64,000 nt of DNA from positions 1-64,000 of the forward strand of contig MPNC01000012.1 of assembly GCA_002238825.1 (NCBI GenBank). The letters run 5' to 3'. The translations under genes and the position numbers were made by a program. Below the pieces are notes generated by a model, which saw nothing but the letters and a program-made list of their open reading frames with translations, was not told the DNA's origin and made no database searches. The DNA is from SAR202 cluster bacterium bin87. Its GTDB lineage: Bacteria; Chloroflexota; Dehalococcoidia; Lucifugimonadales; UBA3495. Positions 1 to 64,000 of the stretch are shown here, piece after piece. Numbering within the stretch: the first letter of the stretch is position 1; each line of letters starts with the position of its first letter.

Positions 1-1
1 C

Positions 2-610
2 GGCGCCCCCACCAAGATCGCCTTCGTCGGGATCCTGGGCGAGGGTGACCACCCCGAGGAAGGGCACGATGACCACGATGACGATGATGGTCACGGCCAC
101 GGCGAGGGCGACCCGCACTTCTGGCAGAATCCCCGCCTGGTGGTTCACTACGTGAACCAGATCACCAACGGGCTGGTCGAGGCGGACCCGGACAACGCGG
201 CAACCTACCTGGACAACGCGGCGGCGTACATTGAGGAACTGGAGGCCCTGGACGCCTACATCGTCGACAAGTTGGATTCGATTCCTGCCGAACGCCGCGT
301 GATGGTGACCTTCCACGACGCCTTCGGGTACTTCGGCGCGCGCTACGATGTCGAGGTGCAAGCTTTCGTCGGCGCCCACGCTGACGACGTGTCGCCCGAC
401 GACATCGCCAACGTCCTGGAATTGGTCGAGCACCGTGGTCTGCCCGCCGTGTTCGCCGAACCGCAGTTCTCGGCCGATGCTCTCGCTCAGGTCGCGAGGG
501 ACACCGGAATTGAGGTCGGTATCATCCGGTCGCTCCCGGACGACGAGTATCCCGATTACGTCGGCATGATGCGGGCCAACGCGGACCAGTTGGCGCAAAT
601 GTTGCGGTGA
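2..610 (+). CDS. Zinc/manganese ABC transporter substrate-binding protein (ZnuA-like), 5' end cut
   Basis: This is the C-terminal 202 residues of a periplasmic or lipid-anchored metal-binding protein that would deliver Zn or Mn to an ABC importer. The reading frame is open from the window edge, so the start and signal peptide lie outside. A histidine/aspartate-rich loop (about bases 35-115, HDDHDDDDGHGHGEGD) is followed by DPHFWQNP, the conserved metal-ligand histidine region of the ZnuA/TroA family. Further on, VTFHDAFGYFGARY supplies another ligand histidine and AEPQFS matches the late conserved segment. The acidic/His loop is typical of zinc-type members. Permease and ATPase genes, if linked, must lie upstream, because a terminator follows directly. 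Confidence 0.88.
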   Translation, partial: GAPTKIAFVGILGEGDHPEEGHDDHDDDDGHGHGEGDPHFWQNPRLVVHYVNQITNGLVEADPDNAATYLDNAAAYIEELEALDAYIVDKLDSIPAERRVMVTFHDAFGYFGARYDVEVQAFVGAHADDVSPDDIANVLELVEHRGLPAVFAEPQFSADALAQVARDTGIEVGIIRSLPDDEYPDYVGMMRANADQLAQMLR

Positions 611-648
611 TCTGATCCGAGGAAACGCCGCCAATACCGCGCTTTCTA

Positions 649-680
649 TCAGGGGACTTCTCCAAAGTCCCCTGATTTTC
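649..680 (+). terminator. Rho-independent terminator after the metal-binding protein
   Basis: An 11-bp perfect stem (TCAGGGGACTT paired with AAGTCCCCTGA) with a 5-base loop is followed by TTTT. It lies 39 bases after the stop codon of the ZnuA-like gene. Confidence 0.85.
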
Positions 681-1024
681 ATATTTGCACTGAAATCGCT
701 GCGCTATCCGCACACAGCATGGTCGATGACGGTTCAGTTCGACACGGCCGCTGCCGGTGTAGGCGGTAACTATCAATCAACTGCGGCGTGACTACCGAGA
801 TCATTGTGGCGTTCTCAAAAGCGCCATTAGTGGTAGCGTTTGCGTCAGTACTCCCGGCAACGAATCGGGCCACGTCGGCTTGCACCGGCCCTATGGCTAC
901 GCCGTCCTTTGTTTCGCAGTCCGGCGACATGGTGGTGATGGTGACACCCCAGCGCCCCGTTGACTCTACGGGCGCGCCACCCGCGGTACAGCCAATGGGT
1001 TGCATCGCCCCGTAGAATCGGGCG
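681..1024. other. 344-base gap with no supported gene
   Basis: Open frames exist on both strands: minus 679-1005 (108 codons if begun at the internal ATG) and plus 788-1015 (75 codons from GTG). They overlap each other, neither has a clear ribosome-binding site and I recognise neither product. The minus frame would run head-on into the terminator region. I treat the stretch as intergenic, with the minus frame the better of two weak candidates. Confidence 0.4.
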
Positions 1025-1981
1025 ATGCAACCAAGATGTCTGGTATCCCTCGCCCTCGCGGCGCTTCTGTTGGTACTTGCCTGGGAAGGCTGCGCGCCCG
1101 GCAAGGGCGCCACCAGCAGCAACCCGCCGCCCACCCTTCCGCCGGCGCTACCCTCCTACACCGGCAGTGTCGACGAGGTGATCGGCCCCGAGGGACCAGT
1201 CTCCTCCGCCTTTGATGACGCCGAGTTCCGACAACTTCGGCCACCGGACGCTATCCAGCCGGTCTACGATCCGAAGTTCCTGGGCGCGCACGAGTCGGAT
1301 TTGCCCGACGATGAGCTAGTCATCGGGCTCAATATTAATGGGGATGCGCGGGCGTATCCCGCAGGGCTGCTTTACCACCGGGAAATGGTGAACGACACCG
1401 TGGGTGGCGTGCCGGTACTGGTCACCTGGTGCCCGCTCTGCTACACGGCCTTGGTGCACGACCGGCGGGTGGACGGGAACCCCATTCGGTTCGGCAACCA
1501 GGGTGCGCTGTACATAGGAGCGATGACCTGGTTTGACCACGCCACCGGCAGCGTGTGGTCCCAACCTTTCGGGGAGGCTATCGCCGGCCCGCTGGTCGGA
1601 CGCACCCTGGAACTGATGCCGTCCCAGCTGACGACCTGGAGCCAATGGCTGGACGCCAACCCCGAAAGCCGGGTACTGGTTTCCGATATCCCCTCAATTC
1701 CCTACAGCGGCCGCAGACTCGGCGAGGACCACGTAGCCGGTGTCGTCGTGGGCGACCAGGCCGTCGCGTGGCCCTACTTGTCGGTACTGAATGCCGGATC
1801 CGTTACCGCGGAGATCGGCGGGACCGACCTGGTAGTCACAGTGGACCCGGAGACCGGGGCGCTTCGCGCTGTCACCGTCGACGCCGCAAGGAAAGAATTG
1901 CCGGTGATCGTAGCTTACCGCTGGGCCTGGGAAAGCCTGTACCCCAACGGACAGGTTGACAAAGGCGATCCCATTCAGTAA
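1025..1981 (+). CDS. DUF3179 domain-containing exported protein
   Basis: A 318-residue protein with an N-terminal hydrophobic segment ending in a cysteine (AWEGC, a weak lipobox), so probably membrane-anchored outside the cytoplasm. Residues about 75-300 match the DUF3179 family, with the diagnostic VLVTWCPLCYTALVHDR motif, then FGNQGALYIGAMTWFDHATGS and SVWSQPFGEAIAGPL. The WCPLC cysteines are conserved in the family and look redox- or metal-related, but no biochemical role is established. The ATG at 1025 has only a weak purine stretch before it; it is chosen because it directly precedes the signal-like segment. It is separated from both neighbours and is probably transcribed alone. Confidence 0.85.
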   Translation: MQPRCLVSLALAALLLVLAWEGCAPGKGATSSNPPPTLPPALPSYTGSVDEVIGPEGPVSSAFDDAEFRQLRPPDAIQPVYDPKFLGAHESDLPDDELVIGLNINGDARAYPAGLLYHREMVNDTVGGVPVLVTWCPLCYTALVHDRRVDGNPIRFGNQGALYIGAMTWFDHATGSVWSQPFGEAIAGPLVGRTLELMPSQLTTWSQWLDANPESRVLVSDIPSIPYSGRRLGEDHVAGVVVGDQAVAWPYLSVLNAGSVTAEIGGTDLVVTVDPETGALRAVTVDAARKELPVIVAYRWAWESLYPNGQVDKGDPIQ

Positions 1982-2004
1982 ATTGCACCGGGAAAACGGA
2001 TAAT

Positions 2005-2030
2005 CAATATCATCAAACATGATGATATTG
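2005..2030. promoter_or_regulatory. Perfect 11-bp palindrome upstream of the first binding-protein gene
   Basis: CAATATCATCA and TGATGATATTG are separated by AACA, and the element ends 36 bases before the ATG at 2067. The arms are AT-rich and no T-run follows, which fits an operator better than a terminator. It also lies 24 bases after the DUF3179 stop, so a weak terminator cannot be excluded. Confidence 0.5.
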
Positions 2031-2066
2031 TGCGACGGTAACAATTCGCAATCGGAATAGAGGTAC

Positions 2067-3965
2067 ATGAACATGGCTACGAAACGCTTAACGCGAATCG
2101 CAATCAGCATATTTTTGAGCCTGATATTGACGATAGCGATCGCTTGCGGCGCTCCGGCCGAACAGCAACCGGAGACCAGCGCGCCGGCGGCTGCCAACCA
2201 GCAGCAACAGCCGGCCGCCAATCAGCAGCAACAGCCGGCCGCCACCGCAGCGCCCGCTGCTCAGGCAGCCGCGCCGGCTCAGCCAACGGCGACGACAGCC
2301 CTGGCGCAGCCGGCCGGCATGAGTGACCGTGCGGCGGGAGGCGCGGCTCCCACTGCCGCGCCCACCGCGACCCCTGAACCCGCGCAAACCGGGGGCCAAC
2401 CGGTACAGGCTGACCTGCGAGTCGCCATCACGCCGCCTTATGCGGAGAACTTGCTGGGCTGGAGAGTCGGCGGTACCAACCAGGGCATGCTCCAGCCCAT
2501 GCAGGAGCATCTGTTCCAACGGGACTACGTGACCTGGGCGGCCAAGCCGATGCTGACCACGGAATGGGAAGTGTCGGAAGACGGCAAGACCTGGCATTTC
2601 CAGCTGCGCGAAGACGTGCTGTACCACCACGGCGAAGACACCTTCGGCGTCTCCGACTTCGTGTTCAGCCTCCAGTTGTGGTCCCACCCTGAGGGGAAGG
2701 GCGCCACTGACTGGTTCCACGAGTTGCTGGGACCGGAGGGTGAGTTGCGGAGCATCGAGGTTGACCCCCTCGGAACAACCGCAGCAGTGGAGGAAGTCTC
2801 TGACAGCGAGATGATCTGGCACTCCAACCGTCCCGAGCTGTGGGTGCCCTTCTGGTTCTCGGACGCGACCACTGACCCGTTGATCTACAGCCTGGACTAC
2901 TGGGAGAAAGTGGGCGAGGACGAGTACGCGCAGAATCCAGTGGGAACCGGCCCCTTCATGCATGTGAGCTACGAGCAGGGGTCAAGGTTGGAATACGAAC
3001 GCGTCCCCTACGAGCACTGGCGGATCACGCCCGACTTCGAAACGCTGACGTTCTTCTTCGCCGAGGAAGACCTGACCCGCGTGGCCATGCTGCGCGCCGG
3101 TGAGGCCGATATCGCCGAGATCCCGCGCGAGCTTCAGGGCGAGATAGTCAACGCTGGATACGCCATCACGCAGAGCACACTGCCGGCATTCATGGTGTGG
3201 GTAGGCATCGGCGGCCAGTATCTCGAGGACCGGCGCGACACCAACGACCCCAACACCAACCTGCTGGTCCGCCGGGCCATGAACCACGCCATCGACCGGA
3301 ACGCCATCAACGAAGCCTTCTTCGACAACAAGATGGAACTGATGTCCAACACCGGCTGGCATCCCACCGACCCGGCCTACGATCCCGCGTGGGAGATCCC
3401 AGCCTACGATCCTGACCTTTCGCGGCAACTGCTGCAGGAAGCGGGATACGCCGAGGGCGCGGGCCCCAGCATCGAGTTCATGTCGGGCAAGCTGGTGGGC
3501 GTACCGGAACTGACGGAGATCGCGGTGCCAATCATCTCCTGGCTCCAGGAGGTCGGGTTCGACGTTGATGCGCAGATCGGAGAGTTCCAGCCCATCCGCA
3601 CGCGCTACAGGGCGCGAGAGATGAACAGCACTCTGTGGACCCATCGGACTGGGTTCTGGCCGTCGGGACGGAACGTGCGGGTGTATTTCGTCAGCCCCAA
3701 CCAGCAGGGATCGGTCTTCATGTATGAGGACCCGTACGTGGAGCAGGAGTACGACCGCTGGAAGCAGAGCGTCAGCGCCGATGAGCGTGAGCAAATCATG
3801 CGCGAAGTCGGCCAGTTCATGTACGAGGAGAACGCCACCATGCCCCTCGGTTTCCTGTTCGCGGAGTTCGGCATCAACCCCAACGTAATCGCCGAGTATT
3901 CGGTGAACAACAGCTACTTTGGGGGCATGAAGGGCCACGAATATACCAGGGTGGTAAGGAACTAG
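2067..3965 (+). CDS. Family 5 (peptide/nickel type) ABC transporter substrate-binding lipoprotein, copy 1
   Basis: A 632-residue extracytoplasmic solute-binding protein of the OppA/DppA class. The N-terminus has a basic patch, a hydrophobic core (IFLSLILTIAIAC) and a lipobox cysteine. A Q/P/A-rich linker of about 90 residues follows, then the SBP_bac_5 fold from VQADLRVAITPPYAENLL onward. Typical family features include GWRVGGTNQGMLQPM, FGVSDFVFSLQLW and the NPVGTGPF segment. The real ligand is unknown; peptides, opines and other small organics are all possible. The next gene is a close paralogue, and both probably feed the DppBC-type permease downstream. GAGG lies just before the ATG; a second in-frame ATG six bases on is an alternative start. 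Confidence 0.9.
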   Translation: MNMATKRLTRIAISIFLSLILTIAIACGAPAEQQPETSAPAAANQQQQPAANQQQQPAATAAPAAQAAAPAQPTATTALAQPAGMSDRAAGGAAPTAAPTATPEPAQTGGQPVQADLRVAITPPYAENLLGWRVGGTNQGMLQPMQEHLFQRDYVTWAAKPMLTTEWEVSEDGKTWHFQLREDVLYHHGEDTFGVSDFVFSLQLWSHPEGKGATDWFHELLGPEGELRSIEVDPLGTTAAVEEVSDSEMIWHSNRPELWVPFWFSDATTDPLIYSLDYWEKVGEDEYAQNPVGTGPFMHVSYEQGSRLEYERVPYEHWRITPDFETLTFFFAEEDLTRVAMLRAGEADIAEIPRELQGEIVNAGYAITQSTLPAFMVWVGIGGQYLEDRRDTNDPNTNLLVRRAMNHAIDRNAINEAFFDNKMELMSNTGWHPTDPAYDPAWEIPAYDPDLSRQLLQEAGYAEGAGPSIEFMSGKLVGVPELTEIAVPIISWLQEVGFDVDAQIGEFQPIRTRYRAREMNSTLWTHRTGFWPSGRNVRVYFVSPNQQGSVFMYEDPYVEQEYDRWKQSVSADEREQIMREVGQFMYEENATMPLGFLFAEFGINPNVIAEYSVNNSYFGGMKGHEYTRVVRN

Positions 3966-3976
3966 GCATTTCGCAA

Positions 3977-4005
3977 GGAGGCACGTCCGCATTGGGCGTG
4001 CCTCC
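3977..4005 (+). terminator. Hairpin after binding protein copy 1
   Basis: A 9-bp perfect stem (GGAGGCACG/CGTGCCTCC) with an 11-base loop lies 11 bases after the stop. It lacks a strong T-run, so termination may be partial. Confidence 0.55.
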
Positions 4006-4376
4006 CACCAACTTCAGATTGAGCCTCGTCGTGTCTGGCAAGAGCCAATGGCGAAAATCCCTCGGGAGCCACGCTCAGGCTCCGCGCGACGACTCCTCTC
4101 CAAGCTAGGACACTAGGATTACGTAAGTGATAGATATTTTTCATCGCATATAATCTATTTTCACAATTATTTTTCCGATTTGCTCTTTACCACACAATAT
4201 TATTTACGGTTCACGTATCAAGGCATATCAACCGTATTTCGTTGCTAGGCATCCCGGTTGACACAGATATGGATTTTCAGTACCTTCCGCCGCACGACTC
4301 AATCGGTTCCGGCCGTTGGGGCGATGCACGTAGCCGCATAAAGCCAACGAGCCAAGCGGCGCAGAGGTGGGAATCT
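4006..4376. promoter_or_regulatory. AT-rich intergenic region with candidate promoter for binding protein copy 2
   Basis: The region contains no supported gene. Bases about 4115-4215 are much more AT-rich than the surroundings and carry a perfect TATAAT at 4149-4154, though the -35 position (AGTGAT) is poor. This implies an untranslated leader of about 215 bases before the ATG at 4377. An open frame from ATG 4242 runs into the gene, but its first 45 residues look non-coding. Confidence 0.4.
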
Positions 4377-6239
4377 ATGTCAAGAGGATTAGCACTACGC
4401 ACTGGAATCGTCGGTCTGCTGGCCCTCGCCGTAACTGCGGCGATCGCCTGCGGAGCGCCTGCTGAGCAGGAACCCGCAACGAGCGCTCCGGCAGCGTCCC
4501 AGCAGCAACAACCGGCGGCGACGCAGGCGCCGGCCGCCCAGGCGCCGGCGCAGCCAACAGCCACCGCGCCGCTTGCCCAGCCAGCCGGCATGAGCGACCG
4601 CGCGGCCGGCGGCGCAGCCCCGACCGTGGCGCCGGCGGCTACAGCGGTACCCGAAACCACCGCAGGTGAGCCCGTACAGGCCGACCTTCGGGTTGCCATC
4701 ACACCGCCGTACGCCGAAAACCTCCTGGGTTGGCGCGTGGGCGGCACCAACCAGGGCATGCTTCAGCCAATGCAGGAAGCGCTGTTCCAGCGCGACTACC
4801 AGACATGGGAAGCCAGGCCGATGTTGGCGGAATCCTGGTCCGTGTCGGCGGACGGGAAGGAATGGACCATCAAGCTCCGTGAAAACGTGCCCTTCCATCA
4901 CGAAACGGATACCTTTGGCGTCTCTGACTTTGTGTTCAGTTTCCAGTTGTGGTCCCATCCAGAAGCCAAGACCGGTTTTGGCGACTTCTGGCACCAGATC
5001 CTGGGACCTGAAGGAGAAATGCGGAGCTGGGAAGTCGAGGACGCTGGTACCGCTGCGACCGTCACCGAAGTCAGTGATAACGAGATGGTCTGGAACATGA
5101 ACCGTCCTGAGCTCTGGATACCGTTCTACGCCTCCGAAGCGACGACGGATCCGCTGATCTACAGCCTGGACTACTGGCAGACCAACGGCGAGGACGCCTA
5201 CGCAGCGAACCCGGTCGGCACCGGGCCCTGGCGCCACGTCAGCTACGAGCAGGGAGCCAGGCTTGAATACGAGCGGGCTTTCGAGGACCACTGGCGCATC
5301 AACCCCGATTTCGACACCCTCACCTTCTTCTTTGCTGAAGAAGACCTCACCCGCGTGGCCATGCTGCGGGCGGGCGAAGCCGACATCGCCGAGATCCCGC
5401 GGGAACTCCAGGGCGAGATCGTGAACGCCGGCTACGCCATTACGCAGAGCACGCTGCCGGCATTCATGGTCTGGATCGGTATCGGCGGGCAGTACCTGGA
5501 AGATCGTCGCGACCCCAACGATCCCAACACCAACGTGCTGGTCCGACGGGCAATGAACCATGCGATGGACCGCGACGCACTCAACGAAGCCTTCTTCGAC
5601 AACAAGATGGAACTGATGGCCAACACTGGCTGGCACCCGACCGATCCGTCGTATGATCCCGCCTGGGAAATCCCGGCCTATGATCCCAACCTCTCCCGTC
5701 AACTCCTTCAGGAAGCCGGGTACGCGGAAGGCTCCGGCCCCAGCATCGAGTTCATGGCCGGCAAACTGGTCGGCGTGCCCGAACTCACGGAAATCGCAGT
5801 GCCCATGATCTCGTGGATGGAGGAAGTCGGTTTCACCATCGACGCCCAAATCGGGGAATTCCAGCCCATCCGCACGCGGTACAAGGCTCGCGAGATGAAC
5901 AGCGTCCTGTGGACCCACCGCACCGGTTTCTGGCCGGCTGGCCGCAACATGCGGGTATACTTCGTCAGCCCCACCCTGGCCGGCGCGGTCTACATGTATG
6001 AAGATCCCCACACCGAGGACCTGTTCAACAAGTGGCAAAGCAGCGTGGATGACCAGGAGCGGCTCAACCTGATGAAGGAAGCCGGCCAGTACATGTACGA
6101 GCAAAACGCCACGATACCGCTGGGCTTCCTGTTCGCGGAGTTCGGCATCAACCCCAACGTCATCGCGGAGTACTCGGTCAACAACAGCTACTTCGGTGGC
6201 ATGAAGGGCCACGAGTACACCAAGGTGGTGCGCAACTAA
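4377..6239 (+). CDS. Family 5 ABC transporter substrate-binding lipoprotein, copy 2
   Basis: A 620-residue paralogue of the preceding gene. The start at 4377 is preferred over the upstream ATG at 4242 because GAGGTGGG precedes it at normal spacing and the protein then begins with a proper lipoprotein signal (GLLALAVTAAIACGAP). After a shorter Q/P/A-rich linker, the mature domains of the two proteins are nearly co-linear; MSDRAAGGAAPT, GEADIAEIPRELQGEIVNAG and the C-terminal NNSYFGGMKGHEYT are shared. The main differences lie in residues about 150-270, the part most likely to alter ligand preference or partner contact. The gene is followed by a strong terminator and then the permeases. Confidence 0.9.
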   Translation: MSRGLALRTGIVGLLALAVTAAIACGAPAEQEPATSAPAASQQQQPAATQAPAAQAPAQPTATAPLAQPAGMSDRAAGGAAPTVAPAATAVPETTAGEPVQADLRVAITPPYAENLLGWRVGGTNQGMLQPMQEALFQRDYQTWEARPMLAESWSVSADGKEWTIKLRENVPFHHETDTFGVSDFVFSFQLWSHPEAKTGFGDFWHQILGPEGEMRSWEVEDAGTAATVTEVSDNEMVWNMNRPELWIPFYASEATTDPLIYSLDYWQTNGEDAYAANPVGTGPWRHVSYEQGARLEYERAFEDHWRINPDFDTLTFFFAEEDLTRVAMLRAGEADIAEIPRELQGEIVNAGYAITQSTLPAFMVWIGIGGQYLEDRRDPNDPNTNVLVRRAMNHAMDRDALNEAFFDNKMELMANTGWHPTDPSYDPAWEIPAYDPNLSRQLLQEAGYAEGSGPSIEFMAGKLVGVPELTEIAVPMISWMEEVGFTIDAQIGEFQPIRTRYKAREMNSVLWTHRTGFWPAGRNMRVYFVSPTLAGAVYMYEDPHTEDLFNKWQSSVDDQERLNLMKEAGQYMYEQNATIPLGFLFAEFGINPNVIAEYSVNNSYFGGMKGHEYTKVVRN

Positions 6240-6250
6240 TCCACAGAAAC

Positions 6251-6278
6251 GGAAGGGCGACCAGCCGGTCGCCCTTCC
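6251..6278 (+). terminator. Terminator between binding protein copy 2 and the permeases
   Basis: A 12-bp perfect stem (GGAAGGGCGACC/GGTCGCCCTTCC) with an AGCC loop is followed by TGTAT. Its position between binding protein and permease would allow more binding-protein message than permease message, a common arrangement in ABC import operons. Confidence 0.8.
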
Positions 6279-6319
6279 TGTATCCCAACATCCAACCCCA
6301 CTGAGCGCGAAGGTTTCCC

Positions 6320-7240
6320 ATGCAGCGTTTCATATTTTTGCGGGCGATACAATCGGTCCTGGCGATTTTGGTGATCAGCGCCGTGGTATTCGCGCTGGCG
6401 CGGGTTACCGGTGATCCGGTAGCCATCCTGCTACCGGAGGACGCCAGTCCCGCCGTGGTGGAACAGGTCCGCTCGAAATGGGGTCTGGACCAGCCGATTT
6501 ACGTGCAGTATGCACGTTACATCGGCAACTTCGTCACCGGCGACTTTGGTGAAGCCTGGGCATACGGTGGTGTGCCGATTACCGAGCTGATCGCCCGACG
6601 GCTGCCCAACACCATCGTGCTGGCCGGTTTCGCCTGGCTGATCAGCGCCTCCATCGCGTTGCCCATCGGCGTGATGGTGGCGGTCAAAAAAGACTCGGCC
6701 TTTGACTGGGCCGGAAAGGTAGTGGCTCTGATCGGACAATCGGCGCCATCCTTCGCCATCGGGTTGATACTGATGTGGGTATTCGCGGTGATCCTGGGAT
6801 GGTTACCGACTTCCGGTAATGACGCCGGCTTCAAGTCAATCATCCTGCCGGGAGTGGCGCTCGGTTACTACAACGTAGCTGCGGTGATGCGGCTCACAAG
6901 ATCATCGATGCTGGAAGTGCTGGATACCGAGTACGTCAAACTGGCACGCATCAAGGGCATGCCGGAACGCAAGGTAATCTGGAAGCACTGTTTCCGCAAC
7001 GCGCTGATCGTGCCCTTCACCTACATGGGCCTCATTGGCGCAGTGCTGCTCACCGGTTCGGTGGTCATCGAAACGGTGTTCGTCTGGCCCGGATTGGGAG
7101 ACCTCGCCATCGACGCCATCCGCAACCGCGACTTCCCGGTAATCCAAAGCATCGTAATCCTGTTCGCCGCGTTCTACATATTCATCAACCTGGCGGTTGA
7201 CGTGGCCTACGCCTACCTGAACCCACGGATCCGCTACTAG
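6320..7240 (+). CDS. ABC transporter permease, DppB/OppB type
   Basis: A 306-residue inner-membrane permease of the binding-protein-dependent transport family. It has an N-terminal membrane segment ([21 protein letters not shown]), the DppB-type region [20 protein letters not shown], and five further hydrophobic segments. The EAA-type loop contacting the ATPase is seen around [20 protein letters not shown]. It is followed 46 bases later by its DppC-type partner, and together they form the heterodimeric channel for the two binding proteins upstream. No ATPase gene lies in this cluster, so the energising subunits must be encoded elsewhere or shared. Confidence 0.93.
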
Positions 7241-7286
7241 ACGAGCTGATTCCCGCGCTCCTGCCGCCCGCACAAGGAAATTAGCG

Positions 7287-8207
7287 ATGACCACCCCCAC
7301 CGCGACTCCCGTCATCAATACTACCCCGGCCGACGAATTGTATCGTCAACGAGGTTTGATCGGCCGTGCATGGTCAACCACTCGTCAGTACCCGGTCATT
7401 CCGCTGCTCATTCTGGCGATCATGCTGATAATTCCAGCGATCTTCGCCAATCTGATCTCCCCGCACGATCCGACGGATGTGAATCTGCGCGACCGTCTGA
7501 TGCCTCCGGCGTGGCAGGAAGGCGGTAGTTGGCAGTATGTGTTGGGTACTGACCGGCAGGGTTTCGACATCCTGAGCCGCATCATCCACGGCGCGCGGAT
7601 TTCGCTGTCCATCTCCCTGCTGGCGATCGCCCTTGGTGGCGGCGTGGGCACGGTTCTCGGGCTGCTGGCCGCCTACGGCGGCGGCTGGGTCGACAACCTG
7701 ATCATGCGCATTGTGGATATCAAGTTGGCGTTCCCCTCGATCCTGTTAGCTCTGGTCCTGGTCGCGGTGAGCGGGCCAGGATTCCAAACGGTGGTGCTCG
7801 TCATCGCATTGCTCCTCTGGGCGAGGTTCGCCCGGATGGTACGGGGCGAGGCGCTGGCCGTTAAGCAGCAGGACTTCATCGCCCGGGCTCAGGTCGCCGG
7901 AGCATCTCCCACACGCATCATGACGCGGCACATCTTCCCCAACGTGGTGAACACCGTCGTTGTCCTGGCCACCCTGGAGGTTGGCCACGTCATCATCCTG
8001 GAATCCACCCTGAGCTTCCTTGGCGCGGGGTTGGTGAAACCGACGCCGGCATGGGGCCTGATGGTAGCCGACGGTCGGGCGTTGATCGTTACGGCCTGGT
8101 GGTTGTTCTTCTTCCCAACCATGGCCATCGTGCTCACCGTGCTTTCGATGAACCTGCTCGGTGACTGGCTCCGCGACCGGCTTGACCCCAAGCTGCGCAA
8201 CGTGTAG
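7287..8207 (+). CDS. ABC transporter permease, DppC/OppC type
   Basis: A 306-residue inner-membrane permease with the DppC-type N-terminal domain: a cytoplasmic start, a first membrane segment ([20 protein letters not shown]), then [17 protein letters not shown] and [20 protein letters not shown], all hallmarks of the OppC family. The EAA loop lies near [21 protein letters not shown]. It is the second subunit of the channel begun by the previous gene. AAGGAAATTAGCG precedes the ATG. The cluster ends here with a GC-rich hairpin, before any dppD/dppF-like ATPase. Confidence 0.93.
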
Positions 8208-8233
8208 CTTGAATCGTAAATAACGCATCATGA

Positions 8234-8261
8234 CGGCGGGGTGTGTTATCGCATCCCGCCG
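8234..8261 (+). terminator. Hairpin after the DppC-type permease
   Basis: A 7-bp stem (CGGCGGG/CCCGCCG, extendable by one G-T pair) has a 13-base loop and a weak T-rich tail. It lies between the permease stop and the preferred start of the next gene, which argues against using the ATG at 8230. Confidence 0.45.
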
Positions 8262-8289
8262 CTACTTTGACATTTTCAACCGGACTGAC

Positions 8290-9693
8290 ATGGCCGCCTC
8301 ACCGGAAAACCCCTCGGAACTCGCACCGCCGGACTCCACAGACAACGAACCTGTCGATAGCCTCCTGCCCGATTGGGCGCAGGTGGCGCCGCGTCGGCGG
8401 CGGTTCATTTCCAGGCGCAACGGACTGATCGCTTTCGTGGCGCTGGTGGTAGCAGGCTTCCTGGTCTGGATCAATTTCCCCTTCATTCCGGACCCGGTGA
8501 TTCTCCTGGGCCGCCAGCCCGAATTGGTCTTCGATTCCGTTTCGTCAGGACCGGAATGGACCATGCACGGGCGCAACCTGAGCCAGACGCGTTACGTATC
8601 CGACGTGCTCCACGAACCCCAGGGGCAGTTGGTTTGGAGCGCCGAAACCGGCCCGGCGACATTGGCGGCGCCGATCGTTTCCGACGGGCGCATTTACCTC
8701 GGCGCGCATTTTCGCATCGCGGCGCTTGACGCTCAAACCGGAGACGAAGTCGCGTCCATGCCTGCCACCGGCCCCATAGGAAACTCGTTGGCATTGGCTA
8801 ACGGCACCCTGTACTACACCATGCCCGACCGTCGGCTGGTTGCGCGCGATGCTGAGACCCAGCAAATACTCTGGGAATACCAGATGGGTGACGCCACGTC
8901 GGGCCCCGTCGCTGTGGCCGACGGCATCGTGTACGCGGGCGCGCTGGACGGTGTCACCTACGCCGTCAACGCAACGACCGGCGAACTGGTATGGAAGCAC
9001 GAATCCCTTGGAGAAGTTCGATCTCCCGCAGCCCTGTCCGAGCATTTCGCGTTTGTGGCCTCGGCTGACCGCAGTCTGTACGCGCTGGACTCTCGGACCG
9101 GTCAGGAGCGCGCCAGGTTCCGCACCGGAGCCGCGCTGGCCGCCGCACCCGTAACGGCCAATGAGCTGGCGTATTTCGTGTCCGAACGGCAGCTATTTGC
9201 CATGGAAGCCGACGCTCTGGAATATCCGGGACAATACGCCGTCACGCGCACGTGGTCGCAACTGTGGCTCTGGGGATTCCCCTTGCCGGCGCCGCCTTCA
9301 CAACCCGGCGACAAATGGCGGTTCCGGTCGGACTATCCCGATGGCTTCCCTTCGCGTCAGAAAAGGACCGAGGGCATCATCTCCGCCCCGGCCGTCACGG
9401 GAGAGTCCCTGTACATCGGCGATACACTGGGGAAGTTGTACGCCGTTGACGCCATCACCGGCGCCGAGCAATGGCAGTTCCAGGGCGAGGACACCATCCT
9501 TGTTTCGCCCATCGTGGTGGGCAACCTCGCGATCTATGGAGACATGGCTGGCTGGCTATACGCACTGGACAGATCCGATGGCGCGGAGCGCTGGCGACTC
9601 AAGTTGCCAGCCGGCATCCGCACCGAGCCAGTCTATGCCGCAGGGCAACTGCTGGTGCGCACCGACGACGGAGCGCTCCACGCAATCAGGTGA
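8290..9693 (+). CDS. PQQ-like beta-propeller protein with one N-terminal membrane anchor
   Basis: A 467-residue protein with a short cytoplasmic N-terminus (PDWAQVAPRRRRFISRR), one membrane segment (about residues 46-65, LIAFVALVVAGFLVWINFPF) and an external beta-propeller. At least seven PQQ-type blades are visible by their repeated YALD/YAVD-ATTGELVW units (for example TYAVNATTGELVWKHES, LYALDSRTGQERARF, LYAVDAITGAEQWQF). Such proteins resemble BamB or quinoprotein dehydrogenase propellers, but PQQ-ligating residues are not evident, so a structural role is likelier. The start is uncertain: ATG 8230 adds 20 unconvincing residues overlapping a hairpin. Confidence 0.78.
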   Translation: MAASPENPSELAPPDSTDNEPVDSLLPDWAQVAPRRRRFISRRNGLIAFVALVVAGFLVWINFPFIPDPVILLGRQPELVFDSVSSGPEWTMHGRNLSQTRYVSDVLHEPQGQLVWSAETGPATLAAPIVSDGRIYLGAHFRIAALDAQTGDEVASMPATGPIGNSLALANGTLYYTMPDRRLVARDAETQQILWEYQMGDATSGPVAVADGIVYAGALDGVTYAVNATTGELVWKHESLGEVRSPAALSEHFAFVASADRSLYALDSRTGQERARFRTGAALAAAPVTANELAYFVSERQLFAMEADALEYPGQYAVTRTWSQLWLWGFPLPAPPSQPGDKWRFRSDYPDGFPSRQKRTEGIISAPAVTGESLYIGDTLGKLYAVDAITGAEQWQFQGEDTILVSPIVVGNLAIYGDMAGWLYALDRSDGAERWRLKLPAGIRTEPVYAAGQLLVRTDDGALHAIR

Positions 9694-9699
9694 CCGACC

Positions 9700-10482
9700 C
9701 TATTGGGCCGTATAGCCTCCGTCGATGACGAGCTCGCTACCGGTCATGAAGGACGATTCGTCGGACGCCAGGAACAGCACTCCGTTGGCAATGTCGTCCA
9801 CCGTACCGATGCGGCCTACGGGGGTGGCATCGATGCGCATCTGCCTTAGTTCCGGATCGGACATCATGCGCTCGGTCATGGCGGTGTCGATGTAGCCGGG
9901 GTGTACTGAGTTGCACCGGATGTTGTCGCCGGCGTACTGGACCGCGGTGGACTTCGTGAGCAGGCGCACCGCGCCTTTGGAACTGGCATAAGCGGAACCG
10001 GCTCCGGAGCCCGGACCGAGTCCGACCAGACCGGCGATGGACGATATGTTGACTATGGATCCGCCGCCGGACGTGCGCATGGCCGAGAGCGCCGCGCGGG
10101 TCCCCAGGAAAACGCCCTTGCCGTTGACATCCATGATTTGGTCCCACACCTCGGCCGGCGCCTCGTGGATGCGCGGGGCGTTCGTGCCGCCGATGTTGGT
10201 GCTGCCCACTCCGGCGTTGTTGACCAGAATGTCGAGTTTGCCGTAACGATCGACCGCCGCAGTTACGGCGTCAGCCCACTGGTCGGCGTCGGTGACGTCA
10301 AGATGCACGAAAGTCGCCCGTCCGCCCAATTCGCGGATTTCGGCCTCCAACTTCATGCCTTCGTCGTCCAGGATGTCGCCGATGACCACGGCCGCGCCTT
10401 CCTGCACGAACAGCCGGGCCTCTGCAGCGCCCTGGCCGCGCGCGCCGCCGCTGATGAGGGCAACTTTTCCTTCAAGTCGCAT
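9700..10482 (-). CDS. SDR family NAD(P)-dependent oxidoreductase
   Basis: A 260-residue classical short-chain dehydrogenase. The cofactor-binding glycine motif is SGGARGQG near the N-terminus (an S replaces the usual T), and NNAG follows in the middle. The catalytic Ser (ISSIAG) and Tyr-x-x-x-Lys (YASSKGA) are present, and the C-terminus DGGYTAQ is normal. The start at 10482 follows GAGAGG and begins MRLEGKVAL, the normal family start; upstream codons to 10560 are spurious. A similar enzyme lies at 53332-54090. The substrate is unknown, probably a secondary alcohol or ketone. It converges with the PQQ-like gene, with 6 bases between the stops. Confidence 0.92.
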   Translation of the reverse strand: MRLEGKVALISGGARGQGAAEARLFVQEGAAVVIGDILDDEGMKLEAEIRELGGRATFVHLDVTDADQWADAVTAAVDRYGKLDILVNNAGVGSTNIGGTNAPRIHEAPAEVWDQIMDVNGKGVFLGTRAALSAMRTSGGGSIVNISSIAGLVGLGPGSGAGSAYASSKGAVRLLTKSTAVQYAGDNIRCNSVHPGYIDTAMTERMMSDPELRQMRIDATPVGRIGTVDDIANGVLFLASDESSFMTGSELVIDGGYTAQ

Positions 10483-10516
10483 GTTGAACCTCTCTGTGGG
10501 ATCGTGATGTTCGGGC

Positions 10517-11569
10517 TCAGGCGCCCAAGGTTGTGGTGAGCACCCACATGGGTCGCTCACCGACGGCGTAGGTGCCCAGTGGAGTCAGTTGCCCCGTTTC
10601 GCCATCGATACCGTACGCAGCCAATTGGCCCGTCGCAGAACCGGCGGCAAAAACGAAACGTCCGGACGGGTCCAGGCTGAAGGCGCTGGGCACAGCCTCA
10701 GTGGAGGCGTGTCCGGCGGGCGTCAGGCGACCCTCGGAATCGACGGTGAAGCTCGCGATGCTGTTATGTCCACGATTGGGCACGAACAGCAGGTTCCCGT
10801 CCGGTGAAAACTGGATCTGAGAGCAGGTGTTACGTTCGGTAACGCCGGCCGGCAGCGTCGACACCGTCTCGAACGGCGTCAGTCGGCCTTCGCCATCGAT
10901 TTGATAGGAGGACACGCTGCAGCCCTGCTCGTTGGAGAAGTAGACCAGGTCGAGGCCGGGATGGTAGGTGAGATGCCGAGGGCCGATCATGTCGCCCTGA
11001 GCCAGAATGGGAGGGTCGTTGGCGGTCAATGCGCCGCTGTCCGCGTCGAATCGGAACTGGTAGATGACGTTTGGCCCGGGAATGTTCTTGGGCGGCTCGA
11101 GGACGTTGTCCTGCTGTCGGGCGATGTGGGGAACGTAAGCGAACCGATTCGAGCGGTCGGTCATCATCGCGTGAGCGCCAGAGTCGGTATCGACCACCGA
11201 CGTGGCGCCGCCGCCGAGGCTGCCATCGTCACCGAGGGGATGCACTGCGGCTTTGCCGTCGGCGTAGTATGACGAGAGCAGGAAGCGTCCGTTGCGATCG
11301 GTCGAGAGGAAGGCCGGCTGCCCGGGTGGGGTCACCGAACCGGTCTGGGTCAACTCGCCCGTCTGCTGGTTGATGCTGTGGCTGGTAATCTCGGGGACCT
11401 CGCGATGGCCGGCATACAGGGTCTGCCGGTCGGGGCTGATGGCCAGCAGCGACGGCCCGCCGGAAACGATCTCCTCGCCAGCGATGGTCAGGGCGCCGCT
11501 GGCTTCGTCCATGGTGAAGATGGACACCTTGTTGTCGTCCTGGGCTGCAACGTACACGTAGGTTGCCAT
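10517..11569 (-). CDS. Lactonase-family beta-propeller protein (6-phosphogluconolactonase/YbhE type)
   Basis: A 350-residue seven-bladed propeller of the lactonase family. Repeated units include LLAISPDRQTLYAGHRE, IQFSPDGNLLFVPNRGHNS and FSLDPSGRFVFAAGSATG. The N-terminal YVYVAAQDDNKVSIFTMD and the absence of a signal peptide fit a cytoplasmic protein. Members hydrolyse 6-phosphogluconolactone or related lactones, but many are of unknown substrate, so I do not assign pgl. AGGAGGCAGC precedes the ATG. The SDR gene begins 34 bases after its stop and is probably co-transcribed; a dehydrogenase followed by lactone opening would be a logical pair, but that is inference. Confidence 0.85.
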   Translation of the reverse strand: MATYVYVAAQDDNKVSIFTMDEASGALTIAGEEIVSGGPSLLAISPDRQTLYAGHREVPEITSHSINQQTGELTQTGSVTPPGQPAFLSTDRNGRFLLSSYYADGKAAVHPLGDDGSLGGGATSVVDTDSGAHAMMTDRSNRFAYVPHIARQQDNVLEPPKNIPGPNVIYQFRFDADSGALTANDPPILAQGDMIGPRHLTYHPGLDLVYFSNEQGCSVSSYQIDGEGRLTPFETVSTLPAGVTERNTCSQIQFSPDGNLLFVPNRGHNSIASFTVDSEGRLTPAGHASTEAVPSAFSLDPSGRFVFAAGSATGQLAAYGIDGETGQLTPLGTYAVGERPMWVLTTTLGA

Positions 11570-11640
11570 TGATGCTGCCTCCTGTTTGCGTGTGCGACGA
11601 CTCTGGCTGAATGACGATGGATGTCTACAAAGAATGGATG

Positions 11641-12492
11641 TCAGCGAAGCAGGGTTTCCGCCATGCTCTCCAACTGCTGGTTCATCTCCTCCTCAGAGTC
11701 GGAGTGGTTGGGCCATACGCAGACCCGCAGCGCGCCGGCGTTGAGGAAGTCGTCGACGGTCTGGCGGGTGGTATCCGGTGCCTGCCCGAACACGGAGATG
11801 GTGATGGCCTCCGGGTCACGGCCCCGCTCGGCGGCCAGAGTGTCCAGCTGCTTGCGGCTGTCCTCAATCTGTCCGGGGGTCGCGCGGTTGGGCAGCCAGC
11901 CGTCGCCGTAGCGCACCACGCGGCGCAGCACGTTGCGGGCGTTGCCGCCCAGCAGAACGGGAGGGTGCGGATCCTGGGCGGGCTTGGGGTACATGTACAC
12001 CGGTGGGAAGTTATAGTAGCGGCCGTGGAATTCGGCTTGATCCTCGGTCCAGAGGGCCTTCAGAGCGCCCACCGCCTCCTCGGTCTGGGTCCAGCGGTGG
12101 TCGAAGTCGCCGCCCATCATTTCGGTCTCCTCTCGGTTCCAGCCGGCCCCAATGCCGAAAACGAAGCGACCATTGCTGTGCTGGTCCAGCACCGAGATCT
12201 GTTTGGCGAGAATCAGTGGGTTGCGCTCAGGCAGCAGAGTGATGCCAGTGCACAGCTTGATCCTCTCAGTTACAGCCGCGGCCATCGCCAGGGACATGTA
12301 GGGATCAGAAAAGTGGCGGTAGGTCCAGGGGATCTCGCCGCCGGTAGCCGGGAAGGGGCTCTCGCTGTTGACGGGCAGAATGGGGTGCTCGTGGTACCAG
12401 ATGGATTCGAAACCAAGTTCTTCGACCTTCTTGGCGATGAACGCCGGGTCGAGGGTGTAGGCCGGCAGCGGGACGATTATTCCTACGGACAT
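11641..12492 (-). CDS. LLM class F420-type oxidoreductase
   Basis: A 283-residue TIM-barrel protein of the luciferase-like monooxygenase superfamily, similar to the TIGR03619 F420-dependent group. Supporting segments are FIAKKVEELGFESIWYHEH, TGITLLPERNPLILAKQISVLD, GRFVFGIGAGWNREE and PPVLLGGNARNVLRRV. Cofactor choice (FMN or F420) cannot be settled by eye. AAGGAGCAAGGTA precedes the ATG. It follows the SulP gene on the same strand, with the dispersed repeat between them. It resembles the protein at 52413-53330 more than the two longer LLM proteins in this window. Confidence 0.88.
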   Translation of the reverse strand: MSVGIIVPLPAYTLDPAFIAKKVEELGFESIWYHEHPILPVNSESPFPATGGEIPWTYRHFSDPYMSLAMAAAVTERIKLCTGITLLPERNPLILAKQISVLDQHSNGRFVFGIGAGWNREETEMMGGDFDHRWTQTEEAVGALKALWTEDQAEFHGRYYNFPPVYMYPKPAQDPHPPVLLGGNARNVLRRVVRYGDGWLPNRATPGQIEDSRKQLDTLAAERGRDPEAITISVFGQAPDTTRQTVDDFLNAGALRVCVWPNHSDSEEEMNQQLESMAETLLR

Positions 12493-12604
12493 TACCTTGC
12501 TCCTTTGCGGCAGCGTTGCGAACGATCTGCGAAATCATTTGTGATAGTGTGTCGAAGTTTATCAGACCCGGTCGACAATGACAGCGCGCTCGCGCAGGAT
12601 TGCC

Positions 12605-12745
12605 GGGCCTTTCCAAAGTCATTGCGACGAGCGGAGCGACGTGGCAATCCCGTCGATGCAACAAGGATTTCCCGTACGAGTCATGCTCCCGGAGCGAGGT
12701 TGCCGCGCTGCGCTCGCAATGACAAAAGCTACTTTGGAAAGGCCC
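12605..12745 (+). repeat. Dispersed inverted-end repeat element, copy 1
   Basis: About 141 bases bounded by GGGCCTTTCCAAAGT and its reverse complement ACTTTGGAAAGGCCC. The interior carries imperfect inverted motifs of the GCGGAGCGACGTGGCAATC and CATTGCGAGCGCAGCGCGG types. The element recurs in inverted orientation at 24451-24590 and 62970-63110, and a divergent relative is at 60847-60954. It has no coding capacity, so it resembles a MITE or REP-type element. It lies between the SulP and LLM genes. Confidence 0.88.
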
Positions 12746-12761
12746 TGGCAGGATTGGGAGG

Positions 12762-14417
12762 CTATCGGCTCTTCGCTTCGAGCAGTTTCCCCGCCAGTTG
12801 CCGGGCCGCGCCCAGGTCATGGACAAAGCGCTCAGCCGGAACGCGCCGGAACACGTTCAACGACCGCAACGTCTCGTCCACCGGACCGGAAAGGTTAAGA
12901 ACGATGCATTCCGTTTTGGCAGCGGCGGCGGCGTCGATCAATCTTTCGATGATCAGCGCCGCGCTGTCGTCCATGTGCACGGTATTGGAAAAGTCAAATA
13001 TGGTGACCTCGTGCTCCTGAATATCCGAGCCTATCAACCAGGCCAGCTCGTTGGCGGAGGCGAAGGAAAATTCGCCGCGCAAATCGACCAGGCCCACCCG
13101 GGCCTGAAACTCATCGACATCGTCCGCGTTGGTGTCGCTGGGGAAAAACTCCCGATCCAGCAGCGGCACTGATATCACCCGTCCCAGCTCACGTTGTTCC
13201 CTGGCTCGTGCCCGCGCGAATCCGGCTACGATCAGCCCGATGGCGATGGCCGTGATTAGATCGACGAACACCGTCAGGACCAGGGTGAGCGCCATCACCA
13301 GCAGGTATTCCCGCTGGACGTGACGAATTCGGGTGAGGAGCCTCCAATCGATGATGTCCCAACCGACCTTGATCAGTATGCCGGACAATGCGGCCACCGG
13401 TATCGGTTCCGCGATCCATCCCAGACCCAGTACCAGGGCGAGCAGCACCGCCGCGCAGGTCACGCCGGAAACGGGAGTGGTGCCGCCGGCCCGAACGTTC
13501 ACGGTGGTGCCCGACGGCGCGCCCGCGCCGGGAAGAGCGCCCAGCACCCCCGCGGCCATATTGGCGATGCCCTGGCCCAACAGCTCCCGGTTGGGCCGAG
13601 TGCGGGTGCGAGTGAGCGTGTCGGCCACCAGTGAGGCCACAAGACTGTTGACGGAGCCAATCAGCGCCAGCGTCAACGCCGGCTGTATGGCGGACAACAG
13701 CAGATCCGGCGCCAGCTCCGGCAGATACAGCTCGGGCAATCCCTGCGGCAGTCTCCCGATGGTGGGGGCATCGTGCAACCACAGCGCGGCCATCGCTGTC
13801 CCGACAAACAGGGCCAACAGCGGGCCGGGTAAGAACCGACCCAGCCGGCGCGGCCAGAACACGCAGATCGCCAGGCACACCGCGCCAACAATTACGGCGT
13901 GCAGGTTCAGCCCTAAAACCGCCGCCGGCCAGACGCGGATGATGCCAAGCAGTCCTCCTGGGGCAGCAGGCGCTCCCAGGAATGGCAGCGTCTGAATGAT
14001 TATGATGATGATGCCAATGCCGGAGGTAAACCCGGCGATCATCGAATAGGGGGTGTAGTTGATGAACCGGCCCACCCGCAACAGCCCCAACGCAACTTGG
14101 ATCACCCCCGCCAGCATGACGATGGTGAAGGCTTCGGCCGGGCTCTGGGCGTGCTGGGTCAGCACGACCATCATCGCCACCGTCATGGCAGCGGTCGAGT
14201 ACGCAATTCGGGCCGGTGTCCCACCGAAGACCGCCGCCAAAAACCCGACGGCGATAGCCCCGTACATGCCGGCGACGGGACCCAACCCCGTGGCCACGCC
14301 GTAAGCCAGCGCCATGGGAAGCACTGTCGCGGCGGTGGTCACGCCACCGAACAGATCCCCCGAAAGGGCACGCGGGCTGTACGCCAGGCGAACCGGAATT
14401 CGTCGATTGCGCAACAA
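12762..14417 (-). CDS. SulP-family inorganic anion transporter with C-terminal STAS domain
   Basis: A 551-residue inner-membrane transporter. The N-terminus contains the SulP signature region (ALSGDLFGGVTTAATVLPMA, GLGPVAGMYGAIAVG), and about 10-12 hydrophobic segments follow up to residue ~400. A STAS domain occupies residues about 430-545 (FDFSNTVHMDDSAALIIERL). Family members carry sulfate, bicarbonate or other anions with H+ or Na+; the substrate cannot be read from sequence. FSNTVHMDDSA corresponds to the STAS loop that is regulatory in related proteins. The length is normal for SulP. It is probably the first gene of a minus-strand unit with the LLM gene, interrupted by the repeat. Confidence 0.93.
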   Translation of the reverse strand: MLRNRRIPVRLAYSPRALSGDLFGGVTTAATVLPMALAYGVATGLGPVAGMYGAIAVGFLAAVFGGTPARIAYSTAAMTVAMMVVLTQHAQSPAEAFTIVMLAGVIQVALGLLRVGRFINYTPYSMIAGFTSGIGIIIIIIQTLPFLGAPAAPGGLLGIIRVWPAAVLGLNLHAVIVGAVCLAICVFWPRRLGRFLPGPLLALFVGTAMAALWLHDAPTIGRLPQGLPELYLPELAPDLLLSAIQPALTLALIGSVNSLVASLVADTLTRTRTRPNRELLGQGIANMAAGVLGALPGAGAPSGTTVNVRAGGTTPVSGVTCAAVLLALVLGLGWIAEPIPVAALSGILIKVGWDIIDWRLLTRIRHVQREYLLVMALTLVLTVFVDLITAIAIGLIVAGFARARAREQRELGRVISVPLLDREFFPSDTNADDVDEFQARVGLVDLRGEFSFASANELAWLIGSDIQEHEVTIFDFSNTVHMDDSAALIIERLIDAAAAAKTECIVLNLSGPVDETLRSLNVFRRVPAERFVHDLGAARQLAGKLLEAKSR

Positions 14418-14449
14418 CGGACGTAGCCGCCGAATTCAGATCGTAGTTG

Positions 14450-15991
14450 CTAGCGACCGGACCTGATCCACTCGGCGACCCGTTCGCCGATCATGATTGT
14501 GGTGCAGTTGGTGTTGGCGCGGATGACGTCCGGCATCACCGAGGCATCGGCGACGCGCAGGGACTCGATGCCGTGGACTCGGCAGTGCTGGTCGACTACT
14601 GCCATAGGGTCGCTGTCCGGTCCCAATTTGCAGGTGCCGGAGAGGTGCTGGCCGATGCAGACCTCGCGCAGCATCCAGTTGTCCAGTGTTTGGTCGGACT
14701 CCAAATCCGCCTCGGTGGGCGAGATCAGACCGTCGTAGATGTTGCGGAATTGCTCGTGATCCAACAGGCGGATGACGATGCGAACCGCCTCACGCATTCG
14801 CTCCCGATCCCAGTCAGCCTCCAGGTAACGGCAGTCGATGTGGGGCTGAACGTCGGGGTCGGTGGACTGAAGGGTCAGCTCGCCGGCGCTTTCGGCAAGT
14901 TCCATCATGCAGGTTACGCGGATGCCCTCGTTGTCGTATGGATCGCCTCCCAGAGGCGTCGAAAAAGACGAGGGGAAAATCTGCATATCGTTGCGGGCAT
15001 CGGAACCGCTGGCGGTGTAACGCAACACGGTCTGGATGCGCGGCGCATCGGGATCGAGCGGGAAGTCGTCCTTCACCTTGACCCGGACGGGCACCAGGGG
15101 ATGATCGCGGAGGTTCTTGCCCACGCCGGGCAGGTCCTTGACCACGGGTATGCCCAGGGCGCGCAATTCCTCAGCCGGGCCGACGCCGGACAGCATCAGC
15201 AGCTGCGGCGAGGCGATGGCGCCAGCGCACAGGACGATCTGCTCCGCCTCGATCTGGAAGGTTTCGCCGCCGCTCTCTACCTGGACGCCGACCGCCCGTT
15301 GCCCTTCGAAGAGGATCCGATGAACGCGGACGTTGGCGCGTATGGTCAGGTTGAGGCGATGACGGTTGGGGTTCACGTAAGTCAACGCGGTGCTCATGCG
15401 CACGCCGTTGGGGTTGTTCATCGGAAACGGGCCGACGCCGGTGGAATCGGGATGGTTGTGATCGTAGACCTCGGCGTACCCGACGTTGGTGCAGGCCTGG
15501 ACGAAGGCTTCCTGCAAGGGCAGCCAGTTCTCTCTCCGGTGGCGTCGCACGGGGATTGGACCGTCGAAGCCATGGAAATCGTCGGTGATGTCGGTATCGG
15601 TTTCCTGCTTCCGGAAGTAAGGGAGCACGTTGATGTAGCTCCACTCGTCGTTGCCCCAGGAAGCCCAGCGGTCATAGTCCTCGGGGACTCCGCGCAGGAA
15701 CACCTGCCCGTTGATGGCGCTGGTCCCGCCGACCACGCGTCCGCGCGGGACGTTCACCGGCTCGGTCTGCAAGGGTGTGCCGGTGCCGACGAAGGACCAG
15801 TTGTGCGGGGCGCCCATCTCCGAGGCGCGGGGAGCGTAGCCGAACTTGAGGTCGTCGGGCGTCTGCTCCAGGTCGGGATAGTCGGGACCCGCTTCCAGCA
15901 AAAGGACGGAGCGGGAGGGATCCTCGGACAGACGGGTTGCCATGGTGCCGCCGGCGGAACCGGCCCCAATCACGATGACGTCATACTTCAT
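14450..15991 (-). CDS. GMC-family oxidoreductase (choline dehydrogenase-like), copy 1
   Basis: A 513-residue FAD-dependent alcohol oxidase or dehydrogenase. The dinucleotide-binding motif GAGSAGG is at residues 9-15, followed by VLLLEAGPDYP. PRGRVVGGTSAINGQVFLRG matches the first GMC signature. GAIASPQLLMLSGVGPAEEL matches the second. The C-terminus holds HLSGTCKLG (catalytic His region) and RANTNCTTIMIGERVAEWI. The start at 15991 (MKYDVIVIG) is used because upstream codons come from a repeat hairpin. The paralogue at 20911-22455 is very similar throughout. The substrate is unknown; PEG-type alcohols, choline and sugar alcohols are family precedents. Confidence 0.93.
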   Translation of the reverse strand: MKYDVIVIGAGSAGGTMATRLSEDPSRSVLLLEAGPDYPDLEQTPDDLKFGYAPRASEMGAPHNWSFVGTGTPLQTEPVNVPRGRVVGGTSAINGQVFLRGVPEDYDRWASWGNDEWSYINVLPYFRKQETDTDITDDFHGFDGPIPVRRHRRENWLPLQEAFVQACTNVGYAEVYDHNHPDSTGVGPFPMNNPNGVRMSTALTYVNPNRHRLNLTIRANVRVHRILFEGQRAVGVQVESGGETFQIEAEQIVLCAGAIASPQLLMLSGVGPAEELRALGIPVVKDLPGVGKNLRDHPLVPVRVKVKDDFPLDPDAPRIQTVLRYTASGSDARNDMQIFPSSFSTPLGGDPYDNEGIRVTCMMELAESAGELTLQSTDPDVQPHIDCRYLEADWDRERMREAVRIVIRLLDHEQFRNIYDGLISPTEADLESDQTLDNWMLREVCIGQHLSGTCKLGPDSDPMAVVDQHCRVHGIESLRVADASVMPDVIRANTNCTTIMIGERVAEWIRSGR

Positions 15992-16017
15992 TCTGACACT
16001 CCTTACCCGATAATCAT

Positions 16018-16070
16018 CATTCCGGCCCCGATTACCGTCATTCCGGCGAAAGCCGGAATCCAGGGGCACA
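16018..16070. repeat. REP-like hairpin repeat
   Basis: ATTCCGGC-GAAA-GCCGGAAT forms an 8-bp stem at 16040-16059 with a GNRA-type tetraloop, preceded by a second CATTCCGG half. This motif type (CATTCCGGCGAAAGCCGGAATCC) is a common extragenic repeat in bacteria, and its translation gives the well-known spurious peptide DSGFRRND. It lies between the isochorismatase-like and GMC genes. Confidence 0.75.
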
Positions 16071-16082
16071 TGGTCAACCTAT

Positions 16083-16607
16083 CTAGATAGCAGACAGAAA
16101 CTCGTCGGTGGTCATCACGGTGCCCTGGCGCGGGTAGACCTTCTCGGTGAGCACCCGGTGCACCTCTGGGTCACCGTCAGAACAGGCATCGGACAGCACG
16201 CTGAAACTGTAATTGATGTCCACCGCCCAGCGCACCGAGGACAGCACGCACCCGCTGGTCGCCACGCCCATGATCACCAGGTTGTTGCGCCCCATCTCGC
16301 GCAGGGTTACGTCCAGCGCGGTCGTGGAGAAAGGACCCGGGCGGACCTTGGTGATGACCATTTCGCCCTCTGCCGGAGTGACTCCCTCGTGTAGTTCCAC
16401 ATCAGGCGCGTACTCGGCGAATGGCCCGCCGCGATGCACCACGTATATTACCGGGATGCCGGCCGCCCGGGCGCCAGCCAGAGCCCTGGCCGCGTTTTCG
16501 ACAACGGCAGCAGGTTCCGCGGCCACATTCGCAATGATGCGCTGCTGGAAATCCATGATCAAAACGGCGGTGCGTTCAGCGTCGATACGCGTCGCTTGCT
16601 GGGTCAT
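16083..16607 (-). CDS. Isochorismatase-family cysteine hydrolase
   Basis: A 174-residue cytoplasmic hydrolase. The expected triad is visible: Asp19 (LIMDFQ), Lys87 (ITKVRPGPF) and Cys119 (GVATSGCVLSS). The length is normal. The family covers nicotinamidase, N-carbamoyl amidohydrolases and true isochorismatases; the context gives no specific substrate, so only the class is assigned. GGGAGGGAG precedes the ATG at good spacing, and a perfect TATAAT lies on the minus strand at 16659-16654, about 47 bases upstream of the start, without a clear -35 box. It precedes the GMC gene on the same strand. Confidence 0.92.
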   Translation of the reverse strand: MTQQATRIDAERTAVLIMDFQQRIIANVAAEPAAVVENAARALAGARAAGIPVIYVVHRGGPFAEYAPDVELHEGVTPAEGEMVITKVRPGPFSTTALDVTLREMGRNNLVIMGVATSGCVLSSVRWAVDINYSFSVLSDACSDGDPEVHRVLTEKVYPRQGTVMTTDEFLSAI

Positions 16608-16730
16608 AATCTCCCTCCCATCAAGGGGTCACTGGGGTTGTCGGTTCAGCCGTATTATAGCGTCGGCCCGGTGGAGCGGCCCGAGCATTGGCGCGCACAT
16701 TAGCACGTTGACGACGCGCCGATGCCAGAA

Positions 16731-16763
16731 AAAACACAGGGGCGAACCACCATTCACCCCTGC
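16731..16763 (-). terminator. Terminator of cassette A
   Basis: A 10-bp stem with one mismatch (CAGGGGTGAA/TTCGCCCCTG, minus-strand reading) is followed on the minus strand by TTTTTT. It lies 25 bases past the NHL gene stop and belongs to the recurring GGGGCGAA/TTCGCCCC hairpin family of this window. Confidence 0.75.
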
Positions 16764-16787
16764 ATGGATATTGGTCGCGCGACCTGG

Positions 16788-17786
16788 CTACAGGTTCAGC
16801 GGATGTTCCTCGTAGTCCTTGACCTTGTCGTACACCTGCACGCGATGACGGCTGGACTCAAGGACGAAGATGCGGTCGTTTTCGTCGACCCGCACGGACA
16901 CCGGTCGGCGGAAACGCCATTCGGGTTCCAGGTCCACGCGCCGGCGCGCCTTGACGATATCGGGGTTGGCGTCGATATAGGTCTGGGTCCACGGGGACGG
17001 CTGCTGCGCGTCACCCACCAGCGACGTGATAAACCGTCCATCCGCAGCGTACACCTGCAGGCGGTGGTTGCCCCAGTCGGTAACGTACACGTCGCCCTCG
17101 GAATCGACCGCGACGCCGGTGGGGCCGTGCAGGTCGCCAACGCCAGACGTCGGAGACGCCTCGAACTTCTGCAGGAAGTTGCCGTCGGCGTCGAACTTTT
17201 GCACGCGGTTGTTCTTCCAGTCGGCGACGTAGATACTGCCGGCATCGTCCAGGCACAGGCCCCACGGCAGGTTGAACTTGCCGTCGCCGTCGCCTCGCTT
17301 ACCGAATGAGCCGAGGTGCTTCCCTTCTTTGGTGAACTTCTGCACCCGATGGTTCTGGCTGTCGACCACCAAGACGTTCCCATCGGAGTCGAAGGCCATG
17401 CCGCAGGGGCCGTTCAGCTGCCCCTTGTCGTCCCCGCCCTCGCCCCAACAAGACAGGAACGCTCCTTCGGGGTCGAAAACGGACACGCGGTTCAGGAAGT
17501 CATCGGATGCGTAGACGTTGCCGTCGTCATCCAGCGCAATGGAGCGCGGCCAGACGAACTGGCCATCTCCACGTCCGAAGGCGCCAAACTGTCCGAGGAA
17601 CTGGTGATCCAGGGTCACGCGGCTTACGCGCTGGCCCAACTCCTCAGCGCCGCGGTTCAGCACGTACATCGTGTCGCCCGCCAGCGCGAAATCCTGCGGT
17701 GACCAGAAACCCTGACCGGACATGCCATACATGCCGATGCAATAGCTGTAGTCGAAAACCCGCCCGGCGGCCACTGTGGTTAGCAT
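16788..17786 (-). CDS. NHL-repeat beta-propeller protein, cassette A
   Basis: A 332-residue protein made almost entirely of NHL repeats (about six), for example DGQFVWPRSIALDDDGNVYA, NGPCGMAFDSDGNVLVVDSQNHRVQKF and HGPTGVAVDSEGDVYVTDWGNHRLQVY. No signal peptide or membrane segment is visible. The N-terminus, GRVFDYSYCIGMYGMSGQGF then MYVLNRG, is shared in pattern with the NHL proteins of cassettes B and C, and all three end in a short R-x-QVY/QIY/QIF strand plus a tail. NHL propellers usually bind proteins or nucleic acids. The start at 17786 follows GGGAGGTCTAACT. It is the third gene of cassette A, 32 bases after DUF1501. Confidence 0.88.
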   Translation of the reverse strand: MLTTVAAGRVFDYSYCIGMYGMSGQGFWSPQDFALAGDTMYVLNRGAEELGQRVSRVTLDHQFLGQFGAFGRGDGQFVWPRSIALDDDGNVYASDDFLNRVSVFDPEGAFLSCWGEGGDDKGQLNGPCGMAFDSDGNVLVVDSQNHRVQKFTKEGKHLGSFGKRGDGDGKFNLPWGLCLDDAGSIYVADWKNNRVQKFDADGNFLQKFEASPTSGVGDLHGPTGVAVDSEGDVYVTDWGNHRLQVYAADGRFITSLVGDAQQPSPWTQTYIDANPDIVKARRRVDLEPEWRFRRPVSVRVDENDRIFVLESSRHRVQVYDKVKDYEEHPLNL

Positions 17787-17818
17787 AGTTAGACCTCCCT
17801 CGCTTTGAATCGAAACTC

Positions 17819-18946
17819 CTATACGAAGTCCAACTGCTCGAAGTTGCCGCCCACGATGGGCACTGCGTCCAGACCCAGCCACTTCTCGATGACGGTGGAG
17901 TAAAGCCCGCGGAAGTCGTAGTTGGGTTCAAGGTCGCCCTGCGTGAGATCCTCGGGGCGAAGGGACGGATAGGCGCTGTAATGGCCACCCTTGACCTGAT
18001 TTCCGATTACGAAGGCCGCGCCGCCGGCGCCGTGGTCGGTGCCGGTGCCGTTGTCCTTGACGCGACGACCGAACTCGGTGAAGAGCACCATGATGAGGTT
18101 GTCACCGGCGTCGTGCTCGGCCATGTCGTCGAAGAAATCGCCGATGGCGGCAGACATGTCGGTCCAAAGCTTGGTGTGCATTGGCGGCTGGTTGAAGTGG
18201 GAATCGAAGCTGCCGTGCTGGGTGTAGAACAACTGGGTGCCCAGGTCTGCCAAGTAAACCTGTGCTATGTCGCGAAGGTACTTGGCGATGGGAGTGTCCG
18301 CGTACTCGACGGTTGACGAGTACTGCTCCGGGGCGGAGCGGACAATATCGGCCCCCTTCAGGGCGTCCCGCCCGGTTTGGCCCAGGTAGTCCATCACCGC
18401 GCCGGTGCCGACGGTGGGGGAATACATTCGGGCGAACCGGTCCAGCAACTGGTCTCGCTCAGCCTCAACGGGTACGCTGGACAGCACCCCGTAGGACTCC
18501 AAGCTGGACACTGACGTGACCGGCGTGCCACGCAGCGCCAACGCCCGGGGCAGACCCTGGCCGAAGTTGACGCCCTTGAGGACGTTTTCGCCCGTGGGAT
18601 CGAGGTCGCGGATTACGCGGCCGGCCCAGCCTTCGGTTCCAACGATGTCCGGCTCACAGGTGTGCCAGATGTCCATGGAGCGGAAGTGGGAGCGCGGGGA
18701 ATTCTCATAGCCGATGCCGTGGACTATGGCCACCTTGCCCTCATCCCACAGCTGCTTGATGCGGCCCATCTGGGGATTGAAACCCAGCTCATCATTGATC
18801 GGGATCACCTTATCGGCGGGGATACCGACTTTCGGGCGCGCGTCGTGATAGTGGCCGTTGGTGTAGGGGATGATCGTGTTCAGGTAGTCGTTGGCTCCGG
18901 TCATCTGCAGGATCACCACCACCGGATCTTTCGTCGTAGTTGTCAT
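17819..18946 (-). CDS. DUF1501 family protein, cassette A
   Basis: A 375-residue member of DUF1501, a family related to the alkaline phosphatase/sulfatase fold. The motif HGSFDSHFNQ and the late LFTEFGRRVKDNGTGTDHG, with clustered His/Asp/Glu, are candidate metal ligands and are kept in all three copies. Most family members carry a Tat signal; this one begins MTTTTKDPVVVILQMTGAND with no signal at all, so it may stay in the cytoplasm. GGAGGAACAAA precedes the ATG. It lies between DUF1800 (69 bases upstream) and NHL (32 bases downstream), clearly an operon. The enzymatic activity is unknown. Confidence 0.9.
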   Translation of the reverse strand: MTTTTKDPVVVILQMTGANDYLNTIIPYTNGHYHDARPKVGIPADKVIPINDELGFNPQMGRIKQLWDEGKVAIVHGIGYENSPRSHFRSMDIWHTCEPDIVGTEGWAGRVIRDLDPTGENVLKGVNFGQGLPRALALRGTPVTSVSSLESYGVLSSVPVEAERDQLLDRFARMYSPTVGTGAVMDYLGQTGRDALKGADIVRSAPEQYSSTVEYADTPIAKYLRDIAQVYLADLGTQLFYTQHGSFDSHFNQPPMHTKLWTDMSAAIGDFFDDMAEHDAGDNLIMVLFTEFGRRVKDNGTGTDHGAGGAAFVIGNQVKGGHYSAYPSLRPEDLTQGDLEPNYDFRGLYSTVIEKWLGLDAVPIVGGNFEQLDFV

Positions 18947-19015
18947 TTTGTTCCTCCGTGCTCAGCCAGGCAGCTATCTGGGCGCCCGGCCCGACCGATT
19001 GCCGATGGTAGTGGA

Positions 19016-20419
19016 TTAAGCGAACTGGAAATCTCGCGACGCCGCGATCAGGGCCAGCATCACGCCTACCCGTTTTTCGGAATGCGCGATGTCTTCCTGG
19101 CTATCCCACCGAAGTTCGCCCTCGCCGCGGGCTTGGTCGAGCAGCTCGGCCCGGGTCCCGTCGCTGACTTCCAACGGGCCCACGAGCTCGAGGCAGGCTT
19201 CTACGAGCTCGTCCGCACTCAGGTTTCCGCGATCCCGAAGGGTGTCCACCATGGAGCGGACGCCCGGGAGTGAAACGTCGCCGAGCAGGCCGGCGGCGAA
19301 ATTGACGCGACGCACCAGCGCGCCGCCGTCGATCCACTCGCTTCCGGTGTGCCAGCTCTCGACGCTGGGCGGGTTCAGCAGTTCCTGACCCTGGTAACCG
19401 CACTCGAAAGCCAGCGAGTTGAAACCGGGGCGCGGTTGGTTGAAGTTGCCGGCCAGGCGGGCGGTGCTGATCACCAGTTCCGCAGGGCTCTTGACCCGGC
19501 TGAAGCGGGCCTGTTTGAAGAAATCAGAGTTGAACAGGACGCGCAGCATGAAGCGGATGTCGCCGTCCGATTCGTTGTAGGCCGCAACCAGCTGATCAAT
19601 GGCGTCGGGATCGTTGGGCGGCGTGATGTTCCAGCTGGGAACCTGCGGCTCGTCGGCAACGAAGAAGTTGTAGAGGTGCCGAGCCAGGAAGCGGGCGCTG
19701 GCCGGCTGCTCAACCACGAGGTTGATGATGTCCTGGCCGTTGAAGTTCCCGGTGTGCCCCAGGAAGGTCTTCTCGCCGTCGTCGTGGTCCTCGGGACGAT
19801 ACTCGAAATTCCAGTAGAAGCGACCCAGTGGGTTGCGGGGGATCTTCGGCCCGATGGTCCAACCCGTGAAAGCGCGGCTGGCTTCCTTTATGTCTTCCTC
19901 GGAGTAGTTGCCCACCCCCATGGAGAAGAGTTCAAGCAACTCACGGCCCCAGTTCTCGTTGATGGCGCCGCGATGGTTGCCGTTGTTGTCCAGCCAGAAA
20001 ATCATGGCGGGGTTCTGCGCCAGTTCCAGCAGGATATCTCGGAATTTCCCGAGGCCACAACGCCGGAACATGGCGATCTGCTGGGTCAACTCCGGCGGGT
20101 TGTCCACCTTGGAGTTACCCGTGGCGAAAAGCTGGTGCCAGAACAGCGCCATCTTCTCTTCCAGCGGCCGTTCGGTGTTGATCATGCGGTAGACCCAGTC
20201 CGCCTGGTTGAGCGGAGGGCCCAGAGCGCCTTCGTAACCGGGCATGAACCGGTACAGCATTTCTTCGTCCACCGGCTCGAATTGCTCGGGATTGAGCAGG
20301 TCCTCCACGGCAGCTTCGTACCCACGGCCAGCTTTGTCCGTCAACTCGTCGTGGGTCGCACCGAATCCGGCTCTCCGCATCAGGTGACCCATCAACGCAA
20401 TGTCTTCCCGATTCGCCAT
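19016..20419 (-). CDS. DUF1800 family protein, cassette A
   Basis: A 467-residue DUF1800 protein. Family hallmarks are the N-terminal HLMRRAGFGATHDEL, the central LFWHQLFATGNSKV, then INENWGRELLELFSMG and EASRAFTGWTI, and the C-terminal NPPSVESWHTGSEWI. The family is of unknown function and is very often encoded next to DUF1501, as here. No signal peptide is present. The ATG at 20419 follows GGGAGGGATAATC; the GTG at 20434 lies within that binding site and is rejected. First gene of cassette A, with a sigma70-like promoter and a small hairpin in its leader. Confidence 0.9.
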   Translation of the reverse strand: MANREDIALMGHLMRRAGFGATHDELTDKAGRGYEAAVEDLLNPEQFEPVDEEMLYRFMPGYEGALGPPLNQADWVYRMINTERPLEEKMALFWHQLFATGNSKVDNPPELTQQIAMFRRCGLGKFRDILLELAQNPAMIFWLDNNGNHRGAINENWGRELLELFSMGVGNYSEEDIKEASRAFTGWTIGPKIPRNPLGRFYWNFEYRPEDHDDGEKTFLGHTGNFNGQDIINLVVEQPASARFLARHLYNFFVADEPQVPSWNITPPNDPDAIDQLVAAYNESDGDIRFMLRVLFNSDFFKQARFSRVKSPAELVISTARLAGNFNQPRPGFNSLAFECGYQGQELLNPPSVESWHTGSEWIDGGALVRRVNFAAGLLGDVSLPGVRSMVDTLRDRGNLSADELVEACLELVGPLEVSDGTRAELLDQARGEGELRWDSQEDIAHSEKRVGVMLALIAASRDFQFA

Positions 20420-20459
20420 GATTATCCCTCCCACAGAGGAAGATTAGATCGCTCCCGAA

Positions 20460-20475
20460 GGGACTAAAGAGTCCC
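20460..20475 (-). promoter_or_regulatory. Leader hairpin of cassette A
   Basis: GGGACT-CTTT-AGTCCC (minus-strand reading) forms a 6-bp stem in the untranslated leader, between the promoter and the DUF1800 start. Too small for a terminator; it may stabilise the message. Confidence 0.35.
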
Positions 20476-20490
20476 AATAGCTATATAGCA

Positions 20491-20519
20491 ATACTACGTA
20501 TCGCAGGATTCGATGTCAA
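20491..20519 (-). promoter_or_regulatory. Sigma70-like promoter of cassette A
   Basis: On the minus strand, TTGACA (20519-20514) and TAGTAT (20496-20491) are separated by exactly 17 bases. The promoter lies about 70 bases upstream of the DUF1800 start. Confidence 0.7.
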
Positions 20520-20592
20520 GGAAAACGCAGCGACGCCGGCCCTCGCCGTCGAATGCCGTAACGCCTGTCGGAAACGGCGCGCCATCAACCGC

Positions 20593-20631
20593 CGGTTAGC
20601 GGTCGTTTCCATCGGTTAGCGGTCGTTTCCA
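20593..20631. repeat. 20-base tandem duplication at the 3' end of a small gene
   Basis: CGGTTAGCGGTCGTTTCCA occurs twice head to tail (20593-20611 and 20613-20631, period 20). The duplication covers the last codons of the DUF4177-like gene, so its C-terminus (KRPLTDGNDR) contains the unit read in a second frame before the stop. Confidence 0.85.
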
Positions 20632-20820
20632 GTAGTAGTAAACGAAGCAGTCTGTGGGATTTTGCGGTATGAAGAGGGGCATCGCGGACACCAGTTCCCA
20701 TCCCGCCTCGCCGCGTTCGTTCAGGAACGTCTCGTCGACCGCGTCGACGTTCATCGGTCCCGTCCCATAGAACCCTCCGGATCTGATGGGCATCTTGTCG
20801 ACCCAGTATTCCCACTTCAT
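20596..20820 (-). CDS. Small DUF4177-like protein
   Basis: A 74-residue protein beginning MKWEYWVDKM. The pattern WEYWV ... FLNERGEAGWELVSAMP ... DCFVYYYWKRP matches the DUF4177 layout, in which LN-x-x-G-x-x-GWELV precedes a final KRP strand. The function of the family is unknown. The last residues are altered by a 20-base tandem duplication, which replaced or extended the natural end by a few residues. It lies upstream of cassette A on the same strand but before the cassette promoter, so it is probably a separate unit. Confidence 0.72.
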   Translation of the reverse strand: MKWEYWVDKMPIRSGGFYGTGPMNVDAVDETFLNERGEAGWELVSAMPLFIPQNPTDCFVYYYWKRPLTDGNDR

Positions 20821-20910
20821 GTACTCGCCGTCTCCTTGAGTGATTTCAAACGAGACGCCCGCCGCGTCTGCCCACGGGCGCGCGTTCCGCAGATGCGCGG
20901 CGACCCGCGG

Positions 20911-22455
20911 TTACTGCCCCGCTTTGACCCAGTCGGCGCAGCGTTCGCCGATCATGATCGTGGTGCAGTTGGTGTTGGCGCGGATGACATTGGGCATTAC
21001 GGAGGCATCAGCCACCTTGATTCCCTCCAGGCCGTGTATGTTCAGGCGCTGGTCGACCACCGCCATCGGGTCGCTGGACGGCCCTATTTTGCATGTGCCG
21101 GAAGCGTGGGTGGTATTGAACACTGTTTGCCGCATCCACTGATCCAGGGCCGCATCAGACGCGAGGTCCTCCTCAGACGGTTGAATGACGTGAGCCACGA
21201 TGGGGCCAAAAGCGTCGTTCTCCAGCAGATTCAGGCTGAGGCGAACGGCCTCGCGGAGCCGTTCGCGGTCGCGCTCCAGTTCCAGGTAGCGATAATTCAG
21301 CGAGGGCTGGACGGAGGGATCGTTGGCGGAGAGGCGCACCTCTCCCGCTCCGTCGGCCAACTCCAGGATGCACTGAATCCGCACGCCGCCGGCCTCGAAG
21401 GGGTCTGCTCCGCCGATAGGCGTCGAGAAGGAGGACGCCGTGATCTGCATATCGTTGCGGTCCGGTGAGCCGCTCGCCGTGTAACGCAGCGCGGTCTGGG
21501 TGCGCGGCGCAAGGGGATCCTGTTCGTGGTCATCCCGCACCTGGCAGATGACGGCCACAATCGGATGGTCGCGCAGGTTCTGGCCCACGCCAGGGAGTTC
21601 GTGAACCACGGGAATGCCCATTTCGCGCAAATGATCCGCCGGACCCACGCCGGAAAGCATCAGCAACTGAGGAGAGGCCATGGCGCCGGCCGACAGCACG
21701 ATCTGGTCGGCTTCCACCTGCCAAACCTCACCACCGCTTTCCACTTCCACGCCCACGGCACGTTTGCCCTCGAACAGGATGCGGCGCACGATTACGTTTG
21801 AGCGCACCGTCAGGTTGAGACGGTGGCGCACCGCTCTCAGAAACGTGAGGGCAGTACTCATGCGGACCCCCTCGGGGTTGTTCATGGGAATGGGGCCAAC
21901 GCCGCCCGAATCAGGGCTGTTCATGTCCGCGTCTTCAGGATAGCCAGCCTCGATACAGGACTGCACGAAGGCCTGCTGGAAAGGCAGCCATTCCTGGCGC
22001 GGAAACCGACGTACCGGAATGGGCCCCTCCGAGCCATGGAAGTCGTCACTGATGTCCATGTCGGTTTCCATTTTCCGGAAATACGGCAGCACGTTGATGA
22101 AGGACCACTCGTCGTTGCCCTCGGAGGCCCAACCGTCGTAGTCCTCAGGAACGCCGCGCAGCAGCACCTGGCCGTTGATGGCGCTGGTTCCACCAACGAC
22201 CTTGCCCCGCGGCGCTGGCAGCATCTCGGTTTGGTCCGCCGAACCCTGCGCCCACCAGGTCCAGTTGTGCGGCGCGCCCTGGGTCGAGGCGTCGGGCTTG
22301 TAGCCGTATTTCAGGTCGTCGGGATAATGCTCGTATTCGGGATAGTCAGGCCCGGCCTCCAGCAACAGGATGGAGCGATCCGGGTCCTCGGCAAGACGGG
22401 ACGCCACCACGCATCCTCCTGATCCTGCCCCAATCACTATGACGTCATACTTCAT
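20911..22455 (-). CDS. GMC-family oxidoreductase (choline dehydrogenase-like), copy 2
   Basis: A 514-residue FAD enzyme closely related to the one at 14450-15991. Both begin MKYDVIVIGAGS, carry LLRGVPEDYDGWAS or its equivalent, and end RANTNCTTIMIGER. The FAD motif is GAGSGG. The first GMC signature is PRGKVVGGTSAINGQVLLRG. The second is AGAMASPQLLMLSGVGPAD. The catalytic-His region is HASGTCKIG. AGGTGAGACC precedes the ATG. The two copies differ mostly between residues 50-75 and 150-200, which line the substrate entrance in known GMC structures, so they may serve different alcohols (inference). Confidence 0.93.
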   Translation of the reverse strand: MKYDVIVIGAGSGGCVVASRLAEDPDRSILLLEAGPDYPEYEHYPDDLKYGYKPDASTQGAPHNWTWWAQGSADQTEMLPAPRGKVVGGTSAINGQVLLRGVPEDYDGWASEGNDEWSFINVLPYFRKMETDMDISDDFHGSEGPIPVRRFPRQEWLPFQQAFVQSCIEAGYPEDADMNSPDSGGVGPIPMNNPEGVRMSTALTFLRAVRHRLNLTVRSNVIVRRILFEGKRAVGVEVESGGEVWQVEADQIVLSAGAMASPQLLMLSGVGPADHLREMGIPVVHELPGVGQNLRDHPIVAVICQVRDDHEQDPLAPRTQTALRYTASGSPDRNDMQITASSFSTPIGGADPFEAGGVRIQCILELADGAGEVRLSANDPSVQPSLNYRYLELERDRERLREAVRLSLNLLENDAFGPIVAHVIQPSEEDLASDAALDQWMRQTVFNTTHASGTCKIGPSSDPMAVVDQRLNIHGLEGIKVADASVMPNVIRANTNCTTIMIGERCADWVKAGQ

Positions 22456-22618
22456 GGTCTCACCTGCACTTGACTGGTTCGGGCGCCCGATGCTCTACCG
22501 CGCCAGCATAATGGAACGCGCGGGGAATTGAAAAGGGTGAGAGCCGCCATTTGCTCGCAACGGCAATCCACCGGTGACCCGCGCGCGGTGTCCACGGAGT
22601 TGTCATTGTGGAGCTCGG

Positions 22619-22647
22619 ATGACGTTCACCAGCGCAGGCCCTATAAT
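22619..22647 (+). promoter_or_regulatory. Candidate promoter of the LLM gene at 22686
   Basis: A perfect TATAAT at 22642-22647 is preceded, 17 bases earlier, by a weak -35 (ATGACG, 22619-22624). It lies 38 bases before the ATG. Confidence 0.5.
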
Positions 22648-22685
22648 TCGCTCGTGCGCCCGAACGCTGCGCCAGGGAGGAACCC

Positions 22686-23714
22686 ATGAACTTCGGAATG
22701 TTCACTGACTTTCACATCGGCGAAAACCGGAGCCAGGCCGAGGCTTTCGACGAGTCTTTCGCGCAGATCGCCGACGCGGAGGCCATGGGCTTCGACACGG
22801 TGTGGCTCGCCGAGCATCACTTCAGCCCCGAGCGCGCGGTGCTCGCGTCGCCGATGGTGATCGCCAGCGCCATCGCCGCGCGCACGGAGCGGATCCGCAC
22901 CGGACTGGCCGTGCAGGTTCTGCCCCTCACCAACCCCCTGCGGGTTGCCGAGGAGGCCGCCACCGTCGACCACATCAGCAAGGGCCGGTTCGAATTCGGC
23001 ATCGGCCGCAGCGGGCTGACCAAGTATTACCAGGGCTACAACATCCCCTATTCGGAGAGCCGCCCGCGGTTCCTCGAAGCCCTGGACATCATCATGCAGG
23101 CGTGGAAAAGCGACGAGTTCTCGTACGAAGGGCAGTTCCACTCCTACCAGGACGTGGCGGTGGTGCCCAAGCCGTTCCAGCAGCCCTACCCGCCGGTGCG
23201 GGTGGCCGTGGCCGGAGAGGACACCTTCCCACTCATCGGGAAGATGGGCCATCCCATCTTCGTCAGCGCGAACGCCGGGCGGGAGCAGTTGAAGGCGCGG
23301 ATCGCGTCCTACGAGGAAGCGCGGGCCGCCGCCGGTCATACCGGACCCGCCGACATCGCGGTGCGCATCCCGGTGTACGCCGCCGAAACCACCGAGCAGT
23401 CGCATTCCGAACCGGAAGCCAGCGCGATGTCAGCGATCCAATACGCAGCCAGCGAACTGGTGAAAACCGCCGCCAGCGAGGAGACGGCCGAGCGCATCCG
23501 GCGCACCGCCAACACACCTTACTCGGATGTGCTGCAACAGCGGGTGGTGTTCGGCACGCCGTCCGAGATCGTCGAGCGGTTCAGGGGCTTCCAGGAAGAC
23601 TTCGGCGCGACGGGCGTGGTGATGGAAGTCAACTACGGCGGACGGATCCCCTACGACCGGGTCAAGAACTCGCTGCGCCTCATCAGCGAGGAGGTCATGC
23701 CTCACTTCAAATAG
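22686..23714 (+). CDS. LLM class flavin-dependent oxidoreductase
   Basis: A 342-residue bacterial luciferase-like TIM barrel, probably FMN-dependent. Evidence: MNFGMFTDFHIGENRSQAE, TVWLAEHHFSPERAVLASP (the AEHHF motif typical of flavin-dependent LLM proteins), TGLAVQVLPLTNPLRVAEE, GRFEFGIGRSG and PPVRVAVAGEDTFPLIGKMG. Such enzymes oxygenate small organic or organosulfur substrates using reduced flavin supplied by a separate reductase; a flavin reductase-like gene lies at 61068-61727. AGGGAGG lies 9 bases before the ATG. It is transcribed alone, away from the divergent GMC gene. Confidence 0.92.
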   Translation: MNFGMFTDFHIGENRSQAEAFDESFAQIADAEAMGFDTVWLAEHHFSPERAVLASPMVIASAIAARTERIRTGLAVQVLPLTNPLRVAEEAATVDHISKGRFEFGIGRSGLTKYYQGYNIPYSESRPRFLEALDIIMQAWKSDEFSYEGQFHSYQDVAVVPKPFQQPYPPVRVAVAGEDTFPLIGKMGHPIFVSANAGREQLKARIASYEEARAAAGHTGPADIAVRIPVYAAETTEQSHSEPEASAMSAIQYAASELVKTAASEETAERIRRTANTPYSDVLQQRVVFGTPSEIVERFRGFQEDFGATGVVMEVNYGGRIPYDRVKNSLRLISEEVMPHFK

Positions 23715-23740
23715 GCATTGAACCTTTGCGATTAAACACT

Positions 23741-23768
23741 GTAGGGGCGAATGATTATTCGCCCCTAC
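23741..23768. terminator. Palindromic terminator-like hairpin
   Basis: A 12-bp perfect stem, GTAGGGGCGAAT/ATTCGCCCCTAC with loop GATT, is followed by TCTATT. It lies between the LLM gene and the convergent VOC gene and may serve both. It belongs to the GGGGCGAAT...ATTCGCCCC family seen elsewhere in the window. Confidence 0.7.
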
Positions 23769-23823
23769 TCTATTGCCGCTCGGCGAGACCTGCGACGCTC
23801 AGCGCAGGTTCCAGCAAATCGCG

Positions 23824-24333
23824 CTAGTGCGCGGCTCCCGCCAAAGCCGCCTGGGCGGCGAGTTCCTCGTCCCACGGGCCCGGCATCCGACCCTTTTCGG
23901 TGCCGCCAATCATGTAACCGCTCTCGTCGTGGCCCCACTGCTCACGCGGCATCTCATAGGACAGCTCGATTCCGTTGCCGTCAGGATCGCGAATATAGAT
24001 GCCGATGGCGTGGCCATGGTCGGACACGCGCTGGATGGGGATGTTCTTTTCCTTGACCCGGTGGTAGAGCTCCTTGAGGTCGTCCAGGCTATCCATGTAC
24101 CAGGCCATGTGGTTCAGTCCCACCTGCCCGCCCTGCGGACCCATCGCGTTTTCGCCCACTTCGGTGAGGGCGATCTCGTGGGAGTTCCCCAGGTCGGCGG
24201 ACATGAAGGCGGCCCGGCCCGGGAAGAACCCGTAGGTGTGGAGTCCCAGCAGGTCCTCGTACCAGTCGCGCGCTTTTTCCGCATTCCGCACGAAAATGTT
24301 GACGTGCCCCAGATTTCTCGGCGTGTAACCCAT
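23824..24333 (-). CDS. VOC-superfamily protein, extradiol dioxygenase-like
   Basis: A 169-residue protein with two beta-alpha-beta-beta-beta modules. Candidate metal ligands are His10 (NLGHVNIFV), a central His in GLNHMAWYM and the Glu of NGIELSYE, the H-H-E pattern of type I extradiol dioxygenases. DPDGNGIELSYE is close to the catechol 2,3-dioxygenase signature. It could cleave a catechol-type ring, which would fit the oxygenases in this window, but glyoxalase-like roles cannot be excluded. The ATG at 24333 follows AAGGAGGGTATT; upstream codons to 24417 are rejected. Confidence 0.87.
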   Translation of the reverse strand: MGYTPRNLGHVNIFVRNAEKARDWYEDLLGLHTYGFFPGRAAFMSADLGNSHEIALTEVGENAMGPQGGQVGLNHMAWYMDSLDDLKELYHRVKEKNIPIQRVSDHGHAIGIYIRDPDGNGIELSYEMPREQWGHDESGYMIGGTEKGRMPGPWDEELAAQAALAGAAH

Positions 24334-24450
24334 AATACCCTCCTTATCCATAGTCAGATTCGGCACCAGTGGCGCAATGATAACAACGGTGTCGTTCGAA
24401 ATAAAGAGGCAAGACATGTCGGTGTCACTACGGCGCCGTCACACGCTCAA

Positions 24451-24590
24451 GGCCTTTCCAAAGTAACTTTTGCCATTGCGAGCGCAGCGCGGCAATCTCG
24501 CTCCGGGAACATGATCCAGACGCGAAAGCCTTGTTGCATCGACGGGAATGCCACGTCGCTCCGCTCCGCACAATGACTTTGGAAAGGCCC
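24451..24590 (-). repeat. Dispersed inverted-end repeat element, copy 2
   Basis: 140 bases bounded by GGCCTTTCCAAAGT and ACTTTGGAAAGGCCC, in opposite orientation to copy 1. The interior aligns along its whole length with copies 1 and 3 (GCATCGACGGGA-TGCCACGTCGCT core). It lies between the VOC gene and the tRNA-Asn promoter. Confidence 0.9.
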
Positions 24591-24610
24591 TGCCACACTC
24601 CGAGCCCGGC

Positions 24611-24639
24611 TTGCCGCATCCGATGACAGGTGCTAGAAT
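24611..24639 (+). promoter_or_regulatory. Promoter of tRNA-Asn
   Basis: TTGCCG (24611-24616), a 17-base spacer and TAGAAT (24634-24639), with an extended -10 TG immediately upstream. The tRNA begins 35 bases after the -10 box. Confidence 0.7.
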
Positions 24640-24674
24640 CGTTGCACGCTGGTTGACTTGTCCCAGCGCTTTGC

Positions 24675-24749
24675 TCCCCTGTAGCTCAGCGGTAGAGCGG
24701 GCGGCTGTTAACCGCTAGGTCGTAGGTTCGAATCCTACCGGGGGAGCCA
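24675..24749 (+). tRNA. tRNA-Asn (anticodon GTT), CCA encoded
   Basis: 75 bases fold as a full cloverleaf. The acceptor TCCCCTG pairs with CGGGGGA (one G-U), the D-stem is GCTC/GAGC, the anticodon loop is CTGTTAA, and the T-arm is GTAGG-TTCGAAT-CCTAC. The 3' end GCCA is genome-encoded. Confidence 0.96.
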
Positions 24750-24898
24750 TTTCATGTCAGCGGTGCGTGCTGCCAGATCGGCGAAAGGGCGGCAGCGCGG
24801 GAACCGTGTTGTGATCCCCTGCCTTTTCTGTTGCTGGGATGCCCCAATAAATGTAACATTTGTTTGTTCATACCGACCCGTAGGTTTGGAGGAGATAT

Positions 24899-27298
24899 AT
24901 GCACACCATAATCAAGAAATGTGCTGTTTTGGTCGCCATCGCGACACTGACCACGATTGTAGCGGCCTGTGGTGGAGGCAACGGTGAAGCGCCGGCAGCC
25001 CCTGCCGCTCCGGAACAGCCCACTACCCCCGCGCAACAGCCGGCCGGCGCCGCCGCCGAGCAACCCACCCAGGCTCCCGCCATGTCCGACGAGCCTTTCC
25101 GTGTCGGCGTTATGGAGTCGCTCACGGGCCCCGGCGAGACCTACGGAACGGTGTCCGTACAGGCCAAGCAGATGGCAGTCGACGAGATCAACTCGGCCGG
25201 CGGCATCAACGGCCGCATGCTCGAACTGATCGTCGAAGACTCCAAGTGCTCCGCCCAGGACGCCATCACGGCGTACAACAAACTGACCGACGTGGACGGT
25301 GTGAAGATCATTCTCGGCACTTCGTGCAGCGGCGCGATGCTGGGCGCGGCCCCCCTGGCCGAGGGGGACGGCGTGATCCTCTTCTCCGGACTCGCGACCA
25401 ACCCTGACATCGCCCACGCGGGGGACTACATTTTCCGCACGTCCATGAACGACCTGCAGCTGGGCATCGACACCGGCAACGTGATCCGTGCCGACGGCGC
25501 TCAACGCCTGGCCACCATCACGGAAACCACCGACTACGCCGAGGGCGTGCGTCGCACCACTGCGGAGCAGTTCGTCTCTTTGGGCGGCGAAATCGTCGCC
25601 GAGGAACGATACGCCTCGGACGTGACCGACTTCCGCACCCAGTTGACCAAGATTTTGAACGCCAACCCGGACGCAGTGCATATCGCCGCCCAGTCGGAGT
25701 TTTCCGGTGGCACGGTGGTGAAGCAGATCCGCGAGTTGGGATACGAAGGCCCACTGTATTCTGAAATCGTGCCGGTGGGTGCGACTGCCCTTGAAGTCGC
25801 CGGCGAATCGGCGACCGGGTTGAAAGCCGTCATCGCCGAGCTCGATCCTGCCAACAGCAAGAGCCAGGAGGTTCTCAACAACTTCCGGGCGCGTTACGAC
25901 TATGTGACGTTGCCCTGGTACCTGGCCTCCGGCTATGACGACGTGTACATCACGGCAGAATGCCTGAAGATGACCGGAGACGACCAGGACGCCGACGGGT
26001 TCCGGGATTGCCTGTACGGCATCACCTGGAGCGGCGCGATCGGCGAAGATTACAGCTTTGACGCTAACGGTGAGGTAGTCGGCCTGGCCAATGCTGTTGT
26101 CGAGGTCCTCCCCGAAGGCGAGCGCACCGCCGACAACAACGGCTACCGCATCCTGGGCTCCGCGCCCGGCGCGGATGCCGCCGCGGCTGCTCCCGTCGCA
26201 ATGCCCGCCGAGCCCTTCCGCATCGGCGCGATGGACGCCCTGACCGGTCCGGCGGAGACCTACGGCAACCCGATCATCCAGGCCAAGCAACTGGCGGTGG
26301 AAGAGATCAACGCGGCCGGCGGCATCGACGGACGCATGCTGGAACTGATCCCCGAGGACTCCAAGTGCGCCGCGCAGGACGCCATCACCGCCTACAACAA
26401 GCTGACCGACGTCGACGGCGTGAAGATAATTCTGGGAACCACATGCAGCGGCGCGATGCTGGGCGCGGCCCCATTGGCCGAGTCGGAAGGGGTGATCATG
26501 CTGTCCGCGTCGGCCACCAGCCCCGACATCGCGACGGCGGGCGACTACATCTTCCGCACGGCGATAAACGACAGCCAGCTGGGGATCGACACCGGCAACA
26601 CCCTCATCTCTGACGACATTCATCACCTGGCCACCATCACCGAGTCCACCGACTACGCTGAGGGCGCCCGCCGCACCACCGTGGCTCGTCTGGAGGAGCT
26701 GGACGGTCATGTGGTCGCCAGCGAAAGCTACACCTCGGACATCACCGATTTCCGCAGCCAACTCACGAAGCTCATCGCGGCCCAGCCGGACGGTATCTAC
26801 TTGGCCGCCCAGCAGGAATTCTCCGCCGGAACCATCATGAAGCAACTGCGCGAGCTGGGTTACGAGGGGCCGATCTACTCCGAGACCGTCGCCACGGGTC
26901 CCGAAGCGTTGCGCATCGCCGGCGATGCGGCCACCGGAATGAAGGCGATCATCCCCAATCCCGAACTCTCCACGCCGGAAGGGATTGCTTTCCTGAGCAA
27001 TTTTGAAGCGCGGTGGGGCAACGTCGCGACGATTCCGTGGTTCCAGGCGTCCGCCTACGATGACGTGTACATCGCCGCCGAGTGCCTAAGCCAGACTGGT
27101 GACGACCAGGATGCCGACGGGTTCCGGGACTGCCTGTATGGCATGACTCGCAGCGGAGCGATTGGCGACGACTACAGCTTCGACGCCAACGGCGATCTTG
27201 CCGGCCTCAGCAATGTGGTCGTACAGATCCTTCCGCTGTCGGAACGCAACGATGACAACCTGGGTTACGTCGTACTCGGGCAGGCTCCCACGCCTTAG
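24899..27298 (+). CDS. Tandem-fused branched-chain amino acid type substrate-binding lipoprotein (two LivJ-like domains)
   Basis: A 799-residue lipoprotein with signal ATLTTIVAACGGG, cleaved before Cys24. It holds two complete Peripla_BP_6-type domains in one chain, residues about 62-425 and 438-799, roughly twice the family length. The two halves are very alike: MESLTGPGETYG and MDALTGPAETYG, then AYNKLTDVDGVKIILGTSCSGAMLGAAPLAE and its near copy, and both end DDQDADGFRDCLYG-...-YSFDANG. A short A/P linker joins them. GGAGGAGAT precedes the ATG. It is the first gene of a full ABC operon (two permeases, two ATPases). The ligand is unknown; amino acids, amides or aromatic acids are family precedents. 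Confidence 0.93.
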   Translation: MHTIIKKCAVLVAIATLTTIVAACGGGNGEAPAAPAAPEQPTTPAQQPAGAAAEQPTQAPAMSDEPFRVGVMESLTGPGETYGTVSVQAKQMAVDEINSAGGINGRMLELIVEDSKCSAQDAITAYNKLTDVDGVKIILGTSCSGAMLGAAPLAEGDGVILFSGLATNPDIAHAGDYIFRTSMNDLQLGIDTGNVIRADGAQRLATITETTDYAEGVRRTTAEQFVSLGGEIVAEERYASDVTDFRTQLTKILNANPDAVHIAAQSEFSGGTVVKQIRELGYEGPLYSEIVPVGATALEVAGESATGLKAVIAELDPANSKSQEVLNNFRARYDYVTLPWYLASGYDDVYITAECLKMTGDDQDADGFRDCLYGITWSGAIGEDYSFDANGEVVGLANAVVEVLPEGERTADNNGYRILGSAPGADAAAAAPVAMPAEPFRIGAMDALTGPAETYGNPIIQAKQLAVEEINAAGGIDGRMLELIPEDSKCAAQDAITAYNKLTDVDGVKIILGTTCSGAMLGAAPLAESEGVIMLSASATSPDIATAGDYIFRTAINDSQLGIDTGNTLISDDIHHLATITESTDYAEGARRTTVARLEELDGHVVASESYTSDITDFRSQLTKLIAAQPDGIYLAAQQEFSAGTIMKQLRELGYEGPIYSETVATGPEALRIAGDAATGMKAIIPNPELSTPEGIAFLSNFEARWGNVATIPWFQASAYDDVYIAAECLSQTGDDQDADGFRDCLYGMTRSGAIGDDYSFDANGDLAGLSNVVVQILPLSERNDDNLGYVVLGQAPTP

Positions 27299-27329
27299 CC
27301 ACCGTCGAGAAGACAGCGTCCAATGACTG

Positions 27330-27359
27330 AGGGCCGGCCGGAATTAATCGGCCGGCCCT
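27330..27359 (+). terminator. Terminator or attenuator between binding protein and permease
   Basis: An 11-bp perfect stem AGGGCCGGCCG/CGGCCGGCCCT with an 8-base AT loop, followed by TTGTGCT. It is placed to favour binding-protein message over permease message. Confidence 0.78.
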
Positions 27360-27423
27360 TTGTGCTATCATTGCCGCCACCATAACTAATATACGATGAT
27401 TAATCAGACTGGCGAGGATTTCG

Positions 27424-28806
27424 TTGGCTAGCAACCGTGAAGGCGCCCGAGGGCTGCCCCGATTGATCAACGTACCGGGCACCCGGCTGATTGCCGCCTT
27501 GTTGACGGCTCTCGCCCTCGGTTACATTGCCTGGAAGATCGGGCAGGCTCCGCCCCAGGCCTTGCAGTTCGCGTTCAATGGACTGGCTGTGGGCGCGGTG
27601 TATGCCCTGCTGGCGTTGGGTTTCACCCTGGTGTACAGCACGGTCTGGTTCTTCGACCTGTATTACGGAGCAGCGGCCGCGCTGGGCGCGTACGGCGTCT
27701 TCTACCTGCGCACGGATCCTGCGCTGGGCAGCCGCCTGGACATCAACAGCCTTCCGGTCAACGTGATCTTCGGAGCCGTGGTCGCGGGCGTGTTCGCCTG
27801 GACACTGCACACCATGATCGAGCCGCGCCTGCGGAGACGGGCCAGTCCGGCCGTCCTGCGCACGGGCGTTGCGGTGGTCGCCGTCGCAATGGGAATTTAC
27901 ACTGCGATTGTGCTTTCGTATCCGGAGCACCTTCAGCTCACGTTGAGCCCGGCTGTGGGATTGGCGACGGCAGCGGTCGCCATCGCGATCACGCAAAGAG
28001 TTGCCCACAGTGTGGCCTCCCGCGTCAACGCAACCCTGGTCGCGTTGATTGCCGCCGCTCCAGCCGCGGTGTTGGGCGCGTGGTGCGGATACCTGCTGTC
28101 CGGAGCGCCCGGAGCGGGGTTGTATCTCAGCTGGGCAGTGTCGTGCCTGCTGGCCGGCTGCGTGGGCCTGGCCCTGTACCGCGGGCTCTACGTGTACATG
28201 CGGGAGCGGGCACGCTCTCCGCTGATCATGCTGGTGGCGTCGTTGGGCATACTGCTGGCGATCGCCGCGCTCATCGTTATCGTGTTTCAGAGCGCTCCCC
28301 GGCCGTTGCCGGATGCCTTCGGCAGCACTCCCTGGAACATCGGCGGCGCGCGCATCAAAGGGTTCAACGTATTTGCCATCGGCGTGGCCCTCGCCGGTTT
28401 CGCCGGCATGTGGCTCCTGCTGAAGATGACCTCCTTCGGACGCGCCGTGCGGGCCATCGGCGACGACGAAGAGGTGTCCAAGGTCGTCGGCATTAACACC
28501 ACCGTGATCATTGCCGTGGTGTTTTTCATCGGCGCAATGTACGCGGCCATGGCCGGCATCTTGACCGGTCACGACACCGCCTTGCAGCCGCGCATGGGAC
28601 TGCTCCTGCTGCTGAAAGGCTGGATCGCGTCGGTGGTGGGCGGCATCGGAAACTTGTACGGCGCTATCGTGGGCGGGTTCGTGCTGGGGCTGGTGGAGCA
28701 ATTCGGCATCTGGGACCTGGCCGGAGAGTGGAAAGACGCCATCTCGTTCGGGTTGCTGATACTGTTCCTGTCCTTCTGGCCACAGGGCCTATTGCCGAGA
28801 AGGTGA
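27424..28806 (+). CDS. LivH-type ABC permease with an internal insertion
   Basis: A 460-residue inner-membrane permease. The LivH-like core is clear: FNGLAVGAVYALLALGFTLVYSTVWFF, then FGRAVRAIGDDEEVSKVVGINT (cytoplasmic loop contacting the ATPase) and KGWIASVVGGIGNLYGAIVGGFVLGLVE. Typical LivH proteins have about 290-310 residues; the excess here is a hydrophobic insertion at residues about 130-260 that appears to add three or more membrane segments. A TTG start at 27424 preceded by GGCGAGGA is the only one that fits; no ATG lies nearby in frame. Next gene 4 bases downstream. Confidence 0.88.
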   Translation: MASNREGARGLPRLINVPGTRLIAALLTALALGYIAWKIGQAPPQALQFAFNGLAVGAVYALLALGFTLVYSTVWFFDLYYGAAAALGAYGVFYLRTDPALGSRLDINSLPVNVIFGAVVAGVFAWTLHTMIEPRLRRRASPAVLRTGVAVVAVAMGIYTAIVLSYPEHLQLTLSPAVGLATAAVAIAITQRVAHSVASRVNATLVALIAAAPAAVLGAWCGYLLSGAPGAGLYLSWAVSCLLAGCVGLALYRGLYVYMRERARSPLIMLVASLGILLAIAALIVIVFQSAPRPLPDAFGSTPWNIGGARIKGFNVFAIGVALAGFAGMWLLLKMTSFGRAVRAIGDDEEVSKVVGINTTVIIAVVFFIGAMYAAMAGILTGHDTALQPRMGLLLLLKGWIASVVGGIGNLYGAIVGGFVLGLVEQFGIWDLAGEWKDAISFGLLILFLSFWPQGLLPRR

Positions 28807-28810
28807 CGCA

Positions 28811-29866
28811 ATGCCGGTGAATATTGAGGGCATCCGCGAGTTTGCCCGGCTCGCACGAGAACCTAGCGAGTTGGTTCGTCACGCCCGCGGCAACATCGGT
28901 CTGTGGCTGACTTTGATCGCTGTGGCGGCAGCGGCGGTGTTTATGCTGATGAGCGGCACCAAGTTCGCCGTGGGCGCCGCTACGCTTTTCGCGATCTGGG
29001 CTATCTTGGCGGTAAGCCTGAACCTCGTGGTCGGATATACGGGCCTGCTGTCTGTGGGACACGTCGGCTTTTTCGGCATCGGGGCATACACTATGGCCGT
29101 ACTTACTTCGGAGGCCCCGTACGAACAGTTACGCACAGGAGTGATCCCTACCTTCGGCTGGCCCTTCTTCGCGGTGTTGCCACTGTGCATCGTCCTGGCC
29201 GGATTGGCAGCCCTGATTGTCGGCGTGGTGTTCAACCGATTCCGCGATGACATCTTTGTTTTGGTGTCCTTCGGCTTCGCAATAATCGCCTATAGCGTGT
29301 TCCTCAACCTGCGGAGCGTCACACGCGGGGCGTTCGGAATTCACGAAATAGTCCGACCCCAGATCGGCGCGTGGACATTCGACGGGAATGTGGCATTTTT
29401 GCTGCTGGCGCTGGTGTTCTTGGGTTTCGTAATGCTGATATCGTGGTTTATCACAACGTCATCTTTTGGGAGGGTCCTCACCGCAATTCGCGAAGACGAG
29501 CAGGCCATCGAAGTGTTTGGCTATCAAGCCACTCATTTCAAGCTGGCGGTCTGGGTGATTTCTGCGATGATGGCCGGGCTCGCGGGCGGCCTGTTCGCCA
29601 GTTGGACAAGGTTCATCGACCCTAACTCGTTCATCCTCCTCGAGTCAGTTCTGCTGGTGTCCATCGTGATCCTGGGCGGCCTGGCCAGCATCTGGGGTTC
29701 CCTGCTGGGCGCGATGGCGTTCGTGTTGCTGGAGGAGGGTATGCGCTTTTTGCCCTTCATTCCCACGGAGTACACCGGCCAGGCGCGCCAGGTGGTCCTG
29801 GGAATACTCCTGGTGCTGCTGATGCTGTTCCGGCCACAAGGACTGGTGGGGAGGTTCCGGCTATGA
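28811..29866 (+). CDS. LivM-type ABC permease
   Basis: A 351-residue inner-membrane permease of the branched-chain amino acid transporter family. Supporting segments are WAILAVSLNLVVGYTGLLSVGHVGFFGIGAY (the LivM signature, with GLLSVGHVGFFGIGAY), SFGRVLTAIREDEQAIEVFGY (ATPase-contact loop) and GGLASIWGSLLGAMAFVLLEE. It pairs with the preceding LivH-type protein. The stop overlaps the next start by four bases (ATGA), showing translational coupling. Confidence 0.94.
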   Translation: MPVNIEGIREFARLAREPSELVRHARGNIGLWLTLIAVAAAAVFMLMSGTKFAVGAATLFAIWAILAVSLNLVVGYTGLLSVGHVGFFGIGAYTMAVLTSEAPYEQLRTGVIPTFGWPFFAVLPLCIVLAGLAALIVGVVFNRFRDDIFVLVSFGFAIIAYSVFLNLRSVTRGAFGIHEIVRPQIGAWTFDGNVAFLLLALVFLGFVMLISWFITTSSFGRVLTAIREDEQAIEVFGYQATHFKLAVWVISAMMAGLAGGLFASWTRFIDPNSFILLESVLLVSIVILGGLASIWGSLLGAMAFVLLEEGMRFLPFIPTEYTGQARQVVLGILLVLLMLFRPQGLVGRFRL

Positions 29867-30612
29867 CCGCGAATAACGAGGCTCTGGCCCTGGAAACTGA
29901 CAGCATCTCCAAGCACTTCGGCGCGGTTAGGGCCGTTGACGAATTGAGCCTGTCGATCCCGCGCCAGGGCACCACCAGCATCGTCGGACCCAACGGTTCC
30001 GGCAAGTCGACGCTGGTCAACCTGCTCAGCGGCGTGCTCCCCCTGGACGGCGGCATGGTGATCATCGACGGAGCCGGCTTGCGGGTCGTGCATGCCCACG
30101 AGACGCCGGCGCACGGTCTGACCCGGACTTTCCAGGAGGTCAGGCTGTTCGACCAGATCACCGTCTGGGACAACATCATGGTGGTGCTGACCGAACGCAA
30201 GCTGTTCCCGTCGCTGCTGGAGCGCGTCCGGCCGGCCAACCGTCGGAAAGCCCAGGATATCCTCGAGTCGGTCGGCATGTGGGAAAAGCGAGAATCGATG
30301 GCCATGGAACTGTCCTACGGACAGCGCAAGCTGCTGGAAATCGGACGCGCCATGGCAATGGATGTACAGACCTACCTCTTCGATGAGCCGTTCGCGGGTC
30401 TCTTTCCGCAGATGCTGGAGCGGGTCAAGGACATCATGAAACAGATGCGCGCCGACGGCTACACAATCGTTTTTGTGTCCCACAACATGGACATCGTTCG
30501 GGAACTGTCCGACCGCATCATTGTGCTGGACAGCGGAACCCTGCTGGCCGCCGGCGACGTGGAACCGGTGCTGGGCAGCGAAGAAGTTATCGAGGCATAC
30601 CTGGGGGCATGA
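29863..30612 (+). CDS. LivG-type ABC transporter ATPase
   Basis: A 249-residue nucleotide-binding subunit in the cytoplasm. Walker A is GPNGSGKST, the ABC signature is LSYGQRKLLEIGRAM (a slight variant of LSxGQ), Walker B is YLFDEPFAGL (Glu present) and the switch His lies in FVSHNMD. LivG-type features include the long segment after Walker A with TRTFQEVRLFDQITVWDN. It forms a heterodimer with the following LivF-type ATPase. Overlaps both neighbours by four bases. Confidence 0.94.
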   Translation: MTANNEALALETDSISKHFGAVRAVDELSLSIPRQGTTSIVGPNGSGKSTLVNLLSGVLPLDGGMVIIDGAGLRVVHAHETPAHGLTRTFQEVRLFDQITVWDNIMVVLTERKLFPSLLERVRPANRRKAQDILESVGMWEKRESMAMELSYGQRKLLEIGRAMAMDVQTYLFDEPFAGLFPQMLERVKDIMKQMRADGYTIVFVSHNMDIVRELSDRIIVLDSGTLLAAGDVEPVLGSEEVIEAYLGA

Positions 30613-31376
30613 TGACGTCTGCGTCCGCACGCACCATGAATCAGGCTGACCAGAACGGCGCGGCTCCTCTCCTGGAACTGGTCGGGATATCGGTGGAGTA
30701 CGGCGCGGTCCGGGCGTTGGACGACATCTCCATGGGCGTCCAAAAGGGCGAAGTGGTGGCGGTGATGGGTCCCAACGGGGCCGGCAAGTCCACCGTGCTC
30801 AAGGCGGTGATGGGTCTGGCGCCGGTGGTGTCCGGCCAGGTGTACTGGCGTGAAAAGCCGCTGGCCGCCGCCACCCACGAGATCGTCAAGGAAGGGATAG
30901 CGTTCGTGCCCCAGGGCCGGCGGGTGTTCACCCACCTGACGATCACCGAGAACCTCGAAATGGGCTGCATCTATCTCAACGACCGGGCCGAGAAGGCGAA
31001 CCGGCTCGATTCAGTGATGGAACTGTTCCCGGTGCTCCATGAAAAGCGCAAGGACATGGCCAGCGCGATGTCCGGCGGCCAGCAGCAGATGCTGGCCCTG
31101 GGTCGAGGGCTGATGGCCTCGCCGGAGGTTCTGCTGCTGGATGAGCCGACCCTGGGCCTGGCGCCGATCATCGTCAAAGAGGTCTTCGAAAAGGTTGCCG
31201 AAATCAGCGAGCGCCTCGACACCACCATCATGGTGGTTGAGCACAACATCAAGGGCGTGCTGGACATCGTAGACCGGGCCTACGTTCTGGACAAGGGAAC
31301 CGTGGTGCATAATGGCACGCCCGAGTCCATCAGGGAGACCGACATACTGACCCAGGTGTTCCTCGGCAGCGCGTAG
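30609..31376 (+). CDS. LivF-type ABC transporter ATPase
   Basis: A 255-residue nucleotide-binding subunit. Walker A is GPNGAGKST, the signature is MSGGQQQMLALGRGLM, Walker B is LLLDEPTLGLAP, and VVEHNIKG carries the switch His. LivF-type features are FVPQGRRVFTHLTITENLEMG and the short C-terminus. Starts at ATG 30609 overlapping the LivG stop; the second ATG three bases later is equally possible. Last gene of the five-gene operon; no clear terminator follows before the convergent XRE gene. Confidence 0.94.
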   Translation: MMTSASARTMNQADQNGAAPLLELVGISVEYGAVRALDDISMGVQKGEVVAVMGPNGAGKSTVLKAVMGLAPVVSGQVYWREKPLAAATHEIVKEGIAFVPQGRRVFTHLTITENLEMGCIYLNDRAEKANRLDSVMELFPVLHEKRKDMASAMSGGQQQMLALGRGLMASPEVLLLDEPTLGLAPIIVKEVFEKVAEISERLDTTIMVVEHNIKGVLDIVDRAYVLDKGTVVHNGTPESIRETDILTQVFLGSA

Positions 31377-31478
31377 GCATCGGCAGATGCGGCTGAAATA
31401 ATGTGGGGCGGTCCGTAGTCTTCGTGGGCCAGCGGTTCGTTCCTCCAGTCAACAGCTAAGATACGCCGAACCTGCGCT

Positions 31479-31850
31479 CTAAACTCGGTTGGCCAATTGC
31501 CGAACCGTTTCATCGACTAGATCTTGGGCCCGTGGTCGCATTTGTCGATACCGGCGGAGCAACGTCTGCTCCCGGTCGGCCAAATCCCGTGGCGATGTGT
31601 CACAATCTTCCGGTTGCAGATAGTCGCCGATGAGCATCACCTGAATTGGCGAAACGCCGGCCGCCTTCGCCAGGGCCATGAGGCTGGCGCATGATCCCCT
31701 CCCAGATTCCTCAATGGCGCTGACCGCACTTGGACTGAGACCAGCCTTCATTGACCACTGTCGGGCACTGGGGAATTGCCTCCCCGGACCGTACATGGCC
31801 CGCACCCATTCGATGAGTGCCTCGTTCCGTTCGCGCAAATCGCGGGGCAT
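31479..31850 (-). CDS. XRE-family helix-turn-helix regulator
   Basis: A 123-residue protein with an HTH domain at residues about 10-75 (ARQWSMKAGLSPSAVSAIEESGRGSCASLMALAKAAGVSP), in the register of Cro/C1-type regulators, and a charged helical C-terminus (PRDLADREQTLLRRYRQMRP). It lacks any enzymatic domain. AGGAGGTAAGT precedes the ATG. It faces the Liv-type operon end to end, so it is not obviously its regulator; target unknown. Confidence 0.82.
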   Translation of the reverse strand: MPRDLRERNEALIEWVRAMYGPGRQFPSARQWSMKAGLSPSAVSAIEESGRGSCASLMALAKAAGVSPIQVMLIGDYLQPEDCDTSPRDLADREQTLLRRYRQMRPRAQDLVDETVRQLANRV

Positions 31851-31956
31851 ACTTACCTCCTAATACTGTCGCGGGATATTCTGATCGACTGCTCTAGAAA
31901 ACTTGCGATGCGTGACTAATATTGTCAATACCATTTGATTATTTGGTTGCCAAGTC

Positions 31957-31999
31957 CGAAAAAGCGAAAAAAGGGCCACGGCGATGTTGCCGTGGCCCT
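31957..31999 (-). terminator. Terminator of cassette B
   Basis: An 11-bp perfect stem (AGGGCCACGGC/GCCGTGGCCCT, loop of 6) is followed on the minus strand by TTTTTTCGCTTTTTCGG. It lies 26 bases beyond the NHL stop. Confidence 0.88.
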
Positions 32000-32024
32000 G
32001 CTTTCGAACGGCTGCGCTGAGCGA

Positions 32025-33068
32025 TCAGAGTTCGCCGGCAAACATGGCGGTCTGCTTGGAGAAGATCTGCACCCGATGGCGCGGAGCTTCGAGCACGAAG
32101 ACACGACCGTCATCACCGACTTCGATGGCGATGGGGCCCTGGAATTCGCCTTCTCGTTCCGACAGCCCCAGGGCGCGCTCGCGGGCCCGGACGATGGTCG
32201 GATCCAGGTAAACGCGCTCCGCGCCCCACTTGGATAGTCCGGCCTGCCCGTGCATAGCAGTGATGTAGCTGCCGTTGGCGCGGAAGACCTGGACGCGGTC
32301 GTTCCTGTAGTCAGTGACGAAGATATGGCCGTCCTTATCCACCGCCACGCCCGTGGGCCGGCTAAATTCGCCCTCTCCATCGCCTGAGGACCCGAACTTC
32401 ATCAGGAACGTGCCATCGGGAGAGAACTTCTGAATGCGGTCATTGCGCCAGTCGGCCACGTAGACGTCGCCGTTGTGGTCGATCTCGATTCCCCAAGGGT
32501 GATCGAACTCGCCATCGCCGGTGCCCTTCCGGCCCCATCCGAATTTGAACTGCCCATCTTTCGTGAACACCGAAACCCGGTGGTTGCGGCTTTCCACCAC
32601 GTACAGGTTGTCGTCCTTGTCGAACGCCAGCCCGGCGGGCCGATCGATCTCGCCTTCACCGGAGCCAGGGATGCCCCACATGCCGATCCAGTTGCCGCGC
32701 TCCTGGTCGTAGATGGAGATCCGGTTGAGCCATTCGTCGGACACATACGCGTAGCCCTTGCTGTCCAGCGCCACCGACGTCGGCCACATAAACGAGCCGT
32801 TGGGGGTGGTTTCGTCCGCGTCTTCCGGAGGAATCTTCTGGCCGAACTCGGCGACCACTTCTTCTTCGTCGGGATGGAAGACGGTGACGCGCTTGCAGGG
32901 GAAGAATGCCGGAGTCTCGGTGCCTCGGCTCAGCACGTACAGCATGCCGTTGTCGTCGCGGGTGATGGCTACCGGGTTGAAGAACCCGTTGCCGCTGCGA
33001 ACTTCCTGGCGGCCGATCGTATGGCTGTATTGAAACGTTACCGGCGCGAGCTCAGTCGCAGTAACCAT
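32025..33068 (-). CDS. NHL-repeat beta-propeller protein, cassette B
   Basis: A 347-residue NHL propeller with at least five repeats (DRPAGLAFDKDDNLYVVESRNHRVSVF, DHPWGIEIDHNGDVYVADWRNDRIQKF, SRPTGVAVDKDGHIFVTDYRNDRVQVF). No signal peptide. The start VTFQYSHTIGRQEVRSGNGFFNP ... LYVLSRG mirrors cassettes A and C. The end, FVLEAPRHRVQIFSKQTAMF, corresponds to the C-terminal strand of the other two. GGAAGGTGAAAT precedes the ATG. It is separated from the DUF1501 gene upstream by 127 bases containing a hairpin, so its expression may be partly independent. Confidence 0.88.
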   Translation of the reverse strand: MVTATELAPVTFQYSHTIGRQEVRSGNGFFNPVAITRDDNGMLYVLSRGTETPAFFPCKRVTVFHPDEEEVVAEFGQKIPPEDADETTPNGSFMWPTSVALDSKGYAYVSDEWLNRISIYDQERGNWIGMWGIPGSGEGEIDRPAGLAFDKDDNLYVVESRNHRVSVFTKDGQFKFGWGRKGTGDGEFDHPWGIEIDHNGDVYVADWRNDRIQKFSPDGTFLMKFGSSGDGEGEFSRPTGVAVDKDGHIFVTDYRNDRVQVFRANGSYITAMHGQAGLSKWGAERVYLDPTIVRARERALGLSEREGEFQGPIAIEVGDDGRVFVLEAPRHRVQIFSKQTAMFAGEL

Positions 33069-33124
33069 ATTTCACCTTCCAAATTTCACGCCGTGTTTTC
33101 CGCGCGCCCGGCATTCGCAGCGTA

Positions 33125-33147
33125 GGGGCAGGTTATAAGCCTGCCCC
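33125..33147 (-). terminator. Hairpin between DUF1501 and NHL in cassette B
   Basis: An 8-bp stem GGGGCAGG/CCTGCCCC with a 7-base AT loop and no clear T-run. It may be a partial terminator or a message-stabilising structure. Confidence 0.45.
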
Positions 33148-33195
33148 CACTTCGCGACCGTTCCTGCCAGCGTCACGGACAGGGGTTGCAGATGA

Positions 33196-34332
33196 CTACT
33201 TTATGAAGTCGAACTGCTCGTAGGAGCCCTTAAGGATCTCCTGGTCGTCCAGATCAAGCCACTTGTCCAGGATGGTGGCGTAGGTGCTGCGGAAGTCGTT
33301 GTTCCACCTCAGGTCACCTTCGTCCAGCTTGTCCGGTTCCAGGGACGGGTAGTCGCCGTAGAGGCCACCCTTGACGCCATCGCCGATCACGAAGGCCACG
33401 CTGCCCGAACCGTGGTCGGTGCCGGAACCGTTCTCCTGAACGCGGCGGCCGAACTCGGTAAAGAGAAGCATGACTACTTCTTCATTAGCGTTGTGCTCTT
33501 TCAGGTCCTGGTAGAGGTCGTTGACCGCCCGGGACACCTCGCCCCACAGCTTCGCGAAGGAGGTCGGCTGGTTGGCGTGCGTGTCGAATGCGCCGGGGTT
33601 CAGGCCGGTGTAGAGGACACGGGTGCCGAACCCGGCAGTGTGCACCTGGGCAACGTTCTTCACCCACTGTGAGAACATGTCCCCGCCGTACTCCACGCTG
33701 GAGGAATAGATCTCCGGCGCGGTGCGCAGGATGTCGGCGCCTTTCAGGGCGTCCAGGCCGGTCTGGGACAGGTACTCGTTGATGGGTCCGGAGCCGACCA
33801 TGGGCGAGTACATCCGGGAGAAGATGTCCAGCGCCTCGGCGCGCTGACTCTCACCGTCGATGCCGGTCAGCACACCGTAGGTCTCCAGGCTGCCGACGGA
33901 GGCGACGGACACGCCCGGGGCTGCCAGGGCGCGGGGGAGTCCGCGGCCGAAGTTGACGGCGGTCAGGACGTTTTCCTTGTTGGGGTCAATGTCCTGGATG
34001 GCGCGGCCCAGCCAGCCCTCGCTGGACATCTTGGCCGGCTCAGCGGTGTGCCAGATATCCATGGAGCGGAAGTGAGAGCGGATGGGGTTGGGATAGCCAA
34101 TGCCCTGGATCACGGCAACTTTCCCGTCGTCGTACATATCCTTGATCGGGGCCATGGCGGGGTGGAACCCAACCTTGTCGTCAACTGCCAGGACTTCCTC
34201 GACCTCCACCTTCAGGTGAGGGCGATAGTCCTTGTACAACGGGTCGTTGTAGGGGATGATGGTGTTGAGAGCATCAAAGGCCCCCGACATCTGCAGGACT
34301 ACCAGGACCGGGTCTTTCTTCGTAGCGGTCAC
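33196..34332 (-). CDS. DUF1501 family protein, cassette B
   Basis: A 378-residue DUF1501 protein, begun at GTG 34332 because GGGAGGAAAAATC precedes it and the resulting N-terminus (TATKKDPVLVVLQMSGAFDALNT) aligns with the other two copies. Candidate metal-site motifs are PGAFDTHANQ (the HGSF of copies A and C is PGAF here) and LFTEFGRRVQENGSGTDHGSG. IRSHFRSMDIWHTAEP is also shared. No Tat signal is visible. It is the most divergent of the three copies at the SF/AFDxH site. Second gene of cassette B. Confidence 0.9.
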   Translation of the reverse strand: MTATKKDPVLVVLQMSGAFDALNTIIPYNDPLYKDYRPHLKVEVEEVLAVDDKVGFHPAMAPIKDMYDDGKVAVIQGIGYPNPIRSHFRSMDIWHTAEPAKMSSEGWLGRAIQDIDPNKENVLTAVNFGRGLPRALAAPGVSVASVGSLETYGVLTGIDGESQRAEALDIFSRMYSPMVGSGPINEYLSQTGLDALKGADILRTAPEIYSSSVEYGGDMFSQWVKNVAQVHTAGFGTRVLYTGLNPGAFDTHANQPTSFAKLWGEVSRAVNDLYQDLKEHNANEEVVMLLFTEFGRRVQENGSGTDHGSGSVAFVIGDGVKGGLYGDYPSLEPDKLDEGDLRWNNDFRSTYATILDKWLDLDDQEILKGSYEQFDFIK

Positions 34333-34400
34333 GATTTTTCCTCCCGTGGGAATTGTTGCGCGGTTCGTAGGCAAATTCGCGCCAGCCGCACCGGTGTCGG

Positions 34401-35810
34401 CTAGGCGTAGATATATTCCTTGGTGGCGACGATCATCTGGAGCAACTCGCTGACGCGATCGGCGAACTCCGCCGTGTCGGTGTTGATCGTTCCGCCCTTT
34501 TTGAGGCTTGCGGCCAGCATCTCGCGGGTCTCCGGCGACAGCTCGTAGTGACCCATCAGCCGCGAGGTGGTATCCACCATATCCTCTGCTGAGATGACCG
34601 GACCCTGATCAGCCAGGCGGTCGATGATCTCCCGAACTCCAGGCTGCTTGACATCGCCCACGAAATCGGCGGTGAAATTGATGCGATGCACCAGCGTGCC
34701 GCCGTCAATCCACTCGCGTCCGGTGTGCCAGCCTTCGACCGACGGAGGGTTGAAGATCTCCTGACCCATGTGCTTCATCTCGTCAAAGATGAACTCGAAG
34801 CCGGGCTTGGGTTCCGTCCAGTCGCCCACAAGCCTCAAGGTCCCGATTACGGTCTCGATGGGGCTCTTGACGCGCTGGAAGCGGGCGTTCTTGAACGCAT
34901 CGGAGTGGAACAGGACCCGAAGCATGGAACGGATATCGTAGCCGGAGCGGAAATACTCGTCCTCCAGCATCTTGATGGTGTCCATGTCCCGCGGCGGGGT
35001 GTCCATCCACGACGGAACCTGCGCCTCGTCCGCCACGAAGTAACTGTACAGGTGGCGGGAGATGAAGCGGGCGGTGGCCGGCTGCTTCGCGATGATGTCG
35101 ATCACATCCTCGCCGTCGAAATTGCCGGTCTCACCCAGGAAGGTCTTGACGCCCTCGTCGTGGTCGTCCGGGTTGTAGACAAACTTGGCGGAGTAGCGAC
35201 CGTAGGGTTGACCCGGGATGTTGTTGGCAATGGTCCAGCCCGTAAAGGCGCGAGCGCATTCCTTCACGTCGTCCTCGGAGTAGTTGAACTCGCCGTCCAT
35301 GCCGACGCCCATGGAGAACAACTCCAGCAACTCGCGGCCGTAGTTCTCGTTGATGGCGCCCTTGTGGCTGAGGCAGTTGTCCAGGAAGAAGATCATCGCT
35401 GGATCTTTGGAAATCTGCACCAGCAGATCGCGGAAACTACCCATGCCGTACTGCCGGAACATTTCAATCTCGTCATACGACGTCGGGTAGCTCTGGGTCT
35501 TGCTGTCCGCAGTGCACAGGATGCTATGCCAGAAGAGGCATATTTTCTCTTCCAGCTGGTTCCTGGAATTGATGAAACGGAAGGCGACGTACTCGGGCAA
35601 GCCCCGGGTGTGGTGGCTCCACTCGATGAAGCATCGCTCCGCGATGTCCAGGTCCATCCCATTGTCATGCTGTTCGGGGTTCAGCAACTCGTCGACGGTG
35701 GCGTCGTACCCCTTGGCCGCACGGGCCTCGAGCTCATCGTACTTTGCGCCGAAACCGGCCCGGCGCATGAGATGAGCCATCAATCCAATGTCGTGGTCAT
35801 TGTATGCCAT
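34401..35810 (-). CDS. DUF1800 family protein, cassette B
   Basis: A 469-residue DUF1800 protein with HLMRRAGFGAKYDEL near the N-terminus, LFWHSILCTADSKT in the middle, INENYGRELLELFSMG, ARAFTGWTI, and NPPSVEGWHTGREWIDGG toward the end. No signal peptide. GAGGAGGTTTTACC precedes the ATG at 35810; the longer frame from 35840 lacks a binding site. First gene of cassette B, 68 bases before DUF1501. Confidence 0.9.
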   Translation of the reverse strand: MAYNDHDIGLMAHLMRRAGFGAKYDELEARAAKGYDATVDELLNPEQHDNGMDLDIAERCFIEWSHHTRGLPEYVAFRFINSRNQLEEKICLFWHSILCTADSKTQSYPTSYDEIEMFRQYGMGSFRDLLVQISKDPAMIFFLDNCLSHKGAINENYGRELLELFSMGVGMDGEFNYSEDDVKECARAFTGWTIANNIPGQPYGRYSAKFVYNPDDHDEGVKTFLGETGNFDGEDVIDIIAKQPATARFISRHLYSYFVADEAQVPSWMDTPPRDMDTIKMLEDEYFRSGYDIRSMLRVLFHSDAFKNARFQRVKSPIETVIGTLRLVGDWTEPKPGFEFIFDEMKHMGQEIFNPPSVEGWHTGREWIDGGTLVHRINFTADFVGDVKQPGVREIIDRLADQGPVISAEDMVDTTSRLMGHYELSPETREMLAASLKKGGTINTDTAEFADRVSELLQMIVATKEYIYA

Positions 35811-35852
35811 TGGTAAAACCTCCTCGATCTGAATCAACAAATCGTCAGCGGT

Positions 35853-35881
35853 ATCCTACCATTAAGCGGCAGGCCGCTCAA
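35853..35881 (-). promoter_or_regulatory. Sigma70-like promoter of cassette B
   Basis: On the minus strand, TTGAGC (35881-35876), 17 bases, then TAGGAT (35858-35853), 43 bases before the DUF1800 start. Same architecture as cassettes A and C. Confidence 0.62.
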
Positions 35882-35988
35882 CCGTATCGATGGTCCACGG
35901 CCGCTTTGGCAAGTCGCGCGTTACGTTTATCGTCGTTTTCTGTCGGAGCATCCGACGCACGGGTCAATCTCGCGATTGGGGCCTCGCC

Positions 35989-36231
35989 TCATTCTGTCGG
36001 AACCCGCGCGTTGAAGATCCGGCCGTACTGCACAAAGGCTACAACCGTGGTCACGACCAGTCCCAGGCACAACAGGTCGATGACAGCCGTGGCCAGGGAC
36101 ACCGCGCCGTACGGGTCCGCTGCAGACGCCCCGAATATCTCCATGCCGGCGCTGATGACGATCCGAACCGTCACCAGTCCAATGGTCAAGCCGGCAATCC
36201 ACCAGCGCAGCAGCGCCAACGTCCTTTTCAC
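35989..36231 (-). CDS. Small membrane protein of unknown function
   Basis: An 80-residue protein with two strong hydrophobic segments (WWIAGLTIGLVTVRIVISAG and TAVIDLLCLGLVVTTVVAFV) joined by a short polar loop with DPYGA. The basic N-terminus MKRTLALLR suggests an N-in arrangement. I do not recognise the family. It lies between the amidase and cassette B on the same strand, 39 bases after the amidase gene begins its downstream gap, so co-transcription with the amidase is possible. Confidence 0.6.
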   Translation of the reverse strand: MKRTLALLRWWIAGLTIGLVTVRIVISAGMEIFGASAADPYGAVSLATAVIDLLCLGLVVTTVVAFVQYGRIFNARVPTE

Positions 36232-36270
36232 GTAACCGTTCCGTTTAGCAGGCCTGATAGAGCCGGAACA

Positions 36271-37677
36271 CTAAATCGGCGGCCGCTGATCGTACCAACG
36301 GGCGTGCTGCTGGTAAGTGTAGGCCGCCTGTATGACGCCGGGCTCGTCGAAGGGTTTGCCGGCGAACTGCATGCCCACGGGCAGGCCGCTCTCGGTAAAC
36401 CCGCAGGGCACGGAGATGGCCGGCAAACCGGTGGCGTTGAATGGCGCGGTAAAACTGCGCCCCCGGGCGGTGCTCGACGGATCGTAGCCTTCGAATGCCG
36501 CCGCCGGCTGGGTCATGGTGGGCGTGACGAGAAGATCAACATTCTGCATGACCTCAGCGAACTCCCGGCGAGCCCAGGTTCGCACCCGTTGGGCCTGCAG
36601 GTAGTCCGACGCGGTCATCATGCCACCCACACGGAACCGGCCACGAACGATCTCCCCGAATTCTTCCGGCCGAGACTTCAGGTTGGGCTCGTGGTAGGCG
36701 TAGGCTTCGCTGACCATGATGACCGAATTGGCGGCGCGGATGTAGTCCAGGCTGGGCAGCGAGACCTCCTGCACGCGGGCGCCGAGGCTCTCCAATTCGC
36801 CAATTGCCTTCTCCACGGTGGCAACGACCTCAGCGTTAACGCTGGGATCCGGATCGAAGAAATAGTGCCGGGGCATCCCCAATCTTAGGCCACGAATATC
36901 CTCACGCAGGGACCGGGAATAGTCCGGAACCGGCGCCTTGCTGGACGTCGGGTCCTTGGGATCGTGACCGGCAATGGCCTGCAGCATGTACGCCGTGTCT
37001 TCGACGGTCCAGGTCATGGGTCCGGCGTGGTCCTGGGACCAACTCAGGGTCACCACGCCGTAACGGCTGACGCGGCCATAGGTGGGCTTGAGGCCAACGA
37101 TGCCGCACAGGGACGCTGGCCCGCGTATCGACCCGCCGGTGCAGGAACCGAGCGCGCCCAGCGCCTGACCCGAGGCCACCGCCGAGCCGGAACCGCTGCT
37201 CGATCCGCCCGTGATGTGGTTCAGGTTCCAGGGGTTGCAGGCCGGCTCGAAGGGCGTGGTCCAGTCGGGTCCACCCAGGGCGAACTCGTGCATCGCGAGT
37301 TTCCCCAGCAGGATCCCCCCGGCATCCTTCAGGCGGGCCGTGGTGGTGGCGTCCCGGGTGGGCACGCGTTCGATATCGACGCGTGAACCGGAGGTCGTGC
37401 GGATGCCGGCGGTGTCGTACAGGTCTTTCAGGGCGAATGGGATCCCGTGCATCGGGCCGCGGTATTCGCCGCGAAGCATCTCCGACTCGGCGACGCGGGC
37501 CTGCTCGAGGGCTTCGTCCGCCAACAGGAGGATGAAAGAGTGCAGGCGGTCGTCGGTGTCGGCGATGCGGTCCAGGCAGGCTCGCGTAAGTTCCACCGGG
37601 GACAGTTCTCCCCGGCGCATCAACTCCCCGGCCTGGTGGATGGTCAGAAAATACAAACGCTGGTCAGCAGTTGCCAT
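36271..37677 (-). CDS. Amidase (amidase-signature family, GatA-like)
   Basis: A 468-residue hydrolase. The Ser-cisSer-Lys triad is visible: Lys84 (FALKDLYDT), the serine cluster 159-161 (TGGSSSGSGSA) and nucleophile Ser183 in GSCTGGSIRGPASLCG, where Cys replaces the usual Asp of GSDTGGSIR. GIVGLKPTYGRVSRYGV follows as expected. It cleaves an amide, but the substrate is unknown. The family includes the GatA subunit of tRNA amidotransferase, yet no gatB is present here. AAGGAGTGATCACTC precedes the ATG. A small GatC/AtzG-like protein is encoded 50 bases upstream and is probably its partner. Confidence 0.92.
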   Translation of the reverse strand: MATADQRLYFLTIHQAGELMRRGELSPVELTRACLDRIADTDDRLHSFILLLADEALEQARVAESEMLRGEYRGPMHGIPFALKDLYDTAGIRTTSGSRVDIERVPTRDATTTARLKDAGGILLGKLAMHEFALGGPDWTTPFEPACNPWNLNHITGGSSSGSGSAVASGQALGALGSCTGGSIRGPASLCGIVGLKPTYGRVSRYGVVTLSWSQDHAGPMTWTVEDTAYMLQAIAGHDPKDPTSSKAPVPDYSRSLREDIRGLRLGMPRHYFFDPDPSVNAEVVATVEKAIGELESLGARVQEVSLPSLDYIRAANSVIMVSEAYAYHEPNLKSRPEEFGEIVRGRFRVGGMMTASDYLQAQRVRTWARREFAEVMQNVDLLVTPTMTQPAAAFEGYDPSSTARGRSFTAPFNATGLPAISVPCGFTESGLPVGMQFAGKPFDEPGVIQAAYTYQQHARWYDQRPPI

Positions 37678-37727
37678 GAGTGATCACTCCTTGCGGTGCG
37701 GCGCATACCCGGTCGCGACGGCAGAGG

Positions 37728-37928
37728 CTACTCTTCAGGCCAGTCGGGGCGGAATTCCACCACCATCTCCGTGGCGCCGAAATCGATTTGGTGGAGATCA
37801 TAGGCGTAGCCGGCGTACAGGTCGTAAGTGGGCTTGATTTCTTCGACCTCAGCGCGGGTCATGCCCAGGCCGGCATGGTCAGCGATCCGCTGAAGTTCGT
37901 CGATAGATATCTCACTGGGATGGGGCAT
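37728..37928 (-). CDS. Small GatC/AtzG-like partner of the amidase
   Basis: A 66-residue protein. SIDELQRIADHAGLGMTRAEVEEIKPTYD has the helix pattern of GatC or AtzG-type small subunits, which wrap and stabilise amidase-signature enzymes; the rest (EFRPDWPEE) is short and acidic. GGAGGCTTCAAA precedes the ATG. Its place directly upstream of the amidase on the same strand supports the assignment, though the similarity is judged by eye only. Confidence 0.6.
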   Translation of the reverse strand: MPHPSEISIDELQRIADHAGLGMTRAEVEEIKPTYDLYAGYAYDLHQIDFGATEMVVEFRPDWPEE

Positions 37929-38031
37929 TTTGAAGCCTCCGTTGCAACGTTACACGGCAATGCCGTCAGGCGATTAACTTGAGACATACATGCGGGATTA
38001 TACATCGGAGCCAGTCTGGTGGATGCTCTGG

Positions 38032-39777
38032 CTAGGGTTCTCTGAATATTTCTTCGCCGCGGTGCAGGCGCAGGGCAATCTGGTACGTCTGGCCCACTGA
38101 GCGCGATGTCGGCGCATGGGCGGCCAGGTAACGCGCCATGCCGATCAGCACATGCCGGCCGGATTCGGCTCCGCGTCTGGCCCGGTACTGACCGAATCCA
38201 GCGTCGACTATCTGGAAGGAATGAAAACCGGCGTCCTCAGCCAGCATCGCATGTCCCAGGGCCGCCAGCAGCGCGTCCCGGTCTCCCGCGCCGGTCAGGT
38301 GGCGAGAAACGAGATGCGATACCTCCTCCACCTGCTGACGCACATTCATCAAGTCGCCCAGCTCGGTCAGCGCCGCGTTGCCGACCACGGGGTCGGGGCC
38401 CGTCTCCGGAATGCGTTGAGCCGGCATGTTGAGGAACCGGTCAAGGTAGATGCTCATGGCGACGTCAAACACCCCACGCAGCAATTCCACGGACGGGGCA
38501 CGCTCCAGCGCGCGGTGCAGGGCGTTGGCTGCCGTGAGCGTGTTGTGCACCGTGTCCCAATCACCGAACTCGTTGGAGATGTGGAAGTGAGCCATCCGCA
38601 GGAACGCGGCATAGGCAACCGCGGAGCCCAATTGCTCCGCGCTCGCCCCGGAACGTATTGCCCTTTTGATTGCGTCGATGATATCCGACGGGGATTCGCC
38701 CAGCATTTCACGAGCCAAGGCGTTGGCATCGTCCCAGACCACGGCGCCGCGGCCCGCTTCGCACAGCGCCGGAAGTTCTTCCCGAGCCTGCCATACCAGG
38801 GAGGCCAGATCGATGGGGTGTCGCCACGCACTGAGTTCCTGGCTGCGGCGGGCGCGGGCCATACCGTGGACGAGGCTGGTGAGCGTCTGGCTGGCGTGTT
38901 CCCAACCGATGTGGTCGAGCAACTCGAACGCCTTGTTAGCGAAATCCAGGGTATGGCCGGCATCCAGGTAGATGTGATCGGTACTCGCCGTGAAAATCAT
39001 GTCGGCAATGTCCCGGCGCGGCAGTCCCAGCTCGATTGCCGTTCTCAGACACCGTTCCGCGGCGTCCTCGTCGCGCACGTCGATGAAGTTCCGGAACCAC
39101 TGCTTGAAGATCTCGGGCCGGGTTTCCCCGGTGGGCAACGGGTCCACCACGAAACGCGGTGGCCGGCCGGCGCACTCCCGCGAAACGTGGAGCAGCCCCT
39201 GGTACAGCGCCAGGGGTCGATCATCCTCCGCGAGAGTGGGGAGGATGTTCGCCGTCGCGGTGAGGATAGTCATGGCCGGACCCCATCCTTCCGACGTGTA
39301 CCGGGTACCAAAATCGGCGCCGATCCGAAGGGGTACGCGGTAATCCGCTCCGGCGGCGTGCAGGCCCAACACCGACTTGGCGGACACCAGGCGTATGTTG
39401 TGCTCCAGCCCGTCGCGCAGCCGACCCGTCCAGTGAGCCACGTCGTCGCGCTCGGTCGGCCGCGGGTCAACCCAGACCTGCCCGTCGACCACGGTGACGG
39501 GGAAGCTCCGCACGTCATCTGCGAAGGGATTGAAGGTTCCGCCGCTGGCCAGGTCAAACCGGGCATGGTGCCAATGGCAGGTCAGAATGCCGCCGCTGAC
39601 GCTGCCTCGGTCCAGCGGAAACCCCATGTGCGGGCAGCGGTTATCGACCGCATGAACCTGCCCGTCGTGGTAGAAGACGGCGACCGCGTGCCCGCCGCCG
39701 GTAACGACCTTGCAGCCGGCGGATGCTATCTCCTCAATGGTCCCGGCAAATATCTGCCCCGCTAGCTGCGTCGCCAT
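38032..39777 (-). CDS. Rieske [2Fe-2S] protein with a long uncharacterised C-terminal domain
   Basis: A 581-residue protein. Residues 1-110 form a Rieske domain with ligands Cys48-x-His50 (CPHMG) and Cys67-x-x-His70 (CHWHH). The remaining ~470 residues are predicted mostly helical, contain no Rieske oxygenase mononuclear iron motif that I can see, and match nothing I recognise; segments such as FADNKAFELLDHIGWEHASQ-like helices and ERCLRTAIELGLPRRDIADM suggest repeated helical hairpins. It may be an electron-transfer module fused to a sensor or enzyme. GGAGGGACGCGAC precedes the ATG at 39777. It is not linked to a reductase gene. Confidence 0.82.
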   Translation of the reverse strand: MATQLAGQIFAGTIEEIASAGCKVVTGGGHAVAVFYHDGQVHAVDNRCPHMGFPLDRGSVSGGILTCHWHHARFDLASGGTFNPFADDVRSFPVTVVDGQVWVDPRPTERDDVAHWTGRLRDGLEHNIRLVSAKSVLGLHAAGADYRVPLRIGADFGTRYTSEGWGPAMTILTATANILPTLAEDDRPLALYQGLLHVSRECAGRPPRFVVDPLPTGETRPEIFKQWFRNFIDVRDEDAAERCLRTAIELGLPRRDIADMIFTASTDHIYLDAGHTLDFANKAFELLDHIGWEHASQTLTSLVHGMARARRSQELSAWRHPIDLASLVWQAREELPALCEAGRGAVVWDDANALAREMLGESPSDIIDAIKRAIRSGASAEQLGSAVAYAAFLRMAHFHISNEFGDWDTVHNTLTAANALHRALERAPSVELLRGVFDVAMSIYLDRFLNMPAQRIPETGPDPVVGNAALTELGDLMNVRQQVEEVSHLVSRHLTGAGDRDALLAALGHAMLAEDAGFHSFQIVDAGFGQYRARRGAESGRHVLIGMARYLAAHAPTSRSVGQTYQIALRLHRGEEIFREP

Positions 39778-39829
39778 GTCGCGTCCCTCCAAACCCAAGC
39801 CGCGTTAGCTCCGAACCTGGCCGACCGTG

Positions 39830-40606
39830 CTATTTCTTGGCGTAGCGGCCCATGAACGTCCGGATGGCGTCGAAATACTGCTGGATTCCCACGTACATCA
39901 GATCGTTATGTCCGGCGCCGGGGATGATCTCCAGGTGCTTCTCAGTGGTGCGCATCCTGTCGTGCATGCCCACCGCGTCGGCCACCGGAGCGAGTTCGTC
40001 CCGTTCGCCGTGGATGACCAGCGCCGGGATGTTTATCGAGTAAAACTTTTCGTGGTAGGCCTCTTCGAGCGCTTGGGCCGACTCGGCGTCCAGACCCTCC
40101 GTGAAACGTCCCAGGTTGGGACGGCCGCTCTCGATGATGACGCCGTTGATATGTTCCGCAGCCGTAACTGCCAGTTCGCCGGCGGCGTGCCGCCCCATGG
40201 ACCGTCCCATCACGTAAACGGGCCCGGTGAAACTCAGTTCCTCCATCTCATCACGCAGCTGATCGAGTACCTTGCGCGCATCGGACAGCATGGTCGTAAA
40301 GGTTGGCGAGCCGCCGGACGCTCCGTAGCCGCGATAGTCGGCCACAAAGAAATTGGCCCCGATCCGGTTGTAGAAGGGGGCAATTACGTCGTAGCCAGCG
40401 GCTGTTTCGCCATTGCCGTAGAAAAACAGCACGGTGGGGTTGTCCTTCCCTACCACGTGGAACCGGCTGGAGAGCGCCACCCCGTCGTCCACCGGTATCG
40501 CGTAGTCGACGGCGGCCTCCGGCGCATTCGTCCAATGGCGCTGAGGGTAGAAGGAACGACCCGACCCCTCCAGGTTGTCCAGCACTGAATAGTCAACCGC
40601 AGTCAT
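39830..40606 (-). CDS. Alpha/beta hydrolase
   Basis: A 258-residue serine hydrolase. VLFFYGNGETAAGYD gives the oxyanion-hole region, YVMGRSMGRHAAGELA holds the nucleophile elbow (Ser136), and LVIHGERDELAP with the late GAGHNDLMYVG provides the Asp and His. VADYRGYGASGGSPTF matches the common alpha/beta-hydrolase pattern. It lies 52 bases upstream of the Rieske protein on the same strand and might be co-transcribed. GGGAAGGGTTT precedes the ATG at 40606. Substrate unknown, probably an ester or thioester. Confidence 0.9.
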   Translation of the reverse strand: MTAVDYSVLDNLEGSGRSFYPQRHWTNAPEAAVDYAIPVDDGVALSSRFHVVGKDNPTVLFFYGNGETAAGYDVIAPFYNRIGANFFVADYRGYGASGGSPTFTTMLSDARKVLDQLRDEMEELSFTGPVYVMGRSMGRHAAGELAVTAAEHINGVIIESGRPNLGRFTEGLDAESAQALEEAYHEKFYSINIPALVIHGERDELAPVADAVGMHDRMRTTEKHLEIIPGAGHNDLMYVGIQQYFDAIRTFMGRYAKK

Positions 40607-40714
40607 AAACCCTTCCCACCGAATAATTGGCATTATACTATGTTGGGACAATCGCTACTGGGCTCCACATCAATGCCGGAGATGAACCAGGACAGTGGAG
40701 GAGTATGAAGGCCA

Positions 40715-41491
40715 ATGTTGCACTTGGTTATGGAACTGGTCTTCTCCGCCATGTTGCTGGCGCACTTCCTGAGTGCCGAGATAATGCCGCCGCCGGATGT
40801 CCGCACACTCCCAACACCCGTCCCGGTCGCAGTGCCCCCGATGCCTACGCCGGAATCCACGCCGGTTCCAGCATTTGGCAATGGGGTTCATGCCGTCAGT
40901 GCAGCGGGCGTCGCGCCGGGAACTTACCGATCGTCTGATCAGCCGGGTGCCTGCTATTGGGCGCGCCGGTCGGGTTTTGGCGGCACTGGCGACATCATTG
41001 CCAGCGCCAGTATCCAGGACTATAACGCGGTAGTCACCATCCTGCGCAGCGACGTTGGGTTTGAAACCAGGGGGTGCGCTCCCTGGCTAAAAGTGAGATT
41101 GCCGGACGTGGGATCGCATTACACAACCTACTCAAACCGGGTCGGTGATGGCCGGCATATTGTAGGGGATGACATTGCGCCTGGCACGTACCGCACGACG
41201 AATCAGCAGGGTTCCTGCCGCTGGGCACGACTGTCGGATTTCACCGGCATTGACAACGTAATCGCCCATGGCACAGTCACTTCAGCCGACACAAACGTTA
41301 CGATAGCGGTAACCGACGTGGGGTTTGAAAGCGACGGCTGTGGGGAATGGCAATCCCTTGGGTTCAATAACTGCGCCGAAATGCGGGCGGTGTTTCCCTA
41401 CCCGGATGGCGTTGGGCGCGGCCATCCAGCGTACGCTGAGCGTCTCGACCGGGACGGTGACGGGCGGGCTTGCGAAGTGGACGACAATTAG
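40715..41491 (+). CDS. Exported protein with two internal repeats and a C-terminal Excalibur domain
   Basis: A 258-residue protein. An N-terminal hydrophobic stretch (LVFSAMLLAHFL) could be a signal or anchor, followed by a P/T-rich linker (PTPVPVAVPPMPTPESTPVP). Two related modules follow, residues about 68-122 (GTYRSSDQPGACYWARRS) and 154-206 (GTYRTTNQQGSCRWARLS), both ending DVGFE-x-x-GC-x-x-W. The C-terminus, NCAEMRAVFPYPDG ... LDRDGDGRACE, is an Excalibur calcium-binding domain. The start is uncertain: GGAGGAG lies 13 bases before the ATG at 40715 and closer to an out-of-frame ATG at 40705. Probably a cell-surface protein. Confidence 0.78.
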   Translation: MLHLVMELVFSAMLLAHFLSAEIMPPPDVRTLPTPVPVAVPPMPTPESTPVPAFGNGVHAVSAAGVAPGTYRSSDQPGACYWARRSGFGGTGDIIASASIQDYNAVVTILRSDVGFETRGCAPWLKVRLPDVGSHYTTYSNRVGDGRHIVGDDIAPGTYRTTNQQGSCRWARLSDFTGIDNVIAHGTVTSADTNVTIAVTDVGFESDGCGEWQSLGFNNCAEMRAVFPYPDGVGRGHPAYAERLDRDGDGRACEVDDN

Positions 41492-41511
41492 CCGGGTTGA
41501 AACGCTGGACC

Positions 41512-41528
41512 GGGCGGCAAGCCCGCCC
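41512..41528 (+). terminator. Weak hairpin after the Excalibur protein
   Basis: GGGCGG-CAAGC-CCGCCC, a 6-bp stem followed by TT. A marginal terminator 20 bases after the stop. Confidence 0.3.
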
Positions 41529-41602
41529 TTGCGAATAATTGAGCCTATACTGCGCCATGATGACCGCCTTGCCCTCCTACACCAGAACCGGAGGTTATTA
41601 CC

Positions 41603-42712
41603 ATGGCCAAGATGGAAATCGGACTGTATGACGTGCTGGACCAGGCGCAGATGGAATCCCATGCGTTGGCCGCTGACGTATACGACGAACACATCCGCGG
41701 CGCCCAGGAAGCCGAGCAGATGGGGTACAAGTACTATTTCTCCATCGAGCACCAGAGTTCCGACGTCAGTTTCCTGAGTTCGCCCAGCGTGTACCTGACG
41801 GCGCTGGCCCGTGCCACCAGCGCGATCCGGTTCGGGGTGATGATCTACCAACTGCCCTTTCACCATCCGGTGCGGCTGGCGGAGGAGGTGGCCATGCTGG
41901 ACCACCTGTCACGCGGGCGCGTGGAGTTCGGCGCTGGCACGGGCGTCACCAGCCACGAGTTCCTGCGGTGGAGCGTGGACTTTGACCGGCGGCGGGACAT
42001 CAGCCAGGAAGCGCTCGATATCATCCTGATGGCGTGGACCGAGGGCAGCGTGACCTACGACGGCCAATTCTTCCATTTCGACGAGGCGCTGAGTACGCCG
42101 GAGCCATTCCAGAAACCGCATCCGCCGGTATGGTTCGGCGCCCACAGCGCCGCCAGTTTCGAGTACGCCGCCAGGAAGAACTTCCACGTCTCCCAGAACA
42201 TCGACACGGACCAGGTTATCGCGGACAAATTCGACACCTGGCGCAGTCTGTGGCAGGCCGAAGGTCACGCGACGCCGATGCCCAAAACCTTCCTGACCCG
42301 TCACGTCCACGTTGCAGAAACCGACGAGAAGGCGCGCGAACAGGCGGAGCCACACCTGGCCACGGCCGCGCACCCCGAGGCAGTTCCGGCCGGCAAGGGC
42401 CGCGACTACATCGGCGCCACGCGTATCGGATACGGACCGCACGGCATGCGCGGGGACGATCCGGGCACGCCGGAGCGGGCAGAGTTGCGCCGGACCTTCC
42501 GCGAGCGCGCCCAGTCCTACGACTTCTGGATCGACAACGGCATCGCGCTGGTGGGCAGCCCCGAGACCGTGGCGAAACGCCTGGAAGAACAGCGCCAGCT
42601 GATCGGACACGACATCTTCTGCGCGCGTCACCTGTTCGGCTACATCGACCCCGATGCGGCCAAACAATCCATTCGGCTGTTTGCCGAGGAAGTCATGCCG
42701 GCCTTCACCTAA
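41603..42712 (+). CDS. LLM class flavin-dependent oxidoreductase, long form
   Basis: A 369-residue luciferase-like TIM barrel, longer than the other three. Evidence: MEIGLYDVLDQAQMESHAL, YYFSIEHQSSDVSFLSSPSVYL, VMIYQLPFHHPVRLAEEVAMLDHLSRGRVEFGAGTG and PPVWFGAHSAASFEYAARKN. Probably FMN-dependent and needing a reductase partner. CCGGAGGTTATTACC precedes the ATG. Its stop overlaps the stop of the convergent Rieske oxygenase by four bases. The pairing of two oxygenase genes is suggestive but they are on opposite strands. Confidence 0.92.
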   Translation: MAKMEIGLYDVLDQAQMESHALAADVYDEHIRGAQEAEQMGYKYYFSIEHQSSDVSFLSSPSVYLTALARATSAIRFGVMIYQLPFHHPVRLAEEVAMLDHLSRGRVEFGAGTGVTSHEFLRWSVDFDRRRDISQEALDIILMAWTEGSVTYDGQFFHFDEALSTPEPFQKPHPPVWFGAHSAASFEYAARKNFHVSQNIDTDQVIADKFDTWRSLWQAEGHATPMPKTFLTRHVHVAETDEKAREQAEPHLATAAHPEAVPAGKGRDYIGATRIGYGPHGMRGDDPGTPERAELRRTFRERAQSYDFWIDNGIALVGSPETVAKRLEEQRQLIGHDIFCARHLFGYIDPDAAKQSIRLFAEEVMPAFT

Positions 42713-44157
42713 ACCCGGCGCAGCAGTTCTTCTTCCAGGCGGTCAGCGTCAAAGGCCTGGGCAGTGGCCGCAACCTTCAGATCGCCTTCGCGCACCATGC
42801 GCTCAGCTTCGGTTTCGTCCATGACCTCGGGCAGCGCTTCTTCGCGCTCCCGCTGGCGGATCACGTCGCGGTTGTGCTCCACGAAAAGGCGGCGCATGGC
42901 CACGACCACCGAGTCGGTTGAGGACAGATACTCGGGCATGTTGTACTGCGTGTACTTCTCCGCGTCGTAGTCCTGGTTGCGGAAGTTGAAGTTGAGCTCC
43001 CAGTTGCGGTAGGGCCAGGTGGTTGCGCTCACGACACGGCAGAGGAAGCTGGGTCGCTTCTCGTACCGCTCGACGTTGAGGTAGACCATACGGGTCAGGT
43101 TCTCCTCAACGGGCACTGGCCAGCGGGTGCTGCGAAAATATCGGTTGTTGCCCCCCGTGCGGGACATGCCGGGCAGGCGGGTTCCGTTCCACTCGTTGAC
43201 GTCGGGCGTGTCGGCCGCGGAAGCGCGGCGGTACTGGGGATCCTGTCCTCGGCGCTTGGCCTTCCAATCGAAGAACCAGGTCCAGGCGAGCCGCCAGCGG
43301 TGCAGGGGCCAGACGCCGTCCACGCCGGCGTAATACATCTGGTACGGGATGTTGCCGTCCTCGTCGTAGTAATACCGTTCGGTGTGGGCCTTGCCGCTGC
43401 CCGGACGGTAATGGACGTTCTTGTTGTTGACCAGGTTCACGCGATAGCCCAGCGGCGTGCGCGGCCGTCCGCCGACCCGGCTGCCCAGCATCCGCAGGGC
43501 ATTCCGGTGAACCATGAAGGCATTGTGCGCGTCCATGGTGTTCTCAAGCACGAGCACCCAGTTGCAGTCGAACATGGTGAAAGATGGGCGGCAAATGTTG
43601 TGCTCTTCGAACATCTCCGGCGGAATGTCCTCCTCAGGGGCAACGGGCTCACCTTCGCCCATCCATACGAACACCATCCCCTTGAGGGTAACCGTGGGGA
43701 ACTTGCGGGCCTTCATGCCGGGCGCGCCGACCATCTTGGAGTCAGGTCCCTCGGTGAGAAAGGCGACGCAGTTGCCGTCGCCGTCGAAGGTGGCTCCGTG
43801 GTACGGGCAGGTGAGGAACCCCTCGAAATAACAGCGACCCATGGACAGATAAACGGCGCGGTGGGGGCACCAGTCAAGCAGCCCCTGCACCACCCCATCT
43901 TTGTCCTTGAAGAAGACAACGTCGGTACCGAGCATCCGCAGCATGGTGGGCTGGTTCTTCTTGACGTCCCCGGCCGGCAACGCCGGGTACCAGTACTCGC
44001 GGAACCCGTTGGGAGGGATGCGGCTCCGCCGATCCCGGGGGTTATCCGGCACCTGGAATGGAGGGGTCGAATCGTAACCCTGAGTACCCCGGCGCATTTT
44101 CTTGTAGCCGCCGGGATATCCGGAAAGTGGCTTTAGCAAGAGGCGTTTCAGTCCCAT
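42709..44157 (-). CDS. Rieske non-heme iron oxygenase, large subunit type
   Basis: A 482-residue ring-hydroxylating oxygenase alpha-type subunit. The Rieske ligands are Cys97-His99 (DWCPHRAVYLS) and Cys117-His120 (TCPYHGATFDGDGN). The mononuclear iron region ENTMDAHNAFMVHRN carries the D-x-H...H pattern. It is close in layout to the phthalate 4,5-dioxygenase/aromatic demethylase group, which hydroxylates or demethylates aromatics and needs a separate reductase, not seen in this window. GGAGGCAGCGAAA precedes the ATG at 44157. Probably follows the SDR gene in the same unit. Confidence 0.9.
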   Translation of the reverse strand: MGLKRLLLKPLSGYPGGYKKMRRGTQGYDSTPPFQVPDNPRDRRSRIPPNGFREYWYPALPAGDVKKNQPTMLRMLGTDVVFFKDKDGVVQGLLDWCPHRAVYLSMGRCYFEGFLTCPYHGATFDGDGNCVAFLTEGPDSKMVGAPGMKARKFPTVTLKGMVFVWMGEGEPVAPEEDIPPEMFEEHNICRPSFTMFDCNWVLVLENTMDAHNAFMVHRNALRMLGSRVGGRPRTPLGYRVNLVNNKNVHYRPGSGKAHTERYYYDEDGNIPYQMYYAGVDGVWPLHRWRLAWTWFFDWKAKRRGQDPQYRRASAADTPDVNEWNGTRLPGMSRTGGNNRYFRSTRWPVPVEENLTRMVYLNVERYEKRPSFLCRVVSATTWPYRNWELNFNFRNQDYDAEKYTQYNMPEYLSSTDSVVVAMRRLFVEHNRDVIRQREREEALPEVMDETEAERMVREGDLKVAATAQAFDADRLEEELLRRV

Positions 44158-44259
44158 TTTCGCTGCCTCCGTCTCGATGCACGATGGATTCACGCCATAT
44201 TAGCAGAACCGTCAATGGGCGGAGCCGTCACCCATCCGGGCAACGGGTCCAAAAACAGA

Positions 44260-44285
44260 CCGGGGCGAGTGATCATTCGCCCCGG
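44260..44285 (-). terminator. Terminator after the SDR gene
   Basis: CCGGGGCGA/TCGCCCCGG, a 9-bp stem with an 8-base loop, followed on the minus strand by GTCTGTTTTTGG. A member of the recurring GGGGCGA hairpin family. Confidence 0.7.
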
Positions 44286-44311
44286 CATCTGCGGACCAGT
44301 GGTAGGTAGAC

Positions 44312-45151
44312 CTAGAATGGGTAGGGCTGACCGCCACCCACCGCCAGCACCTGTCCGGTGATGTAGGAGGCGTCGTGGGAAGCGAGGAAGGCGATGGCCG
44401 CCGCCTGTTCGTCAGCCTCGCCGCGCCGACCCATGGGGATTTCCGAGTTGCGGGTCGCCGAGCGGTACTCTTCCTGGGCGGTGCGTTCGCTGGCCGGCAG
44501 CTCCGGCGGAATGATGCCAACGCCATAATCGCGCGGAGTGACTCGATCGTCCGCAACGGTTCCGCTGGGAGCCACGCAGTTGACTCGGATGCCCAAATCG
44601 GCGACCTCGCGCGCCAAGGAGGTGGTCAGGCCAATCTGACCCGCCTTGGCCGCAGCGTAGGGGACGCGGAATCGTCCGGTCACGGCGTGGGTGGCGATGT
44701 TGACTATGGACCCTGAACCCTGATCGATCATGTACGGCAGCGCGGCCCGGCAGCACCACATTGCAGTCCAGAAGCTTCGGTTCATCTCCGCTTGGATCTG
44801 GTCCGGAGTGTAGTACTGTAACGATTGGAACCAGATAGTGCCGCCCGCGATGTTGGCCACCACGTCGATCCTGCCGAAGGCGTCCTGGGCCCGGGCCATG
44901 AGAGTCTCGGCGTTCTCCCATTGGGATAGGTCGCCGATGGATATTTCGCACGCGCCGCCGAAATCGCGGATCTCGTCGCGGACACGTTCCGAGGTTTCAG
45001 CGACCATGTCGCCGATGACGATTGACGCCCCTTCCTGCGCCAGGCGACGCGCGGTAGCAGATCCGATCCCCTGCCCGCCTCCGGTTACGACGGCAACCTG
45101 CCCTTCAAAGCGCCGGGCGCCGGCGGCTTTGGGGTCCAATACATCACCCAT
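44312..45151 (-). CDS. SDR family oxidoreductase
   Basis: A 279-residue short-chain dehydrogenase with a canonical TGGGQGIG cofactor motif, VANIAGG in place of NNAG, and YAAAKAGQ supplying the catalytic Tyr and Lys. A 15-residue N-terminal extension precedes the fold. The C-terminus (VGGGQPYPF) departs from the usual DGG. Role unknown; the 54-base gap from the upstream small gene and the terminator after it suggest it ends the cassette C transcript. Confidence 0.9.
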   Translation of the reverse strand: MGDVLDPKAAGARRFEGQVAVVTGGGQGIGSATARRLAQEGASIVIGDMVAETSERVRDEIRDFGGACEISIGDLSQWENAETLMARAQDAFGRIDVVANIAGGTIWFQSLQYYTPDQIQAEMNRSFWTAMWCCRAALPYMIDQGSGSIVNIATHAVTGRFRVPYAAAKAGQIGLTTSLAREVADLGIRVNCVAPSGTVADDRVTPRDYGVGIIPPELPASERTAQEEYRSATRNSEIPMGRRGEADEQAAAIAFLASHDASYITGQVLAVGGGQPYPF

Positions 45152-45205
45152 GGGAGGATCGCTCAGTTCGGCGTCAGAAACAGGACAGGTAAACGGCAGG
45201 AAGCG

Positions 45206-45532
45206 TCAACTCGGCGTGACGTCTGCGCTGGAGAAAAACTGCTTGTCCAGATCCGGATCGGCCACGCCCAGGAGGCCGTTGGTGTAGAGGCGGCAGGACC
45301 TCAGCCAAAGCACCAGGATGGCGTTGTTGACATACATTTGCGGGAGCTCGCGCCCGTGCTCCATGCGAGCGTGGGCGCGAATTCCCGCTTCAAAAAACTG
45401 CTCCAGGAACGGCGTGGGCTCGTTGTCCAGCGCGCACGCCTCCAGGATTTCAGGGGGCGCCTCCCGACAAAGCATGCCGGGAGATACCTCCGCCATCCGA
45501 ACGTATTCGGGTTCCTGCTCCTGGGTAATCAC
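45206..45532 (-). CDS. Uncharacterised 108-residue protein downstream of cassette C
   Basis: No family recognised. The protein is acidic at the start (EQEPEYVRMAEVSPGM), with a helical middle (LEQFFEAGIRAHARMEHGRELP) and a final VNNAILVLWLRSCRLYTNGLLG segment. A GTG at 45532 begins six bases after the NHL stop, so coupling to cassette C is likely; an ATG at 45496 is an alternative, and neither has a strong binding site. It is found only with cassette C in this window. Confidence 0.6.
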   Translation of the reverse strand: MITQEQEPEYVRMAEVSPGMLCREAPPEILEACALDNEPTPFLEQFFEAGIRAHARMEHGRELPQMYVNNAILVLWLRSCRLYTNGLLGVADPDLDKQFFSSADVTPS

Positions 45533-45538
45533 GGATCA

Positions 45539-46603
45539 TCACAGGTTCATCTGGGGAACCATGTAATTCTCCATCTTGTTGTAGATCTGCAGCCGGCTGC
45601 GCTGGGCATCCAGCACCACCAGACGACCGGTATTCTCGTCGAAGTGCACGTCGGTGGGCAGGGCGAAACGCCACTCGGACTCGGTGGTGGGCACTTCCCG
45701 GCGGCGCTTCAGGTAGTCGGCATTGGCTACAACGGTCATGTCCGCCCACTTGCTCAGCCACTGGGCATCGCCGATGAGCGATATGATGAAGCTGCCGTCG
45801 CTATCAAAAACGTGGACCTTGCCCGCGTGCATGCCGTTGTCGCTCCAGTCAGCGACGTACACATCGCCGGTGTGGTCAACGGTGACCTTCACGGGGAGGT
45901 GCATCTGGCCACGCTTCGTGCCCGGCTCGCCGAACTGCATGAGCCACTCGCCATCGGCGGTGAATTTTTGCACCCGGTGGTTCCGGTGGTCGGCCACGTA
46001 GACCGATCCGTCCCGCCGGTCAACGGTGATGCCCCACGGGGAGTTGAACTCGCCGTTGCCCTCGCCCAGGGAGCCCCAACTGGTCACAAAAGCGCCGTCG
46101 GCGGTGAACTTGCGGACCTCGTGGCTGCGGCCATCGGTCAGGTAGAGATTCCCGGCGGCGTCGACCGCCAGGCTGGACGTGCCATGTTCCTTGCCGTCGT
46201 CAGAGGGAACGGAGCTCCACCGCTTGATGAAGGTGCCGTTCTTCTCGAACTCCGAAACCATGTTCATCCATTCGTCGGCCACGTAAATGTGTCCGTTGGG
46301 GGCGAGAACCATGCCGGAGGGCCAGATGAACTCGCCTTCCCGGTCGCCGTACTTGCCGAATTCGCCGGTGAATTCCTCGTCGCCCTCATTATCACCCAAG
46401 TCAATGATGCTGACCCGAGCGCCGTAGGCGAGCCGGTTCCACGGCACGTTGGAAATGCCTTCGATGCCGCGGTTCAGCACATAAACCGTGTTTCCCTCGA
46501 AGGCCATGGAAGTGGGCTGGCTGAAGCCCATGCCGGACGCTGCGCCCCGGCCAACCGAGTGGCTGTAGTCGTACACTCGGCCCTTGGCTATTTGCGTAAG
46601 CAT
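45539..46603 (-). CDS. NHL-repeat beta-propeller protein, cassette C
   Basis: A 354-residue NHL propeller. Repeats include EFIWPSGMVLAPNGHIYVADEW, EFNSPWGITVDRRDGSVYVADHRNHRVQKF and MHLPVKVTVDHTGDVYVADWSDN. No signal peptide. The opening KGRVYDYSHSVGRGAASGMGF ... VYVLNRG and the closing VVLDAQRSRLQIYNKMENY align with cassettes A and B. AGGTAAAAAT precedes the ATG. It lies 151 bases after DUF1501. It is the longest of the three, with an insertion near IEGISNVPWNRLAYGA. Confidence 0.88.
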   Translation of the reverse strand: MLTQIAKGRVYDYSHSVGRGAASGMGFSQPTSMAFEGNTVYVLNRGIEGISNVPWNRLAYGARVSIIDLGDNEGDEEFTGEFGKYGDREGEFIWPSGMVLAPNGHIYVADEWMNMVSEFEKNGTFIKRWSSVPSDDGKEHGTSSLAVDAAGNLYLTDGRSHEVRKFTADGAFVTSWGSLGEGNGEFNSPWGITVDRRDGSVYVADHRNHRVQKFTADGEWLMQFGEPGTKRGQMHLPVKVTVDHTGDVYVADWSDNGMHAGKVHVFDSDGSFIISLIGDAQWLSKWADMTVVANADYLKRRREVPTTESEWRFALPTDVHFDENTGRLVVLDAQRSRLQIYNKMENYMVPQMNL

Positions 46604-46754
46604 ATTTTTACCTGCTCGTTGGCTGTGTGTCTTAGTCAGTACGTCCGGGAGTTATCCCCGGCCGCCCATAACTGCGGGGCCAGCAGATTCAAACCCACTG
46701 GCCCCGGTCGGTTCTGCCAATCAGCGTGTCCCGTCGACCGGAACCCGTGATCCC

Positions 46755-47882
46755 TTAGACAAACGCGACTTTCTCGAAAGTCCCGCTGACGATGGGGTTG
46801 GCGTCCAGGCCCATCCAGTTTTCCAGGATGGTGGAGTAGACGCTGCGGAAGTCGGTGCCGGGAACCAGGTCGCCCTGTTCCAGGTTCTCGGGCTTCGAGG
46901 ACGGGTACTCACCGTACTCGCCACCCTGGATCGGGTCGCCCATAACCATGACCAGGCCGGCGGCGCCGTGGTCGGTCCCGCTGCCGTTGTCGTGGACGCG
47001 GCGACCAAACTCGGAGAACATCATCAGTATGACGTTGTCGCTGGCGTTGTTCTCGCGCAGGTCGTCAAAGAAGCTGGAAACCGCGGCGGAAACGTCGCGC
47101 CACAGGCCGTCGTGCATGCCAACCTGGTTGGAGTGGCTGTCGAAGCTGCCGTGGTCGCAGTAGAGTACGCGGGAGCCCAGATCAGCCTGGTGCACCTGGG
47201 AGATGCCCTTCAGCTTGCGGGCGATGGGGGTGTCGGGATACTCGACCGAGCTGCTGTACTGCTCGGGGGCGACCTTAAGGATGTCCGCGGCCTTGAGGCC
47301 GTCGAGGCCGGTCTGTCCCAGGTAGTCCATGACAAAGCCGTTGCCGATGGTGGGCGAGTACAACCGAGTGAAGCGGTCAATGATCTTGTCCCGCTGGATC
47401 TCTTCCTGGATGCTGGTCAGCATCCCGAAGTTCTCCAGGTCGTCCACGCAGGCGACGGGAACACCAGCCAGCGCCAGGGCGCGAGGCAGGCTCGGGCCGA
47501 AACTGACGGCGGTGACCACGTTTTCCTTGTTCGGGTCCATGTCACGGGCGGCGCGGCCCAGCCAGCCTTCGGTTCCCAGCTTGTCCGGCTCACAGGTGTG
47601 CCAGATGTCCATGCTGCGGAAATGGCTGCGCGGGCTGTTGGCATAGCCGACTCCGTGGATGATGGCCATGTCGCCGGAATCCCAGAAGCGGCGCAACGGC
47701 GCCAGTTCGGGGTGCAAGCCGATGCTGTCATTGAGCTTGAGGATCCGCTCGTCCGGCACGCCGACCACGGGTCGCTTGTCGCGATACAGCGGCTCGGCGT
47801 GGGGGATTACGGTGTTCATGTAGTCGTTGCCACCGGTCAGCTGCAACACCACCAGGACCGGATCTTTCTTGGTTGAGGTCAT
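46755..47882 (-). CDS. DUF1501 family protein, cassette C
   Basis: A 375-residue DUF1501 protein, MTSTKKDPVLVVLQLTGGNDYMNT at the start with no signal. The candidate metal-site motifs are HGSFDSHSNQ and MFSEFGRRVHDNGSGTDHG. SHFRSMDIWHTCEP is shared with copy A. It is closer to copy A than to B by eye. GAGGAGCAAACAAA precedes the ATG. Middle gene of cassette C. Confidence 0.9.
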   Translation of the reverse strand: MTSTKKDPVLVVLQLTGGNDYMNTVIPHAEPLYRDKRPVVGVPDERILKLNDSIGLHPELAPLRRFWDSGDMAIIHGVGYANSPRSHFRSMDIWHTCEPDKLGTEGWLGRAARDMDPNKENVVTAVSFGPSLPRALALAGVPVACVDDLENFGMLTSIQEEIQRDKIIDRFTRLYSPTIGNGFVMDYLGQTGLDGLKAADILKVAPEQYSSSVEYPDTPIARKLKGISQVHQADLGSRVLYCDHGSFDSHSNQVGMHDGLWRDVSAAVSSFFDDLRENNASDNVILMMFSEFGRRVHDNGSGTDHGAAGLVMVMGDPIQGGEYGEYPSSKPENLEQGDLVPGTDFRSVYSTILENWMGLDANPIVSGTFEKVAFV

Positions 47883-47974
47883 TTTGTTTGCTCCTCTGGA
47901 GTTCGTTCCGCGGGCGCGGAGAGCGTGACGGTCGTTGTGGCGATGCCTAAGGCGGCATCGCCACGTTGGTTGCG

Positions 47975-49378
47975 TCAGGCGTACTGATAATCGCGCAGCG
48001 AAACGATCAGCTGCAGCATTTCGGAGATACGCTCCTCGGAGGCGCTGACGTCCGCGTCGGTGGCCCAGGACACGTTGCCGGAGTTCTGGGCGTGGGAAAC
48101 CAGTTCCTCGCGGGTGTCGGCGTCGACTTCCAGCGGGCCCATCAGGTCCAGGCAGTTGTCAACCAGAGCGTCCGGGGTCAAATCGCCCTGGGACTGCATC
48201 CGGTTAATCATGGAACGGATGCCGGGGCGACTGACGTCGCTCACCATGTCGGCGGTGAAATTGATGCGGCGCATCAACGAACCGCTGTTGATCCATTCGA
48301 CACCGGTGTGCCAGCCTTCCACGCTGGGCGGGTTGAGCAGGTCCTGGCCCATGTAGGTGGGCTGGCGGGCCATTTCGCCCAGACCCGGGCCGGGGAACTC
48401 GTAGCCGCCGACCAGGCGCAGAGTGCCGACCACCACTTCGGCGGGGCTCTTCAGGCGGGCATAGCGGGCGTTCTTGAAGAAGTCGCTGTTGAACAGGACG
48501 CGGAGGACGGCAGTCATGTCACAGCCGGAGTCGATGAACGTGTCGGCCAGCAGATCGATGGCGTCTTCGTCCTTCGGTGGGATCACCTGCCACGCCGGAA
48601 CCTGGGCCTCGTCGGCGACGAAGAAGTTGTACAGGTGGCGCGCGACGAAGGTTGCCGTGGCCGGATGTTCACAGACGATGTTGATGATGTCTTCGCCGTT
48701 GAAGTTGCCGCTCTCGCCGAGGAAAGTCTTTTCCCCGTCGTCGTGGTCTTCGGGCAGATACTGGAACTGCCAGTCGTGGCGGCCGATGGGGCCGCGCGGC
48801 AGCTTGGGCTCGAAGGTCCAGCCGGTGAAGGCGCGGGAAGCCTCGCGGACGTCAACTTCGGTGTAGGTGCCGACGCCCATGCTGAACAGCTCCAGCAACT
48901 CGCGGCCCCAGTTTTCGTTGACGGCGTCGGCATGGTTCTCAAAGTTGTCGAGCCAGTAGATCATCGCCGGGTTCTTGGCGACTTCCAGCAGAAGCTCCTT
49001 GTAGTTGCCCATGCCCTTTTCGCGGAACAGGGACACCATTCGGACGATCTCGTCGTAGTGGTCAACCTTGGACACGCCGGTGGCGAAGATCTGATGCCAG
49101 AACAGCACCATCTTCTCTTCCAGCGGCCGCTTGGTGTTGATCATGAAGTGCAGCCATTCGGCCGAACCCATGCCCTGGATCGTGCCCGGGCGCCAGGTCC
49201 ACGGCTGATAGCGAACCAGCTCGTACCGGTCAATTGCCGGCTGACTCTCCGGGTTCAAAAGCTCCTCAACGGTAGCCTCGTACCCTTTCTCGACGAGCGC
49301 TTCCAGTTCGTCACGGGTAGCTCCGAAACCGGCTCGCCGCATCAGATGGGCCATCAAAGCGATGTCCTGAGATGCCAT
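47975..49378 (-). CDS. DUF1800 family protein, cassette C
   Basis: A 467-residue DUF1800 protein: HLMRRAGFGATRDEL near the N-terminus, VLFWHQIFATGVSKVD, VNENWGRELLELFSMGVG, ASRAFTGWTF and NPPSVEGWHTGVEWI. No signal peptide. AGGAGGCAAAACG precedes the ATG at 49378, chosen over the upstream ATG at 49405. The same length as copy A. First gene of cassette C, with a promoter containing a consensus -35 box. Confidence 0.9.
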   Translation of the reverse strand: MASQDIALMAHLMRRAGFGATRDELEALVEKGYEATVEELLNPESQPAIDRYELVRYQPWTWRPGTIQGMGSAEWLHFMINTKRPLEEKMVLFWHQIFATGVSKVDHYDEIVRMVSLFREKGMGNYKELLLEVAKNPAMIYWLDNFENHADAVNENWGRELLELFSMGVGTYTEVDVREASRAFTGWTFEPKLPRGPIGRHDWQFQYLPEDHDDGEKTFLGESGNFNGEDIINIVCEHPATATFVARHLYNFFVADEAQVPAWQVIPPKDEDAIDLLADTFIDSGCDMTAVLRVLFNSDFFKNARYARLKSPAEVVVGTLRLVGGYEFPGPGLGEMARQPTYMGQDLLNPPSVEGWHTGVEWINSGSLMRRINFTADMVSDVSRPGIRSMINRMQSQGDLTPDALVDNCLDLMGPLEVDADTREELVSHAQNSGNVSWATDADVSASEERISEMLQLIVSLRDYQYA

Positions 49379-49416
49379 CGTTTTGCCTCCTGTGTGTGTT
49401 GGCATTGGTGCGCGAC

Positions 49417-49446
49417 ATTATCTGCTATGCTTTATCTACCTGTCAA
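49417..49446 (-). promoter_or_regulatory. Sigma70-like promoter of cassette C
   Basis: On the minus strand, TTGACA (49446-49441), 18 bases, then GATAAT (49422-49417), 38 bases before the DUF1800 start. Confidence 0.68.
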
Positions 49447-49497
49447 CGATAACTGGGCACCGGGCCACCGCCCCACCGGCTTTTCAGCACATCAACC

Positions 49498-49998
49498 ATG
49501 GCTTCCAGACCAGGCGCAGCGCGGCGCAAATTCGGCGGCTCGGCCACCTCTCTCCGGGCACACGAACCGCCCTCGTTGGGTTGGATGCTGCTGCTGGCGG
49601 CCGCCCTGTTCGCGCTGGCTTTGCCCATTGTGGGGCCCCTTGAGGACCACCACTTTGCTGAACGTGCCCATAATCACGACCACATCTACCTGAACGGTAA
49701 TCCCGTCGGGCACAATCACACCTATGAAGAGCCCAGCGAACATGCCCATCCGGAATTGGGTCTGGCATTGTCCCCGGAAGACCGGCTTGAGATCGAACGC
49801 GATGTGCTGTTCCTCGCGCCGGCCACCACCGGATTGACGCTGGCGGCTCTGAACGCTCCCTGCCATCCGGCCCCAGAGTCGTTGCGCCCGCCGCCGCCCT
49901 TGGGCAGCAGAGGCAACTTGCTCCAGCGGTTCTCGCCCGAGTTGATCCGGGCCACGGGAGTCAGCGTTCCTCCTTCACTTCCTCCCCCTATCGTCTGA
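49498..49998 (+). CDS. Histidine-rich single-pass membrane protein
   Basis: A 166-residue protein with one membrane segment (LGWMLLLAAALFALALPIVG, about residues 27-46). A His-rich stretch follows (DHHFAERAHNHDHIYLNGN, then VGHNHTYEEPSEHAHPE) with about ten histidines, a likely metal-binding site outside the cytoplasm. The C-terminal third is P/L-rich with no recognised domain. The gene precedes the His-rich lipoprotein by 91 bases and may be co-transcribed. It is divergent from cassette C. Family not recognised; a role in copper or zinc handling is inference from composition. Confidence 0.65.
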   Translation: MASRPGAARRKFGGSATSLRAHEPPSLGWMLLLAAALFALALPIVGPLEDHHFAERAHNHDHIYLNGNPVGHNHTYEEPSEHAHPELGLALSPEDRLEIERDVLFLAPATTGLTLAALNAPCHPAPESLRPPPPLGSRGNLLQRFSPELIRATGVSVPPSLPPPIV

Positions 49999-50089
49999 AT
50001 CCTCCCTCGATCCCGTATCAATCTCGGCGCTCACCGGCAACCGCTCGACGGCGGCCGTCGCCCGCCCTTCCTGACGGAGGATTCTTTCC

Positions 50090-51040
50090 ATGCAACCATT
50101 GCTGCATCATTGCGCTTTTCGGCAGGTGGTCCTGCTCACGGTCGGCATCGTGTTGATGGCCACTCTCGCGTGCGGCTCCGCAGCCCAGCCTGACCCTGCG
50201 CCAACGCCCGAACCGGCCACCTCGGCGTCCGCCGATTCCCCTGCGACGAGCGATCACGGCCACGATAGCCAGCCCGCACCGGACGCGCCGAGCCAGGCAT
50301 CCTCGGATGAGATCGTCATCAAGTTGCCAATCACCGATCGGAGCACGACCTTGACCCGGGATGAGCTCCAGGTGTCCAGGGGTGACACGGTCCGACTCGT
50401 TTTTGAGGCCGACGAGGAGGGAGAGATCCACCTCCATGGTTATGACCTCACGACGGCCGTATCTCCCGGCCATCCCGGCGAGTTAGTTTTCGAGGCCGAT
50501 GCCGCTGGGGCTTTCGGCCTGAATTTCCACGTCTTCGCAGTTGCGAGTTCCGAACCGGCAACCGACAACCACGGGGCGGATGCGCCTCAACTCGTGGTGT
50601 CGGAAACCCCGGTCAGTGTCGCAATAACCGCGGAACCGGATGCCCAAGGCGGCGTCGACGTCCAAATCGTTGCAGAAGGCTTCCGATTCGCCCCGGAGCT
50701 TGTGGACCAGCCCCACACCCCCGGCGCCGGACACGCTCACATCTACGTGGACGGCGTAAAACTGGGCAGGGTCTTCGAGGATCAATATCACATTGAAGAA
50801 CTGGCTCCGGGTGAGCACGAAATTCGGGTGTCACTCAATACCAACGACCACGGAGAACTGACATTCAACGGGGAGAAGGTTGATTCCACGTTGACCCTCA
50901 CCATTCCCGACGTCGGACAGGGGCATGGCGACAGCCAGTCTGGACAAAGTCATGACGGGCACGGGCACTCTCACGGAACACCGGGTGAGCGTGAGATTGT
51001 CGCCGAGGTCCACTTGGGCAACCTGGAAGTCTATCCATAG
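50090..51040 (+). CDS. Cupredoxin-like lipoprotein with histidine-rich segments
   Basis: A 316-residue exported lipoprotein (ATLAC lipobox) with a P/H-rich linker. Residues about 72-150 look like a cupredoxin-type barrel (DTVRLVFEADEEGEIHLHGYDL ... GAFGLNFHVF). A second domain, residues about 175-275, contains GAGHAHIYVDGVKLGRVF and ELAPGEHEIRVSLNTNDHGEL, resembling DUF4399-like repeats. The C-terminus has HDGHGHSHGTPGE and ends EVHLGNLEVYP, which looks like the terminal strand of the cupredoxin barrel displaced by the second domain. GACGGAGGATTCTTTCC precedes the ATG. Likely binds copper or zinc outside the membrane. Confidence 0.72.
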   Translation: MQPLLHHCAFRQVVLLTVGIVLMATLACGSAAQPDPAPTPEPATSASADSPATSDHGHDSQPAPDAPSQASSDEIVIKLPITDRSTTLTRDELQVSRGDTVRLVFEADEEGEIHLHGYDLTTAVSPGHPGELVFEADAAGAFGLNFHVFAVASSEPATDNHGADAPQLVVSETPVSVAITAEPDAQGGVDVQIVAEGFRFAPELVDQPHTPGAGHAHIYVDGVKLGRVFEDQYHIEELAPGEHEIRVSLNTNDHGELTFNGEKVDSTLTLTIPDVGQGHGDSQSGQSHDGHGHSHGTPGEREIVAEVHLGNLEVYP

Positions 51041-51068
51041 CACGGCCGTCGTACACGGCCAAAAAAGC

Positions 51069-51094
51069 AGGGGGCGAATGAACATTCGCCCCCT
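51069..51094 (-). terminator. Shared terminator between the His-rich lipoprotein and citrate synthase
   Basis: AGGGGGCGAAT/ATTCGCCCCCT stem, a short GAAC loop, and TTTTTT on the minus strand. It sits between two convergent stops, terminating the citrate synthase gene and perhaps the lipoprotein gene. Confidence 0.78.
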
Positions 51095-51117
51095 GGTGTT
51101 TCGAAACCGTGCCTGGA

Positions 51118-52254
51118 CTAACGCTGTTCGATGGGCACGTACTCCCGGTCCATCGGCCCGACATAGTGCAGGCGGGGGCGCAGGAGGATGTTGTTCGCAT
51201 ACTGTTCGATGCACTGTGCTGACCAGCCTGGCACACGACCCAGCGCGAAGATGGGAATGAACAGGTCGGACGGAATGCCGAGCAGGTGGTAGATGGACCC
51301 GGCGTAGAAGTCGACGTTGACGTAGATGCCGCGGTCGCGATAGGGCGCCATCACGTCTTCAGACAGGTGGGTCAGGATCTGGAACCAGCGGGGGTCGCCG
51401 CGCTTTTCGCCCAACGCCTGGGAGCGATCCCGGAGATGCCGGGCGCGAGGGTCCTCGGCCCGGTAGACACGGTGGCCGAAGCCCATGATCCGCTCGCGGT
51501 TGTCCAGCTTGTTGCGGGCGTACTCTTCGGCGTTCTCGGGGTTGCCGATCTCCATCGACATCTTCATCACTTCTTCCGCGGCGCCGCCGTGAGCCGGTCC
51601 CTTCAGCGTGCCCACCGCGCCGGAGACGGCCGCATGCAGCGTCGAATTGGTGGAGGCGGAAACACGGGCTGCGAAGGACGATGCGTTTACCCCGTGCTCG
51701 GCATGCAGGATGAAGTCCACGTCCATCAGGGAGACGGTCTCGTCGTCGGGGATTTGGTCGAAAAGCATGTAGAGAAAGTTGCCGGCGTGGTTCAGGTCGG
51801 GGTTGGGCGCAACCGGCTCCAGTCCGGACCGGATGCGATGATGCGCCGTCACGATGGTAGGAGCCTGAGCCGTCAGCCGCAGGGCCTTGCGGACGTTGGC
51901 CTCCTTTGAATTGTCCTCGGACTCTTCGTCAAACGCCGCCAGGCCGATGAGAGCCGTCTGCAGCACGTCCATTGGATGCGCCGACTTCACTGCGTCGATG
52001 ACGGTGATGATCTCATCGGGGATACGGCGATTGGCCCGAAGATATCCGTCGGTCTCGTCGAGCTGGGCCTGATTGGGCAACTCGCCGTGCAGCACCAGGT
52101 GGATGATCTCTTCGAAGGTGGATTTTTCGGCCAAATCATGGATATCGTAGCCACGATAGAGCAGTTTTCCGATTTCGCCGTCGATGAAACTGGACTCCGT
52201 GGTGTCCATGTAAACGTTCATCAAACCGCGGTGCAGTTCGGGCTGGTCGGCCAT
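51118..52254 (-). CDS. Citrate synthase (or 2-methylcitrate synthase)
   Basis: A 378-residue cytoplasmic enzyme of the short citrate synthase type. Catalytic His residues are in HAEHGVNASSF and GFGHRVYRAEDPR, and the catalytic Asp is in NVDFYAGSIYHLLGIP. The protein condenses acetyl-CoA (or propionyl-CoA) with oxaloacetate; the two activities cannot be told apart by eye, so no gene symbol is given. Length matches the Gram-positive/archaeal type rather than the long E. coli GltA. AAGGAGTACAACAG precedes the ATG at 52254. No other TCA-cycle gene lies in the window. Confidence 0.93.
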   Translation of the reverse strand: MADQPELHRGLMNVYMDTTESSFIDGEIGKLLYRGYDIHDLAEKSTFEEIIHLVLHGELPNQAQLDETDGYLRANRRIPDEIITVIDAVKSAHPMDVLQTALIGLAAFDEESEDNSKEANVRKALRLTAQAPTIVTAHHRIRSGLEPVAPNPDLNHAGNFLYMLFDQIPDDETVSLMDVDFILHAEHGVNASSFAARVSASTNSTLHAAVSGAVGTLKGPAHGGAAEEVMKMSMEIGNPENAEEYARNKLDNRERIMGFGHRVYRAEDPRARHLRDRSQALGEKRGDPRWFQILTHLSEDVMAPYRDRGIYVNVDFYAGSIYHLLGIPSDLFIPIFALGRVPGWSAQCIEQYANNILLRPRLHYVGPMDREYVPIEQR

Positions 52255-52412
52255 CTGTTGTACTCCTTGGTCAGGGGCTTGGCGACGGGACGCCGCCCCG
52301 TTCACGCCGGCGGAAATCACCCGATCCGGCGGTAGGTTATGCTAGCATCGGGTTCGGCGGAGTGTCAACCAAAATCGGCAGCCGGCCAACCCCCCAAACG
52401 CAGGTTTTGAGT

Positions 52413-53330
52413 ATGAAATACGGCGTGATTCTGCCCAACGTCGGGCCTCTGGCGCACATCGAATCTCTGGTCCAAATCGCGCGGCGTGCCGAGGATCTGG
52501 GATACGACGGCTTGTTCCTCAGCGACCACATCGCGATACCCGCGGAACTGCGGTCAGCGTACCCTTATCGGAGCGACGGCCGGTTTCCGCTGACCGCCGC
52601 CGACCGCATCCTGGAACCGGTGACGACCCTCTCCTACCTGGCAGCGATGACCACGCGGCTGCGCCTTGGGTTCAGCGTTCTGGTGCTGCCCTACCGCCAT
52701 CCGGTGCTCGACGCCAAGATGCTGGGAACGCTGGACGTGATCTCCAACGGCCGGCTCATCGTCGGCGCCGGCGTGGGCTGGATGGCCGAGGAGTTCGCTG
52801 CACTGGACTCCGACTTCGACGCGCGAGGAGCCGTGACCGACGAGCACATCGCGGTGCTGAAAGCCTACTGGACCGAACCCACGCCCGAGGTGCACGGCGA
52901 CCACTACAGCGTCGCCGGGCTGGGCATGGCTCCAACGCCCGTTTCCAAGCCGCATCCGCCAATCTGGACGGGCGGCATCAGCCCGCCGGCGCTGCGACGC
53001 GCCGCTGGCCTCGCCGACGGATGGCACGGCGTGCGGCAGAGTCCGGAGGACGTATCGCGGGTCATCGGTCGCATCGCCGAACTGCGGGGGTCACGGGGCG
53101 AGAGCATGGAGGGATTCACCATCTCGCTTCGCGCCGGCCTGGAAGTCACCGACGACGCTTTCGCCGGCTCGTCGCGAACGCCGCTGCGCGGCTCCCCGGA
53201 GCAGGTCGCCGCCGATCTGGCAGAATACGCCCAAGCCGGCCTGGACTATCTGGTGGTGGAACCCAGGGCCGCCACGCCGGAGCAGCTGATCGATCAGTTG
53301 GAGCGGTTCACCTCTGTCCAGCGACCCTGA
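52413..53330 (+). CDS. LLM class F420-type oxidoreductase
   Basis: A 305-residue luciferase-like TIM barrel similar to the TIGR03619 group: MKYGVILPNVGPLAHIESLVQIARRAEDLGYDGLFLSDH, LGFSVLVLPYRHPVLDAKMLGTLDVISNGRLIVGAGVGW and PPIWTGGISPPALRRAAGL. Start at ATG 52413 is preferred over the 52362 GTG because the standard N-terminus begins there, although only a weak GCAGG precedes it. It is divergent from citrate synthase and convergent with an SDR gene two bases away. Confidence 0.88.
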   Translation: MKYGVILPNVGPLAHIESLVQIARRAEDLGYDGLFLSDHIAIPAELRSAYPYRSDGRFPLTAADRILEPVTTLSYLAAMTTRLRLGFSVLVLPYRHPVLDAKMLGTLDVISNGRLIVGAGVGWMAEEFAALDSDFDARGAVTDEHIAVLKAYWTEPTPEVHGDHYSVAGLGMAPTPVSKPHPPIWTGGISPPALRRAAGLADGWHGVRQSPEDVSRVIGRIAELRGSRGESMEGFTISLRAGLEVTDDAFAGSSRTPLRGSPEQVAADLAEYAQAGLDYLVVEPRAATPEQLIDQLERFTSVQRP

Positions 53331-53331
53331 G

Positions 53332-54090
53332 CTACTGTGCGGTCCAGCCGCCGTCGACCACTACCTCGCTACCGGTTACGAAGGAGGATTCGTCGGAGGC
53401 CAGGTAGAGCACGGCGTTGGCGACCTCCTCGGGCTCTCCGTAGCGACCCATGGGGATGCGGGCCAGCATCATTGATAATCGATCCGGATCGTCGCGGCCG
53501 GCGCGTGTCATATCCGTGACGATGGGGCCGGGATGCACCGAGTTGACCCGTATGCCCCGGTTCGCGTACTGCAGCGCGGCGGCCTTGGTGAAGATGCGGA
53601 CGCCGCCCTTGGAGGTCTGGTACGCCGACCCGTTGTAGGGCACGCCGACGATGCCCAGCTGCGACGAGATGTTGATGATGGAACCGCCACCGGCCTCGAG
53701 CATCGCCGGGACGGCGGTGCGAGTGCCCAGGAACACGCCTTTGAGGTTCACGTCGATGGTCCGATCCCACATTTCCACCGGTTCCTCGTGGATCTCGAAC
53801 GAGTTGCTGCCGATGCCGGCATTGTTCACCAGCACGTCGAGGCTGCCGAACTGCGACACCGCCTGGGCCACCGCCGCCTGCCAATTGGCTTCCTGCGTGA
53901 CGTCCAGATGCACGTAGCGACAACGCCCGCCATCCGCCGCAATCGACGCTGCCGTCGCTTCGCCATCCCCGTCCAGGATGTCGCCGACCACCACCGCCGC
54001 GCCTTCCCGGGCGAACAATCGGGCCTCGGTCGCGCCCATCCCGCGCGCACCGCCGCTGATCAACGCGACCTTGCCATCCATCCTGCCCAT
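53332..54090 (-). CDS. SDR family NAD(P)-dependent oxidoreductase
   Basis: A 252-residue short-chain dehydrogenase, with SGGARGMG as its cofactor motif (S in place of T), LVNNAGIG, ISSQLG and YQTSKGG as active-site segments, and the C-terminus VVDGGWTAQ. It is the closest relative of the SDR at 9700-10482 in this window; DILDGDG and DILDDEG even occupy the same position. GAGGTGACAGC precedes the ATG. The acetyltransferase lies 12 bases upstream, so they are probably co-transcribed. Substrate unknown. Confidence 0.92.
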   Translation of the reverse strand: MGRMDGKVALISGGARGMGATEARLFAREGAAVVVGDILDGDGEATAASIAADGGRCRYVHLDVTQEANWQAAVAQAVSQFGSLDVLVNNAGIGSNSFEIHEEPVEMWDRTIDVNLKGVFLGTRTAVPAMLEAGGGSIINISSQLGIVGVPYNGSAYQTSKGGVRIFTKAAALQYANRGIRVNSVHPGPIVTDMTRAGRDDPDRLSMMLARIPMGRYGEPEEVANAVLYLASDESSFVTGSEVVVDGGWTAQ

Positions 54091-54102
54091 GCTGTCACCT
54101 CG

Positions 54103-55293
54103 TCAGAAGTTGTATGGCGTCCACGGCATCAGGGGCACCGCGAACGCCCGGTCGGCGCGCTGGACGGCACCCGAGGTCACCTCGTCCACCAACTCCGCCT
54201 GCTGCAACGTGCCGAAACTGGCGGCGCCCAGGTACGCCGACGCCAGGGCGGATATGTCGATTGACAGATCCGCGCCGCCGGTGACGGGCCGGCATGCGCC
54301 GCCCTCCGGCGACATCTCGAGGCTCCAGCAACCCTGGTTCCAGTCGCAGAAGCCGTCGCGGATTTCCAGCACCAGGCGGTCGCTGGAGGCGTAGGTCCGC
54401 TGCTCCAACGCGGCGCGGACGTCGACCACACGGACCCACAGGCCGTCGCGGGCCGATCGCTGCAACCGGCGGGGATCAGCCAGCATCCAGGGGAGCGGAT
54501 CGTCCACAGGGCGCCTCGTGGCCTCGGTGCGCTCGTAGAGGTCTAGGTCGAAGCAGAACCGCCATAGCGCGGTGGACGCCTCCCGCGTTGTCGCCACCAG
54601 CTCATTGACCGTCACCGTGGGCCGCTGGGTGCGGTAGATGGCATATCCGTCGATGCGCCCATCCTCCACGTAGGCCACGTAGAACACGCCGCCGGAGCCT
54701 CCCTGGGAGTGGATGGGGTCGTTGGCCGCGTCCTCCCAGTGGTGCATCGCGCGCTGGAACACGGCGGGCCGGCCCTGGGTGCCGGTTCGGGACACCTCGG
54801 GCAGCTTCTCCAGGATGTCTGCCGGGTCCACGAATTCCAAGTGGCCTGGGCTGTCGCGGCGGCGGTCGTAGGCGCTGTGCCGCTTCTCGATGGACCACTG
54901 CTCGTGCACGGCGCCGATGCCGTAGCCGAAACGCCCGTAGATGCCGCTCTCGGTGGCGAACAGGGCCGCCAGGGGTTCGCCGCGCTCGTGGATGCCATCG
55001 ATCTGGTGGCGCATCATCTGGGTCATGATGCCCCGCCGGGTGTGGGTGGGCTGCACCTCCACGTTGGAAACGCCGGCCACGGCGGACGTGCCGCCCGGTA
55101 TCGACATCTCGAGCAGGTGCGAGTGGCACCCGCCCACGATCTGCCCGTCCTCGAACACGGCGATGGATCGCCCGAGGTCGAAGCGGGGCCGCAGGTGCTC
55201 CGGGTCGTGGTTCAAGCGGTTGCCGTGCGCACGCGACTCCGTGCTCATCCACCGCTCAAACTCGTCGGGGGTTATGTTTCTCAGTTCTGGCAT
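54103..55293 (-). CDS. Eis-like GNAT family N-acetyltransferase
   Basis: A 396-residue protein of the Eis family, which fuses two GNAT-like folds and a sterol-carrier-like C-terminus. Evidence: NVEVQPTHTRRGIMTQMMRHQ (acetyl-CoA binding motif V-x-P-x-x-R-R-x-G) and ATESGIYGRFGYGIG; a terminal carboxylate (WTPYNF) acts as the general base in known Eis enzymes. Eis proteins acetylate amines, including aminoglycosides in mycobacteria. The first ~65 codons recur as a fragment at 56240-56443. The gene immediately follows the HigA gene on the same strand, four bases apart. Confidence 0.9.
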   Translation of the reverse strand: MPELRNITPDEFERWMSTESRAHGNRLNHDPEHLRPRFDLGRSIAVFEDGQIVGGCHSHLLEMSIPGGTSAVAGVSNVEVQPTHTRRGIMTQMMRHQIDGIHERGEPLAALFATESGIYGRFGYGIGAVHEQWSIEKRHSAYDRRRDSPGHLEFVDPADILEKLPEVSRTGTQGRPAVFQRAMHHWEDAANDPIHSQGGSGGVFYVAYVEDGRIDGYAIYRTQRPTVTVNELVATTREASTALWRFCFDLDLYERTEATRRPVDDPLPWMLADPRRLQRSARDGLWVRVVDVRAALEQRTYASSDRLVLEIRDGFCDWNQGCWSLEMSPEGGACRPVTGGADLSIDISALASAYLGAASFGTLQQAELVDEVTSGAVQRADRAFAVPLMPWTPYNF

Positions 55294-55297
55294 TCAG

Positions 55298-55627
55298 TTA
55301 TTCTTCCGACCCGGTTGGGGACAAAGCTACTACGGCGTCCAATTTATCAGAAAGACGGTCCTGGGCGGTCTCCAGGTCGTATTGACTTTGGAGCCCCATC
55401 CAGAACCCAGCGGAATTCCCGAAAAAACGCGAGAACAGCAGCGCGGTCTCCGCCGTGATGGCACGCTCTCCATGAACGATGGCATGGATGCGCCTCGCAT
55501 CGACCCCGATGGCCTTGGCCAACCGGTACTGCGTGATATTCATCGGCCGGAGAAAGTCTTCGTCGAGAATTTCCCCCGGGTGGATGGGCGGCAGTTTTTC
55601 AAAGTTGGGCACGTCCGGACTGGACAT
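55298..55627 (-). CDS. higA: HigA-family antitoxin
   Basis: A 109-residue XRE-type DNA-binding antitoxin. HPGEILDEDFLRPMNITQYRLAKAIGVDARRIHAIVHGERAITAETALLFSRFFGNSAGFWMGLQ is the full HigA/VapI pattern. The longer frame from 55777 is rejected because AAGAGGATCGATC precedes the ATG at 55627. It neutralises the toxin encoded 28 bases upstream and represses the operon by binding an operator. The toxin-first order is the usual higBA arrangement. Confidence 0.93.
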   Translation of the reverse strand: MSSPDVPNFEKLPPIHPGEILDEDFLRPMNITQYRLAKAIGVDARRIHAIVHGERAITAETALLFSRFFGNSAGFWMGLQSQYDLETAQDRLSDKLDAVVALSPTGSEE

Positions 55628-55655
55628 GATCGATCCTCTTACAGTCTCCGCATTT

Positions 55656-55937
55656 CTAGTGATAGTCCACGATCTCCACGTGGTAGGCATCGCCGCCATC
55701 CCAGATGAAGCAGATGCGCCACTGATCGTTGATCCGAATGCTGTGCTGCCCGTTGCGGTTGCCCGATAGGGCCTCAAGTCGGTTGCCAGGAGGAACCCGC
55801 AGGTCAGTCAGGTCCATGGCATTATGGAGCATCATCAACTTGCTCTGAGCACGACGCTGGACGTGCTCCGGAAACTTGCGGACACGGCGACGTTCGGCTA
55901 CGGCCTGCGTATCACTGTCGCGGTAGTCCTTGACCAC
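55656..55937 (-). CDS. higB: HigB-family toxin (RelE-type ribosome-dependent nuclease)
   Basis: A 93-residue toxin. RRVRKFPEHVQRRAQSKLMMLHNAMDLTDLRVPPGNRLEALSGNRNGQHSIRINDQWRICFIWDGGDAYHVEIVDYH has the HigB/RelE fold pattern with the conserved R-I-N-x-Q-W-R-I-x-F strand. Such toxins cleave mRNA on the ribosome under stress. A GTG at 55937 is the start, seven bases downstream of the palindromic operator, so the transcript may be leaderless or nearly so. First gene of higBA. Confidence 0.93.
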   Translation of the reverse strand: MVKDYRDSDTQAVAERRRVRKFPEHVQRRAQSKLMMLHNAMDLTDLRVPPGNRLEALSGNRNGQHSIRINDQWRICFIWDGGDAYHVEIVDYH

Positions 55938-55944
55938 GCGTTAA

Positions 55945-55965
55945 TAATAGCGCATTATGCTATTA
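55945..55965. promoter_or_regulatory. Palindromic operator of higBA
   Basis: TAATAGC-(GCATTAT)-GCTATTA, 7-bp arms with a 7-base spacer, immediately upstream of the higB start and overlapping a TATTAT -10-like sequence on the minus strand. The position fits autorepression by HigA. Confidence 0.75.
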
Positions 55966-56121
55966 GCGTAAATTGCCATTAAACTCTGCTGCTTTGGGGA
56001 TCGGGCCACGGTGTGAACGAATCGGCGTCCGGTTGGAAACAAATAAGCGCTCGAATTCCTGGTCGTCCTGCGGGGTTTCAAGCAACAACGCACCCAAGGT
56101 ATCAGTGAGAGACCTGCCCAT
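55963..56121 (-). CDS. Small ORF of unknown function between the toxin operon and the duplicated fragment
   Basis: A 52-codon open frame from ATG 56121 to TAA, beginning MGRSLTDTLGALLLETPQDD and ending AEFNGNLR. Codon choice looks coding-like, but there is no clear ribosome-binding site and no family recognised. The stop codon overlaps the higBA operator, so its transcription could read into the toxin operon. It may be the remnant of an interrupted gene. Confidence 0.35.
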   Translation of the reverse strand: MGRSLTDTLGALLLETPQDDQEFERLFVSNRTPIRSHRGPIPKAAEFNGNLR

Positions 56122-56187
56122 GCGACCCAGTCTGTCGTATTACTCCGCCCAAATGATGACCACGGCAGGTCAGCCTCCGCGAGAGAC

Positions 56188-56436
56188 CTACTGGGGCTCC
56201 GCTGGCAGCGTAGGGATTATCACCGCCGAAGCGCCGCAGGGTATCGACATCTCCAGCAGGTGCGAGTGGCATCCGCCCACAATCTGCCCATCCTCGAACA
56301 CAGCGATGGATCGCCCGAGGTCGAAGCGAGGCCGCGGATGCTCCGGGTCGTGGTTCAGGCGGTTGCCATGCGCACGCGACACCGTGCTCATCCACCGCTC
56401 AAACTCGTCGGGGGTTATGTTTCTCAATTCAGGCAT
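56188..56436 (-). pseudogene. Truncated duplicate of the Eis-like acetyltransferase gene
   Basis: From MPELRNITPDEFERWMST this frame repeats about the first 65 residues of the acetyltransferase at 54103-55293 with few changes (LGRSIAVFEDGQIVGGCHSHLLEMSIP), then runs into unrelated residues (SAVIIPTLPAEPQ) and stops. It lacks the acetyl-CoA site, so it cannot be active. The ATG at 56436 corresponds to the native start. Confidence 0.88.
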
Positions 56437-56443
56437 TGGGTTA
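56240..56443. repeat. Direct repeat of acetyltransferase 5' end, second copy
   Basis: About 200 bases match 55097-55300, with about 13 differences by hand alignment (roughly 93% identity). The pair flanks the 0.9-kb segment holding higBA. Both copies have the same orientation. Confidence 0.9.
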
Positions 56444-56514
56444 TATTTCGGCATAGGCAATGTCGAGCACGCAGGATAGATGAAAATTCTGGCCGCCCAC
56501 CGATAGGTGGCAGC

Positions 56515-57339
56515 CTATCCGCCTGACACCATATCCCCCTGTTTCATTGTCAAATCGATCATCAGAGCGGTCAGAGGCACAAGGCAATCCGCAAAAAACT
56601 GGTCAATTCGATCCTGACGAACGAAGTTTACCGAGAACGTCCCATCTAAGCTGCCTGACCGAATCTCCCTCTTGAACGTGACGTAATCCCTCCCTTCAGG
56701 CTCGGGCTCGGGAAGGGTTGAATCAACGTAATAGATGTCTGCACTCGTTACTATCATCGGCACAAAGAGCCAAAAATTATTCCAGTTTCGACGACCCACA
56801 GGTGCGAATAATTCGCGTTTTCTGGCCGTCAGGGCCTTTGCCATGGGATAAAAGAGCGAGTCATAGAGGCGGTCGTGAACTGCCTGCCATTTGTTATTTT
56901 TGGCCCGGTTAATCTGACAGAACTGTACTGCTTTCGTATCGGACAGGAAATCGTAATGCACGCGATCAAACCCCAAACCGAAGAAATCTTTACTGCTGGC
57001 TTTTTTTCCAGGGAGGAGTAGCTCTTCGGGGCAGTTCCGACGATCAATCGCGTTCTTGGGTCTCCCAATGAAGACCATCGGATTAGCGCTGTTTTTGCAC
57101 TCGACGATCAACTCAAGAAACGCTGATTGTCGCGTTTGCTCATTTTTGGCCACCTGTTTGATTGCTCTCACGTCCATTTCGCGGGACTTGCCTTCGTCTG
57201 GATCTTGGAACGCCCAATTGGTCCATACGTGCAGGTCTAAGGCTTCAAGTTGCGTCGCGACTCTTTGCTCCATCAAATACCCAGACTGGCGGAGGGCGGC
57301 CATTATGTCCGTATCACTTGGAGAGGTATTCAATTGCAT
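56515..57339 (-). CDS. PD-(D/E)XK nuclease-like protein of unknown role
   Basis: A 274-residue protein with a plausible restriction-endonuclease-fold core: Glu24, Asp56 (SREMDVRAI) and Glu80-x-Lys82 (LIVECKNSANP), the order and spacing of a PD-(D/E)XK site. The remainder has K/R-rich and aromatic segments (RRNWNNFWLFVPMIV). No signal, no helicase, no methylase next to it. Base composition is visibly more AT-rich than in neighbours, suggesting transfer. Possible roles are defence or DNA repair; neither is established. The ATG at 57339 has GGAG only two bases before it, so ATG 57303 is an alternative start. Confidence 0.6.
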   Translation of the reverse strand: MQLNTSPSDTDIMAALRQSGYLMEQRVATQLEALDLHVWTNWAFQDPDEGKSREMDVRAIKQVAKNEQTRQSAFLELIVECKNSANPMVFIGRPKNAIDRRNCPEELLLPGKKASSKDFFGLGFDRVHYDFLSDTKAVQFCQINRAKNNKWQAVHDRLYDSLFYPMAKALTARKRELFAPVGRRNWNNFWLFVPMIVTSADIYYVDSTLPEPEPEGRDYVTFKREIRSGSLDGTFSVNFVRQDRIDQFFADCLVPLTALMIDLTMKQGDMVSGG

Positions 57340-57519
57340 TACTCCATGCGCACTACGGGTGCTTATCTATCTGTGTCAAGACGCGTCGCTCCAAGGTCCA
57401 GAATCAACTGGGTCCATTGGACAATACGGGGTCCACATCGTTCTACCCTGTAGCCCGCAGATGCCACGTTGGATGCTATGGAGTTGTTTGGCGTTCGAAT
57501 ATCCTACAAGGAACCTGCT

Positions 57520-57732
57520 CTACGCCTCCCGAAACTCCGTCCAGTCTAACCCCAGCTGCCCAACTGCCGAACGCAACGTTCCGATTTTCAAATCCCGGCC
57601 ACCCCAATCGGGCAATGTCGCGCTTTTTCGTGTCGTCGGATTGAACCATCTTCTGTGCGATCCACCGCTTCGCGTCTGAACTTCGCAACATCCCAATCTC
57701 GTCAACTTACGCGCCGCCTCGCGGTACCTCAC
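57520..57732 (-). CDS. hicA: HicA-family toxin
   Basis: A 70-residue toxin with the dsRBD-like HicA fold. TRSGGSHRRWFNPTTRKSATLPDW carries the catalytic His26 in G-G-S-H, and DLKIGTLRSAVGQLGLDWTEF forms the C-terminal helix. HicA proteins are mRNA interferases. The start overlaps the HicB stop by four bases (ATGA), giving an antitoxin-first hicBA operon. The 180 bases downstream, before the nuclease-like gene, hold no feature that I can support. Confidence 0.9.
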   Translation of the reverse strand: MRYREAARKLTRLGCCEVQTRSGGSHRRWFNPTTRKSATLPDWGGRDLKIGTLRSAVGQLGLDWTEFREA

Positions 57733-57980
57733 GAAGCTTGCACCGTGAGCACTGCTTCAACGGTCACTGGCCCTTCCGCATCGTCCACACGGATCCCTGC
57801 TGGCAAAGCACGCCCCTCGTCCTCATAAACCCCCATCACCACCGCAAAGGCGTCCTCGGCGTTGGTCAGGCACTCCGCGATCGTGTCGCCCTCGGTAATC
57901 AGCTCAGGCAACAGCGGAGAGGTGACCGTGTAGCCCCCTTCGGGCTGCGGGTCCAGAACCAACGGTATTCTCGCTATCAT
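57729..57980 (-). CDS. hicB: HicB-family antitoxin
   Basis: An 83-residue partial-RNase-H-like antitoxin: ARIPLVLDPQPEGGYTVTSPLLPELITEGDTIAECLTNAEDAF is the HicB signature pattern. It lacks an obvious C-terminal DNA-binding domain, so regulation may be indirect. The spacing and four-base overlap with the toxin support co-translation. Together with higBA it marks the 55.3-58.1 kb patch as accessory DNA. Confidence 0.9.
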   Translation of the reverse strand: MIARIPLVLDPQPEGGYTVTSPLLPELITEGDTIAECLTNAEDAFAVVMGVYEDEGRALPAGIRVDDAEGPVTVEAVLTVQAS

Positions 57981-58053
57981 CGGGCAACTCTCAATGCCTG
58001 CGTCAGTTGGTTTCGTGCGACACCAAGGCAGGGGATTGGTAACATGCAGGCTA

Positions 58054-58128
58054 TGGTGGGCCCGACAGGGTTCGAACCTGTGACCTGCCGATTATGAGTC
58101 GGATGCTCTTCCACTGAGCTACGGGCCC
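58054..58128 (-). tRNA. tRNA-Met (anticodon CAT), CCA encoded
   Basis: 75 bases fold as a cloverleaf on the minus strand: acceptor GGGCCCG/CGGGCCC, D-stem GCTC/GAGC, anticodon loop CTCATAA, T-arm CAGG-TTCGAAC-CCTG, and 3' ACCA encoded. It resembles elongator Met more than initiator (normal first pair G-C). A tRNA-Ile with modified CAT cannot be excluded. Confidence 0.9.
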
Positions 58129-58167
58129 CGAACGCGCGACGCGAGCAGCGATCCCGCGCCACGATTC

Positions 58168-58196
58168 AGGTTAGACCCCGACTGCGCAATCGTCAA
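58168..58196 (-). promoter_or_regulatory. Promoter of tRNA-Met
   Basis: On the minus strand, TTGACG (58196-58191), 17 bases, TAACCT (58173-58168). The -35 box overlaps the end of the upstream CoA-transferase gene. Confidence 0.6.
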
Positions 58197-59545
58197 ATGC
58201 CCAGGCGCTGGCGGTATTCCGGGTCCCACTCGGCAAGCTGACGGCGCTCGACCAGCTCCTCCGGGTCCAGCGTTGGCGACGGCTCGCCGGTGGTCGGAAC
58301 CTCGGTGATTACCGTGGCGTCGGCCCAGGCGGCAACCTGCTCGGCCGGCTTGCCCAGCAGGCCCTCCAGCAGCGGCACGTTGTCCTGACCAAAGTTCGGC
58401 GCCGGGCCTCGTATTTCCAACGGCGTCTTCGACAACTTGTAGGGGCGACCCATGATAATGCGCGTGCCCATGTCCCGCTCCGGCGGGTACTCCACGCGCT
58501 CCAGGAAATTGCGGCTGCGGTAATGGGGGTCGAAGTGGACGTCCTTGCCGCTGAGCACCGGGCCGGAGGCGATGCCCTGGGCTTGCAGCGCGTGCATCAT
58601 CTCGTACTTGTCGTGATGCTTGGTCCACTGGCCGATGGCCTCGTCGATCTCGTCGTGGTCCCGCTGACGGCCGGCCAGGGTGGCGAACCTTTTATCTGAT
58701 GCCAGGTCGTCCCGTTCCATCAGGCGACACAGGGCATGCCACTGCTGGTTGTCGGCAACGGACAGGGTGATCCACTCGTCGTCGCCGGCGGCGGGATAGG
58801 CTCCCTGGGGCGCGCGGTTGGGATGGCGGTTGCCGATGCGCTCGCCCTCGCGGTCGTTAGCGATGGCGTCCATGAGGTACTCGGACAGGAACATCACGCC
58901 GGCCTGGTACATGCCGATGTCCACCCACAGGCCTTTGCCTGTGCGGTTCCGGTAGCGCAGCGCCGAGCCGATGGCCAGCATCGCGCTCCAGGTGGACAGG
59001 AAATCGACGAAGGAGCGGCCGGCCTTCGACGGTTCGTCGCCGGGGTAGCCGGTGATCCAGCAATGCCCGTGGGTGCCCTCCTGGGTGGTTGCCTGGGCCG
59101 GGTAGGAGGAGTAGGGGCCGTCGCCGTGGCCGTAGCCGGTGTTGGACACCATGATGATGTCGGGCCGCAGCTTGCGCAGGTTGGGGTAGTCCAGGTTCCA
59201 GCGGCGCATCACGCGGGGCGTGAAGTTCTCCATCACGACGTCGCTGACCATCACCAGTTCGCTGAAGATCTGCCGGCCCTCCTCCTGCGCCATGTCCAGC
59301 ACCATGGACCGCTTGCCGCGATTGAGCAACTGGTATGTGCTAGGGCGGTTCCACCAGTCCTCGCCTGGGTCGTTGTCGGGGAAGGTGCCGTAGAGCCCGC
59401 CGCCGCGCGTTATGTCCGGTCGGCCCGGTCCTTCGATCTTGATGACCTCCGCGCCCAGATCGACCAGTTGCCCGCCGGTGTAGGGCAGCGCAAAAACGTA
59501 GGTGGAATCGAGAACCCGAATTCCTTCCAGGGGCAAAGCGGTCAT
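58193..59545 (-). CDS. CaiB/BaiF family CoA-transferase, copy 1
   Basis: A 450-residue family III CoA-transferase. IRVLDSTYVFALPYTGGQLVDLGAEVIKIEGPGRPD and VSDVVMENFTPRVMRRWNLDY match the family opening, and WVDIGMYQAGVMFLSEY corresponds to the mid-region. These enzymes move CoA between carboxylic acids through a covalent Asp intermediate. The protein is longer than typical (about 400). It lies 32 bases downstream of a second member, an arrangement often seen for heteromeric or sequential transferases such as those activating aromatic or branched acids. Substrate unknown. Confidence 0.92.
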   Translation of the reverse strand: MTALPLEGIRVLDSTYVFALPYTGGQLVDLGAEVIKIEGPGRPDITRGGGLYGTFPDNDPGEDWWNRPSTYQLLNRGKRSMVLDMAQEEGRQIFSELVMVSDVVMENFTPRVMRRWNLDYPNLRKLRPDIIMVSNTGYGHGDGPYSSYPAQATTQEGTHGHCWITGYPGDEPSKAGRSFVDFLSTWSAMLAIGSALRYRNRTGKGLWVDIGMYQAGVMFLSEYLMDAIANDREGERIGNRHPNRAPQGAYPAAGDDEWITLSVADNQQWHALCRLMERDDLASDKRFATLAGRQRDHDEIDEAIGQWTKHHDKYEMMHALQAQGIASGPVLSGKDVHFDPHYRSRNFLERVEYPPERDMGTRIIMGRPYKLSKTPLEIRGPAPNFGQDNVPLLEGLLGKPAEQVAAWADATVITEVPTTGEPSPTLDPEELVERRQLAEWDPEYRQRLGI

Positions 59546-59577
59546 CGGTCAGTTGCTCCCCACATCGGTTTCGGCGC

Positions 59578-60768
59578 TCAGATGACTTCCAGCTGGCGCA
59601 TGACCGACAGCGTCTCGCGGTCGTAGCCAAGCCCGTCGACGAAGATCTCCTCGTTGTGCTGACCCAGCGTTGGCGCGGCCATCCGCAGCTGATACCCGGC
59701 CGGCGTCATGCGGAACAACTCGGCCGGCACCTTGATCCGCCCGATCACCGGGTGCTCCGTCTGCCGATAGAACTCGCGGGATTCGAGCTGAGGGCAGTCG
59801 GCCAATTCCGTGGGCGTCTGCACCAGGCCGAAGAGCATGCGCTTCTCCGCCGCCGCCGGGAACAACTCCCACTTCTCCCGGTCCTTGATGGCGTCCAACA
59901 CCACCTCGTCCATGGCCGGGCCGTTGCGGACCCGCTGGGCGCGGTCGGCAAACCTGGGCTCCAGCAATTCAGGAGCGCGGAAGAAGTCGGCGATGTCGTC
60001 CCAGGTCGCGCCGCCGCCGGCTTGGACAATGATCCAGCCGTCCTTGCAGGGCATCGGGTTTTCCCACATGGTTCCCGGGGCGCGTCGGACCTGCACGCCG
60101 CCGATGAACGGGTAGATGGTCTGCGTCGCCATCATGGTGGAGGCCACGCACTCGGTGATGGACACGTCCACGTGCTGGCCGACGCCGTGACGGTCCTGGG
60201 CAAACAGCGCCATGGCCGTTGCGCCGGCCCCGAACAGGCCACCCTGGTACTGCGCCTGGAACCCACCGTGCTTGAGGGGCGGGCGTCCCTGCACGCCGCT
60301 GATTCCCATCACCATGCCCATGGCATAGGAGACGATCTCCTCGCCGGCATACTGGCTGTAGGGGCCAGTCTGCCCGAAGGGCGTGATGGAGGTCATCACC
60401 AGGTTGGGATTGATCGCCGACAGCGCGTCGTATCCGATGCCCAGGTCGTCCAAATGCCCGGGCCGGTAGCTCTCAATGACCAGGTCCACGTGCAGGACCA
60501 GTTCTTTCAGGATGCGCCGGCCCGCAGCCGACTCCAGGCTCAGGGTGATGCCCTTCTTGTTCAGGTTGAGGATCAGGAAGAACAGGCTCTTTTCCGGGTG
60601 CGGTTCGTCGTGGTAATAGGGGCCGACCCGCCGCATCGCCGATCCGCCGGGCGGTTCGACCTTCAGGACATCCGCCCCGTAGTCCGCCAGCAGCCGCCCA
60701 CAAAAAGACCCGGCGATGTCCTCGCTCAGGTCCAGCACCTTGATCCCGCTCAATGGCCCGTCAAACAT
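59578..60768 (-). CDS. CaiB/BaiF family CoA-transferase, copy 2
   Basis: A 396-residue family III CoA-transferase: GIKVLDLSEDIAGSFCGRLLADYGADVLKVEPPGGSAMR is the clear N-terminal signature, LVIESYRPGHLDDLGIGYDAL the next, and GQHVDVSITECVASTMM the mid-region. The start at 60768 (MFDGPLSGIKVL) is used; the longer frame to 60975 runs through a dispersed repeat. First gene of the pair with copy 1. The two are only distantly similar, so they may form a heterodimer or act on different acids. Confidence 0.92.
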   Translation of the reverse strand: MFDGPLSGIKVLDLSEDIAGSFCGRLLADYGADVLKVEPPGGSAMRRVGPYYHDEPHPEKSLFFLILNLNKKGITLSLESAAGRRILKELVLHVDLVIESYRPGHLDDLGIGYDALSAINPNLVMTSITPFGQTGPYSQYAGEEIVSYAMGMVMGISGVQGRPPLKHGGFQAQYQGGLFGAGATAMALFAQDRHGVGQHVDVSITECVASTMMATQTIYPFIGGVQVRRAPGTMWENPMPCKDGWIIVQAGGGATWDDIADFFRAPELLEPRFADRAQRVRNGPAMDEVVLDAIKDREKWELFPAAAEKRMLFGLVQTPTELADCPQLESREFYRQTEHPVIGRIKVPAELFRMTPAGYQLRMAAPTLGQHNEEIFVDGLGYDRETLSVMRQLEVI

Positions 60769-60846
60769 GGCGGGGATTTTATCCCAAGCCGGCGGATGCG
60801 GCAATTTGCGCGATAAGCTGTAACTGTTCGAAGTTGCGGGGGACGT

Positions 60847-60954
60847 GTCATTGCGAGCGCAGCGCGGCAATCCCGTTGGGGCGATAGATTCCTTCGGGAC
60901 AGGCGTGGCCGCTACGGCGTCGAGATTGCCACGGCGCAAGCGCCTCGCAATGAC
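60847..60954. repeat. Divergent relative of the dispersed repeat
   Basis: TCATTGCGAGCGCAGCGCGGCAATC near one end and GATTGCCACGGCGCAAGCGCCTCGCAATGA near the other form long imperfect inverted arms about 108 bases apart in total. The ends lack the CCTTTCCAAAGT termini of the other copies. It fills most of the gap between the divergent CoA-transferase and flavin reductase genes. Confidence 0.75.
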
Positions 60955-61067
60955 CACCTCCTGAACTCTGAACAATTACGATAAGCTCTGCACCGCAGGG
61001 TATACTTGTGGCGCTTTCATTCGTCAGCAGATACCGCAGACTACGCGAACTGGCAGGAGTTTCCCCG

Positions 61068-61727
61068 ATGCTCATCGACCCCAAGACCTTCGAACGGTTC
61101 AACATGATCCTCACCGGCGTTGTGGTGCCGCGACCGATCGCGTTTGTGTCCACAATGTCCACCGACGGCGTGGTGAACCTGGCCCCCTTCAGCTTCTTCA
61201 ACGCCATGGCCTACAACCCACCCACGCTGATTTTCTCGTCGTCGCGGCGCGCCCCCGGCTGGCAGGACAAGCGCAAGGACACTCTGACCAACATCGAGGA
61301 GACCGGCGAATACGTGGTCAACATCGTTGTGGACGATATCGCGGCCGCCATGAACGCCACCGCTGCGGAGTACCCCTCCGACGTTTCCGAGTTTGACATC
61401 GCCGGCCTGACCGAGGCTCCCAGCGAACTCATAAAACCGCCTCGCGTGTTGGAGTCTCCGGTGAACATGGAGTGCCGCCTGGTGCAGGTTGTGAACATCG
61501 GGGAGCAGCCTCACGCCCACGGCATCGTTATCGGTGAAATCGTCCGCATGCATGTCAGCGACGAGGTGCTGTACGACGGCCCCAACGGCCTTCGGATCGA
61601 TCACGCCGCGCTCAAGCCCACCGGCCGCCTGGCCGGCAACATGTACTGCCACACCGACGACGTTTTCGAACTCGTTCGCCCCACCTATACGGAGCAGGGC
61701 GAGGGTGCCGGACGGGCCGCGGACTAG
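61068..61727 (+). CDS. Flavin reductase-like (FMN-binding split barrel) protein
   Basis: A 219-residue protein of the flavin reductase-like family: MILTGVVVPRPIAFVSTMS, VNLAPFSFFNAMAYNPPTLIFSSS (the family motif) and YVVNIVVDD. Members supply reduced FMN to two-component monooxygenases or have other flavin roles; the four LLM proteins in the window are candidate partners, though none is adjacent. CAGGAG precedes the ATG at 61068 (spacing 8), preferred to the GTG at 61008. Followed by the glutaredoxin-like gene 26 bases on. Confidence 0.88.
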   Translation: MLIDPKTFERFNMILTGVVVPRPIAFVSTMSTDGVVNLAPFSFFNAMAYNPPTLIFSSSRRAPGWQDKRKDTLTNIEETGEYVVNIVVDDIAAAMNATAAEYPSDVSEFDIAGLTEAPSELIKPPRVLESPVNMECRLVQVVNIGEQPHAHGIVIGEIVRMHVSDEVLYDGPNGLRIDHAALKPTGRLAGNMYCHTDDVFELVRPTYTEQGEGAGRAAD

Positions 61728-61753
61728 CCGCGACGAACGTATGGAGGTTTCTC

Positions 61754-62005
61754 ATGACCACCGCAGAACCTGAAATCAAACTCTATGGCGCCGAGTGGTG
61801 TCCCGACTGCCACCGCTCCCGCAACTACCTGGACAGCCAGTCCGTGGCCTACGAGTACATCAACGTAGACGGCGACGACGAAGCCCAGTCCTACGTGAAG
61901 CAGGTCAACGACAACCGGCTGATCATCCCGACGATCGTTTTTCCGGATGGGTCCGTCCTGGTGGAGCCGTCCAACGCCGAACTGGCCCGCAAGCTCAGAG
62001 ACTGA
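61754..62005 (+). CDS. Glutaredoxin/mycoredoxin-like protein
   Basis: An 83-residue thiol-redox protein with active site WCPDC (residues 15-19), then NYLDSQSVAYEYINVD and the cis-proline segment IIPTIVFPDGS. The layout is close to mycoredoxin-1, which uses mycothiol, or to NrdH-type redoxins. ATGGAGGTTTCTC precedes the ATG. Probably co-transcribed with the flavin reductase-like gene. Confidence 0.92.
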   Translation: MTTAEPEIKLYGAEWCPDCHRSRNYLDSQSVAYEYINVDGDDEAQSYVKQVNDNRLIIPTIVFPDGSVLVEPSNAELARKLRD

Positions 62006-62025
62006 CCGCCGGAATCGTTGGACCG

Positions 62026-62391
62026 TTAATCGGGGAACTGCAGCAACTGGAGCACGTTCCCGTCGGGATCGCTGCATGTGGCCACCCAGCCTCCCCAGTG
62101 CTCCCGTTCGGGAACGCGGATGAAAGGCACGCCGGCTGCGGCAAGGCGTTCGTGCTCGGCGTGGATGTCGTCGACGCCCAGGTGGGGCATTACCCGCAGC
62201 GGATCCCTGGACTCGCCGCTTATGGCGCCGTGCCGGCCGACGTTGAAACGTACGTCGCCCAACTCGAACGCGGCGAATCCCTCATCCTCGTGGAACGAAT
62301 GTAGCGGTAATCTCAGGACGTCACGGTAGAACCGCAACATCCGATCCAGGTCGTCGGTCCACAGGGTTATGCCGACAACGCCGGTGATCAC
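62026..62391 (-). CDS. VOC-superfamily (glyoxalase-like) protein
   Basis: A 121-residue one-domain VOC protein: GVVGITLWTDDLDRMLRFYRDVLRLPLHSF, AAFELGDVRFNVGRHG, and SDPDGNVLQLLQFPD at the end. The residue at the first ligand position is not His (GITLW), so metal binding may be lost; the family also contains binding proteins. Function unknown. It is 12 bases downstream of the Fur-type gene on the same strand, so probably co-transcribed. Confidence 0.85.
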   Translation of the reverse strand: MITGVVGITLWTDDLDRMLRFYRDVLRLPLHSFHEDEGFAAFELGDVRFNVGRHGAISGESRDPLRVMPHLGVDDIHAEHERLAAAGVPFIRVPEREHWGGWVATCSDPDGNVLQLLQFPD

Positions 62392-62403
62392 AGAGAGCGC
62401 CGA

Positions 62404-62853
62404 CTAGCAGGAGACAGAGTTCGCCGTCTCTTCCGACGGCAGGCACGAGCGGCACCAGCCGTGGAAATCGACGCGTTGCCACATGACTTGGAACCGAGTT
62501 TCGTTGGACACCTGGTCACGCAGCCGGATGATGATGTCGCTGCTGTCGTCGGCGTCGGCGATGTTCCCGCATCCGATGCACACCAGGTTCACGTGGGGCG
62601 AGACGTTGCTCTCGTACCGGGACTGCTTGGCGAAAGGCAGTTCCTGGATCAAACCACTCTTCGAAAGCACGCCCAGGGTCGAGTAAACCGTGGCCAAGGT
62701 CATGGATGGGAAGTGCTGCTGCACCCGCTCGTGGATCTGCTGCACCGTGGGGTGGTCGGTGGAGTTGAGCACCGCCTCGGCAATGGCCAGACGCTGGGGC
62801 GTGACGCGCACGCCTCCCTGACGAAGTTGCTGCACAACGGCGCTTTGTATCAT
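62404..62853 (-). CDS. Fur-family transcriptional regulator (PerR/Zur-like)
   Basis: A 149-residue metalloregulator. The winged-helix domain GVRVTPQRLAIAEAVLNSTDHPTVQQIHERVQQHFPSMTLATVYSTLGVLSKSGLIQEL occupies the N-terminal half, and the C-terminal half has HVNLVCIGCGNI and WCRSCLP, two C-x-x-C pairs for a structural zinc. The Fur subclass is unclear; SPHVNLVC is typical of PerR and Fur alike. The ATG at 62853 follows GGGAGGGGCCG; the longer frame runs into the repeat. A promoter with TATACT is seen upstream. Confidence 0.92.
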   Translation of the reverse strand: MIQSAVVQQLRQGGVRVTPQRLAIAEAVLNSTDHPTVQQIHERVQQHFPSMTLATVYSTLGVLSKSGLIQELPFAKQSRYESNVSPHVNLVCIGCGNIADADDSSDIIIRLRDQVSNETRFQVMWQRVDFHGWCRSCLPSEETANSVSC

Positions 62854-62919
62854 CGGCCCCTCCCGATACTGCGCCCGTCGCCTTCCGCAAAAACCGCTTC
62901 GGCAGCATCCCGTCCTGGG

Positions 62920-62949
62920 AGTATAGCATCGGGTATTTGCGACCCGCAA
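62920..62949 (-). promoter_or_regulatory. Promoter of the Fur-family gene
   Basis: On the minus strand, TTGCGG (62949-62944), 18 bases, TATACT (62925-62920), 67 bases before the ATG. Confidence 0.58.
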
Positions 62950-62969
62950 ACGGGCCGCCCAGGCAAGCA

Positions 62970-63110
62970 GGGCATTTCCAAAGTAGCTTGCGTCATTGCG
63001 AGCGCAGCGCGGCAATCGCGCTCCGGGAGCATGACTCATACGCGAAAGCCTTGTTGCATCGACGGGATTGCCACGTCGCTGCGCTCTTCGCAATGACTTT
63101 GAAAAGGCCC
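62970..63110 (-). repeat. Dispersed inverted-end repeat element, copy 3
   Basis: About 141 bases, GGGCATTTCCAAAGT to ACTTTGAAAAGGCCC, same orientation as copy 2. Each terminus carries one change relative to the other copies. It lies between the divergent Fur-type and thiolase genes. Confidence 0.9.
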
Positions 63111-63243
63111 TGCCACGTAAGGCATGTTCTCGACGCGCCCGAGCCTGACCACCCGAATCTCGCCTCAGCAATGCACTATGGCAGTGGCCGCGATATTTGG
63201 TGTAGGATGGGCCACCGCAACCGCAAGTGAGGAGCAATATCTA

Positions 63244-64000
63244 ATGGCTACCACCCGTTCCCGTCGCCTGGCGCGCTCGGTGTCCATAGTTGGCGCCGGC
63301 CTTTCCCAGTTCGGGGCCTATCCCGACAAGACCAGCCGCGACCTGTTCGTCGAAGCTTTCCATGACATGCAGGAAAATATCGACACGGGCATTTCCGCGC
63401 AGGACATCGAGGCCGGTTACCTGGGCAATTACTCGGCCGACCTGTTTGAGCACCAGGGACACACGGCCCCCATCATGGCCGACTGGCTGGGTATGACGCC
63501 CACGCCGATTACCCGCGTCGAGAACGCGTGCGCCAGCAGCGGCAGCGCTCTTCGGGAGGGTGTGATGGCCATCGCCAGCGGTATGTACGACGTGGTTCTG
63601 GTAGGTGGCGTGGAAAAGATGACGTCGCTGCCGACGGAAGGGGTCACCGACGTGCTGGCCTCCGCCGCCGACGGGCTTTACGAGGTGCCCGCCGGGCTGA
63701 CTTTTCCCGGCATCTTCGGCGCAATTGCCAAGGCGCACATGGACCGCTACGAGACCAACCTGAACCACCTGCTCAAGGTGGGGGTCAAGAACCACGAGAA
63801 CGGCAAGCTGAACCCCAAGGCTCAGTTCCAGGTCACCGTCAGGGACATGATGGACCGGCGCAAGGCCAGGGCCGAACAGCGCGGCGAGTCCATCCCGGAC
63901 TGGGAAGATGAGCTGGACTTTTTGAACGACGCCCGCGCCAACCCATGGATCGCCTGGCCGCTGCGCCTGTATGACTGCGCGCCCATTACCGACGGCGCGT
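63244..64000 (+). CDS. Thiolase-family protein, 3' end cut by the window
   Basis: The first 252 codons of a thiolase of the SCP-x/acetyl-CoA acetyltransferase-like class. VENACASSGSALREGVMAIASGMYDVVLVGGVEKM contains the nucleophilic Cys, and LTFPGIFGAIAKAHMDRYET follows as in archaeal/SCP-x-type thiolases, which often act with a small DUF35 protein. It would cleave or form beta-ketoacyl-CoA. GAGGAGCAATATCTA precedes the ATG. The catalytic His and second Cys lie beyond the window. Confidence 0.92.
   Translation, partial: MATTRSRRLARSVSIVGAGLSQFGAYPDKTSRDLFVEAFHDMQENIDTGISAQDIEAGYLGNYSADLFEHQGHTAPIMADWLGMTPTPITRVENACASSGSALREGVMAIASGMYDVVLVGGVEKMTSLPTEGVTDVLASAADGLYEVPAGLTFPGIFGAIAKAHMDRYETNLNHLLKVGVKNHENGKLNPKAQFQVTVRDMMDRRKARAEQRGESIPDWEDELDFLNDARANPWIAWPLRLYDCAPITDGA

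Follow-up and report, generated by a model that had tools for sequence, protein, structure and literature searches.

It is already known that one pump can be served by two receptors, either as separate proteins or, in other importer families, as domains fused to the permease. Among the functional parallels found, the best studied is GlnPQ, the receptor domains of which belong to another receptor family than the one considered here. Its tandem receptors, joined by a linker of 14 residues, bind independently with their own affinities and differ in specificity (PMC8025302). As for receptors of the LivJ/LivK type, a literature search for tandem HAAT receptors found none, subscription papers being mostly outside its coverage. 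Here, we describe a gene from a marine, sponge-type Chloroflexota bacterium, found in a stretch of 64,000 nucleotides (the window). We read its product, with a probability of about 0.68, as a lipid-anchored tandem receptor made of two fused paralogous Leu-type (HAAT, Peripla_BP_6) proteins, which would offer two ligand spectra to one LivHMGF permease. The new element would be the fused Leu-type receptor pair on one lipid anchor.

The gene (24899–27298; this and all other features of the operon lie on the + strand) is an uninterrupted open reading frame for a single chain of 799 amino acids, and its ATG is preceded by a good ribosome-binding site, GGAGGAG. The chain begins with a lipoprotein signal peptide (24899–24970) ending in the lipobox VAAC, in which Cys24 is the expected acylation site and A23-C24-G25 are invariant in 11 orthologues. 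An Ala/Pro/Gln-rich tether with pLDDT under 50 follows the lipid anchor (24971–25084) and leads to the N receptor domain (25094–26170), an Ala/Pro-rich inter-domain linker of low pLDDT without a second lipobox (26171–26212) and the C receptor domain (26213–27295). Pfam matches Peripla_BP_6 in two stretches (E 3.8e-101), with 339.6 bits in total over both against the PF13458 cut-off of 31.7. Each half exceeds that cut-off singly, with 172 and 180 bits, and both are thus Peripla_BP_6, type I (HAAT) substrate-binding proteins. The NCBIfam model of the E. coli-type LivJ/LivK, PRK15404, scores 238.9 bits against a curated cut-off of 477, and the protein does not fall under it. With its open frame, lipobox and doubled Peripla_BP_6 match, the protein agrees with the preliminary description in being a LivJ-type lipoprotein of double length that contains two receptor domains. 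That description also had each domain end in a shared block, DDQDADGFRDCLYG. The block is indeed present in both domains, at 25979–26020 (residues 361–374), a family-wide helix region according to the alignment of relatives and the model, and at 27101–27142 (residues 735–748) according to the sequence and the same alignment; however, about 50 residues come after it in each domain. It is kept in single-domain relatives too. A possible calcium loop was also considered, as DDQDADGFRD resembles DxDxDGxxD, and was set aside because the third Asp is replaced by Ala in several relatives and the region runs into a helix in the model.

The two-domain gene is the first of a complete LivH-LivM-LivG-LivF operon, so that receptor, permeases and ATPases stand side by side at 24899–31376. 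The LivH-type permease (27424–28806) was recognized by BPD_transp_2, with PRK10740 below its cut-off; domain and NCBIfam models identify the LivM-type permease (28811–29866), the LivG-type ATPase (29863–30612) and the LivF-type ATPase (30609–31376). LivH is extended, having 460 residues against 308 in the NCBIfam LivH model, and the extension also occurs in operons with single-domain receptors (about 449–485 residues); thus, it is not tied to the receptor fusion. On both sides of the operon lie genes at 19016–20434 (−) and 33196–35840 (−), which by likeness we take to be DUF1800/DUF1501-like and the synteny of which is kept within the genus.

Searching the same genome and about 60 relatives, and reading the gene neighbourhoods, revealed the same fusion in the same operon, followed by the same genes for permease and ATPase, in 10 further genomes of the genus (G001, G003, G005, G006, G008, G009, G010, G011, G012 and G013), two of them one-contig assemblies (G010, OX638345.1; G006, OY282456.1). 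In the same-genus comparison the gene is absent from G002 (one contig) and G004. The named records among the relatives are Chloroflexota MAGs, including Dehalococcoidia and SAR202-labelled ones. The dN/dS ratio between orthologues is 0.02–0.14 in both halves, and purifying selection acts on both. It could be argued that the gene is an assembly artefact or a pseudogene fusion, as the contigs of G007 and G012 break inside or near it, the gene of G007 being split over two contig ends. However, an intact open frame in ten other genomes, including the one-contig assemblies, together with purifying selection, leaves a negligible chance of this, and assembly fusion is excluded in practice. Two further copies deserve mention. 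G013 has a second two-domain gene (L048, contig G013:C34, 6671–9070, +), with no liv genes recognized nearby; its C half, but not its N half, has the corresponding half of that genome's operon copy as its closest relative. The genome of the window itself carries a single-domain paralogue whose reading frame is interrupted, giving pieces of 298 and 101 amino acids (L059, contig G000:C39, 7015–8262, −), and which is probably a pseudogene.

The two halves were initially described as near-identical, which overstates their likeness: 240 of 360 residues (67%) are identical, as are 71% of nucleotides and 52% of third codon positions, the last being nearly saturated. The longest exact stretch of DNA that they share is 29 bp, and dS between them is about 0.95. 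Gene conversion was considered on the basis of this dS and set aside, the shared codons being barely above expectation (142 vs 125).

How did two such domains come to lie in one chain? Head-to-tail order and 67% identity would suit a simple internal duplication of one domain within the genus followed by divergence, as the preliminary description supposed. In trees of the halves and single-domain relatives, which are unrooted and have weak deep branches, the N halves adjoin the single-domain receptors that head the same operon in sister genera; a single-domain receptor holds this position in six further genera within the family and order (G015, G022, G028, G038, G041 and G054). The C halves are sister, with an SH-aLRT value of 100, to single-domain genes that belong to other genera and classes (L130, L135, L146, L152 and L167–L172, the last six belonging to other classes of the phylum). 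These genes are permease-less in the sense that no permease gene was recognized within a few kilobases on either side. Forcing the N and C halves into one clade costs 98.8 log-likelihood units and is rejected by the AU test (p = 0.0003), in which the constrained group was set by the duplication hypothesis and the homogenized genes of G006 and G008 (see below) were left out. In addition, at the 26 columns with fixed differences between N and C, the permease-less (B-type) single-domain receptors are C-like in 21–23 and the operon single-domain receptors are N-like in 20–22. Because trees, AU test and diagnostic columns agree, the two-domain protein is most readily explained by the fusion of two ancient paralogues, and internal duplication becomes highly improbable. 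The N half derives from the single-domain receptor at the operon position in sister genera, whereas the C half goes back to a different single-domain paralogue, which occurs without permease genes in other Chloroflexota. It is unlikely that all B-type single-domain receptors arose by later fission, because they are spread over other classes.

What do the two domains bind? The predicted model of the N domain (pLDDT 94.5) has the two-lobe type I fold, its best PDB match being the leucine-binding protein 3td9 (Z 44.5, rmsd 2.1 over 342 residues); 4gnr follows with Z 43.6, and the matches overall are receptors for leucine and related amino acids. In LivJ, the ligand is contacted by Tyr18, Ser79, Thr102 and Tyr150 (PMC6983066). 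When LivJ positions are mapped onto the halves by sequence alignment, these four residues, as well as the Cys53-Cys78 pair, do not vary in either half of the two-domain genes. LivJ Tyr202 is replaced by Gln throughout the family, which leaves room for ligands other than branched-chain amino acids. The anchoring residues are thus kept, but positions 77, 99, 100 and 103 are Ser, Gly, Leu and Asn in the N half and Thr, Ala, Ser and Ser in the C half. As these four pocket-lining positions differ consistently, binding of two ligands by one chain is plausible. Judging from the residues, amino-acid-like ligands with side-chain preferences differing between the halves are the likeliest reading.

Not every species conforms to this pattern. 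Trees and diagnostic columns indicate that the gene of G008 has two N-type halves (N+N) and that of G006 two C-type halves (C+C); one half has therefore been overwritten with the other, in two independent events, with two domains kept. These genes speak against the two-ligand reading, in that not every species needs to have two different specificities, and suggest that each receptor type alone can serve the permease. They also favour an explanation by dosage or avidity, in which both domains bind the same ligand and the tandem merely raises the local receptor concentration at the pump; the identity of the main anchoring residues in both halves would fit this as well. In 11 of the 13 two-domain genes compared, however, N and C fall into separate clades distinguished by fixed differences, of which several lie in the pocket, and dN/dS is low in each half. 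Dosage alone seems unlikely for these reasons, and we prefer a tandem receptor with two ligand spectra. The trees of the N and C halves are discordant: the window gene is 98% identical to G013a in N and 80% in C, and 87% identical to G003 in N and 93% in C. Such discordance suggests that lineages have exchanged halves. A tentative view, which we consider less likely than not, is that of a modular receptor with two slots on one lipoprotein: both slots would persist within the genus, while the receptor type that fills a given slot would change from species to species (N+C, N+N, C+C). If so, ligand range would evolve by domain swapping before a constant permease.

An outline of how the proposed tandem receptor may have arisen and may work is as follows: in an ancestor of the genus, a permease-less B-type receptor gene would have come to sit behind the operon's own receptor gene. 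Then the stop and signal boundary between the two genes would have been lost, in this presumed order, to give a single chain. One membrane anchor would carry two independent clamshell domains on a flexible Ala/Pro linker; in the full-length model each domain is formed, with no reliable inter-domain arrangement (pTM 0.48). Each domain may close independently on its own amino-acid-like ligand, different from that of the other, and both would dock in turn on the single LivHMGF permease. The tandem would thereby double the receptor sites per anchor and allow one pump to serve two ligand spectra. Sponge-associated SAR202 members have been described as amino-acid users (PMC6306507), and the locus adds a concrete uptake feature for marine Chloroflexota. 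Related species with N+C, N+N and C+C forms of the protein constitute a natural experiment on receptor number and type versus importer range.

Two domains in one chain are unusual for this family, as the preliminary description had stated: among about 130 other Peripla_BP_6 matches in 30 further sampled genomes of the phylum, none is paired in one frame, and when 300 genomes were searched with a profile, the three best-scoring candidates of each included no further two-domain protein. A plasmid search gave 161 records with 80% cover; among the matches listed, each half hits one and the same single gene of 1 kb, and the cover figure is uninformative. Rare though it is, the architecture is not unique, because a further two-domain chain of 746 amino acids, truncated N-terminally where the contig stops, is found at 2666–4906 (−) of contig G046:C30 (L181). 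Like the window protein, it has two Peripla_BP_6 domains per chain beside a LivH/UrtB-type permease (an 841-aa LivH/UrtB-like frame), but it is distant in sequence and has a PGF-CTERM-like archaeal tail; its contig has probably entered that MAG as archaeal contamination.

With LivJ/LivK-type receptors (PF13458) the window protein shares the fold, the anchoring residues, the Cys53-Cys78 pair and the LivHMGF operon, whereas the solved members found have one receptor domain per chain and here there are two paralogues. Its unfused counterpart is seen in other Chloroflexota, where two adjacent receptor genes precede the same LivH (L093, L095, L109, L111, L113, L116, L122 and L128); these likewise provide two paralogous receptors with one permease, but as two separate lipoproteins, the second coming from sub-clades other than that of the C half. 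In L111, L113, L114, L122 and L128, the second of the two adjacent genes falls in the permease-less receptor clade and is apparently an orphan receptor that the liv operon captured independently. GlnPQ, with SBD1 and SBD2, likewise has two tandem amino-acid receptor domains with diverged pockets on a short flexible linker before one pump (PMC8025302), and the Ala/Pro-rich linker of low pLDDT gives the window protein the same arrangement in one chain. The 799-aa protein is, however, not fused to a transmembrane permease: in GlnPQ the receptors are part of the permease chain, whereas here the tandem is a separate lipoprotein and the permeases are encoded by separate genes.
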